From the IMG/VR virus record IMGVR_UViG_3300032954_000052, positions 1 to 32,359 of that record: 32,359 nucleotides of DNA, one strand, 5' to 3'. Shown here piece by piece: positions 1 through 32,359 of the stretch; the stretch's first letter is position 1; each line of letters begins with the position of its first letter. The translations under genes and the position numbers were made by a program. The notes below the pieces were generated by a model. That model was not told where the DNA came from. It saw only the letters and a program-made list of their open reading frames with translations, and made no database searches. The DNA is from a virus.

Positions 1-13
1 GATTCTGAGTACA

Positions 14-235
14 ATGAGCGAAAAGACGCTGAATCAGCAGTGGTCCGAACGGATTTTGCCTATGCTGCAGGAAGGGAAGATGCTGGGTCCGGAAAGGCTC
101 GCTGCACTGAAAGCAGATGTGCAGAGGGTGCAGCGAGCATATTCAGGCCCGGAGAAGCTGAAGTGGTTCCAAAAGCATGTGCTGGGGGCTATTGGGACGG
201 CGGGCGGGGGGTATGTAGGCGGAACAGGTAATTAA
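14..235 (+). CDS. Hypothetical protein, 73 aa
   Basis: The family is not recognised. The product is small and basic, with a helix-prone N-terminal two-thirds and a Gly-rich C-terminal tail. It lies at the window edge in the same direction as the tail genes, so it is probably the last gene of a late block that begins outside the window. The ATG has only a weak ribosome-binding site. The stop overlaps the 3' end of the convergent HNH gene by 4 bases. No transmembrane segment or metal-binding motif is visible. Confidence 0.5.
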   Translation: MSEKTLNQQWSERILPMLQEGKMLGPERLAALKADVQRVQRAYSGPEKLKWFQKHVLGAIGTAGGGYVGGTGN

Positions 236-813
236 AGCTTTAAGAATTCCTCCAGATCTTGTGCAACTTTATTCTTAATCAGGTCAGCTTTCTTTAGCTT
301 ATACCCTCCCTGAGAGAATAAGTCGGACCTTTCGGGGAGGTATCCTGCGTGAAACTGCTCTTTTGCTTTTTTGTAGGCTGCATGGGCCTCGGCAGATGAA
401 CCGAAAACTCCCAGCTTTTTTGTGTCCCCATTAATTTTTATGTAGGCCGCGAACTTGCCACCAACCAACTCCCGAACTCCCATAAAGCCTGTTCGGTTGA
501 TTCTTATGCAATTTTGGTTGTTTTCCTGTATAGTGATTTCCCGCAAGTTGCACCAGCGATCATCAAAAGTGTCGCCGTTTTTATGGTCGATCACCCCAGT
601 GGGCCACTTTCCCGTATGCAGAAACCAGGCAACTCTGGAGAGGGTGAAAGCTTTGCCTCTGAATTGTACGACCCAACGCCCCTGAGAGCCTAAGGAGCCG
701 ACAAGTTGGCCTACTTGCGTGCGCAGGGCTGCTTGTTTGATCCATTTAACATGCCCAGTTTCCGGGTCATAGGACATGTATTCAGCAATTCTGTCGTCGT
801 TGTTGAATTTCAT
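232..813 (-). CDS. HNH homing endonuclease with AP2-type DNA-binding domain
   Basis: The 193-aa product has an HNH nuclease core in the middle: an Asp-His pair in VIDHKNGD, then N..C/NLR and EN..N positions. It is followed by an AP2-like domain containing GVRELVGGKFAAYI and an Ala-rich helix. This arrangement is typical of free-standing phage homing endonucleases that cut and spread into related phages. The gene runs against the surrounding late genes, as such inserts often do. The start codon is preceded directly by ten C residues on the coding strand, with no purine-rich ribosome-binding site, so expression may be low. A later in-frame Met (residue 13) has no better site. The function call is firm; the exact start is less so. 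Confidence 0.88.
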   Translation of the reverse strand: MKFNNDDRIAEYMSYDPETGHVKWIKQAALRTQVGQLVGSLGSQGRWVVQFRGKAFTLSRVAWFLHTGKWPTGVIDHKNGDTFDDRWCNLREITIQENNQNCIRINRTGFMGVRELVGGKFAAYIKINGDTKKLGVFGSSAEAHAAYKKAKEQFHAGYLPERSDLFSQGGYKLKKADLIKNKVAQDLEEFLKL

Positions 814-884
814 GGGGGGGGGGATTAGAGGGGGTTAAGGAGCATTCATAATACCCGACCCCCATCGAGCATAGCAACAGCGAA

Positions 885-924
885 TTTCCCACCGTCATTA
901 CTATTTATTAATCGCGGTGGGAAA
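885..924 (+). repeat. Dispersed palindromic element, copy R1
   Basis: Inverted half-sites around an 8-bp spacer (CTATTTAT). Arms extend to TTTCCCACCG on the left and CGGTGGGAAA on the right, making this one of the longest and most symmetrical copies. The left half-site reads CATTA instead of GATTA. Confidence 0.85.
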
Positions 925-929
925 CGAAA

Positions 930-1148
930 AGCACCATTCCATTTCGGAATGCCCGAGGCTCTTCCATGATATTTTCGACTACTTGACCCTTCCCTGTAGA
1001 CGGGAGGTGCCTCGATGTGATACCCTGGAAGCTCCTGCCCCGGCGAGGGGAGGTTTTAACTACTTATAAGCTGCAGCTAGGGTGCTTTTCGGAATTTTGT
1101 TTCTAGGGTGGGCGAGTCGATTCGAGAATGGATCGCTCGCCCATTTTT
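930..1148 (+). ncRNA. Candidate small structured RNA (weak)
   Basis: Between element R1 and an intrinsic terminator lie several nested inverted repeats: CATTCC/GGAATG near 936-952, CGAGGC (954-959) pairing with GCCTCG (1009-1014), and an inner CTTCCC/GGGAGG stem. No open frame with a ribosome-binding site fits. A short terminated transcript from a promoter near R1 would explain the layout. No known RNA family is recognised, and chance folding is possible. Confidence 0.25.
1109..1148 (+). terminator. Rho-independent terminator
   Basis: The 8-bp stem TGGGCGAG (1109-1116) pairs with CTCGCCCA (1136-1143) and is followed at once by TTTTT (1144-1148). The interior can pair further (CGA/TCG). It would end any plus-strand transcript entering from the window start and isolates the next late block. 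Confidence 0.6.
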
Positions 1149-1169
1149 GCTTCAGCAGAGTTATAGGGG

Positions 1170-1208
1170 TTTTCCGCACGGATTACTATTTATTAATCCC
1201 GGTAAATA
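1170..1208 (+). repeat. Dispersed palindromic element, copy R2
   Basis: Contains GATTA, spacer CTATTTAT, TAATC, followed by CCGGTAAATAA. The left arm is imperfect (CGCACG). It lies about 200 bp upstream of the gene at 1406. Confidence 0.85.
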
Positions 1209-1405
1209 ACGCGGCGGCACGCCGGGTTACTCCCACCTCCACCCCTCCCCGCTCAGCAGCTCTTCTCTTCTTCTTGTCCTGTATCATAGCCGAAATTGCC
1301 CCAGCCAGACCTGGCTCTGCTTCTTCTTATACTTATAAGGAAGGGTGGAGCTGTTGGTGAGGGTATCCCGGCCTATGGCCGTGCTGCTTCTTTGTGGAGA
1401 GCGAC

Positions 1406-1846
1406 ATGGGACAAATCATCACCTTAACCAGCGCAGACGGAATCGAACTCCCGAATGTCATCGGGGACGCCTACAACGCTGGGATTATCAATGCTGCACA
1501 GGGCACCAATCCCATCACCCTTCTTACAGGCAACCCCGGTTATATCCTAACTCGGCTGTTTGTTGAAGTTGATGCCAGCTGCACGATGTCTTCTGGCGGC
1601 ATGGTGTCGATTAACTTCATCGACACCATCAGCGGGAAAAACGTCGGCCAATATCGTGCCTACATCCCCGCGACTTTCACCCCTCCGAGCGTTCCGACTG
1701 GCCCGCAGCTCGCTTCCACCGGCGCTGGTTATTGGTTCCGCTCTCTAAACCCCAACAGCTCCTTGCAAGTAAGTCTCAACAGCGCCCTGACTGGTGGCAC
1801 CATCCGCTGTGCTGTAAACTACGCACTCATCAATCAGGACACCTAA
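1406..1846 (+). CDS. Putative virion protein (decoration or tail accessory), 146 aa
   Basis: The product is rich in Ser, Thr, Gly and Asn, beta-strand-prone and without Cys clusters or membrane segments, apart from a short hydrophobic strand around ILTRLFVEV. This composition fits a structural protein, but no family is recognised with certainty. The start was taken at the ATG at 1406 because GTGGAGAG lies just upstream as a ribosome-binding site; an in-frame GTG at 1394 would overlap that site. It is followed after only 7 bases by the ATP-grasp gene, so the two are very likely co-transcribed. It may be a partner or substrate of that enzyme, but this is inference. Confidence 0.6.
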   Translation: MGQIITLTSADGIELPNVIGDAYNAGIINAAQGTNPITLLTGNPGYILTRLFVEVDASCTMSSGGMVSINFIDTISGKNVGQYRAYIPATFTPPSVPTGPQLASTGAGYWFRSLNPNSSLQVSLNSALTGGTIRCAVNYALINQDT

Positions 1847-1853
1847 TTCTGCT

Positions 1854-3182
1854 ATGAAAGTTCTTCTTCTCGACACCTTCAGCTGCTGCTTTCTTGATTT
1901 CGCTCTGCGGTTGCAAGCCGAAGGGCACGAAGTCCGCCTCTGGGTTGCTCCGAATAAGGTCGATGGCAGCCGAATTGGCACTGGTGATGGCTTGGTTAAG
2001 CGAGTTGAAAACTACCGCAGCAGCCTTTCTTGGGCTGATTTGATCTGTGTCTCTGACAATGCGAAGTACGTCCGGGAGCTTGACTCGCTGAAAAAGCAGG
2101 GCTACCCGATTTTCTACGCTGGTGCGGAGCCGATTTCTTGGGAAATGGAGCGGCAGGTCGGGCAGGAAGTGATGGAAGCGGCAGGAATCGAATGCCTGCC
2201 TTCCCTTCATTTCAAGAATTACGATGAAGCCATCGCCCATCAGCGGGCAAACATGAATACCAGGTATGTCTGCAAGCCCTGTGCTGACGTGGACAAAGCC
2301 CTCTCTTATGTTTCAAAGTCCGGCAAGGACATGATTTTCATGCTGGAGCGGTGGAAGAGGCAGTTTAAAAAGCCTGTGCCGTTTATCTTCCAGGAATTCT
2401 GCCCTGGGATTGAAGTCGCTGTTGGTGGATGGGTAGGGCGCAATGGCTTCCTCAGCTACGTTCTTGAGAACTTCGAGTTCAAAAAGCTGATGAATGGGGA
2501 GCGTGGCCCAAACACAGGCGAGATGGGCACGGTGATGAAGTACGTTCACCGCAGTCAGAGCAAGCTGGCGCAGGAATTGCTGGACCCGATTGAGGCAGAG
2601 CTGATTCGATGTGGGTACACTGGCTACATTGATGTTGCAGTTATGGTAGGCACAGAGGGGGAGCGAAAAGGTTGCTTGAACCCGCTGGAGTTTACCTGCA
2701 GGCATGGCTGGCCGCTGTTTCAAATCCAGCAAGCTCTGCATCCGCAGGTGGGGGATTGGATGCTCGATGCACTGCAGGGCAGAGACACTTTCGAGCCTGC
2801 TCCTGGGATTGCTCTGGGAGTAGTGGTTGGCATGCCCGACTTCCCCTTCGGAAGGATGAAGGAAGAAGAGCTGACAGGCTACCCGATCTGGGGTATTGAC
2901 CGACACAACCGCTACAACTTCCATCCCATTGATATGAAGCTGGGTGAAGGGATGGATGAAAAAGGCAACCGAGTGCAGATGATGGTGACTTCCGGCAATA
3001 ACCCTTGCGTAGTTACTGGAACTGGCCCATCCATCTCCCTTGCAAAGAAGGCTGCATATTCAATGTTCGATCAGTTGGAAATCCCCAACTCCCCGATGTA
3101 TCGAACTGATATTGGGGATCGGCTGGAGAAGCAGCTGCCGATTCTTCAGCGATATGGTTATTGCACTTCTTGGGTGTTTTAA
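1854..3182 (+). CDS. PurD-like ATP-grasp enzyme (phosphoribosylamine-glycine ligase family)
   Basis: The 442-aa product has the landmarks of phosphoribosylamine-glycine ligase: a Rossmann-like N-terminal start, the GPNTGEMG motif at residues 218-225 (GPNTGGMG in PurD), NPLEFTCRHGWP at 276-287 matching the family's metal/ATP-binding EFN-R-GDPE region, and a C-terminal YRTDIGDR stretch typical of the PurD C domain. The length matches PurD (about 420-430). PurD joins glycine to phosphoribosylamine using ATP in purine synthesis. Here no other purine gene is near, and the N-terminal segment lacks the usual PurD glycine-rich start, so the true substrate may differ. The gene sits inside the late tail block, between a small putative virion protein and a tail-fibre-like protein whose ATG follows its stop directly. 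That context suggests a virion-related or DNA/peptide-modifying ligation rather than housekeeping purine synthesis (inference). Confidence 0.8.
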   Translation: MKVLLLDTFSCCFLDFALRLQAEGHEVRLWVAPNKVDGSRIGTGDGLVKRVENYRSSLSWADLICVSDNAKYVRELDSLKKQGYPIFYAGAEPISWEMERQVGQEVMEAAGIECLPSLHFKNYDEAIAHQRANMNTRYVCKPCADVDKALSYVSKSGKDMIFMLERWKRQFKKPVPFIFQEFCPGIEVAVGGWVGRNGFLSYVLENFEFKKLMNGERGPNTGEMGTVMKYVHRSQSKLAQELLDPIEAELIRCGYTGYIDVAVMVGTEGERKGCLNPLEFTCRHGWPLFQIQQALHPQVGDWMLDALQGRDTFEPAPGIALGVVVGMPDFPFGRMKEEELTGYPIWGIDRHNRYNFHPIDMKLGEGMDEKGNRVQMMVTSGNNPCVVTGTGPSISLAKKAAYSMFDQLEIPNSPMYRTDIGDRLEKQLPILQRYGYCTSWVF

Positions 3183-3656
3183 ATGGCTACGACACCAGTT
3201 CCAGGTCCGGGGCTGAATCCCCCGCCAGTGCCCCCGCAGCAAGCTGGGCAGATTGTTGACCCAAAATGGCTAGATGCGGTGCGAAATCGACTGCTCGCTA
3301 CGTTGACTGGCTTACAAATTGGCACCGGTAATGACGTCGGAGGCAGCTCTGCTCAGAGCCCGTCTGGCCAGGTGGTGCTGACACTTAATCTTAATCCTAC
3401 TGGGGTTACTGCTGGGACGTATGGTGATTCGACTCATGTGGGGCAGTTTAATGTGGACGCGAATGGGCGGATTCGTGGGGCGGCGAACGTGGCAATTGTC
3501 ACGCCGCCCATGCAATTCGGGCCGACATCCGGTCGCCCAACGGGGGTGAGTAATGGAGTGTGGTATCTCGATACGAGCCTCACTCCGGTGCGTCCTGTCT
3601 TGAGTTATTCTCCAAGCAGCACGGGATGGATTGATGCGGCAGGGAATAATGTGTAG
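3183..3656 (+). CDS. Tail-fibre-like structural protein
   Basis: The 157-aa product has a Pro-rich N-terminus (residues 1-25). A repeat-type segment GTYGDSTHVGQFNVDANGRI follows, which matches the short beta-hairpin unit seen in many phage tail fibres. The C-terminal module reads GPTSGRP..VSNGVWYLDTS...GWIDAAGNNV and resembles a common phage tail module (RP..VGQ.YFDT..G.P.W...WVDA.G). The same module closes the protein at 4162. The start codon follows the ATP-grasp stop without a gap, implying translational coupling. Probably part of the receptor-binding apparatus or its chaperone. Confidence 0.65.
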   Translation: MATTPVPGPGLNPPPVPPQQAGQIVDPKWLDAVRNRLLATLTGLQIGTGNDVGGSSAQSPSGQVVLTLNLNPTGVTAGTYGDSTHVGQFNVDANGRIRGAANVAIVTPPMQFGPTSGRPTGVSNGVWYLDTSLTPVRPVLSYSPSSTGWIDAAGNNV

Positions 3657-3695
3657 TTTTCCTCCGCGATTACTTTTTAGTAATCCCGGTAAATA
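3657..3695 (+). repeat. Dispersed palindromic element, copy R3
   Basis: CCGCGATTA, spacer CTTTTTAG, TAATCCCGG, flanked by TTTTCCT and TAAATAA. It begins inside the stop region of the previous gene and ends 35 bp before the ATG at 3731. Confidence 0.9.
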
Positions 3696-3730
3696 ATGAC
3701 CTTCTCACCTGGCTAGGGGTTAACACCTAA

Positions 3731-4162
3731 ATGGGACAAGGAAAAGCAGACTACTACCGCAGTGGGCAGTGGAATTTTTACTGCGACTTGTGCGGGGCGA
3801 AGACCAAAAGCAGTGATTCGATGCTGACTTGGAATGGCCTTCGCGTATGCAAACACCACAGAGAAATTCGCAACCCCCAGGACTTCCTCCGTGGTGTTCG
3901 TGATGACCAGTCCACTCCCTGGACTCGGCCAGAGAAGGTTCCTGAAACCTTCGAACAATACTGCACGCTGCAGGGGCGGAATGCAATTCCGACCTTCGCC
4001 GTGCCTGGCTGTGCCATCCCCTCTTTTGTAAATCTCGCTTTCCTCCCCTCGGTGGAGCCTGCGGATTCCTGGGCAATTCAGGACACATCTGGGGATATTA
4101 TCTATGCAACTGATTTTACCCCTCTCTATCCCCCTGGTACACCTTTGCCGGAGATTATCTGA
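3731..4162 (+). CDS. Zinc-ribbon-like phage protein, 143 aa
   Basis: The N-terminal third carries a probable zinc site, CDLCG at about residues 18-22 and C-x-H-H about 20 residues later (VCKHHRE). It is followed by an acidic/aromatic region (RPEKVPETFEQYC). Proteins of this type occur in the tail regions of other phages, but their role is unknown to me. The ATG is preceded by AGGGG about 12 bases upstream. The stop overlaps the next start (TGATG), so the pair is translated together. Confidence 0.6.
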   Translation: MGQGKADYYRSGQWNFYCDLCGAKTKSSDSMLTWNGLRVCKHHREIRNPQDFLRGVRDDQSTPWTRPEKVPETFEQYCTLQGRNAIPTFAVPGCAIPSFVNLAFLPSVEPADSWAIQDTSGDIIYATDFTPLYPPGTPLPEII

Positions 4163-4434
4163 TGCAACAGGGAAATTATCCAATCGGGCAAAGGACACTT
4201 GCCCCGACAGACACCTGTACAGGTGTCGTCACAGGAGGAACTGCTGATATTCCTTTGGGAATGCTGGCAGCTTTCATTGCGGCAAACTTAGGCGGGTTGA
4301 GTGGGCCGACCATTTCACGACCCATTCCGTCTTATGTAGGCCAGCCATATTTCGACACCAGTTATGGCTTCCCTGTTTGGGTTAAGCAAATTTCTCCAGC
4401 TATTTGGGTAACCGCTTCAGGAGTTCAAGTATGA
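4162..4434 (+). CDS. Small tail-module protein
   Basis: The 90-aa product ends with the same module as the protein at 3183: SRPIPSYVGQPYFDTSYGFP followed by W-V-x-A-S-G. The N-terminal part contains a hydrophobic Ala/Gly/Leu stretch (LGMLAAFIAANLGGL) that could be a trimer-core or membrane-like helix. It is coupled by overlaps on both sides (TGATG upstream, ATGA downstream), which ties it to the tailspike-like gene that follows. It may act as an adaptor or assembly partner for that spike (inference). Confidence 0.6.
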   Translation: MQQGNYPIGQRTLAPTDTCTGVVTGGTADIPLGMLAAFIAANLGGLSGPTISRPIPSYVGQPYFDTSYGFPVWVKQISPAIWVTASGVQV

Positions 4435-6527
4435 AAAAACTTATCACGGCTTTGGCAGTTTGGCTGCCATTAGTCACCTTTGCGCAGACATTTCCAGTCC
4501 AAAATCTCACAGTGTTGGGAACAACACAGAGCACTAGTCCCACTTCTGGGAGTGCTGTATTTGCTGGTGGGGTTGGGATTACTGGGAATATCAACGTCGG
4601 CGGGAATGCTGTGCTTACAGGGTCGCTGACAGTGCCGACGTTGAGTGTTACAAACGTTAATCCGTCATTGCTTTTCCAGTATTCAGGAACTGGAAGCGTC
4701 GCTCGCAGTTATCAAAGCAAATTTCAGGACAGCATCACGCCCACCGATTGCGGCGCGGCGGGAAATGGTATTGCGGACGATACTACCGCAGTTACTGCCT
4801 GCGATGCTATTGCCAGCTCGGCCGGCCTTCCGCTCACAATTGACCGCACCTATCTAGTGTCGGGATCACCCACTCTCTCTTCTAATCTGAAGTATGGGGG
4901 CGGTCGTATCAAATGGGCCTCAGGTACGCTTACGGCAAATGGGCGCGTCGATGCCCCGGATAACGCGGGAATTTTTGATTACCCGGCTACGGCGCACCTT
5001 ACCCTTACCAGCGCGCTCAACTCTCGCGTGTCGGTAGGCTGGCTTTACGGACTGCGCGATGGGTCGCTCGATGTCTCGCGCTTTATGAATGATGCGATTT
5101 CGTCTGCGCCATCGGGTGGGGCGGCTCCGATAGGTGGACGTGAGATTTATATCCCGATGGGCAACTGGCGTCTGAAAGCGGAGACAGTCCAGATTGGGAT
5201 GCAGAATTACATCACCATTGACGGGCAGAGTAGTGGGGAGCGATCTGGCGTAGAGTATTTCAAGTCGCCTCCTGTGGGCATTGGAGGTCAGACTGAATTT
5301 CCTGGCGGCGGCTCGAATCTGATTGTTGATAAATCTTTGACGCTCGGTATCACACTGGCACCGTATTCATCCCCTTATACGACTTATCGCGTCACCGGCC
5401 TCACTTTCAAGCACTTCCACATGAGCGGAAGCAATAATTCTCTGGTAAGTACAGGGGGTGCAGGTCCGCAAAGTGGTATCTGGATTCAAGGGGCAAATGA
5501 CGGTCTTGTTATTGACGATATTGTCATGGTCTCCTTCTCCGGCACGGCGCTAGAAGTTGACAACATGGATGCGGCCGACATTGGGAACAGCTGGATCGCA
5601 GAGAATACAAACTGTGTGTATTTAGGTGTTTCCGGAATCCGTTCGCGCATTCATAACCTGGCATTGGGGGCGAACACTAGCCAATTCAATAACTCTTACG
5701 GTACGGCGCTTCATTTAACAGGTACGACACTGTCGACCTTTTCAAACATCAGTATTTTTGGCGGTGCTCAGGCAATTGTTCTGGACGGCGGTTCCAATTT
5801 CAACACTTTTTCATCTTGGAGAATTGACAATAATTTCACAGGTCAAATAGTGATTGTGTCCGGATCAGAAAACGTCTTTAGCGGCGGCGGGATTTATATT
5901 AACCCGAATGGTACAGCTGACCCTCTGGGTCGAGACCACCTCTACGGCGTGATTCAGCTTCAAGCTGGTGATTCGAACCAATTCATCGGTATTGACCAAA
6001 ATACACAGTTCACCGCACCATATGACGACATACGGATTAACGGCGGCCGCAATACCGTAATCGTTGGCGGAACGCATTGGGGTCCGACCTCCACCGAAGC
6101 CATCCATGTCCAGAATTATGCGACGGTAGGCAGTATCACCATGGTCAAGGCAGCGCCGTATGGTCAGACTGCCATCGATACCCCTGTGCCTGTGGTCGAT
6201 GCGACCTATGTGGACAACGTTGCGCCGACGATCAGCAGCGGCTTCGGCACAAGTCCGTCCATTACTTCGGGTACCGGCGCAACCGCGTTTACCATCAATG
6301 TCGGCTCTGGAGGAACTGCAAGTAGTGGTGTAATCAGCTTACCGAAAACCACACAGGGCTGGTACTGCACCGCGCAGGACCTCACGACTGTTTCTTCGTC
6401 GGTATTTTCAACGAAAGAAACCGCTCAGACCACGACGTCGGTGACGCTGACGAACTTCAACACTTCGGGGGCGGCCGCAGCTTGGGCCGCGAATGACGTG
6501 CTTGCAGTTTCTTGCATCGGCTATTGA
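4431..6527 (+). CDS. Tailspike-like beta-helix protein with Sec signal peptide
   Basis: The 698-aa product begins with a classic signal peptide (MKKLITALAVWLPLVTFAQ: two Lys, hydrophobic core, cleavage after TFA). It continues with a Gly/Thr/Ser-rich stem and then a pectate-lyase-3-like start, DCGAAGNGIADDTTAV, at roughly residues 104-119. A long right-handed beta-helix region rich in G, N, S and T follows, with a globular C-terminal end. Such folds bind or degrade surface polysaccharide. The ATG at 4431 overlaps the previous stop (ATGA); an upstream in-frame TTG was rejected. A signal peptide on a phage spike is unusual, because spikes assemble in the cytoplasm. It could be a real secretion signal, or a hydrophobic N-terminal anchor that docks to the baseplate. 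Confidence 0.8.
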   Translation: MKKLITALAVWLPLVTFAQTFPVQNLTVLGTTQSTSPTSGSAVFAGGVGITGNINVGGNAVLTGSLTVPTLSVTNVNPSLLFQYSGTGSVARSYQSKFQDSITPTDCGAAGNGIADDTTAVTACDAIASSAGLPLTIDRTYLVSGSPTLSSNLKYGGGRIKWASGTLTANGRVDAPDNAGIFDYPATAHLTLTSALNSRVSVGWLYGLRDGSLDVSRFMNDAISSAPSGGAAPIGGREIYIPMGNWRLKAETVQIGMQNYITIDGQSSGERSGVEYFKSPPVGIGGQTEFPGGGSNLIVDKSLTLGITLAPYSSPYTTYRVTGLTFKHFHMSGSNNSLVSTGGAGPQSGIWIQGANDGLVIDDIVMVSFSGTALEVDNMDAADIGNSWIAENTNCVYLGVSGIRSRIHNLALGANTSQFNNSYGTALHLTGTTLSTFSNISIFGGAQAIVLDGGSNFNTFSSWRIDNNFTGQIVIVSGSENVFSGGGIYINPNGTADPLGRDHLYGVIQLQAGDSNQFIGIDQNTQFTAPYDDIRINGGRNTVIVGGTHWGPTSTEAIHVQNYATVGSITMVKAAPYGQTAIDTPVPVVDATYVDNVAPTISSGFGTSPSITSGTGATAFTINVGSGGTASSGVISLPKTTQGWYCTAQDLTTVSSSVFSTKETAQTTTSVTLTNFNTSGAAAAWAANDVLAVSCIGY

Positions 6528-6550
6528 TCCGCCGCACGCACAAAGCACCA

Positions 6551-6574
6551 AGCCGCCTTCGGGCGGCTTTCATT
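6551..6574 (+). terminator. Rho-independent terminator
   Basis: Perfect 7-bp stem AGCCGCC with TTCG loop and GGCGGCT (6551-6568), followed by TTCATT. It closes the tailspike-like gene at 6527. Confidence 0.8.
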
Positions 6575-6596
6575 AATTGCTTGAATAGGAGCTTTC

Positions 6597-8564
6597 ATGG
6601 CATCGACCACATTTGTCGATTTCGATCCGAATACCCCCATTGTAGCTGCCTGGCTGAATGATGTTAATACCACCGTTTACACAGCTTTGGGGGATGGCGT
6701 ACATGCTCCGCTCACTGCTGATACGGTGCGAACTAACTTGGGCATCGCAAGGGTGGTGACTAGTATTTCTCTTGCTCGAAGCTCCCTGACAGGCATCTCA
6801 TCTCCGTGGGCTTTTATCAATGGAGGTTTCTATGTAAGGGTAGCAACTTCTCAGGGAAGTTATATCGACAATGGTGGGACAATCATTGTTGCAGCTGATG
6901 GAAGTGTTTGGCAGTATGCTGACACAGCTCCTCCGACATTCAACACTTTCGAGGCGGTTGGAGATGGGTTGACTGATGATAGTGCAGCTATTCTGCTGGC
7001 GGCTGCTGCGGGGGTATTTTCTGGAGAGTTTGGAAGAACTTACCTGATTACGAACTATTCGATTCTAGTTAATTATGGGGGGCTACTGACCGGGCAGGGG
7101 AGTTTGCTCTATTCCGGGACGATTCTGCCTCTGGGGCTGATTACCTCAGCGATTACCTTGAATTTCCCTTCGGTTTTCACGAGCCTTCTTGATGCTGTTA
7201 ACTACCTGAATCCGAGGCAGTTCTCCCCTTCGGGATCTGCGGTGGTGAAGATTGCGGACGGGACTTATGCAGTTCCGCAGATTCAGCCGAACTTTGTTCA
7301 AGGAGAGTCGATCTCTTTCATCGGGGATCAGGGTAACCCGACTAATGTTGTGCTGAATTTCACGACATCAGGGACGAATACCTGCGGTTTCCACTTCCAG
7401 AATGGGGTGAATTGCGGGTTGATTGATGGTGTGTATATCCAAGGGAATGGATGGCTGGCTTATGGGAGTTGGGCAACTAATTCCTATGGAGCGGGGATTC
7501 GGGCGGATTACGGCTCTGAAGTTGGTGTTGGAGCTAATGTGCAAGTCAACAAGCATTATTATGGGATTCAAGCACGCTGGGGAAGTAAGATTAATTGCGC
7601 GGCTGGCGTGCAGGTTTTCTACGCTGGGGATTGCGGTTTCCATGCTTTTGCTGGAAGTGTGATTAACGCACAAGGTTGCAAGGCTTTCGACACGGCGGAC
7701 AATGGGGCAGGGCTGGGCTTTGGATTCTGCTCGGAAGGGTCAAGCTTCATTGATTGCTCTACTTCGAATACTTCGGCCAATGCAAAGGATGGTTTCTACG
7801 CTCTGACAAATGGAAGCATGTGGGCGCATAGCTGCGAGGCGGATAACAACGGGCAGCATGGTTTTCATGCTCTGGATGGAGGCTCGATTGAGATTATCCC
7901 ACCTCCGGGTGGGGCACAGCCTAATTCTTACGAGAATGCAGGCTATGGGTACTATGCAGAGCTTGGCGGGAAGATGAACTGCAATTCCTGCTTGGCGAAT
8001 CAAAACACCGGTGGAGGCTTCGGCTGTGTGCAGAAATCCGCAATGGATGTGACTGCAGCCAGTGCGACAAACAATTCGGGAGATGGCTTCTACTGTGAGG
8101 GCAGCTCTCACATGGAAGGGAATCCAGTAAATTCGTATAACAACTCTGGCATTGGCATGCACTGCATTAATGGGAGTTCAGCCAGCTTCTCGGGCGGGAC
8201 GATTAACCAAAATGCAGGGGGTGGGCTGTGGGCAACGCAAAGTTCCACGATCAATGCACCGAATGCGAGTGTTATTCAGTCTGGAAATCATGGCGTGCTG
8301 GCACAAGACTCTTCCTCGATTCTGGGGAATAGCATTGTCAGCAACCAGGCAACAAATTCTGGGAATGGGTTTTATGCCTCTTCATGCTCTACAATTCGAG
8401 GGACAAGTCTCAGCGCAAATAATAACGCTGGGTGGGGGTTCTATGCAGATAATCTGGCGTTCATGAATGCTACATCAGGTGGCGGGACGGGGAATACGGC
8501 AGGTTTTCGGAATCCTGCAAACAACGGAACCTCGGGCAATCTTGGTGCTTTTATTCAGATGTAA
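6597..8564 (+). CDS. Tailspike / right-handed beta-helix protein
   Basis: The 655-aa product starts with a virion-anchoring type N-terminus (TFVDFDPNTPIVAAWLNDVN), a common opening of phage tail spikes. A pectate-lyase-3-like entry, FEAVGDGLTDDSAAI, follows near residues 118-132. The rest is a long series of parallel beta-helix coils rich in Gly, Asn, Ser and Cys (repeated NNSGDGFYC, NQNTGGGFGC, SGNGFYASS-type turns). It is probably a receptor-binding protein or polysaccharide depolymerase; no catalytic residues can be assigned by eye. The ATG is preceded by AGGAG. The gene stands alone between two intrinsic terminators, so it needs its own promoter or readthrough. Compared with the spike at 4431 it has no signal peptide. 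Confidence 0.85.
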   Translation: MASTTFVDFDPNTPIVAAWLNDVNTTVYTALGDGVHAPLTADTVRTNLGIARVVTSISLARSSLTGISSPWAFINGGFYVRVATSQGSYIDNGGTIIVAADGSVWQYADTAPPTFNTFEAVGDGLTDDSAAILLAAAAGVFSGEFGRTYLITNYSILVNYGGLLTGQGSLLYSGTILPLGLITSAITLNFPSVFTSLLDAVNYLNPRQFSPSGSAVVKIADGTYAVPQIQPNFVQGESISFIGDQGNPTNVVLNFTTSGTNTCGFHFQNGVNCGLIDGVYIQGNGWLAYGSWATNSYGAGIRADYGSEVGVGANVQVNKHYYGIQARWGSKINCAAGVQVFYAGDCGFHAFAGSVINAQGCKAFDTADNGAGLGFGFCSEGSSFIDCSTSNTSANAKDGFYALTNGSMWAHSCEADNNGQHGFHALDGGSIEIIPPPGGAQPNSYENAGYGYYAELGGKMNCNSCLANQNTGGGFGCVQKSAMDVTAASATNNSGDGFYCEGSSHMEGNPVNSYNNSGIGMHCINGSSASFSGGTINQNAGGGLWATQSSTINAPNASVIQSGNHGVLAQDSSSILGNSIVSNQATNSGNGFYASSCSTIRGTSLSANNNAGWGFYADNLAFMNATSGGGTGNTAGFRNPANNGTSGNLGAFIQM

Positions 8565-8570
8565 GCCTTT

Positions 8571-8595
8571 AAAGCCCTTCGGGGCTTTTTCTTTT
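8571..8595 (+). terminator. Rho-independent terminator
   Basis: Stem AAAGCCC, TTCG loop, GGGCTTT (8571-8588), followed by TTTCTTTT. It lies 6 bases after the stop of the tailspike gene. Confidence 0.85.
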
Positions 8596-8633
8596 AATAT
8601 AAACAGACGAAAGAAAAACCTTCCGGGGAGCAT

Positions 8634-8930
8634 ATGCAAGCGCCAGAAAAAACTTTTGTGGAGTTGGCGATTATGGGAGCTTTGATTGGTGTGGCAAAGC
8701 TGCTTGTAAGCAGTGAGCAACTTACATTTCGAGTGATTGTGGGGAGGGCACTTCTGGGTAGTGCAACTTCAATTATGGCTGGGGTTGTGCTGGTGAGGAT
8801 TCCGAACATGGACCCGATGGCGCTGCTTGGTGTGGGCAGTGCTTTGGGGATTGTGGGGCAGCAATACATTGAGAAGTTGCTGAGAAAGCGGCTTGCAGAA
8901 GCTCTTTTGAAGAAGAAAGGAGAAAGCTGA
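8634..8930 (+). CDS. Putative holin
   Basis: The 98-aa product has three hydrophobic stretches, roughly residues 10-25, 38-55 and 62-79, and a strongly basic C-terminal tail (RKRLAEALLKKK). This is the layout of a class I holin. Holins form holes in the inner membrane that release the endolysin. The endolysin gene begins at the next base after its stop, and GGGGAG precedes the ATG. The sequence family is not certain, so the call rests on topology and position. Confidence 0.75.
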   Translation: MQAPEKTFVELAIMGALIGVAKLLVSSEQLTFRVIVGRALLGSATSIMAGVVLVRIPNMDPMALLGVGSALGIVGQQYIEKLLRKRLAEALLKKKGES

Positions 8931-9404
8931 ATGGCGGATTTTGGGACGTGCTGGAAGTTAGTGCTGCTCAATGAGGGCGGTTATACGGTGGATAACGGAG
9001 GAGCCACCGCCTATGGCGTGACGGAGGCCGTGGCGCGGAAATATGGCTACACCGGGGCGATGACGGAGCTAACTCCGGTAACCGCACAAAACATCGCCAT
9101 GCAGTATTACTGGAATCCCTACAATCTCAGCAGCTTGCCTAATTGGGCTGCATTTCAGATTCTAGATACTATTTACAATGGTGGACAGCCCATTCGATGG
9201 TGTCAGCAGTTTCTGAATCTGCAGGTGGATGGGGTCCTTGGGCCGAAAACTCAGGCAGCGATTTCTGCAATGAATCCTTGGGAGTTTCTGTGTAAGATGA
9301 ACTCCGCACGGCTGCATTACATGGCAGGGTTGAATGTGCCTGCGGCAAAGAATGGATGGATGAATCGAGTGGCGAATAACCTACTTCAGGGAGGTCTGCT
9401 GTGA
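8931..9404 (+). CDS. Endolysin, GH108-type N-acetylmuramidase
   Basis: The 157-aa product starts with the glycoside hydrolase 108 signature: NEGGY (catalytic Glu at residue 15), then DNGGATAYGVT. The C-terminal half, VDGVLGPKTQAAI, matches the associated peptidoglycan-binding domain type 3. This length is normal for the family. It cleaves the glycan backbone of peptidoglycan at the end of infection. It has no signal peptide or N-terminal anchor, so it depends on the holin for export. The stop overlaps the GTG start of the next gene. Confidence 0.92.
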   Translation: MADFGTCWKLVLLNEGGYTVDNGGATAYGVTEAVARKYGYTGAMTELTPVTAQNIAMQYYWNPYNLSSLPNWAAFQILDTIYNGGQPIRWCQQFLNLQVDGVLGPKTQAAISAMNPWEFLCKMNSARLHYMAGLNVPAAKNGWMNRVANNLLQGGLL

Positions 9405-9679
9405 GTGATGCAAATGGAGTGTCGAGTACGCCGAAGCCGGGCTGGCAGAGCACAGAGTTTGGTGCAACCGCAGTTGCGGCTGTGGCAATGGTAGTGGGGG
9501 TGATTCCGCAGCAATATGTGCCGTATGTGACTGCGCTGGTGGCTGTGTATGGGGCAGCAAGAACTGTGCTGAAAAGCCTGCATTTGCTGGGGTATGCGAA
9601 GTCTGTGCCGGATCTGCCGCAGCTTCCGGCTGGCACGACGCAGACTCAAACGACGGTGACGCAAGTTCCAAAAAACTGA
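9401..9679 (+). CDS. Small membrane protein of the lysis cassette
   Basis: The 92-aa product has a polar N-terminus of about 20 residues, two hydrophobic segments (about 21-35 and 39-54) and a Thr/Gln-rich C-terminal tail. It starts at a GTG that overlaps the endolysin TGA. It may be a second holin, an antiholin, or an atypical inner-membrane spanin, though it lacks the long coiled coil expected of the last. Its position between endolysin and lipoprotein genes supports a lysis role. Confidence 0.65.
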   Translation: MSDANGVSSTPKPGWQSTEFGATAVAAVAMVVGVIPQQYVPYVTALVAVYGAARTVLKSLHLLGYAKSVPDLPQLPAGTTQTQTTVTQVPKN

Positions 9680-9691
9680 GGAGAAGGAAGA

Positions 9692-10090
9692 ATGTGGAAG
9701 AAATTCAACTTTGGCTTGGTGGCGCTTTGCTGTGCGCTGGCTGTTTCGGCTTGTTCACTGTTTGGCACAGCAAAGCCAGAAAGCGCATCGCAGGGGTTGG
9801 CGTATGCCTACGGCACGGTTGCTACGGTGCGGCAGAGTGCGGCTACTGCGCTGCAGAGCGGTACTATTTCAGTGAGTATTGCGCAAGAGGTGCTGAAAGA
9901 CACAGACGAGGCTCGGGCGGTGCTGGATACGGCGGAGACGCTGCTGATAAATACCCCGGCGAGTGGGACGCAGCCGGATGTCACGACGTACCTGAGCCAG
10001 GCGACTGCACTGCTAACGGCAGCGCAGAAACTCTTGCCGCAGCAAAGTTCTGGGACCACAGCTGCGGCTAGTGCGGCGAGCGGAGGCTGA
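9692..10090 (+). CDS. Lipoprotein, possible outer-membrane lysis partner
   Basis: The 132-aa product begins with a lipoprotein signal: MWKK, a hydrophobic core, and the lipobox VSAC with Cys at about residue 21. The mature part is Ala/Thr/Gln-rich and helical, with no further membrane segment. A strong ribosome-binding site (GAGGAGAAGGAAG) precedes the ATG. Its position next to the endolysin suggests an o-spanin-like or cell-envelope role. It is longer than usual o-spanins and not Pro-rich, so superinfection exclusion is an alternative. Confidence 0.65.
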
Positions 10091-10091
10091 G

Positions 10092-10229
10092 ATGCCTCTG
10101 AAGAAGGGGAAGAGTAAAAAGGCCATTTCAGAGAACATCAAAACTGAAATGAAAGCAGGCAAACCACAGAAGCAAGCTGTCGCGATAGCGATGAGCAAAG
10201 CTGGGAAATCAAAGAGGAAGAAATCATGA
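10092..10229 (+). CDS. Small basic phage protein (DUF6496-like), 45 aa
   Basis: Translation from the ATG at 10092 gives a Lys-rich 45-aa protein with the recognisable core [21 protein letters not shown] recall this core from a widespread family of very small phage proteins (DUF6496 type, function unknown). GGAGG lies 7-11 bases upstream and overlaps the previous stop region. Its own stop overlaps the ATG of the next gene (ATGA). Both features support real translation. Confidence 0.8.
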
Positions 10230-10447
10230 CAATGACGGTAGCTGAAGCAATTGCACTGATGCTGCAACTGACCACGAGTCTGGCCCAAGCGGCTGCGAAT
10301 ATTCAAACCATTTCTACGATGGTGCAGCAAGCGCAAGCGGCAGGACAGACCGCGTTCACGCCGGAGCAGTGGGCAACGATTCAAGCGATTGATACGAATG
10401 CCAGACAAGCTCTGATTGACCAGATCACGAAGGCATTGCAGAAGTGA
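10226..10447 (+). CDS. Hypothetical helical protein, 73 aa
   Basis: The product is a nearly all-helical, Ala/Gln/Thr-rich small protein ([21 protein letters not shown]...). It has no membrane segment long enough to be certain and no Cys. It is translationally coupled to the 45-aa gene through ATGA and is the last plus-strand gene of the late block. Function unknown. It ends just before palindromic element R4 and a terminator. Confidence 0.65.
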
Positions 10448-10456
10448 TTGGAGTTA

Positions 10457-10492
10457 TTTACCGGGATTAATAAATAGTAATCACGGAAGGAA
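10457..10492 (-). repeat. Dispersed palindromic element, copy R4
   Basis: Read on the minus strand it shows GATTA, spacer CTATTTAT, TAATC, like R1 and R2. It lies at the 3' junction of the late and replication blocks rather than upstream of a gene, and is directly adjacent to the terminator at 10496. Confidence 0.85.
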
Positions 10493-10495
10493 ATA

Positions 10496-10520
10496 AGCCC
10501 GCGAAGTCTGCGGGCTTTTT
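10496..10520 (+). terminator. Rho-independent terminator between convergent blocks
   Basis: Stem AGCCCGC/GCGGGCT (10496-10516) with a 7-base loop and TTTTTGTTT on the plus side. It closes the lysis block; the minus side has only TTATTT, so it may work weakly in that direction. Confidence 0.85.
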
Positions 10521-10526
10521 GTTTGG

Positions 10527-10730
10527 TTAATCGAGCTTTGTGAAGTAGGCGAAATGGGTGGGAGGATTCATCTCGTCGCCTGACTGCGGGTCTAGGAAAT
10601 ATCCATTGTGGTATTCAGCTAGAGCGTACCATCTATCTCCGTCGATTTTGTTGTAGGCCCAACCAGTGATGAGATAGAGGCAACCTTCTTGCTTGGGACA
10701 TTGATCGATGGGGAGCCATTTGGTGGACAA
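10527..10730 (-). CDS. DUF551-like small protein
   Basis: The 67-aa product has the pattern W.PIDQCPKQEG...Y...EYHNGYF...PPTHF, which matches the DUF551 type of small phage protein: a beta-rich fold with a Trp/Pro opening and a PTHF end. Function unknown. It is the promoter-distal gene of the minus-strand block. Its first 112 bases overlap, in another frame, the end of the preceding zinc-finger gene. Confidence 0.7.
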   Translation of the reverse strand: MSTKWLPIDQCPKQEGCLYLITGWAYNKIDGDRWYALAEYHNGYFLDPQSGDEMNPPTHFAYFTKLD

Positions 10731-10963
10731 GGTAATTTCTCCTGCTGTTTAAAGGCTACTGCACCTTCAATGGAAGTGTCTCTGGAATAAAATATGGACT
10801 CCGGGATGAAACAGGTTTCTTTCTCCCCGTGGCATTCTGCAACACACTCCCACTCTCTTCGGCGAGGGTCCCTCCAGAAGGAGAGCTTTTCAACTGGCTT
10901 GTTGCACTTGTCACAGGTAACCTTGGGGAGAAGGGCGGCGCTGGGGATGAGAGTGGTAATCAT
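10619..10963 (-). CDS. Zinc-finger-like small phage protein
   Basis: The 114-aa product has a Cys cluster in its N-terminal half (CDKCNKP near residue 16, then C..ECHGEKETC). This type, with the spacing KVxCDxCxKPV...FWRDP...CHG, is common in phages of Proteobacteria and of unknown function. The start at 10963 overlaps the preceding stop (ATGA), so a longer frame upstream was rejected. The last 37 codons overlap the DUF551-like gene in a different frame. This C-terminal tail is low in complexity and may be a recent extension caused by loss of an earlier stop. Confidence 0.65.
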   Translation of the reverse strand: MITTLIPSAALLPKVTCDKCNKPVEKLSFWRDPRRREWECVAECHGEKETCFIPESIFYSRDTSIEGAVAFKQQEKLPCPPNGSPSINVPSKKVASISSLVGPTTKSTEIDGTL

Positions 10964-11442
10964 TCGGGCTCCCCGCGCTCGATCTCGGCTTTGCGGGCGG
11001 CGTCGATTCCTTCTTCGTAAGGCGCGCCGGTAGGCAGCCAAAAATCGTGTTCTTTTAACCAGCGATACCGTGCCGCATCCTCTGCATCGCGCGCCGAATC
11101 GCTCATGCGCTCGGTTGGCGCTTGGGTGAGAAGGGCGCGGGCGAAATTGCGTATTGCGATTTGCATCCTAAACGCATCTTGCGGAAAGTACTTTTCAGAA
11201 AGATCGAATATCTGTTCGTCCGTAAGCGCTGCTTGCGGTGCTGCCGTGCGGGCTGCGTTTCGCTCCTGAACGACGCGTTTTACGGCAAGCGGCAGACCAT
11301 CGATGGTTGCTGAGGTGTCCGGGCCGATATGCGCCGCACACTGCTGAATGCAAAGCGCCTGCCGATGCGTGCTCATGATCGCCGCATCTCGTTCTGCAAC
11401 AAACGCCGCCCGCTCGCCGTCCTTCATCGTTTCATTGCTCAT
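10960..11442 (-). CDS. Hypothetical protein, 160 aa
   Basis: The N-terminal part is helical and charged. The C-terminal part, DAARYRWLKEHDFW, matches a motif seen at the end of many small phage proteins in Burkholderiales-type phages. It carries no catalytic signature. The ATG at 11442 was chosen because it overlaps the preceding stop (ATGA) and has GGAG 8 bases upstream; an in-frame GTG at 11454 coincides with that site. It belongs to the chain of overlapping small genes downstream of the DNA polymerase. Confidence 0.65.
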   Translation of the reverse strand: MSNETMKDGERAAFVAERDAAIMSTHRQALCIQQCAAHIGPDTSATIDGLPLAVKRVVQERNAARTAAPQAALTDEQIFDLSEKYFPQDAFRMQIAIRNFARALLTQAPTERMSDSARDAEDAARYRWLKEHDFWLPTGAPYEEGIDAARKAEIERGEPE

Positions 11443-11738
11443 TGCTTTCTCCACTCTGGTGAATAAATATGCCTACCCGGAAACTCCCCAGCTAACTTCA
11501 CAGCCCCTTTCGGAACATCCTTACTCCAGATAACTGGATCAGTGTGAGAAGGGTCGAGAAATACACTGATACGAGTGCCTTCAGGTAAGTCACAGGGTTG
11601 CCTCAACTCCTTGCAGCGTTTTTCAATAAGTTCAACTAGATCTTCATAGTCAATATCTGATTGCCGCTCACCAGTGCAGATATTGATTCGAATGAGATTG
11701 TGGGTGGAATCTCGCCACATCACGAAGTAGCTATACAT
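11439..11738 (-). CDS. Hypothetical protein, 99 aa
   Basis: No recognised family. The product is mixed alpha/beta, with an acidic helix (DYEDLVELIEKRCKEL) in the middle and aromatic residues at both ends. The start at 11738 is set by the TAATG overlap with the DNA polymerase stop, so translation is probably coupled to polymerase synthesis. Two earlier in-frame starts would extend into the polymerase gene and were rejected. Confidence 0.6.
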   Translation of the reverse strand: MYSYFVMWRDSTHNLIRINICTGERQSDIDYEDLVELIEKRCKELRQPCDLPEGTRISVFLDPSHTDPVIWSKDVPKGAVKLAGEFPGRHIYSPEWRKQ

Positions 11739-14152
11739 TAGCCGCATTCTCCCCAAGAAGATTCACTGCTCACAACCCCTACCGGTATGTATAACGGATC
11801 GGCGTAGGGAATGCAAACAGAGTTAGCAATTTGCAGGATTCTCTGTTCAAGTTCAACTTTCTTCGCAGTCGGCACCTGGAAAACCAGCGAATCGTGCACC
11901 TGTAGCAGCACTTGAAGATCATCCTCAGAGAGATTTTCTTCCAGGGCCTCCCAAATTCGGTTCACCAAACACGCCACACCACTCTGGGGGATTGCCGCCA
12001 CGGCTTGATTAAACACATTCCCCTCGGGTTTATCGAAGTAAAACACCCGATAGCCGTATCCATTCTCAACATATCTGCGGGTTTTTACTTGATGAATTAC
12101 ATCCTTGTGCCACTTGTCGAGTTCCCAGCACAGCGACAAGTACCAGCGCTGAATTTTTCTGGTTTGGTCAACGTCAAGCCCAATGCGAGGCGCGATACCT
12201 TCAGCAGTTCCCAGGTAGTGCGTGCCATGGCACAGGCTTTTGAACAGCTTGTATTCGGGGGAGTTTTTGGATTTGGTGTCATCCTGGTAATATTCCTTCA
12301 TAATTTCAACATAGGGCTTTTTGCCGGACTTGAAGCAGTTCATCAGCCACTGACAACCTGACTCCCATGCTACGATTCGAGCGTCAGCAGAGTCGAGATC
12401 AATGTCGAACATGGTCATGCCAGGATCGGGGATGAACAACTCCCGGATGTTAGGGAGTTCGAGGGAATCTTCGAAGTCTCCGGTATCCCCGCCCTTGGGG
12501 ATGTTCTGCATGTTCATGCCAGTGCCGAAGGCATTTTTTGAGCTGGCAAAGCGATAGGTGTCGGTGCCCGCTACATTGAACGTGCAGCGCATTCTGCGAT
12601 CACGGTCGAGCGCGGCGAGGATAAACGTGGAGTGGAACACCCCCAATGAACGGAGTTCGGCCATTCGGCGGATGATGGGCCACAGGATAGGCTCACGTCC
12701 ACCGAGGGTTTGGAGGGCCGCATCAGCTGTGGTTACTCCTCCGGTTTTGGAGTGCAGAGGGCGGAGCCCCATTTGCCGGTAGAAGAAATCCTGCATCTGC
12801 TTTGGCGAGCGGATGTTCAGGGGATAACCGACAATGTTGTGGATGTAGTTTGTGCGGGCTTGGGCTTCATTCATCAGGGACATGGATAGCTCTGCCCGCT
12901 TTTTCTCGTCCACGCGCACGCCCCGGATCATGGCTTTCAGCACACGATGGCGAAGGCGCTGCTGAAAAGCATTAACCTCTTCGAGCTTCATCTGCCGCAG
13001 CACACTCTTTAGGACATGATAGATGGCGAGAGTGCGGCAGCTGTCAGTGGAGCAATAGCGCCAGTACTGCATTTCGCCTTCACCATCTTCACCTTCCTTC
13101 CAAGTGGTGCGGTCATCCTTCCAGTAGAGATGATCCTCGCAATACATGGAGGAGAGAAAACCGAGGTTCTTCGGCATGGATGAGAATGCAGAATGCTGCA
13201 TAATCATCGTGTCGGCGATGTTTTCAGGGTTGGGGAGGATGCCCCAATGACGCTCGATGTACTGCAAGTCGTAGTTGAAATTCTGGCCAACGAGAAGAAC
13301 GTTGGGGTGCATGAGGATTCGAACAATACCTGCAACGAGTTCAGCTTCTCGATCGGCGGACCAAAAGCCCTCTGGGTTGTGGAGGGGGGCTAACTGTACA
13401 CAAAGAGCTTCGGTGTTCGACCATGCAAAGGAAATGCAGGTGATATGCCCACCGCGAGTTTCAATGTCGCAGGCAATGGGGAGCTTCTCGGACGAGTCTC
13501 GGATACGGTCGTAGAGACAATCGAGAGCATTAACCATGAGGTCATGCTGGGAATCGGAGTTATTTTCCGCGATTACAAATTTGTAATCGCGGTGGAAAAG
13601 CCCTGAAGTTTCACTGTTTCTCACCACTCGCCGGAGGTCATGCACCATCCAGGGCCTACGGCTCCACTGCGTATGGATAATTTCATGGCGAAGGGTCGGG
13701 ATGACCTTGAACCCTTCGGTCAGCACCGAATCCATGATTGAGCTACGGTAGTTGTAGGAGGAGGTTTGCCCCGTGAGGGCGAATAGCGCCACATCTCCGA
13801 CCGTGCAAATCACATTGGGTTTCACCCTACGGATTTCCTCTCGCAACTCCATACAAGCATCGAACAACTGCGGGGAGATGTATTTGCCCTGGAAAAACAC
13901 ATGCTGAGGGGTTATGTCTTTCTTTTTCTCAGCAATGTGGTTTGCCCCAGGGAATTGCCGGGTTTTCATCACCATTGTGAGGTAGCAATCATCACGGCGG
14001 ATGCCTGCCTCCTGCATCATCTTCGTGAGTTCGAAGCCACCCCCGCCGATGAAGGGCTCTCCCCGGCGAAGGTCAAGCTCATGCGGGGCATCCCCCACAA
14101 TCATAATCTTCGCGTTGGCTGGGCCGGAGGGGGTAATTTGCAATGCTGCCAT
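11738..14152 (-). CDS. Family A DNA polymerase with fused uracil-DNA-glycosylase-like domain
   Basis: The 804-aa product has three parts. Residues about 10-180 form a uracil-DNA-glycosylase-superfamily domain (IMIVGDAP at 17-23, GEPFIGGGG at 31-39). Residues about 224-380 are a DnaQ-like 3'-5' exonuclease (DIE at 229-231, NFNYD at 291-295, D370). Residues about 395-804 are the PolA catalytic region, with motif A around D585 (DLDSADAR) and motif C QVHDS at 751-755. Motif B reads KSLCHGTHYLG, with His where most PolA enzymes have the nucleotide-contacting Lys. It is the replicative polymerase of the phage. No 5' nuclease domain is present. The glycosylase-like and exonuclease domains are joined by a linker (residues 185-197) encoded by a copy of the dispersed palindrome. 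The ATG is preceded by GAGAG. A promoter/terminator-like palindrome lies just upstream. Confidence 0.95.
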   Translation of the reverse strand: MAALQITPSGPANAKIMIVGDAPHELDLRRGEPFIGGGGFELTKMMQEAGIRRDDCYLTMVMKTRQFPGANHIAEKKKDITPQHVFFQGKYISPQLFDACMELREEIRRVKPNVICTVGDVALFALTGQTSSYNYRSSIMDSVLTEGFKVIPTLRHEIIHTQWSRRPWMVHDLRRVVRNSETSGLFHRDYKFVIAENNSDSQHDLMVNALDCLYDRIRDSSEKLPIACDIETRGGHITCISFAWSNTEALCVQLAPLHNPEGFWSADREAELVAGIVRILMHPNVLLVGQNFNYDLQYIERHWGILPNPENIADTMIMQHSAFSSMPKNLGFLSSMYCEDHLYWKDDRTTWKEGEDGEGEMQYWRYCSTDSCRTLAIYHVLKSVLRQMKLEEVNAFQQRLRHRVLKAMIRGVRVDEKKRAELSMSLMNEAQARTNYIHNIVGYPLNIRSPKQMQDFFYRQMGLRPLHSKTGGVTTADAALQTLGGREPILWPIIRRMAELRSLGVFHSTFILAALDRDRRMRCTFNVAGTDTYRFASSKNAFGTGMNMQNIPKGGDTGDFEDSLELPNIRELFIPDPGMTMFDIDLDSADARIVAWESGCQWLMNCFKSGKKPYVEIMKEYYQDDTKSKNSPEYKLFKSLCHGTHYLGTAEGIAPRIGLDVDQTRKIQRWYLSLCWELDKWHKDVIHQVKTRRYVENGYGYRVFYFDKPEGNVFNQAVAAIPQSGVACLVNRIWEALEENLSEDDLQVLLQVHDSLVFQVPTAKKVELEQRILQIANSVCIPYADPLYIPVGVVSSESSWGECG
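13563..13599 (-). repeat. Dispersed palindromic element, copy R5, inside the polymerase gene
   Basis: The most perfect copy: TTTTCCGCGATTA, spacer CAAATTTG, TAATCGCGGTGGAAAA. It encodes residues 185-197 of the polymerase (LFHRDYKFVIAEN), between the glycosylase-like and exonuclease domains. It is the only copy inside a coding region. Confidence 0.9.
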
Positions 14153-14179
14153 AATCTTGTCTCTCGAATAGCGTAGAGG

Positions 14180-14207
14180 AAAAAATACCCGGGGTTGCGG
14201 CCCGGGT
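14180..14207 (-). terminator. Terminator-like hairpin downstream of the 66-aa gene
   Basis: On the minus strand ACCCGGG (14207-14201) pairs with CCCGGGT (14193-14187) around a 7-base loop, followed by ATTTTTTCC. It lies 4 bases beyond the stop of the 66-aa gene and just upstream of the polymerase. The same bases can also be read as a promoter (see next entry). Confidence 0.6.
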
Positions 14208-14210
14208 CAA
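14182..14210 (-). promoter_or_regulatory. Candidate promoter for the DNA polymerase, with palindromic spacer
   Basis: Minus strand: -35 TTGACC (14210-14205), a 17-bp spacer, -10 TATTTT (14187-14182). The spacer and its edges form the ACCCGGG...CCCGGGT palindrome. The predicted start of transcription is near 14175, leaving a short leader before the polymerase ATG at 14152. The -10 is only a 4/6 match, so this competes with the terminator reading. Confidence 0.4.
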
Positions 14211-14211
14211 T

Positions 14212-14412
14212 TCAGGTATTCGGTTGCCACTCTAGAGAACAGCATCGAGAGATAACTTCCCGGCTGATGTCTCTTCGAAGCTTTGCTTTTAATTGGGAGT
14301 TCTCTGAACCGAAGATGCTGGAAGTATCTGGATCGAACATCACCTTGGAGGACTGCACTACGATTACTTTATCCGGTTCCCATTTCAGCAATCGAAAAAG
14401 ATCGCTTTCCAT
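14212..14412 (-). CDS. Hypothetical protein, 66 aa
   Basis: No recognised family. The product is small and amphipathic, with a beta-prone middle (PDKVIVVQSSKVMFD) and a basic helix toward the end (SQLKAKLRRDISREVISR). It is retained as a gene because GGGAGGG sits 4 bases before the ATG, right after the methyltransferase stop, and because a terminator-like hairpin follows its stop. It is probably co-expressed with the ParB/methyltransferase gene. Confidence 0.6.
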   Translation of the reverse strand: MESDLFRLLKWEPDKVIVVQSSKVMFDPDTSSIFGSENSQLKAKLRRDISREVISRCCSLEWQPNT

Positions 14413-14413
14413 A

Positions 14414-15784
14414 TCACCCTCCCAGAGATTGAAGTTCCTTCATGAGATTGGCGCCCTGCTGAGCAGCATCTGGGGCATCTTGCAGAGATTGGATGCGCTT
14501 CAGACACAGGGCGTAGTATTCTGTGTTCATCTCCAAGCCTGTGGCTTCGACCTTCATGGAGTGTGCTGCAGGAAATATCGTTCCGCTGCCAGCGAATGAA
14601 TCGAGCACTCGATCCCCTGGACGGCACGAGCGCTTAAGCAGGTCCACGTAAAGCGCGACTGGCTTTTGCGCACCGTGCGACATGTTGGCGTCCGCGAAGC
14701 TTGTAATAACGTCAGGGTAAATGCCGAGGGTCTTTTTTCTTCCTTTGATTGCGTAGAGAATCATCTCCCACTGGCGGCGAGGGCCATGCTCAGGATGCGG
14801 CACGCGGCCGGAGTTCGGCTTCGTGCAGATAAAAGGCGTGCGAGTAACCCACCAGCCAGCATTCTGCATGATGAGCTTCAGCTCATGAAAATTGTCAATG
14901 TCACAGAATACATAAGCGTGAGCTTCGGGTTTGGCTACCCGATAGGCCAGAGGTGCCCACTGCGTCATCAGCGAACGCCAGGAGTCGATGTCATCCTTGT
15001 AGTGGTGCTCAATTCCTGCGAGTTTGCCACCCCCGTCCCCGAAGGAATCTGCACCCATACCGTAGGGCGGGTCAGTGAGGATGCAGTCGAATTGATTGGG
15101 GTCAGTTGCCAGCATCCACCCGAGACAATTTGTATTGAAGGCTTTGTGAAGTTCATGGGTGAAGTCCTTCCCAACTTTCTGGGCGAGTTCAACATTTTTC
15201 TTCGACTCCTCAAGTTTCTTGAGGATTTTAAATGCCTCTTCAGTGGTTTTAGCCTTCGCTACTGCGGGGTTGTGGAGATGCTTCGCCACAATGAGGTCTT
15301 TGCGAACAGTGTTCTGGAAGTTGCCATCAGAGCGGCCCCTGACTTCCATTGCAGTGTCAGCTACAGTGTGGACCCGACCTTCAGCTTGAGCTTGCTTGCT
15401 GCGGAGGGAGTGTAGCTTCGCCATGGCTGCAGAGCGCTCTTGCCAAGTGAGGTCTTTGCGGTGCAGGTTTTCTTCAAGCTCCGCTTCTTCAGCCGCGAGT
15501 GGGTCGAGTTGGCCCAAGGTGACGTAGGGGACTTGCCCGTCGGGGACAACCTCGCCGTTGTAGCGCACCTCCCCGCCGAGCATTTGCACCTCATCAATCG
15601 CCCGGAATCGCCGCTCGCCCGCAACCAACACCATTTGCCCATCTCGTTCGCGTAGCACGATAGCGTGCATCAGCCCCTTCGAACGAATTCCGGTTGCAAG
15701 TTCCTGCATTGCTTGTGGATCGAATTCCTGACGCTGACGGCCTGCGTCGATTACGATAGCACTGCGGTCAATGTACTGATTCAT
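14414..15784 (-). CDS. ParB-like nuclease domain fused to DNA methyltransferase
   Basis: In the 456-aa product, residues about 1-130 are a ParB/Spo0J N-terminal-type domain, with VAGERRFRA at 54-62 and EENLHRKDLTWQER at 104-117. Residues about 215-435 are an amino-methyltransferase, with motif IV DPPY at 238-241 and the AdoMet-binding DSFAGSGT at 395-402. Motif IV comes before motif I, the beta-class order, which predicts N6-adenine or N4-cytosine methylation. ParB/methyltransferase fusions are known from many phages and may modify phage DNA to escape restriction. The start at 15784 was chosen because the ParB domain begins there; the longer upstream frame is low-complexity and overlaps a small membrane gene. 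A ParB C-terminal DNA-binding domain is not apparent. Confidence 0.9.
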   Translation of the reverse strand: MNQYIDRSAIVIDAGRQRQEFDPQAMQELATGIRSKGLMHAIVLRERDGQMVLVAGERRFRAIDEVQMLGGEVRYNGEVVPDGQVPYVTLGQLDPLAAEEAELEENLHRKDLTWQERSAAMAKLHSLRSKQAQAEGRVHTVADTAMEVRGRSDGNFQNTVRKDLIVAKHLHNPAVAKAKTTEEAFKILKKLEESKKNVELAQKVGKDFTHELHKAFNTNCLGWMLATDPNQFDCILTDPPYGMGADSFGDGGGKLAGIEHHYKDDIDSWRSLMTQWAPLAYRVAKPEAHAYVFCDIDNFHELKLIMQNAGWWVTRTPFICTKPNSGRVPHPEHGPRRQWEMILYAIKGRKKTLGIYPDVITSFADANMSHGAQKPVALYVDLLKRSCRPGDRVLDSFAGSGTIFPAAHSMKVEATGLEMNTEYYALCLKRIQSLQDAPDAAQQGANLMKELQSLGG

Positions 15785-15855
15785 GGTGATGTTACTCTTT
15801 CTGCTGTTGAGGGTTTCAGTGCAAAACCCAGCCGGAGCTGGGTTGAGCGGAGGTG

Positions 15856-15966
15856 CTAGTGGAGGCTGTTTAGCCACCGGCAGATTAGGATGATGAGGAA
15901 GGCGAGCCACCACCCCCAACCTGCATCGAACTTGACGAGGAGGAGAACTGCGATGAAGTTGACCAT
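15856..15966 (-). CDS. Tiny membrane protein, 36 aa
   Basis: Translation from the ATG at 15966 gives a 36-aa peptide with one or two hydrophobic segments (FIAVLLLV; WWLAFLIILI) and a single short polar turn. AAGGA lies 6 bases before the ATG. It is too short for standard gene finding. Function unknown; a small inner-membrane peptide of the early/replication block. Confidence 0.55.
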   Translation of the reverse strand: MVNFIAVLLLVKFDAGWGWWLAFLIILICRWLNSLH

Positions 15967-15979
15967 GCGGGGTCCTTAA

Positions 15980-16000
15980 GGAACAACAGCCCCGGAGGGC
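15980..16000 (-). terminator. Possible terminator after the 151-aa gene
   Basis: On the minus strand CAGCAGCCC and GGGCTGTTG form a 9-bp stem (one G-T pair) with a 4-base loop, followed by TTCCTT. It lies between the stop at 16022 and the tiny membrane gene. The T tract is weak. Confidence 0.4.
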
Positions 16001-16021
16001 TGCTGCATTGAAACTTACTGC

Positions 16022-16477
16022 TTACGCTGCAACCACTGAGCGCACGTCCGCGAACTTGTTTTCCGGGTCTTTCGGGTCATCGCGATGCGTGACCTGAATC
16101 TTTGCCGTGCGGCCCGGCAGCATCTGGAACGAGAACTGCTCCGACGGGTCATTCAGCCCAAGAGCTGCGCGGAGTCGGCCCAGACTGACATTCGTGCCTT
16201 CCTTCGTATCCACACCGCCCGAGGCGTCGAGGTCGAGGAAGATGCCCTGCTTCACGCTGACACTTTCGCGACCGGTGGCGGCTTTTGCGCCGTCGTCTTC
16301 GACGAGCCAGCTGACTTCGAGCACAACCCGTGTTTCGCTGCCATCTTTCGACTGGACTTGGCGTGCGCCGATCTTTTCGATAACTGCAAAGAATTCGCCC
16401 GGGGGGCAGGGGATGACTTTGGTGGAGTTCGAGCCAGCAACAGAGGAGCTGAGGAAGGTATCGGCATCAAAGGACAT
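16022..16477 (-). CDS. Hypothetical protein, 151 aa, possibly DNA metabolism
   Basis: The protein has a beta-rich core (FFAVIEKIGARQVQSKDG..., RVVLEVSWLVED, IFLDLDASG) and a Gly/Ser-rich N-terminus. A C-terminal segment, GRTAKIQVTHRDDPKDPENK, resembles a beta-barrel loop region. Such proteins of about 150 aa next to Sak4-type ATPases and nucleases are sometimes single-stranded-DNA-binding or recombination accessory proteins, but no signature proves it here. AAGGAA lies before the ATG. It is the first gene after palindromic element R6. Confidence 0.6.
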   Translation of the reverse strand: MSFDADTFLSSSVAGSNSTKVIPCPPGEFFAVIEKIGARQVQSKDGSETRVVLEVSWLVEDDGAKAATGRESVSVKQGIFLDLDASGGVDTKEGTNVSLGRLRAALGLNDPSEQFSFQMLPGRTAKIQVTHRDDPKDPENKFADVRSVVAA

Positions 16478-16603
16478 GGTGAGTTTCCTTGGTTGAGGTT
16501 AGGTCGAGAGTGTTTCCCCGACGGATGAATGATAAACAGGGGAGTTCCAGGGTGCAACGAGTTTTCGGCAAGAGAAACAGAGAGAGGAAGGCTGCTAAAA
16601 GGG

Positions 16604-16643
16604 TTTTAAACCGGGATTACAATGGATTAATCGCGGTGGGAAA
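16604..16643 (+). repeat. Dispersed palindromic element, copy R6
   Basis: CCGGGATTA, spacer CAATGGAT, TAATCGCGG, with TTTTAAA and TGGGAAA flanks. It lies upstream of the minus-strand gene at 16477, in a 227-base gap. Confidence 0.9.
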
Positions 16644-16704
16644 CCACTCCTCCAGTTAATGGCTCTTCGGAAATAGGAGTGGAAAGTAGATGAACGCCGT
16701 CACC

Positions 16705-16865
16705 TCACTCCGTGTGGAAACGAGCACTGCAGGTCCGGCAGAGCACCAGCACGTTCTTGATGCGCTCGCGGCCTGCAATCGGCCGGAAATGGTCGGGCGC
16801 GACGATACGCTTTCGACTCGTACGTTGGTCGGCGTCCAGCCGGGAAGGTCAAGGATGTCGGTCAT
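16705..16865 (-). pseudogene. HNH-like / zinc-knuckle protein with apparent -1 frameshift
   Basis: The ATG at 16865 begins MTDILDLPG. In that frame the rest looks meaningless and runs to 16656. One base back, the frame from about 16845 to 16705 reads APDHFRPIAGRERIKNVLVL followed by C-R-T-C and a closing His. This is an HNH-like or zinc-knuckle pattern (DH, N, C-x2-C, H) with an in-frame stop at 16707-16705. That frame has no start codon of its own after its last upstream stop. Joining the two frames near CTT at residue 7 gives a 53-aa protein. It may be a broken gene, a programmed frameshift, or a sequence error. It belongs to the minus-strand chain (3 bases after the previous stop). Confidence 0.45.
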
Positions 16866-16868
16866 GCG

Positions 16869-17048
16869 TCAAGCGTCTTCCTTCAGCATGGGCATCGTGT
16901 CCGGCGTCAGCGGTTCCGGCGTCAACCCGAAGTTCTTGTAGGAATACGCTTGGTTGGGCGCATGTTTCTCCAGCCACGCTTGAGTGGTGCGTCGGGTTGC
17001 CTCCACTGCTGCAGCTTGCGCATCAAATTCTTTCGGGTCAATTTCCAT
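16869..17048 (-). CDS. Hypothetical protein, 59 aa
   Basis: The ATG at 17048 is preceded by GGAGG at 5-9 bases, inside the previous gene, whose stop it overlaps by 11 bases in another frame. The product has an Ala/Glu-rich helix (FDAQAAAVEATRRTTQAWLE) and a Pro-rich tail. No family is recognised. It is a small member of the overlapping early/middle gene chain. Confidence 0.65.
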   Translation of the reverse strand: MEIDPKEFDAQAAAVEATRRTTQAWLEKHAPNQAYSYKNFGLTPEPLTPDTMPMLKEDA

Positions 17049-17196
17049 CGCGGCCTCCCTTGGTCAATTGGGCACATTGATTCCAGCCGTCTGCCCAAGC
17101 CACGCGGACTTCTTCGCTCACACCTATGTAGGGGCAGTCTTCCGGAGACTTGTAGGGGACTTGTTGACCATCGACTTGTTCAATTGGGGTGTTCAT
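17038..17196 (-). CDS. Hypothetical protein, 52 aa
   Basis: The ATG at 17196 has AAAGGAG 5-9 bases upstream. The product is acidic with aromatic residues (PYIGVSEEVRVAWADGWNQC) and shows no known motif. It is followed by an overlapping 59-aa gene, so both are probably made together. The gap up to the Sak4-like gene (17197-17286) contains a TATACT but no convincing -35 element. Confidence 0.65.
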   Translation of the reverse strand: MNTPIEQVDGQQVPYKSPEDCPYIGVSEEVRVAWADGWNQCAQLTKGGRDGN

Positions 17197-17286
17197 GAAC
17201 TCTCCTTTTCCACACGGTTTTCCGTTTTATGAGTATACAGAGCTATGTCCGTTTACACACGTTATTCCGAAGAGCCCAGTTAATAT

Positions 17287-18135
17287 TCACTCAATCCTTC
17301 CGCCGCGAGATTTCCACTTGCTCAGGATGGGTTTGAAGTCAGCCGGAAGCTTTTCTGAAATGGCCAAATTTCTGGTTTTCACATCAGCTTGCGATGACCC
17401 GGTGTTCCACGTGAAGGAAGTCCCAGAGCGCTCAGTCAACACACAGTCGGAAAACATCGGGGGGAGTTTCGGAGCCAACTTTGCCCCGAGGGTTGATACC
17501 ATCAGCTTGATGCCCCCCAGTATCTCGTCCTTTTCCCGCTCCACGTGAGCGATCAAGACGAAATGGCACCGACAAGCATCCGTCCACATGCGGACAATCT
17601 TCTCGATTTGGTCCTGCGCAATGCCCCAATCGCTGACACTTTTAACAGGCTTGCTGCCAACTACCAGAGACATGCTCATCTGAGCCAGCCCGGCCATACC
17701 ATCCACAACCAGGCAACGGCCAGTGCCCCATTCATCGACACAGCCGAATTTTTCCCCAGTACGGTCATCAGGGAAGTCATTCAAAACTTCCAACATGCTG
17801 ATAAACCGGTTGTGTTTGCTGCGATTCGGATCGGCGGTCTTAGCCAAGGTATCCAGCGACATGGTGTTGATACGTTTCGCCCCATCGAGCAGATCTTTGA
17901 AGCTGGCTTTCGCCGCTGCGAGCTGGTGCCAGTGCAGATTTTCAGGGATCGGCAAGCCTCTATCCCGCCAATAGCCTAAGAGCGTCTCAAGACCCGGCTC
18001 CAGGCCCAGATAAAAAACTTCCAACTTAGGGTCAGCGTCAACCAGGGACCCAATGCTGTGGGTTTTACCAGTGCCAGCTGGTCCCATGAGAAGGATGTTC
18101 AAACCATTCAACTCAGACAACTCAACTTCACTCAT
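17287..18135 (-). CDS. Sak4-like AAA ATPase (recombination)
   Basis: The 282-aa product carries Walker A GPAGTGKT at residues 18-25 and Walker B LVVDG ending at D145. Later IAHVEREKDEI and GGIKLMVSTLGAKLAPKLP segments are typical of the phage nucleotide-binding family that includes Sak4. Sak4 proteins are RecA-like mini-recombinases that help single-strand annealing with a phage SSB. The ATG overlaps the stop of the upstream gene (ATGA) and has GGAGGAAG upstream. The neighbouring Cas4/AddB-like nuclease gives a plausible end-processing plus annealing pair. Confidence 0.88.
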   Translation of the reverse strand: MSEVELSELNGLNILLMGPAGTGKTHSIGSLVDADPKLEVFYLGLEPGLETLLGYWRDRGLPIPENLHWHQLAAAKASFKDLLDGAKRINTMSLDTLAKTADPNRSKHNRFISMLEVLNDFPDDRTGEKFGCVDEWGTGRCLVVDGMAGLAQMSMSLVVGSKPVKSVSDWGIAQDQIEKIVRMWTDACRCHFVLIAHVEREKDEILGGIKLMVSTLGAKLAPKLPPMFSDCVLTERSGTSFTWNTGSSQADVKTRNLAISEKLPADFKPILSKWKSRGGRIE

Positions 18136-18464
18136 ACTTCCTCCACTAATTTAAGATGCAGCCGCAGCTCTCTTTTCAACACCTCCGGCGGAAGTATTTC
18201 ATAAAGCTCCGGCTCCCATGCCATTATCAGACTCCCGGCTACTACAAACCGACTCGGGCCGGGGTGTTGTTCGCAATGCCCACCAACGATCCGCCACTCT
18301 CGCTGCGACCCATCAACCGGCATACGTGCCCAAATTTCTCCGCATGTGGGGCAAAACATAGCATAGGGCTGCGGCTGTTGGGCTTCAGCATGCACGAATC
18401 GGAGACGATCTTCGGCGGAACCGAGATAGGTGTTACCGATCCAGAAGTGGCGGAGGTAGGTCAC
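18132..18464 (-). CDS. Zinc-ribbon-like protein, 110 aa
   Basis: The central part has CPTCG followed about 24 residues later by C-E-Q-H, a likely zinc site. An amphipathic Leu/Lys-rich C-terminal helix follows (LKRELRLHLKLVEEV). It starts at a GTG whose last bases overlap the HNH gene stop (GTGA), and ends overlapping the Sak4 start. Function unknown; the tight coupling suggests it works with, or is regulated like, the Sak4-like ATPase. Confidence 0.65.
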   Translation of the reverse strand: MTYLRHFWIGNTYLGSAEDRLRFVHAEAQQPQPYAMFCPTCGEIWARMPVDGSQREWRIVGGHCEQHPGPSRFVVAGSLIMAWEPELYEILPPEVLKRELRLHLKLVEEV

Positions 18465-18973
18465 TTGCTATTCTCCCAGGATTTGCGAGCACATAAAGCC
18501 TCCCAAAAATCTTTGCTGCGTTTCAAAGTGGTGTGGGCGTCCGATTTTGCCACCCAATATTCGTACTTACCTGCAACAAATTCCCTGACCACGCCACACA
18601 CCCCGGAAGCCCCCGGCTTGTAATTGCGAGGCCCGACAACGGCAGCCACATAGGCGTATTTCATATTCTCTGCCTGCGTCCCGGCTTTCAGGTGGGCAGG
18701 ATTGCAGCACCTTGGGGTGTTACACTGATGCATAACGACGGCCCCGGGGGGTAAAAGCCCTTTAAAGGCTTCGTAAGCTATCCTGTGGGTATATAAAACT
18801 TTGCCAGTGCGCCCACCAACTTTTACACAGCCGTGTATACCGTTTTTTGTCGGGCCTGTAAAAATCCAACAATCTTCGAATAACTGAACTTTGGGCCATA
18901 TTTGTGCTGCAAATGTCCAGAGCCAGTCATCCATCGTCATAGCGTCTGTTAAAACAGTTGAAGGCTTTTTCAT
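18461..18973 (-). CDS. HNH endonuclease
   Basis: The 170-aa product carries the HNH_3-type core HQCNTPRCCNPAHLKAGTQA followed by EN, a zinc-knuckle nuclease seen in homing endonucleases. The C-terminal part (GASGVCGVVREF...YWVAKS) looks like an AP2/NUMOD-type DNA contact region. The start at 18973 has AAGGAG 9 bases upstream; a longer frame to 19039 was rejected. It lies between the Cas4-like and Sak4-like genes, so it probably inserted into a recombination operon. Confidence 0.85.
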   Translation of the reverse strand: MKKPSTVLTDAMTMDDWLWTFAAQIWPKVQLFEDCWIFTGPTKNGIHGCVKVGGRTGKVLYTHRIAYEAFKGLLPPGAVVMHQCNTPRCCNPAHLKAGTQAENMKYAYVAAVVGPRNYKPGASGVCGVVREFVAGKYEYWVAKSDAHTTLKRSKDFWEALCARKSWENSK

Positions 18974-19035
18974 GTGATTCTCCTTTTGGGGTATCCAATT
19001 TTTACATAAATTTGATTGGAGGGACCCCAAAGGGA

Positions 19036-20079
19036 TCACAACATTTTACGTAGCTCTTCTCCAAGAGCTTTCGGATCACCGCTCATCTGCTCAGCTGTTC
19101 GGGTTTCAGCTGGAGGAGCCCCTTCTGGGCGAATATGTCCCCACTTGCGCTCATATTCAGCTACAGAAATTTCTTGCCTTTCAAGCGCGTCCCAGACGAC
19201 TTGGCGAAAGTGAGCCGGGAGCCATTCCTCAGGATTCGAAGCCTTGCAAACTCGCTGGAAGTGGCAACCGCCATACTCCGTGCATGCTCCGTCCAGGTCA
19301 TAGTCCCAGTATCCCTCCTCCCACATGGAGATCATCCTGCGGATATCCCGGACGGTCTGCGCTTCCCAGCGCTCGATTTCATGCGGCGAGCGATAAGTGG
19401 GAACTTCCATCGTGTCGTACTTCGTTTTCAGGATGGAAATTCCGCGAACGATCGTGCCCTGAGGTTTGATCCCTTGCTTGAGTAGAGCCCAATTATAGCC
19501 GGTGAATTGGCTGCGCATCTCCCATTGCCGTGACCACGTAGCGCCTAAGCTGCTGGTGGTTTTTTCATCATAGTTCCAAATCCCTGCGGCATGGCGCTTG
19601 GCAACCATATCGGACCTGCCAGTGTAAAGAATAGGATGGCCGGTGACAGGATGATTAATAGGCAGGGGTTCAGCAAAGCTAAACTCAATGCCGCGCTTGC
19701 CGGATGGCAGTTCGATAGGCTCTGCACCATCACCTCCGAGGGGGTAATTGAAGAGGTAGAATTCGAATGCACCGAGCATGCGCTCAAGGGATTTGGCAGA
19801 ATCCGGCGGGCATTCGAAGTCTCCATAGGCTTTGGTGAGGGCGATCATGCCCTCGGCTTCAGCGGTGGAGGCGTCTTTGCCGTCGACGTAGAATACTTCT
19901 CGGGCGCGCTCAATAGCGGAGGCGAAAGCGCCCCCCGCGACGAGGTGGACGGATTTGGCAACAGGCTTCCAGTGGGAAACAAACGTGTGCTCGAATTTCT
20001 TCGGACACGAGCGGAATGTCGCGAGAAGGGTGCTGTCGATCGTATGTGGAAAAAAAGGTTTTATGTAATTCTTGCTCAT
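19036..20079 (-). CDS. PD-(D/E)XK nuclease, Cas4/AddB-like with probable Fe-S cluster
   Basis: The 347-aa product has nuclease residues E132, D157 (in GRSDMV) and the DEK triplet at 171-173, the RecB/Cas4-type PD-(D/E)XK core. Four cysteines, C25 near the N-terminus and C266, C272 and C278 near the C-terminus, follow the Cas4/AddB pattern for a [4Fe-4S] cluster that staples the nuclease fold. It likely resects DNA ends for annealing or degrades host DNA. The start overlaps the upstream HNH stop (TAATG), with GGAGAGGG upstream. Confidence 0.88.
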   Translation of the reverse strand: MSKNYIKPFFPHTIDSTLLATFRSCPKKFEHTFVSHWKPVAKSVHLVAGGAFASAIERAREVFYVDGKDASTAEAEGMIALTKAYGDFECPPDSAKSLERMLGAFEFYLFNYPLGGDGAEPIELPSGKRGIEFSFAEPLPINHPVTGHPILYTGRSDMVAKRHAAGIWNYDEKTTSSLGATWSRQWEMRSQFTGYNWALLKQGIKPQGTIVRGISILKTKYDTMEVPTYRSPHEIERWEAQTVRDIRRMISMWEEGYWDYDLDGACTEYGGCHFQRVCKASNPEEWLPAHFRQVVWDALERQEISVAEYERKWGHIRPEGAPPAETRTAEQMSGDPKALGEELRKML

Positions 20080-20528
20080 TACCCTCTCCAGTGAAGGTTA
20101 TTGATGATCTTAGAGATGCAGGAACGATTAACACCGAATTCTTCGGACAGTCTGATTTGCCGCTCTCCGGCTCTAACCCTTCTGCGAATTTCATCAACCT
20201 GATCCTGAGTCAGTTTTGAAGCCCCATGACTCTCGCCACTGAGTTGCCTCCCCTTAAACACTTTATCGCTCACATTATCAGCGTCGGTGCCCAGGAAAAG
20301 GTGGTTAGGGTTTACGCATTTAGGATTATCGCACTTATGGCAGACCAGCAAAGCCCCCCGAATCTCACCTACCGCCATGTGGTAGCTCAACCTGTGAGCC
20401 AGCCATCGCCGGTTTCGATACGTCAATTGCCCATACCCTCGGGGTGTTAGAAACATTTGCCACTCTTGGCAACCAGTTTCGGGATTCTCTTTTACGCGTG
20501 GCTTGAAAAAATCAGGTAGACTATACAT
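20079..20528 (-). CDS. HNH homing endonuclease with C-terminal HTH
   Basis: The 149-aa product has the core CHKCDNPKCVNPNHLFLGTD followed by DN, and then a C-terminal segment (ASKLTQDQVDEIRRRV...LSEEFGVNRSCISKI) forming a NUMOD/HTH DNA-binding module. It is a typical free-standing homing endonuclease. AAGGAG precedes the ATG. It has its own possible promoter at 20553-20581 and is coupled to the nuclease gene by TAATG. Confidence 0.9.
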   Translation of the reverse strand: MYSLPDFFKPRVKENPETGCQEWQMFLTPRGYGQLTYRNRRWLAHRLSYHMAVGEIRGALLVCHKCDNPKCVNPNHLFLGTDADNVSDKVFKGRQLSGESHGASKLTQDQVDEIRRRVRAGERQIRLSEEFGVNRSCISKIINNLHWRG

Positions 20529-20552
20529 AAAAACTCCTTGAATGGGATTTAT

Positions 20553-20581
20553 AGTCTACCACCCCACGGAAACAAAATCAA
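20553..20581 (-). promoter_or_regulatory. Possible promoter upstream of HNH gene
   Basis: Minus strand: TTGATT (20581-20576), 17-bp spacer, TAGACT (20558-20553), overlapping CTATAAA. Each hexamer matches the sigma70 consensus at about four positions. It lies in the 90-base gap before the HNH gene. Confidence 0.3.
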
Positions 20582-20618
20582 CCAATATTCGGGAACATCG
20601 GGCGGATATACATAGCTG

Positions 20619-20912
20619 TCAGCCCTCGATTGCGAGAAGTTCGTTGATCTGCCCTTGAATCTGGGTCACGCGAGCATTAAAGTCGGCTTGCAGCTGTTTC
20701 TTCGCCGCTTCCAACTGCTCGATTCGCAGGGTGTTGTGATCGAGGTTGTCCGGGAAATCAAATTCGACTTCAACGGAACCGATGGCCTGCAGTTCATCAT
20801 AAGAGTCGTACGGCCAGAGCTTCGGTTCGACCTTCTTGACGTAATGGTAGCTTTCCCCATCCCAGACTTCATTGGGCACGGGGATGATAAAGATAGTTTG
20901 CTTGCATTTCAT
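20619..20912 (-). CDS. Hypothetical protein, 97 aa
   Basis: The N-terminal half is beta-prone and acidic; the C-terminal half (RIEQLEAAKKQLQADFNARV...) is a predicted coiled-coil helix. No family is recognised. A strong AGGAGG site lies upstream of the ATG. It stands as a separate small gene between the 108-aa gene and the HNH gene. Confidence 0.65.
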   Translation of the reverse strand: MKCKQTIFIIPVPNEVWDGESYHYVKKVEPKLWPYDSYDELQAIGSVEVEFDFPDNLDHNTLRIEQLEAAKKQLQADFNARVTQIQGQINELLAIEG

Positions 20913-20939
20913 GCGTGAACCTCCTAGCTACAGTTATGG

Positions 20940-21266
20940 TTACAGGGAAGACCAATCAGCCGGAAGGGGGATTTCCTCGCGAGCGTAGAGATATTCGATC
21001 GCGGCCTTCATGATCGCGAGCTTCACATCACTGGTAGCCGGAGGCTTCGGGAGGGTGAGGTTCAGCTGCTCGAATGCTCCTTCGATGTGATTTCGATTGA
21101 GTTCGAAACCAAGAGAATCTGTCGCGATAACAGCGATGGTTGCGTAGTTGTCGCCCGCTTGAAAATTGCTGACGTTCTCTTGTACCCAGCCGTAGAGCTT
21201 GAAAACCTCAACGTTGGTGAGCTTCTTGTTCTTGCGGGTGTCAGGGGTGGGGTTCGTGGTTGCCAT
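20940..21266 (-). CDS. Hypothetical protein, 108 aa
   Basis: The N-terminus is Thr/Lys-rich, followed by a helical body (LTNVEVFKLYGWVQENVSNF) and an ending LYAREEIPLPADWSSL. The pattern resembles small regulatory or DNA-associated proteins of phages, but no signature allows a firm call. GGAG lies 8 bases upstream of the ATG. Confidence 0.6.
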   Translation of the reverse strand: MATTNPTPDTRKNKKLTNVEVFKLYGWVQENVSNFQAGDNYATIAVIATDSLGFELNRNHIEGAFEQLNLTLPKPPATSDVKLAIMKAAIEYLYAREEIPLPADWSSL

Positions 21267-21303
21267 GATAAAAACTCCTAAGTGCGGTTAGGGGGACAAC
21301 AAT

Positions 21304-21537
21304 TTAAATCCCGAGTTCCTTCAGCAGGTCATCGGTGTTTACATCCTCCGGCCTCTGCTTCTTCGGCTTTGCGGCCGCGCCAGCCTTCGCCCGGATCTTG
21401 GGTTTCGGTACATCAAGCTCCGCGCGCTCTTTGCGGATGGCTTCGATGGCTTGCTTCATCTCCTCTGGGGTAATGGTGCCGTCAGCAGCTTTTCGACGCC
21501 ATTCGAGGATGTTTTCGTTGATGAAGGTGGAGGACAT
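21304..21537 (-). CDS. Hypothetical protein, 77 aa, with C-terminal LLKELGI motif
   Basis: The product has a helical N-terminus (NENILEWRRKAADG) with an acidic segment TITPEEMKQAIEAIRKERAE, a basic Ala/Lys-rich linker, and the C-terminus VNTDDLLKELGI. The tail recurs in the paralogue at 27731 (NTDELLGELGI) and, less exactly, at 25672 (ALLDELTGEE). Such a short acidic/hydrophobic tail on a flexible linker could be a docking peptide. The start at 21537 was chosen for GGAGGG just upstream; the longer frame overlaps the 54-aa gene. Confidence 0.7.
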   Translation of the reverse strand: MSSTFINENILEWRRKAADGTITPEEMKQAIEAIRKERAELDVPKPKIRAKAGAAAKPKKQRPEDVNTDDLLKELGI

Positions 21538-21538
21538 C

Positions 21539-21703
21539 TCAACCCTCCGGAAAATATTCGTCGGCCTTTTCAAGGGCCAGCCCAGCTTCAACAATCCCAT
21601 CGTTATTGGCCACAATGAGTGCCCATTCCATCTGCTTGAAAAGCTCTTCTGGAATGAGCACAAATTTCACTCCGTCAATCACTGCTTCTTTCGGATGGTG
21701 CAT
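21539..21703 (-). CDS. Hypothetical protein, 54 aa
   Basis: The ATG at 21703 overlaps the previous stop (TGATG). The stop at 21541-21539 lies just before the 77-aa gene and supplies its ribosome-binding site. The product (MHHPKEAVIDGVKFVLIPEE...) is acidic and helical with no known motif. Overlap on one side and site-sharing on the other make it a credible gene too short for routine calling. Confidence 0.7.
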   Translation of the reverse strand: MHHPKEAVIDGVKFVLIPEELFKQMEWALIVANNDGIVEAGLALEKADEYFPEG

Positions 21704-21954
21704 CAGATGCCTCCATGAACACGATCGATAGATTCGATAGCAGCAAGTGCTAAAGCTGCTGCTTTTACATAGTGCTGTCGAATCTTTTCCACATTAACTT
21801 CAGGGAAAATGGATTGATAAGTAACAGCGCTGATTTGCTTATCGATGAAGTTGGCCCAATCGTGGAAAGCATGCTTGTCATCATGTGCTGGGCCGCCCCA
21901 CTGCTTATCTTGTTCATCCCGTTCCTGCAAGATATTTTTCAGAGCAAGTCTCAT
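21703..21954 (-). CDS. Small conserved phage protein with Q..QWGG..HDD motif
   Basis: The 83-aa product has the pattern ERDEQDKQWGGPAHDDKH...W..FI, followed by an Ala-rich helix (AAALALAAIESIDRVHGG). This resembles small phage proteins related to all-alpha NTP-pyrophosphatase (MazG/DUF550-like) folds, where conserved Glu and Asp bind metal. The nucleotide role is inferred only. AGGAG precedes the ATG, and palindromic element R7 ends 19 bases upstream of it. Confidence 0.6.
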   Translation of the reverse strand: MRLALKNILQERDEQDKQWGGPAHDDKHAFHDWANFIDKQISAVTYQSIFPEVNVEKIRQHYVKAAALALAAIESIDRVHGGI

Positions 21955-21973
21955 TTCAGTTTCTCCTAGAGGG

Positions 21974-22013
21974 TTTTCAACCGCGATTAATCAATAGTAA
22001 TCCCGGGGGAAAA
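21974..22013 (-). repeat. Dispersed palindromic element, copy R7
   Basis: CCGCGATTA, spacer ATCAATAG (CTATTGAT on the minus strand), TAATCCCGG with GGGAAAAC flank. It lies between the helicase stop and the gene at 21954, 19 bases before that ATG. Confidence 0.9.
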
Positions 22014-22029
22014 CTAGGTCAATCAAGGT

Positions 22030-23346
22030 TTACGCCAAATACAGGCACTTTCGAGCGCGGGAGGTTGCCACATAAAGGCATTTAAATGCCTCAACACGGT
22101 TCCTGTTGTAGAGCACGTCCTGGAAATCAGTGTAAACATTCTCATACGTGCTGCCCTGACTCCGGTGCGCGGTCAACGCATAGGCAAAGCGCACATCATG
22201 GAAAATCTCTTTATGCTCCCAGAATCGCTTCCACAGTCTCGGATTCCCACGCGCCTCAAAGGCCAACTGCTGACTGTCATTGTGAAAATCCTGCGCAGAC
22301 ATAGGATGCACAACCAGCAGCCGAATTACCTGATTCTCCTCCGTCCGACACTTCAACTCCAGCGCGTGGTACTTTGGTTCCAGGGGGTGTTTGCACTCCA
22401 TCACCCCTTCCACAATGGCTTCATCGTCGGTGCTGAGGAGCAAGTCATCCCCGCGCTCACAGGGGCCACCGGCTACAATCCGATCTCCAGGCAAGAAATA
22501 ACCCGGCTGCGCCTCTGCCCCAAAGATCGCTGCCCGCGCAATGTCGTTGTAAGCATTGACAGTCACATTCCGCCAGGCAATGATCTTTGAATGCCTGCCA
22601 TCTGCAAACTCCCCTCGTTGTGCAGCTGCAAAAATTTGCCGCTTGAATTCCGGCTTCGTGATCTTCCACACCCCCTCAACCCCATCATTGTTGCTGACGA
22701 TTTTGATCGTCGGGGCCGGATGCCAGATTTGCTCACGAATCGCCGTCACCAACTGCAGAATCTGATTGTCATGCCGCATAACCTTCGTCAGCTGCACACC
22801 AGAATCCCCTTTCAGGGTTAGTGATTCAGCTTCTTTCACTGGAGGCAGCTGCGCTGGGTCGCCCATGAAAACCACTTTGAGGTTCCATTTCGCGGCAACA
22901 TCATTCAGCAGCCCAAAGAGATGTGCATTCACCATCGAGGCTTCATCAACCACAATTACATCCACATCACTCAGGTCAACCGGCTTCCCATGTTTGATTT
23001 CCTTTGTCTCGCCGTTGGTGTCGACACGCAGTCCAAGGAAGCTGTAAATGGTACAGCCCTGCCCAACTACTTCCCGGAGGACTTTCGCCGCTTTGTTCGT
23101 AGGAGCTGTAAACACCACATTCGCAGCCGAAGCTGCAACGCGTCGAGCAACCTCACGCATGCAGGTCGTTTTGCCCGTGCCCGCATATCCCTTGAAAGTG
23201 AAGTACCAGTCTGAACACGGATCGGAGATGAATTCCAGCAGCTTCTGGATTGCTTCGAGTTGGTCTGGGATGAAGGGGAAGCTTTGGAGGGGGGCCGGAG
23301 CTTCTGCCGGGGAGTAATCGACATGTTGCTGCTCTTGAAGGTTCAT
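22030..23346 (-). CDS. SF1 DNA helicase, Dda/RecD-like
   Basis: The 438-aa product has Walker A GYAGTGKTT starting at residue 53, motif Ia TAPTNKAA, motif II VVDEAS (DEAS at 134-137), motif III GDPAQLPPV (162-170), and late motifs YALTAHRSQGSTY and YVATSRAR. This is a superfamily 1B helicase of the Dda type, normally 5'-3', used in phage replication initiation, fork progression or recombination. There is no separate primase in this window. The gene lies upstream of palindromic element R7 and follows the DUF4406 gene after an 81-base gap. Confidence 0.92.
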   Translation of the reverse strand: MNLQEQQHVDYSPAEAPAPLQSFPFIPDQLEAIQKLLEFISDPCSDWYFTFKGYAGTGKTTCMREVARRVAASAANVVFTAPTNKAAKVLREVVGQGCTIYSFLGLRVDTNGETKEIKHGKPVDLSDVDVIVVDEASMVNAHLFGLLNDVAAKWNLKVVFMGDPAQLPPVKEAESLTLKGDSGVQLTKVMRHDNQILQLVTAIREQIWHPAPTIKIVSNNDGVEGVWKITKPEFKRQIFAAAQRGEFADGRHSKIIAWRNVTVNAYNDIARAAIFGAEAQPGYFLPGDRIVAGGPCERGDDLLLSTDDEAIVEGVMECKHPLEPKYHALELKCRTEENQVIRLLVVHPMSAQDFHNDSQQLAFEARGNPRLWKRFWEHKEIFHDVRFAYALTAHRSQGSTYENVYTDFQDVLYNRNRVEAFKCLYVATSRARKCLYLA

Positions 23347-23427
23347 AATTTTCTCTAGTCTGTCTCGGCCTGCCGAGGATTGTTAAGGCAGAGGGGGAGC
23401 CTCTGCCAATGCCCACATGGGGAGGTG

Positions 23428-23952
23428 TTATGGGTTGCGGGCGCGCGCTGCGCGTGCGGTGGCGGCGGATTTCGGCGTGGGCTCGGGGGTTTCGATGTGC
23501 TCACGCTCATGCACGGGGGTGTAGAAAATCTCCAGCCCCAGCATCTGAGCAATCCGATGCTCCCACACTGCGCCCTTGCTGTTCTGCCAATCGGGGAGCA
23601 TGAAGATAGCATCGACTTCTGGCAGAGCTTGCACGCAGAAGTGCATGTAGTACTGCCAGAGAGTTTCGTCTGTGATCGGGTCGATCGGCTTTTCGATGTG
23701 CTGGGGGTTGAAAATCCGACAGCCCAGGGAGAGAAGCAGCCGCTCCGCAGCAAGAAAGGTGTCTTCGTTGTTATTTGGAATACCTGTTACAGGGCCGGAG
23801 ATGTAAACAACCTGATTGCTGATTGGCATCGCCGCTTTTGCCGGGTTGAACAGGGGGTGCTCAGCCGGGAATGCCACGCGGTAACCGGAATCGAGCTGGG
23901 AAGGCTTCACCCAGCAAGAGAGGCTGGCATTTTTTCGTTCGATGGGGATCAT
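23428..23952 (-). CDS. DUF4406 / nucleoside 2-deoxyribosyltransferase-like protein
   Basis: The 174-aa product has YISGPVTG at about residue 49, then AAERLLLSLGCRIFNP and a later LPDWQNSKGAVWEHRIAQML. This is the DUF4406 / nucleoside 2-deoxyribosyltransferase-like Rossmann-type fold. Such proteins are common in phages and may act on nucleosides or nucleotide sugars. A 40-residue N-terminal extension (KNASLSCWVKPSQLDSGYRV) precedes the domain. The ATG at 23952 overlaps the preceding stop (ATGA) with GGAG upstream; an internal start at 23829 would give the domain alone. Confidence 0.8.
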   Translation of the reverse strand: MIPIERKNASLSCWVKPSQLDSGYRVAFPAEHPLFNPAKAAMPISNQVVYISGPVTGIPNNNEDTFLAAERLLLSLGCRIFNPQHIEKPIDPITDETLWQYYMHFCVQALPEVDAIFMLPDWQNSKGAVWEHRIAQMLGLEIFYTPVHEREHIETPEPTPKSAATARAARARNP

Positions 23953-24164
23953 TGCTGCTCCAGAATCTCTTCGATTTCAGCGGCTTCGCCATCGAGCTTC
24001 AGGAAAAATTCCCGGAGCAGCCCTTCAACGAAGGTGGATTTGGCCCCGTGAGGTACGCGTTCTTCAACTTCGGAGAAGAGATGACGCGACAGACGGTCAT
24101 TCAAGTCAGCCGGGATGCAGCAGCCGAAACGAACGGGGCGGACGGTTTTGGCAGGACGACCCAA
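23949..24164 (-). CDS. Small protein with ribbon-helix-helix-like composition, 71 aa
   Basis: The N-terminus is basic (GRPAKTVRPVRFGCCI), followed by PADLNDRLSRHLF and VPHGAKSTFVEGLLREFF. A short strand followed by two helices resembles small phage DNA-binding or accessory proteins, but key residues of a known family are not identifiable. It is coupled to the DUF4406 gene by ATGA. It would be one candidate to bind the dispersed palindromes. Confidence 0.6.
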   Translation of the reverse strand: MGRPAKTVRPVRFGCCIPADLNDRLSRHLFSEVEERVPHGAKSTFVEGLLREFFLKLDGEAAEIEEILEQQ

Positions 24165-24177
24165 GATTTATTTCTCC

Positions 24178-24414
24178 TTAAGCGATGCGCCAAATGCGAA
24201 GAGAATCACCCTCACGTCTTTGGCAAAATTTAAAACCAGTGGTTCTGGACATGTTAGAGGCTACAGGCTTTCTGACGTAGGGGATTTTGATGCTATCCCC
24301 GATTTCCATCGCCCGGGCCGCCACCATTACAGGTGATCTACCCTTTCTCGGCAGTTCCGGGATCGGAACCCCTTTCTCTATGAGAAGGGCCGTATGTCGA
24401 ATGACTTCGGGCAT
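24178..24414 (-). CDS. Hypothetical protein, 78 aa
   Basis: The product reads KGRSPVMVAARAMEIGDSIK...TGFKFCQRREGDSLRIWRIA. This layout, a GDS segment and an ending KF..R.E....RIWR, occurs in many small phage proteins of unknown role. The start is the ATG at 24414 overlapping the previous stop (TGATG), with GGAG upstream; the GTG one codon earlier is less likely. Confidence 0.65.
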   Translation of the reverse strand: MPEVIRHTALLIEKGVPIPELPRKGRSPVMVAARAMEIGDSIKIPYVRKPVASNMSRTTGFKFCQRREGDSLRIWRIA

Positions 24415-24878
24415 CACACAATCTCCACTTCAGCTTCCCCCCAGCCTTGAAACTCTCTACAATTGCTGCAGATCGTCACACGCTGGGTTCGGATTTCAAC
24501 CCTTTTCGGCAGCCCGTCATACTCATAGGCTCCTTCCGGTTTGACCAGGTTTTTGATTCGAAGTCTCGGATTCTCCTTCTGGATGAAAACCCCTTCGGTG
24601 TGGGTGTGCTCGCTGCCGCAGGAGCAGATTTGCGTATGCTGGAGTAGCACAACCGCAGTGCGAAACCAGCCTTCTGCGCGGAGCTTGAACTTCAAAACGT
24701 CAGCTTGGTGCTCCGCGCGTTCTGCTGCATTCATGAAACCCACATTTGCTGCAGCCCCGTTTGCCGCAATGGGCTTGCCCTTGTGGGAGGCTTTTTGAGC
24801 AGATTTGAGCTTTTTGATCTCTGTAGCGAGGGAGACGCTTTCTTCGAGAAGTGCATCGAGGTCAAGGTCGTCACTCAT
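24414..24878 (-). CDS. Zinc-binding-type phage protein, 154 aa
   Basis: The product has an acidic N-terminus (MSDDLDLDALLEESVSLA), a Lys/Ala-rich helix, and a C-terminal half with CSCGSEHTH and later CSNC, a plausible zinc ribbon. The opening LDLDALLEES resembles the LLxEL tails seen in three other proteins here, though at the other terminus. Coupled on both sides by start/stop overlaps. Function unknown; it may act in transcription or DNA processing. Confidence 0.65.
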   Translation of the reverse strand: MSDDLDLDALLEESVSLATEIKKLKSAQKASHKGKPIAANGAAANVGFMNAAERAEHQADVLKFKLRAEGWFRTAVVLLQHTQICSCGSEHTHTEGVFIQKENPRLRIKNLVKPEGAYEYDGLPKRVEIRTQRVTICSNCREFQGWGEAEVEIV

Positions 24879-25123
24879 TTCATCCCCCGATGTGTTCCGA
24901 CTGGATGCCGGCAGGTCAGGCGACCAACCTTGCGAGAGAGCTTTGAACCAGCTGGATTGGTTCTGAAGGAATGGCCTTTGCGCGAAAGTTTTTTTGGATA
25001 TCGCCGGATCATCGAAGGGCTGCGATAATCAGGGCTATCAAAATTGCCCAGCACACGATCGAGAGCGGCATTGCCACTAGCAAGCATCTGAGCGATAATC
25101 GGTCCGAGGCGTGATACATACAT
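24875..25123 (-). CDS. Hypothetical basic protein, 82 aa
   Basis: The product is strongly basic in its C-terminal half (RRYPKKLSRKGHSFRTNPAG...CRHPVGTHRG) and helical at the start (SRLGPIIAQMLASGNAALDRVLG). The ATG at 25123 is preferred because GGGGG lies 6 bases upstream; an ATG at 25135 has no site. It is the first gene of the long minus-strand replication block. A TACAAT at 25166-25161 could be a weak -10. No family is recognised. Confidence 0.55.
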   Translation of the reverse strand: MYVSRLGPIIAQMLASGNAALDRVLGNFDSPDYRSPSMIRRYPKKLSRKGHSFRTNPAGSKLSRKVGRLTCRHPVGTHRGMK

Positions 25124-25200
25124 TGCAACCCCCATTTCAGAGTAAAACTACGTGGTGGAGATTGTATTTTGCGGTGAGGTGGGGGAGGAATGCAACTCAG

Positions 25201-25244
25201 TTTTTAATCTACCGTGATTACTCTGGATTAATCGCGGTGGAAAA
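25201..25244 (+). repeat. Dispersed palindromic element, copy R8
   Basis: CCGTGATTA, spacer CTCTGGAT, TAATCGCGG, flanked by TTTTTAATCTA and TGGAAAAC. It lies about 75 bases upstream of the first gene of the replication block. Confidence 0.9.
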
Positions 25245-25260
25245 CGCCCCCCAAGTAGAA

Positions 25261-25294
25261 AGCCCACCTAAACCCCGCACGGCTTAGGTGGGCT
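25261..25294 (-). terminator. Candidate terminator ending the structured region
   Basis: A perfect 11-bp inverted repeat, AGCCCACCTAA and TTAGGTGGGCT, with a 12-base loop. On the minus strand it is followed by TTCTACTT. It lies between the structured region (25346-25663) and the start of the replication block. The plus-strand side has no T tract. Confidence 0.5.
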
Positions 25295-25345
25295 GATCGG
25301 AAGTCACAACCCAAGAGGGTCTATTCCGAGGAGAATGTGGTGAGA

Positions 25346-25663
25346 TAAAACAGGCCCCCATAAGGGAGGGTTTCGAAACAGAGGGCTTTGCGCACCATAG
25401 GCAGCGACATAGACGAGAGCGACGGACTCACGTGGATGTCTGCAACCGGACCCCAGCCGGTTACGCCTGTTTTACCTCAAAGGAAGGATCGGTCCATTAA
25501 TAAATGGATAACGCTTTGCACACGCCTGTTAGGTGGAAGCTATCCACTTTATCCAATCCTTCCTTTGAGGGGGCTGCACGCAAGGCCGGCTATCCCGAAG
25601 GTCCGACCACCCTGCTGCAGCCCGGCTCCCATCCTTTTGATAACCCAGCCATGGGTCGCTGGG
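25346..25663 (-). ncRNA. Highly structured non-coding region, candidate RNA
   Basis: A chain of adjoining inverted repeats fills most of the 535-base gene gap. TAAAACAGGC (25346-25355) pairs with 25465-25474. A perfect 15-bp pair, 25475-25489 with 25556-25570, begins at the next base and is extended inward by TGGATAA (25505-25511) / TTATCCA (25549-25555). GGGCTGCA (25571-25578) pairs with 25616-25623. CCCAGC (25644-25649) pairs with 25658-25663. Smaller hairpins lie inside (AACCGG/CCGGTT, TCCATT/AATGGA, GTGGA/TCCAC). The strand is assumed minus because both neighbours are on that strand and a terminator follows. No known RNA class (tRNA, tmRNA, group I intron, RNase P) is recognised. It could instead be a DNA-level structure such as an origin. 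Confidence 0.5.
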
Positions 25664-25671
25664 AAACCTTC

Positions 25672-26286
25672 TTACTCTTCGCCGGTCAGCTCGTCCAGCA
25701 GCGCGCCCGAGTCGATTGTATTGTCCTTCTTCTTCGGCTTCTTCGCCGCTTCCAGACGTTCGATCACCGGCTTCAGACTCGGATTGTCGCGCAGAGCCAG
25801 CTTCTCTGCATTCGTCTTGTTCGACAGGAAGGCCTTGATTGCCTCCGGCGTCTTGCCCGAGACTTCGACCAGAGCTTTCGCGAGAACCGACAGACCGGCC
25901 AGGGCGTTGCCTTCGCCACGCGTGCGTTCTGCACCCCACTCGCCGCGCGACAGACGTTCGATCAGTTCTTCGATAGCGAGGACTTGATCTTCGATATCTT
26001 CAAGGCCTGCAACCTCATCGCCGAGCTTCTGCAGCATGCCGTGTGCAGCGAACTTCGCAAACAGCGGGTTGTTGGCGCTGAGCTTGAAGGCGCGCGTTTC
26101 GCCGTTGATGAAGTCGAGGGTGACTTCGACATCGAAGCCATCAGCCGAGATGTCGGCGTTCTTCACCAGTCGGCGCTTGCCCGCGAATTCCACCTGACGA
26201 CCATCGGTCATTTCCACGGTCTGCACCGTGCGGGCCTTCTTCGTTTGCACGGCCTGTTCAGCCATCTGTTCGAGTGCTTCGGACAT
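25672..26286 (-). CDS. Early protein of unknown function, paralogue of 27731-28360
   Basis: The 204-aa product is acidic with a beta-rich N-terminal third (ISADGFDVEVTLDFINGETR), a helical middle (AHGMLQKLGDEVAGLEDIED), a Ser/Gly/Glu linker and the C-terminal part IKAFLSNKTNAEKLALRDNP, ending ALLDELTGEE. All these segments align in order with the 209-aa protein at 27731, so the two arose by duplication. It has a good promoter (26352-26381) and GGAG before the ATG, which suggests strong expression. The fold is unknown; a nucleoprotein or host-interaction role is possible. Confidence 0.7.
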   Translation of the reverse strand: MSEALEQMAEQAVQTKKARTVQTVEMTDGRQVEFAGKRRLVKNADISADGFDVEVTLDFINGETRAFKLSANNPLFAKFAAHGMLQKLGDEVAGLEDIEDQVLAIEELIERLSRGEWGAERTRGEGNALAGLSVLAKALVEVSGKTPEAIKAFLSNKTNAEKLALRDNPSLKPVIERLEAAKKPKKKDNTIDSGALLDELTGEE

Positions 26287-26313
26287 TCAAATTCTCCACA
26301 AGGTTTGTTAGTT

Positions 26314-26327
26314 CCCGACTCGTCGGG
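26314..26327. promoter_or_regulatory. Palindrome in the leader of the 204-aa gene (possible operator)
   Basis: CCCGACTCGTCGGG: 6-bp arms around TC, placed about 20-30 bases downstream of the predicted transcription start of the 26352-26381 promoter. It could be an operator or a leader hairpin. Confidence 0.35.
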
Positions 26328-26351
26328 GCTAGTACGTGTTCGAGTGAGTTC

Positions 26352-26381
26352 ACTATATCCGCGGTGCGTTCAGGGAGTCAA
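26352..26381 (-). promoter_or_regulatory. Sigma70-type promoter for the 204-aa gene
   Basis: Minus strand: -35 TTGACT (26381-26376), 18-bp spacer, -10 TATAGT (26357-26352); five of six consensus bases in each hexamer. It lies in the 106-base gap upstream of the gene at 26286. Confidence 0.6.
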
Positions 26382-26392
26382 CGAGTATTTCA

Positions 26393-26794
26393 TCAACCCT
26401 TGGCGGCACGTATGCGCGCGAGGGCGTTGAGGTTGCTATCGAGAGGTGAGGCGGGGCGTTCGGTCGTGTTGGCGGTGGGGTTTAGCCGGTCGAGACCGAG
26501 TGCAGAGCGGAGAGCCGCGCTAGTTGCGTCATCATTCCGGCGATAAAACACCAATGCGCTACCGGCTATGCGGATCGAGAGGGAGTCGCACATGGCTACG
26601 AGGTCTGGGCGCGCGGCGGAGTTTTTCAAGCACTTGAAATAGGCATAGCAACGGAAGCGAAGCTGGGCCGCAATTTTCGGAGAATCGAACTGAATGGTGT
26701 AATCCTCGGAACCGCTGCAAAGAGTGTGGTCTGCACGGGTGAGGAGGGATTCAAACTCCGGGCCGAAGTCGCGGAGAGAGTAGATTTTTGGCAC
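26393..26794 (-). CDS. Hypothetical protein, 133 aa
   Basis: The product has a mixed alpha/beta N-terminus (IYSLRDFGPEFESLLTRADH), a segment QLRFRCYAYFKCLKNSAARP with aromatic and basic residues, and a low-complexity Ala/Asn/Arg tail. No family is recognised. The start is a GTG with GGAG 9-12 bases upstream. It is the only gene between the early promoter at 26352 and the parS-like site, so it may have its own weak promoter. Confidence 0.6.
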   Translation of the reverse strand: MPKIYSLRDFGPEFESLLTRADHTLCSGSEDYTIQFDSPKIAAQLRFRCYAYFKCLKNSAARPDLVAMCDSLSIRIAGSALVFYRRNDDATSAALRSALGLDRLNPTANTTERPASPLDSNLNALARIRAAKG

Positions 26795-26882
26795 GCTGAA
26801 TGCTCCATCGAAGAGGGGTTAGCCGGAGTTTACCCCATGCGACGGGGGAGTTTCCCGGATTTTTCCTCGATGGGAAGCAGTT

Positions 26883-26898
26883 TGTTTCACGTGAAACG
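26883..26898. promoter_or_regulatory. parS-like site (ParB binding consensus)
   Basis: TGTTTCACGTGAAACG matches the widely conserved chromosomal parS consensus TGTTTCACGTGAAACA at 15 of 16 positions, including the full 14-bp palindrome GTTTCACGTGAAAC. Flanking GTT and AAC extend the symmetry to 20 of 22 bases. It is intergenic, in a 165-base gap. Confidence 0.75.
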
Positions 26899-26903
26899 AA
26901 CAA

Positions 26904-26920
26904 AGCCCCTGAACGGGGCT
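26904..26920 (-). terminator. Rho-independent terminator of the early small-gene block
   Basis: On the minus strand AGCCCC and GGGGCT form a 6-bp stem with a 5-base loop, followed by TTTGTTCGTTT. It lies just downstream of the 79-aa gene and overlaps the approach to the parS-like site. Confidence 0.6.
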
Positions 26921-26921
26921 A

Positions 26922-26939
26922 AGAGAGAGAGAGAGAGAG
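26922..26939. repeat. (AG)9 dinucleotide tract
   Basis: Nine AG units between the terminator and the stop of the 79-aa gene. Simple sequence; no function is assigned. Confidence 0.8.
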
Positions 26940-26959
26940 GGATGAGGCGTGGCGAGAGG

Positions 26960-27199
26960 TTAGCGAGGGTAGCGAACCCCACTGCGCGCCTCTAGGGCTT
27001 TCGTGCTAGCCCCCTTGATGTAGTCCTGCACCATGGTCATTGCATGCTCGAAGCCCATGATCCACATTGCACGTTCGCTGACCGACCATTCTGCTGGAGC
27101 ATGAGCGGCGGGTGATTGCAAGGAAGCTTCAACGAGATGGAGAAGGCCCGGTGAGGCGAGAGAAGCCCGCTTGACTTCGATGTCGTGAGGGGTGGTCAT
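26960..27199 (-). CDS. Hypothetical early protein, 79 aa
   Basis: The product (TPHDIEVKRASLASPGLLHL...) contains EWSVSERAMWIMGFEHAMTM, an amphipathic Met/Trp-rich helix, and a Ser/Arg tail. No family is recognised. The ATG at 27199 was chosen for CAGGAG 6-11 bases upstream and the ATGA overlap with the preceding 56-aa gene. The longer upstream frame has no ribosome-binding site and covers that gene. Confidence 0.65.
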   Translation of the reverse strand: MTTPHDIEVKRASLASPGLLHLVEASLQSPAAHAPAEWSVSERAMWIMGFEHAMTMVQDYIKGASTKALEARSGVRYPR

Positions 27200-27366
27200 T
27201 TGCACTCCTGAATAGTCCAGCCGGGGTGATTCGCGAACGATTGTACGGGGCCACATTGATGGGCATTCCACCGGGCGTAGAGGAATTCTGCACCTTCAGC
27301 GATCCGATGGGCGAACCCACACGTAATGAGGATGGTGAGGACAATGGACCAATAGAGTTTGAACAT
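27196..27366 (-). CDS. Small membrane protein, 56 aa
   Basis: The product opens with a hydrophobic segment (FKLYWSIVLTILITCGFA), a signal-anchor or cleavable signal. A short polar domain with two Cys (HQCGP, QECK) follows and might form a disulphide outside the membrane. GGAGG lies 9 bases before the ATG at 27366, and element R9 lies 19 bases upstream. The stop overlaps the next start (ATGA). Small periplasm-facing early proteins in phages often interfere with the host envelope or exclude other phages (inference). Confidence 0.7.
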   Translation of the reverse strand: MFKLYWSIVLTILITCGFAHRIAEGAEFLYARWNAHQCGPVQSFANHPGWTIQECK

Positions 27367-27385
27367 TGCTGAGAACCTCCAATTA

Positions 27386-27422
27386 TTTACCGCGATTACT
27401 CTATGTTAATCCCGGTGGGAAA
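27386..27422 (+). repeat. Dispersed palindromic element, copy R9
   Basis: TTTACCGCGATTA, spacer CTCTATGT, TAATCCCGGTGGGAAA. Same spacer as R10. It lies 19 bases upstream of the ATG at 27366. Confidence 0.9.
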
Positions 27423-27432
27423 CCCATTTCAT

Positions 27433-27516
27433 TCAGTTAAAAAACCCATGATGCACCAACCAACACAGCCCCACGAAAAACAGAATGAGGCTGGAGATGG
27501 ATTTAATGATGAACAT
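27433..27516 (-). CDS. Tiny membrane peptide, 27 aa
   Basis: The ATG at 27516 gives MFIIKSISSLILFFVGLCWL and seven more residues: a single transmembrane helix with almost no soluble part. It begins 9 bases after the stop of the 43-aa gene, with only a weak GTGAGC/CGG site. Plausible as a coupled small membrane peptide but unproven. Confidence 0.4.
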   Translation of the reverse strand: MFIIKSISSLILFFVGLCWLVHHGFFN

Positions 27517-27525
27517 GGCCGCTGC

Positions 27526-27657
27526 TCACCACGGGCGCTGATTCGTCAGCCCGCGCAACCACAGCCACGCACCATAGGTAACGGGCACGGTACATTCCGC
27601 AGCGCACTTTCGTTTGTATGCGATGTAATTCACAAATGCAAATGTTGATTCGAGCAT
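27526..27657 (-). CDS. Small early protein, 43 aa
   Basis: The ATG at 27657 is preceded by a strong GGAGGGGG site. The product (LESTFAFVNYIAYKRKCAAE...) has two Cys and a Trp/Leu-rich end (AWLWLRGLTNQRPW). No family is recognised. A longer frame on the same strand at 27709-27503 was rejected because it lacks a site and covers this gene. Confidence 0.6.
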   Translation of the reverse strand: MLESTFAFVNYIAYKRKCAAECTVPVTYGAWLWLRGLTNQRPW

Positions 27658-27730
27658 TGCCCCCCTCCGGGGATAAAGAGATTTTAATCTGAATGGGGCG
27701 AGTGGTCAATTCAGACTCGCCCCGGGTTTG

Positions 27731-28360
27731 TCACTCTTCCACCGGAGCCGGGGCGAGCTTCTTCTTTCTGGTGCGGGTGTTGGGCTTCTTGGGAGCTTCA
27801 ATGAGAGCCGCGCCATTGCCCGCATCGGGATCGCCGCCATCCTCAATGCCCAATTCGCCCAGCAATTCATCCGTATTCACGCCATTGGATACGGTCGCAG
27901 CCGTCAATTCGGCAATGATCGCAACCACGCGCGGGTTTTTCTTCAACGCCGCACGCTGCTCTTTGGTCTTTGCACTGAGGAAGTCCTTCACATAAGCTTC
28001 ATCCCGCCCGGTCATGACAATGAGAGCGCGAACGAGGATGTCATTGGACTTGGGGGTGGATTCGCCCGCTGCACCACGCCCCTCGTTCCATTGACCGTCC
28101 GGTGACATGAGCCGATCAGCCACCTTCTTCACGGCGGCATATTTGTCTGCCACCGATGCGGGTTGCCCATTCTCCACATTGCGGGAGATCGCTGCGGCAT
28201 CAACGAGCTTTTGCTTCAGCCCGTGGAGAATCGCCATATCGCGGATTTCCGGGCGGAGCTTATTTGCGTCGATGATGATTTCCTGCCCACCCGAGAAGGT
28301 GAGCGTGAGCGTCATTTTCGGCACGAAAAGGTCAGCGGAGATGGTGGAGTTCTTTGCCAT
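27731..28360 (-). CDS. Early protein of unknown function, paralogue of 25672-26286
   Basis: The 209-aa product shares the segment order of the 204-aa protein: STISADLF and a strand region TLTLTFSGGQEI, then HGLKQKLVDAAAI, later VKDFLSAKTKEQRAALKKNP, and GVNTDELLGELGIEDGG near the end, followed by a basic extension (RTRKKKLAP). The LLxELGI motif is shared with the 77-aa protein at 21304. The start at 28360 was chosen because homology begins there; the upstream extension in the same frame looks non-coding. Two diverged copies in one phage suggest division of labour or an evasion-driven duplication. Confidence 0.7.
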   Translation of the reverse strand: MAKNSTISADLFVPKMTLTLTFSGGQEIIIDANKLRPEIRDMAILHGLKQKLVDAAAISRNVENGQPASVADKYAAVKKVADRLMSPDGQWNEGRGAAGESTPKSNDILVRALIVMTGRDEAYVKDFLSAKTKEQRAALKKNPRVVAIIAELTAATVSNGVNTDELLGELGIEDGGDPDAGNGAALIEAPKKPNTRTRKKKLAPAPVEE

Positions 28361-28473
28361 GATAATTAGCCTCTGTTTCATTGCCCCATCGGGGCGAATT
28401 CGCGAGTCGGTCGCGCACCGGACTTCATGTAGATCAGTGTACAGCAAACTGCAGAGTGTGTGATTGATATTTG

Positions 28474-28620
28474 CTATCGAGCCAGCTGGTCAACCACTAT
28501 CGCCACAACACACACAACCCAAGCATAGATGATGAATACGCCGATTGCCTCATGTCGAGCCGCGCCACGTTGCATGTTGTTGGCCTCTCGCCAGCCAATA
28601 GAATGATGGTGATGTTTCAT
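28474..28620 (-). CDS. Small membrane protein with His-rich start, 48 aa
   Basis: The ATG at 28620 follows GGAGG. The product begins MKHHHHSIGW, continues with a charged stretch and ends in one transmembrane segment (IGVFIIYAWVVCVVAIVV). This is a C-terminal membrane anchor with a cytoplasmic or periplasmic His cluster that might bind metal. Element R10 ends 17 bases upstream of the ATG. Function unknown. Confidence 0.65.
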   Translation of the reverse strand: MKHHHHSIGWREANNMQRGAARHEAIGVFIIYAWVVCVVAIVVDQLAR

Positions 28621-28637
28621 GCAGCCTCCATAATGGG

Positions 28638-28677
28638 TTTTGTGCCGGGATTACTCTATGTTAATCGCGGTAGAAAA
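28638..28677 (+). repeat. Dispersed palindromic element, copy R10
   Basis: CCGGGATTA, spacer CTCTATGT, TAATCGCGG, followed by TAGAAAATC. It lies 17 bases upstream of the ATG at 28620. Confidence 0.9.
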
Positions 28678-28683
28678 TCATAT

Positions 28684-28932
28684 CTACCAAGCTTCCTTCC
28701 GCATCTCTACTTCGAAAAGATGGTCGGCATGTCGCCACGATACGCGCGGAGTGCTTCGGTCAGCCCGGGGGAGATGTTCCACAATCCCGCCGAACGAAAA
28801 AACAAGTTGTTTGTACAATTCCGCAGCCGCTTTTTGGGTCATACCGCTAACAGCGCCGGAGCGAATGTAATGCTCTTCTAAATCCATCGAAGCTCTACGT
28901 ACCGTCCATTCAACTTTGTAGGTCGTTTTCAT
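28684..28932 (-). CDS. Hypothetical early protein, 82 aa
   Basis: The product (MKTTYKVEWTVRRASMDLEE...) has an amphipathic N-terminal strand, a helix with SGMTQKAAAELYKQLVFSFG, and an acidic/aromatic end. It is soluble and looks alpha/beta. GAGAGGAA precedes the ATG. No family is recognised. It lies seven bases downstream of the 35-aa membrane gene. Confidence 0.65.
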   Translation of the reverse strand: MKTTYKVEWTVRRASMDLEEHYIRSGAVSGMTQKAAAELYKQLVFSFGGIVEHLPRADRSTPRVSWRHADHLFEVEMRKEAW

Positions 28933-28939
28933 GTTCCTC

Positions 28940-29047
28940 TCACATCGTCCAGATTAATCCCACAATCCCAGCCGCAATCAACATGCACAGAGCCAGCACT
29001 AGAGTGATTGCGGCGAGATCGCCTTGAGTAATGCCTAGATCACGCAT
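28940..29047 (-). CDS. Tiny membrane protein, 35 aa
   Basis: The product is MRDLGITQGD followed by one transmembrane segment (LAAITLVLALCMLIAAGIVG) and LIWTM. The ribosome-binding site is weak (CGGGATTC). A longer frame to 29194 was rejected because it covers the 45-aa gene, which has a better site. The function may be membrane-related; a holin-like or host-modulating peptide cannot be told apart. Confidence 0.5.
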   Translation of the reverse strand: MRDLGITQGDLAAITLVLALCMLIAAGIVGLIWTM

Positions 29048-29066
29048 CGAAGAATCCCGCACACAT

Positions 29067-29204
29067 TTAATTACACCAGTAACCCAGCTCAGTTGCGGGC
29101 CACACTGCGCGTTCCCAAAACGTTTTGAAATCATAAAGCCGCTGACCTTTTCCCCCACGTCGGTTCCAGAAGTCTCTGTATTCCATATAGACAATCAGTT
29201 TCAT
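29067..29204 (-). CDS. First gene of the early block, 45-aa basic protein
   Basis: The ATG at 29204 has AAGGGG 9 bases upstream and is the first start codon after the sigma70 promoter at 29238-29266. The product (MKLIVYMEYRDFWNRRGGKG...) is rich in Arg, Lys, Trp and Tyr and ends ERAVWPATELGYWCN. No motif is known. Its place as the first early gene suggests an immediate role against the host. Confidence 0.6.
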   Translation of the reverse strand: MKLIVYMEYRDFWNRRGGKGQRLYDFKTFWERAVWPATELGYWCN

Positions 29205-29237
29205 CTCAATTCCCCTTCGTTGTTAACCTTTGCTGCC

Positions 29238-29266
29238 ATTGTAGATCTGCTCAGCTATGTTGTCGA
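29238..29266 (-). promoter_or_regulatory. Sigma70-type early promoter
   Basis: Minus strand: -35 TCGACA (29266-29261), 17-bp spacer, -10 TACAAT (29243-29238); five of six consensus bases in each. The predicted start near 29231 leaves a short leader before the ATG at 29204. Confidence 0.65.
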
Positions 29267-29463
29267 TGGTCGAGACTACATTTAATTGTAACTGGCGACC
29301 GGGTAAGTAGCTCCGGCGAACATGAGCAACACGGACTGAAGAGACATAGTAGAAGGAGACATTGGGGAATCAGGACGTGAACATAGCCTCGCGTGGCACC
29401 ATCCCACCCCCATCTCCCACCACTCCCCTCCTATACCATACTCACTCACGCTTCCGCAGCCTA

Positions 29464-29577
29464 TCTATATATAGTAGTAGTGGCGAGTGTGCAAGGTCCA
29501 TTGAGGCTGCAATCGTTGACTCGTCAACTAGTTCGATAATTGGACGTTATGTCAAATGCGGGCTGGCTGATATATCA
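29464..29577. promoter_or_regulatory. Cluster of short palindromes (possible operators or origin)
   Basis: Four perfect short palindromes lie within 114 bases: CTATATATAG (29464-29473), GTTGACTCGTCAAC with arms GTTGAC/GTCAAC (29515-29528), AACTAGTT (29526-29533) and TGATATATCA (29568-29577). They sit upstream of both divergent blocks. Confidence 0.4.
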
Positions 29578-29838
29578 ACGGGGGAGGGGGAAAATTTCCT
29601 CCAGCAATGAAAATTTGCAAGGCACCCCCCTATTTTTTCTGAAATTTTTCAACTCTCTCAGAACCTGACTCGATTTTCTATTCTTCTTCTTGTTCTTCAT
29701 CGACTGTGTTGCGGGATTTTTTCTGTTTACTACTTACCCGCGCGCCAGTAATCGTAAAATGCAATCGCGAGAGTAGCGAGACCCCCTGCACTCCCCATTT
29801 CCCAATTTCTAAAAATTTTTTCAGTAATTTTCTCCCCA

Positions 29839-29879
29839 TTTCCTACCGTGATTACTTTTTATTAATTTATGCAGAAAAT
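29839..29879 (+). repeat. Dispersed palindromic element, copy R11 (degenerate)
   Basis: CCGTGATTA, spacer CTTTTTAT, then TAATTTATG instead of TAATCGCGG, followed by AGAAAAT. The right arm is decayed. It lies 113 bases upstream of the terminase block. Confidence 0.7.
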
Positions 29880-29992
29880 TCGCTGAATAGTTGTTCTGCC
29901 CCTACTTGCCGCTTCCTCCTGGCAGTCCGGCTTCCCTTTCTGCATTTTCTATGTCACAGTGCAGCCATTCTTCCACCCTTTGAGGTGCCGCA

Positions 29993-30340
29993 ATGTCTGA
30001 AGCTACTTCCCGTGCCCCGCTTCGGCTGAATTACAGTCATGAAGCAATGATTGACCTGATCTTGGCCGAGCCCTCGGTCACAAATAAAGAACTTGCGCAG
30101 ATCTTCTCCTACAGCGAGGCATGGATCTCCCATATCCGCAATGCTGACAGCTTCCAAGCTCGAATCGCAGAGCGAAAAGCCCTGGTTGTCGATCCTCGTA
30201 TTCGGCAGAATCTCGAAGACCGCCTCGCTCATGTCGCTGCTTCCTCCATCTCCAAGCTCCAAGAGAAGCTTGAAAGCCCAGATGCTTCTGCAGCTCTCGC
30301 TCTCGATGCGCTGGGTGTCGCTGTGCTGGGGCTTCGCTGA
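29993..30340 (+). CDS. Candidate small terminase / HTH protein, 115 aa
   Basis: The N-terminal half is a helix-turn-helix of the type found in small terminases: MIDLILAEPSVTNKELAQIF followed by SYSEAWISHIR. The C-terminal half is a long helix (AASSISKLQEKLES) with an Ala/Leu-rich end. The gene opens the packaging block. GAGG precedes the ATG, and its stop overlaps the next start (TGATG). Small terminases bind phage DNA at the packaging site and guide the large subunit. It is shorter than most; the protein at 30340 is related and may be its partner. Confidence 0.65.
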   Translation: MSEATSRAPLRLNYSHEAMIDLILAEPSVTNKELAQIFSYSEAWISHIRNADSFQARIAERKALVVDPRIRQNLEDRLAHVAASSISKLQEKLESPDASAALALDALGVAVLGLR

Positions 30341-30957
30341 TGGGCAACTCCGACAGTGATTTCACGGAGCTGGTGCAGTTGCTTGCCGATGGTGAAGCAG
30401 GGAAACTGGCTGGGGCTGAGGTGCCTGTGGTACCCCCGCCTACGGCGGCGTGCACTGGCTTGTCTGTACCCCTCCAGTTCACTTTCCCGGCGCTGATTGA
30501 TGTGCTGATAAACAACCCCAGCTTCTCTGCGCAGCAAGTTGGAGAGTGCTTTGGACAAGGTGCGGGCTGGTTCACTCGAATTCTAGCTACCAAAGCCTTT
30601 CAGGATGCGCTTGACCCAGTTCGGCACATGATTGCCAATCCTGACTTTTCGATGACCCTCGATGAGCGCTTCGCAGCATTGACGATTCAGAGCGTCTCTG
30701 TCCTGCAGGATAAAATCGAGAAGAATGGGAAGGCTCTGCCAGACCTGACTGTGGTGAAGATCGCTGAGTTGGGAGTGAAGGCTCTGGGAATGGGGCTGAA
30801 GAAGAAGGATGAAGAGGACTCCAAGCCTGCTGAAGCTGCTAAGAACAGCTCTGAGCTAGTTGCAGAACGGATCATGGCGGCAATGGCGAAGCAAAAGGCA
30901 GCAGCTACTTCTGATGCTGTTGATGTGGAAGTACGCGAGGTGAAGAGTGGCAAATAG
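30340..30957 (+). CDS. Candidate small terminase, related to the preceding gene
   Basis: The 205-aa product has an HTH-like segment (FPALIDVLINNPSFSAQQVG...GWFTRI) and a following helix (ALTIQSVSVLQDKIEK) that match in order the HTH and QEKLE helix of the 115-aa protein, so the two are diverged copies. It has an N-terminal acidic extension and a charged Lys/Glu/Ala tail. Its 3' end overlaps the large terminase start by 11 bases, a position typical of a small terminase. One or both copies may form the oligomeric ring. Confidence 0.65.
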   Translation: MGNSDSDFTELVQLLADGEAGKLAGAEVPVVPPPTAACTGLSVPLQFTFPALIDVLINNPSFSAQQVGECFGQGAGWFTRILATKAFQDALDPVRHMIANPDFSMTLDERFAALTIQSVSVLQDKIEKNGKALPDLTVVKIAELGVKALGMGLKKKDEEDSKPAEAAKNSSELVAERIMAAMAKQKAAATSDAVDVEVREVKSGK

Positions 30958-32359
30958 CCTGCAGACCCAACTGAAAAAGACTGAGCTAACAGCAGAGCTG
31001 ATTGAAGGCTTTGCTGTCACTTACTTATACTCGGGGCTGGATGAGCCGAAGCCTACTCCACAGTTCCATCGCGAGGGCTGGCAACTTTACTGCTCGCCGA
31101 AGGTTCAATGCAGCGTCATTGCACCTCGGGGACATGCGAAAAGTTCTGCTCTGACGCATATCTTCATTCTTGCGTCTGTGCTGTTTCGCTCTGACAGCTA
31201 TGTTATTCTCATTTCCACCAATGAAGAATTGGCGATTGAGCACTTAGGGGATATCACAAGGGAGCTGACTGAAAACGAGGAGCTGATTAATGACTTCGGA
31301 ATTAAAGGATTTATCACCAATTCTAAAACTGAAATCATCGTCGAGTTCAGTGATGGACACCAATTTCGCATCCTTGCCCGAGGGTCTGGTCAGAAACTGC
31401 GCGGACGAAAATGGCGTGGTATGCGTCCGGGCCTTATTGTGTGCGATGACCTTGAAGATGATGAACAAGTTGAAAATAAAGAGCGACGTGAAAAATTTCG
31501 AAAGTGGTTTAATCGAGCCGTCATACCAGCTCTGCGTCGCGGCGGGAAAGTGCGAGTCCACGGGACCATCCTGCATGAGGATTCCCTCTTAGCCCGCTTC
31601 CATCGCCAGACCCGCGAAAACAAATCCTGGGAAGTCCTCTATTACAAGGCCCACAAAGCCTATGATGACTTCAGCGAAATTCTCTGGCCGGAACAGTTCA
31701 CTGAAGCAGACCTCCGTGCAATTCGTCAGCGCTACATTGATGATAATGACGCCTCTGGCTATTCCCAGGAATACCTCAATGACCCGTATGATAACACTGA
31801 CGGCTACTTAAAGAAGGAATATTTCCAGCAAATGGAAGATGAGGACTTCGAAGAGAACGTGCAGGTTTGTGTGGGCGTTGACTTTGCCATTTCAAAGAAG
31901 GACAAGGCCAATCGAAGCAGCTTCACCTTCGCTGGCCGCACTGTTGCCAACAACTTGCACTTCTTCCACCAGGATAAAGGTCGCTGGGGCACCGATGAGA
32001 TCATTGATAAGATGCTGCAGTATGAGAAAGATCTTGAACCACAGGTTTGGTTCGTGGAGGATGGGATTATCTGGAAAGCGATCGAACCCATTCTCACCGC
32101 AGAAATGCGTCAGAAAAATATCTTTCTCAATGTCGTGGCCCTTCCTTCTACCAAAGATAAGGCCACTCGCGGGCGTAGCTGGCAGAAGCGAATGAAAGCT
32201 CTCACCTGCAAGTTCGACAAGCAGGCTGAATGGTACGCTGACTACGAACACGAATGCCTGCGATTCACCGGCTATTCTGATGCTGTCCTGGATGACCAGT
32301 TCGACTCTTCTGCTATCCTCTCCCGGGGTTTCGATTCTCTCCCGATGGTCACTGAAGAG
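30947..32359 (+). CDS. terL: Large terminase subunit, 3' end outside the window
   Basis: A frame from the GTG at 30947 stays open to the window end (471 codons). An upstream in-frame stop excludes an earlier start, and GAGG lies just upstream. Residues 59-66 (APRGHAKS) are the Walker A motif. GLIVCDDLEDDE at about 162-173 is Walker B with the catalytic acidic pair. The C-terminal nuclease domain begins with GVDFAISKKDKANRSSF (D312), an RNase-H-like core as in TerL proteins. It pumps DNA into the prohead and cuts it. The start overlaps the previous gene in another frame. It is partial because the window ends. Confidence 0.93.
   Translation, partial: MANSLQTQLKKTELTAELIEGFAVTYLYSGLDEPKPTPQFHREGWQLYCSPKVQCSVIAPRGHAKSSALTHIFILASVLFRSDSYVILISTNEELAIEHLGDITRELTENEELINDFGIKGFITNSKTEIIVEFSDGHQFRILARGSGQKLRGRKWRGMRPGLIVCDDLEDDEQVENKERREKFRKWFNRAVIPALRRGGKVRVHGTILHEDSLLARFHRQTRENKSWEVLYYKAHKAYDDFSEILWPEQFTEADLRAIRQRYIDDNDASGYSQEYLNDPYDNTDGYLKKEYFQQMEDEDFEENVQVCVGVDFAISKKDKANRSSFTFAGRTVANNLHFFHQDKGRWGTDEIIDKMLQYEKDLEPQVWFVEDGIIWKAIEPILTAEMRQKNIFLNVVALPSTKDKATRGRSWQKRMKALTCKFDKQAEWYADYEHECLRFTGYSDAVLDDQFDSSAILSRGFDSLPMVTEE

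Follow-up and report, generated by a model that had tools for sequence, protein, structure and literature searches.

Phages are known to encode antisense RNAs that act on single ribosome binding sites, such as C4 and sar, and in E. coli the sRNA 3'ETS-leuZ, which derives from the 3' external transcribed spacer of a tRNA, sponges host sRNAs. In the C4 RNA of P1/P7, loop bases block one phage ribosome binding site, located on the ant mRNA (PMC12197685). RegB of T4 inactivates early phage mRNAs at the Shine-Dalgarno sequence GGAG (PMC3014915). Large RNAs with several domains and pseudoknots, GOLLD and ROOL, are found at phage tRNA loci, and the linker of GOLLD can hold tRNAs (PMC12286853). The locus that we have studied here, in a stretch of viral DNA of 32,359 nucleotides (IMG/VR record IMGVR_UViG_3300032954_000052, hereafter the window), encodes an RNA that is not a member of C4, RegB, GOLLD or ROOL by any test run. 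Judged by sequence comparison, it represents a new and narrowly distributed phage RNA family, previously uncatalogued.

The RNA occupies the gap between a gene coding for a 204-aa protein (26286-25672, minus strand) and the next operon, and it follows the stop codon of that gene; as far as structure is concerned, the comparative evidence for it is firm. Two observations place it on the minus strand: an intrinsic terminator of 14 pairs with a TTTCT tail (25294-25257), which marks its end, and the same orientation of the homologues after the same gene. The terminator-like repeat that the earlier note, made from the letters of the window, had reported at 25261-25294 is indeed present. The 204-aa gene, whose product has no Pfam or PHROGs match and whose homologues hold the same position in all relatives, probably makes up the 5' portion of the transcript that contains the RNA. 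Upstream of it lies a sigma-70-like promoter, recognized by consensus match only (TTGACT-18-TATAGT, 26352-26381, minus strand), and no promoter-like site was found on the minus strand between the gene and the RNA. Neither tRNA nor tmRNA was found in the window, and Rfam gave zero matches in it at the gathering score and zero in the region even at E values up to 5, in agreement with the first impression that no known class was present.

Several other features of the window deserve mention. A palindromic repeat, probably an operator, lies between the terminator and the next operon (25196-25245, minus strand); it is of the type ACCGCGATTAC-n6-GTAATCCCGG and belongs to a set of about 11 copies (876-925, 1161-1210, 3648-3697, 10447-10493, 13551-13600, 16595-16644, 21965-22014, 25196-25245, 27374-27423, 28629-28678 and 29830-29879). 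Repeats of this type often follow the terminator in the relatives as well, and their sequence suggests an operator bound by a phage regulator. Three early proteins encoded on the minus strand (25672-26286, 27731-28447 and 21304-21663), the first two of which are paralogues, carry a C-terminal acidic motif of the type D-T/S-x-x-LL-x-EL, possibly a tail used for docking. A run of AG dinucleotides (26926-26940) directly follows a second terminator-like hairpin (26904-26920, minus strand), and the plus-strand gene block includes an ATP-grasp protein resembling phosphoribosylglycinamide synthetase (1854-3182, Pfam GARS_A).

In the gap after the 204-aa gene, the earlier note had described a chain of adjoining stems, with far more pairing than in neighbouring gaps, and had suspected a non-coding RNA with several domains, about 300-400 nt long. 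The stems all lie where it had placed them (P4, 25346-25474; P3, 25475-25570; P2, 25571-25623; and a hairpin, 25644-25663). There are 9 start positions of perfect 10-bp inverted repeats, where dinucleotide shuffles lead one to expect 0.05 (none of 500 shuffles had as many); for perfect 8-bp repeats, the figures are 16 observed and 0.9 expected. Folding compared with shuffled sequences gave z values of -6.1 for the minus and -4.8 for the plus strand. The pairing is exceptional, as had been claimed, but it is not unique in the window, since the gap 814-1405 likewise gives strong folding on either strand (z -3.9/-4.6); this second gap contains two of the palindromic repeats and may hold more. The covariation search in related phages that had been proposed revealed compensatory changes in four separate elements, namely the pseudoknot, P2, P3 and the 3' hairpin H3, which supports a multi-domain non-coding RNA of the suspected size. 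The analysis also led beyond the initial description by assigning the RNA to the minus strand, by identifying the 6-bp hairpin as stem 1 of a pseudoknot, and by adding an extra conserved hairpin (25297-25329) outside the range first considered.

At its 5' side, the RNA has an H-type pseudoknot (25628-25663, minus strand) with stem 1 formed by 25658-25663/25644-25649, stem 2 by 25651-25655/25628-25632, and UUAUCAAAAGG as third loop. In the window, the stem-1 loop bases CCCAU pair with AUGGG at 25632-25628, and in the relatives stem 2 takes the forms CCCGU/ACGGG, CCCCU/AGGGG, CCCGG/CCGGG, GCCGU/ACGGC and CCAGU/ACUGG. Across 12 sequences, 97% of the pseudoknot cells are paired and 7 of 11 pairs have changed on both sides, a result reached by none of 500 shuffles and, likewise, nowhere approached in slid registers. 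It is followed by the P2 hairpin (25571-25623) and a conserved CCUCA, and then by the P3 domain (25475-25570), with a closing stem of 15 bp plus an extension; both, like the remaining elements, lie on the minus strand. P2, P3 and H3 were compared by fixed arms, because MAFFT had aligned the short hairpin of the window and the P2 arms wrongly. P2 arms are 100% paired with their own partners and 55% paired when swapped between members; for P3 the values are 98% and 39%, and the same P3 arms are found in the relative G007. The P4 domain (25346-25474) contains the inner hairpins P4a (25444-25462, loop CUGGGGU) and P4c (25355-25370, loop UCCCUUAU), both of which in G003 and G007 keep their loops on stems that have changed, a comparison of three sequences only and weaker than that for the other elements; from their sequences, these loops could kiss (GGG/CCC, or GGC/GCC in two relatives). 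A linker, UUCUCCU (25329-25335), precedes H3 (25297-25329), which consists of an outer stem, a conserved internal loop UAG/UGUGNC, an inner stem and an apical loop, UCUU in the window. H3 is 94.7% paired, again with 7 of 11 pairs changed on both sides and none of 500 shuffles comparable. Because of these compensatory changes, the pseudoknot, P2, P3 and H3 can be taken as real structures. In agreement with this, the window aligned directly with G007 is similar over the pseudoknot, P2/P3, H3 and terminator, and it also has direct sequence similarity to G003 and G004. With compensatory changes in its stems and a terminator on the same strand, the RNA has the features of an intrinsically terminated structured non-coding RNA.

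The relatives were collected with the 204-aa protein as bait, which retrieved 13 viral contigs, and with pseudoknot and 3'-hairpin patterns, which added more. About a dozen distinct lineages of uncultured phages, all from IMG/VR, carry a homologous RNA at the same locus, next to homologues of the 204-aa gene that mostly have 67-81% protein identity to that of the window (the lowest about 55%). In every cassette-bearing contig that reaches far enough, the RNA comes after the homologous gene, shares its strand and ends at a terminator, which follows H3. The gene also has more distant relatives, in L014 and in two annotated phages, and there neither pseudoknot nor H3 was seen in the gap. The gene is present in MW202489 and in Microcystis phage Mel-JY34, with neither structure seen in the gap behind it. 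Protein alignment and pseudoknot pattern searches of the genome contigs of 84,980 species returned no relatives, an exact-stem P3 pattern had zero matches in viral contigs, and a single-sequence search with the protein encoded at 24414-24878 as bait retrieved zero relatives. A loose H3 pattern matched 74 stretches, the new ones among which failed the stem test, so that the family is rare in IMG/VR. Within it, the distance from the stop codon to the end of H3 is highly variable (136 to 1074 nt). In three lineages (L031, L033 and L034) the cassette consists only of tRNA, H3 and terminator, with no pseudoknot found, which identifies H3 as the constant part and the rest as variable.

The variable part is also where the tRNA genes of these phages reside. 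In the contigs of 15 relatives, eight tRNA genes could be detected, all of them inside the RNA cassette and several just before H3; no tRNA was detected elsewhere in the contigs concerned (L003, L010, L031, L033, L034 and L036). The cassette of L027 contains a degenerate tRNA just below the Rfam threshold, and several lineages have no tRNA. When the relatives' cassettes were searched against Rfam, only tRNAs matched. Just downstream of its pseudoknot, L003 also has a fold resembling a tRNA that ARAGORN did not call; its acceptor and T arms match, and its middle is oversized. L027 and L036 (2424-2505) have a further conserved stretch of RNA in common within the cassette (77% over 70 nt, E 1e-6) that lies near tRNAs, has no Rfam match and is possibly a second RNA domain.

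The most suggestive element of the family is the apical loop of H3. In most relatives it reads UGAGCCUC, that is, (U)GAGCCUC, and its complement, GAGGCUCA, is the extended Shine-Dalgarno sequence of 2-5 predicted genes per phage, on the coding strand. Genes were predicted with a simple home-made caller. GAGG can be extended by three letters in 64 ways, among which CTC ranks first before open reading frames (55 of 139 occurrences, or 0.40, compared with 0.11 for the rest). Of all heptamers preceding 570 distinct starts, GAGGCTC is the most frequent (40 cases). At these sites, 5-10 nt separate the end of GAGG from the start codon, and in 35 of the 40 an A follows GAGGCTC, giving 8-bp complementarity to UGAGCCUC. 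The 16S anti-Shine-Dalgarno sequence accounts for GAGG, not for CUCA. Each RNA was also scanned, heptamer by heptamer, against the gene starts of its own phage; leaving G003 aside, the H3 loop ranked first in each of the 13 phages having GAGCCUC as loop core, these phages being related and the trials therefore not independent. Shuffled-RNA tests per phage were modest (p 0.01-0.35), and the weight of the match lies in the same loop position coming first again and again across related phages rather than in the individual p values. The H3 seed is mostly unpaired in the hairpin, although in L024, L036 and L005 the isolated hairpin partly pairs it. G003, the nearest relative of the window, has kept the loop and shows no exact GAGGCTC among its 21 predicted genes, only near-matching sites. 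In G004, the loop is AAGCCUC and sites read GAGGCTT; this co-change is only hinted at by the sequences, the GAGGCTT gene not being an orthologue of the regulon, and we do not count it as proof.

The sites belong to a recurrent set of genes. A 220-aa paralogue of the 204-aa gene has the site G(A/G)GGCTC in 12 of 12 phages with the loop core (10 exact and 2 GGGGCTC), a 155-aa gene located after the RNA in 10 of 14, a 100-aa gene in 7 of 8, and a 150-170-aa gene in 5 of 6. By contrast, the gene hosting the RNA has the site in none of 16 cases, although it is a paralogue of a target. This implies that the site is a property of particular genes and not of a general style of ribosome binding site, and also that the RNA's own operon is exempt.

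The copy of the window departs from this scheme. Its H3 loop, shortened to UCUU, has no match to its own Shine-Dalgarno sequences, GAGGCTC precedes none of its 47 predicted genes, and its sites orthologous to the relatives' targets read GAGGCTA, GGGGGAT and GAGGTTC. This is what a joint loss of loop and sites would look like, in one lineage. The best complement found in the window RNA is the linker UUCUCCU, which faces AGGAGAA before three window genes (p = 0.075); as a replacement for the lost seed, this linker did not reach significance. The sequence thus portrays a structurally intact member of the family whose targeting would have been either lost or moved, possibly to the linker. The regulatory role that the earlier note had put forward is favoured by the loop/Shine-Dalgarno complementarity of the relatives, but the window's own copy has lost that loop, and whatever mechanism is suggested for it comes by extension from its relatives, that is, from the family.

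On the basis of these comparisons, we consider it fairly probable that this is a non-coding RNA whose H3 loop acts as an antisense repressor of a phage regulon at ribosome binding sites. From the layout of the locus and the loop complementarity, we infer transcription, processing, pairing in trans and repression as follows. The RNA would probably be transcribed together with the 204-aa gene from the host sigma-70 promoter, end at its own terminator and be freed by processing, in several relatives through maturation of the tRNA located just before H3. It would consist of a 5' pseudoknot head, a variable middle able to hold extra domains or tRNAs, and the 3' hairpin, whose loop would pair in trans with the ribosome binding sites of several phage operons and repress their translation. 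Phage genes would in this way be turned off together while the operon producing the RNA escapes. The pseudoknot head and P3/P4 have no part in this proposed mechanism. Such an RNA would most likely work most like C4, extended to several operons: both are phage RNAs with loop-exposed bases complementary to, and (here as a prediction) covering, a ribosome binding site on an mRNA of the same phage. Unlike C4, which acts on one mRNA (ant), a single loop here matches several operons and belongs to a larger, unrelated RNA with a pseudoknot and tRNAs. This complementarity is found in the relatives with a GAGCCUC loop and not in the window's H3, and there is no match to the curated Rfam family for C4-type antisense RNA. 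A regulatory RNA left over from tRNA maturation and ending at the operon's terminator also recalls 3'ETS-leuZ; here, however, the RNA is predicted to target ribosome binding sites of the phage, and a tRNA is lacking in several lineages.

Other explanations can be envisaged. The RNA might be an ornate RNA in the manner of GOLLD and ROOL, with a functional tRNA-bearing multi-domain body (a scaffold, a cage, or a binder of ribosomes or tRNAs) and a loop match that is secondary, or irrelevant in the window. It resembles them as a multi-domain phage RNA with a pseudoknot, several domains, possible kissing loops, a length of up to about 1.07 kb in G007 and, in relatives, though not in the window, tRNAs inside the variable region of the cassette, as described for GOLLD (PMC12286853). 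Yet the Rfam covariance models of GOLLD and ROOL match neither the window nor the relatives' cassettes, and the RNA is shorter, with two conserved ends instead of one 3' domain. The head is moreover absent in three lineages in which H3 persists, and the length is highly variable, all of which makes this reading rather unlikely. Still less likely, in our opinion, is a passive cassette combining a 3' untranslated region with tRNA precursors, in which the pseudoknot and H3 would protect the transcript end or guide processing with no regulation in trans. The position straight after the stop codon, the embedded tRNAs and the final terminator would all suit it, but it leaves unexplained why a constant loop on a variable H3 stem is the complement of a leader motif specific to a set of genes.

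Two further readings concern the motif and the DNA. GAGGCTCA before genes might be recognized by a protein or by a translation factor of the host, the matching loop being a coincidence or a reversed DNA-level copy. The motif is short and includes the generic GAGG core, and a DNA site could, by inference, stand in either orientation; yet the motif lies as far from the start codon as a Shine-Dalgarno sequence does (5-10 nt), the RNA orientation is always the complementary one and the stems carrying the loop covary as RNA, so that we regard this as improbable. Action at the DNA level, for instance as a replication origin, was also entertained in the earlier note and would suit the dense inverted repeats in an intergenic gap; it finds no support and can practically be dismissed, since the conserved structure is strand-specific and of RNA type: the covarying features include a pseudoknot, an internal loop typical of RNA and G-U pairs, and they invariably lie on the transcribed strand, ahead of a terminator.

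Returning to the antisense repressor that we favour, a functional parallel to it may be RegB, in that both would achieve a coordinated inactivation at Shine-Dalgarno sequences, RegB being a protein nuclease where we propose an RNA loop. More tentatively, and on balance somewhat doubtfully, these phages may mark a group of their own operons with an extended Shine-Dalgarno code private to them, GAGGCUCA, to be read by the cognate loop from the phage's single stable-RNA locus, allowing one-step translational control of a regulon, with lineages like that of the window having lost or rewired the code. If true, one loop matched to the shared extended Shine-Dalgarno sequence of several operons would constitute a translational regulon run by an RNA, analogous to that of T4 RegB. 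It would also give a concrete and testable function to a structured, tRNA-carrying phage RNA, a class to which GOLLD and ROOL belong.
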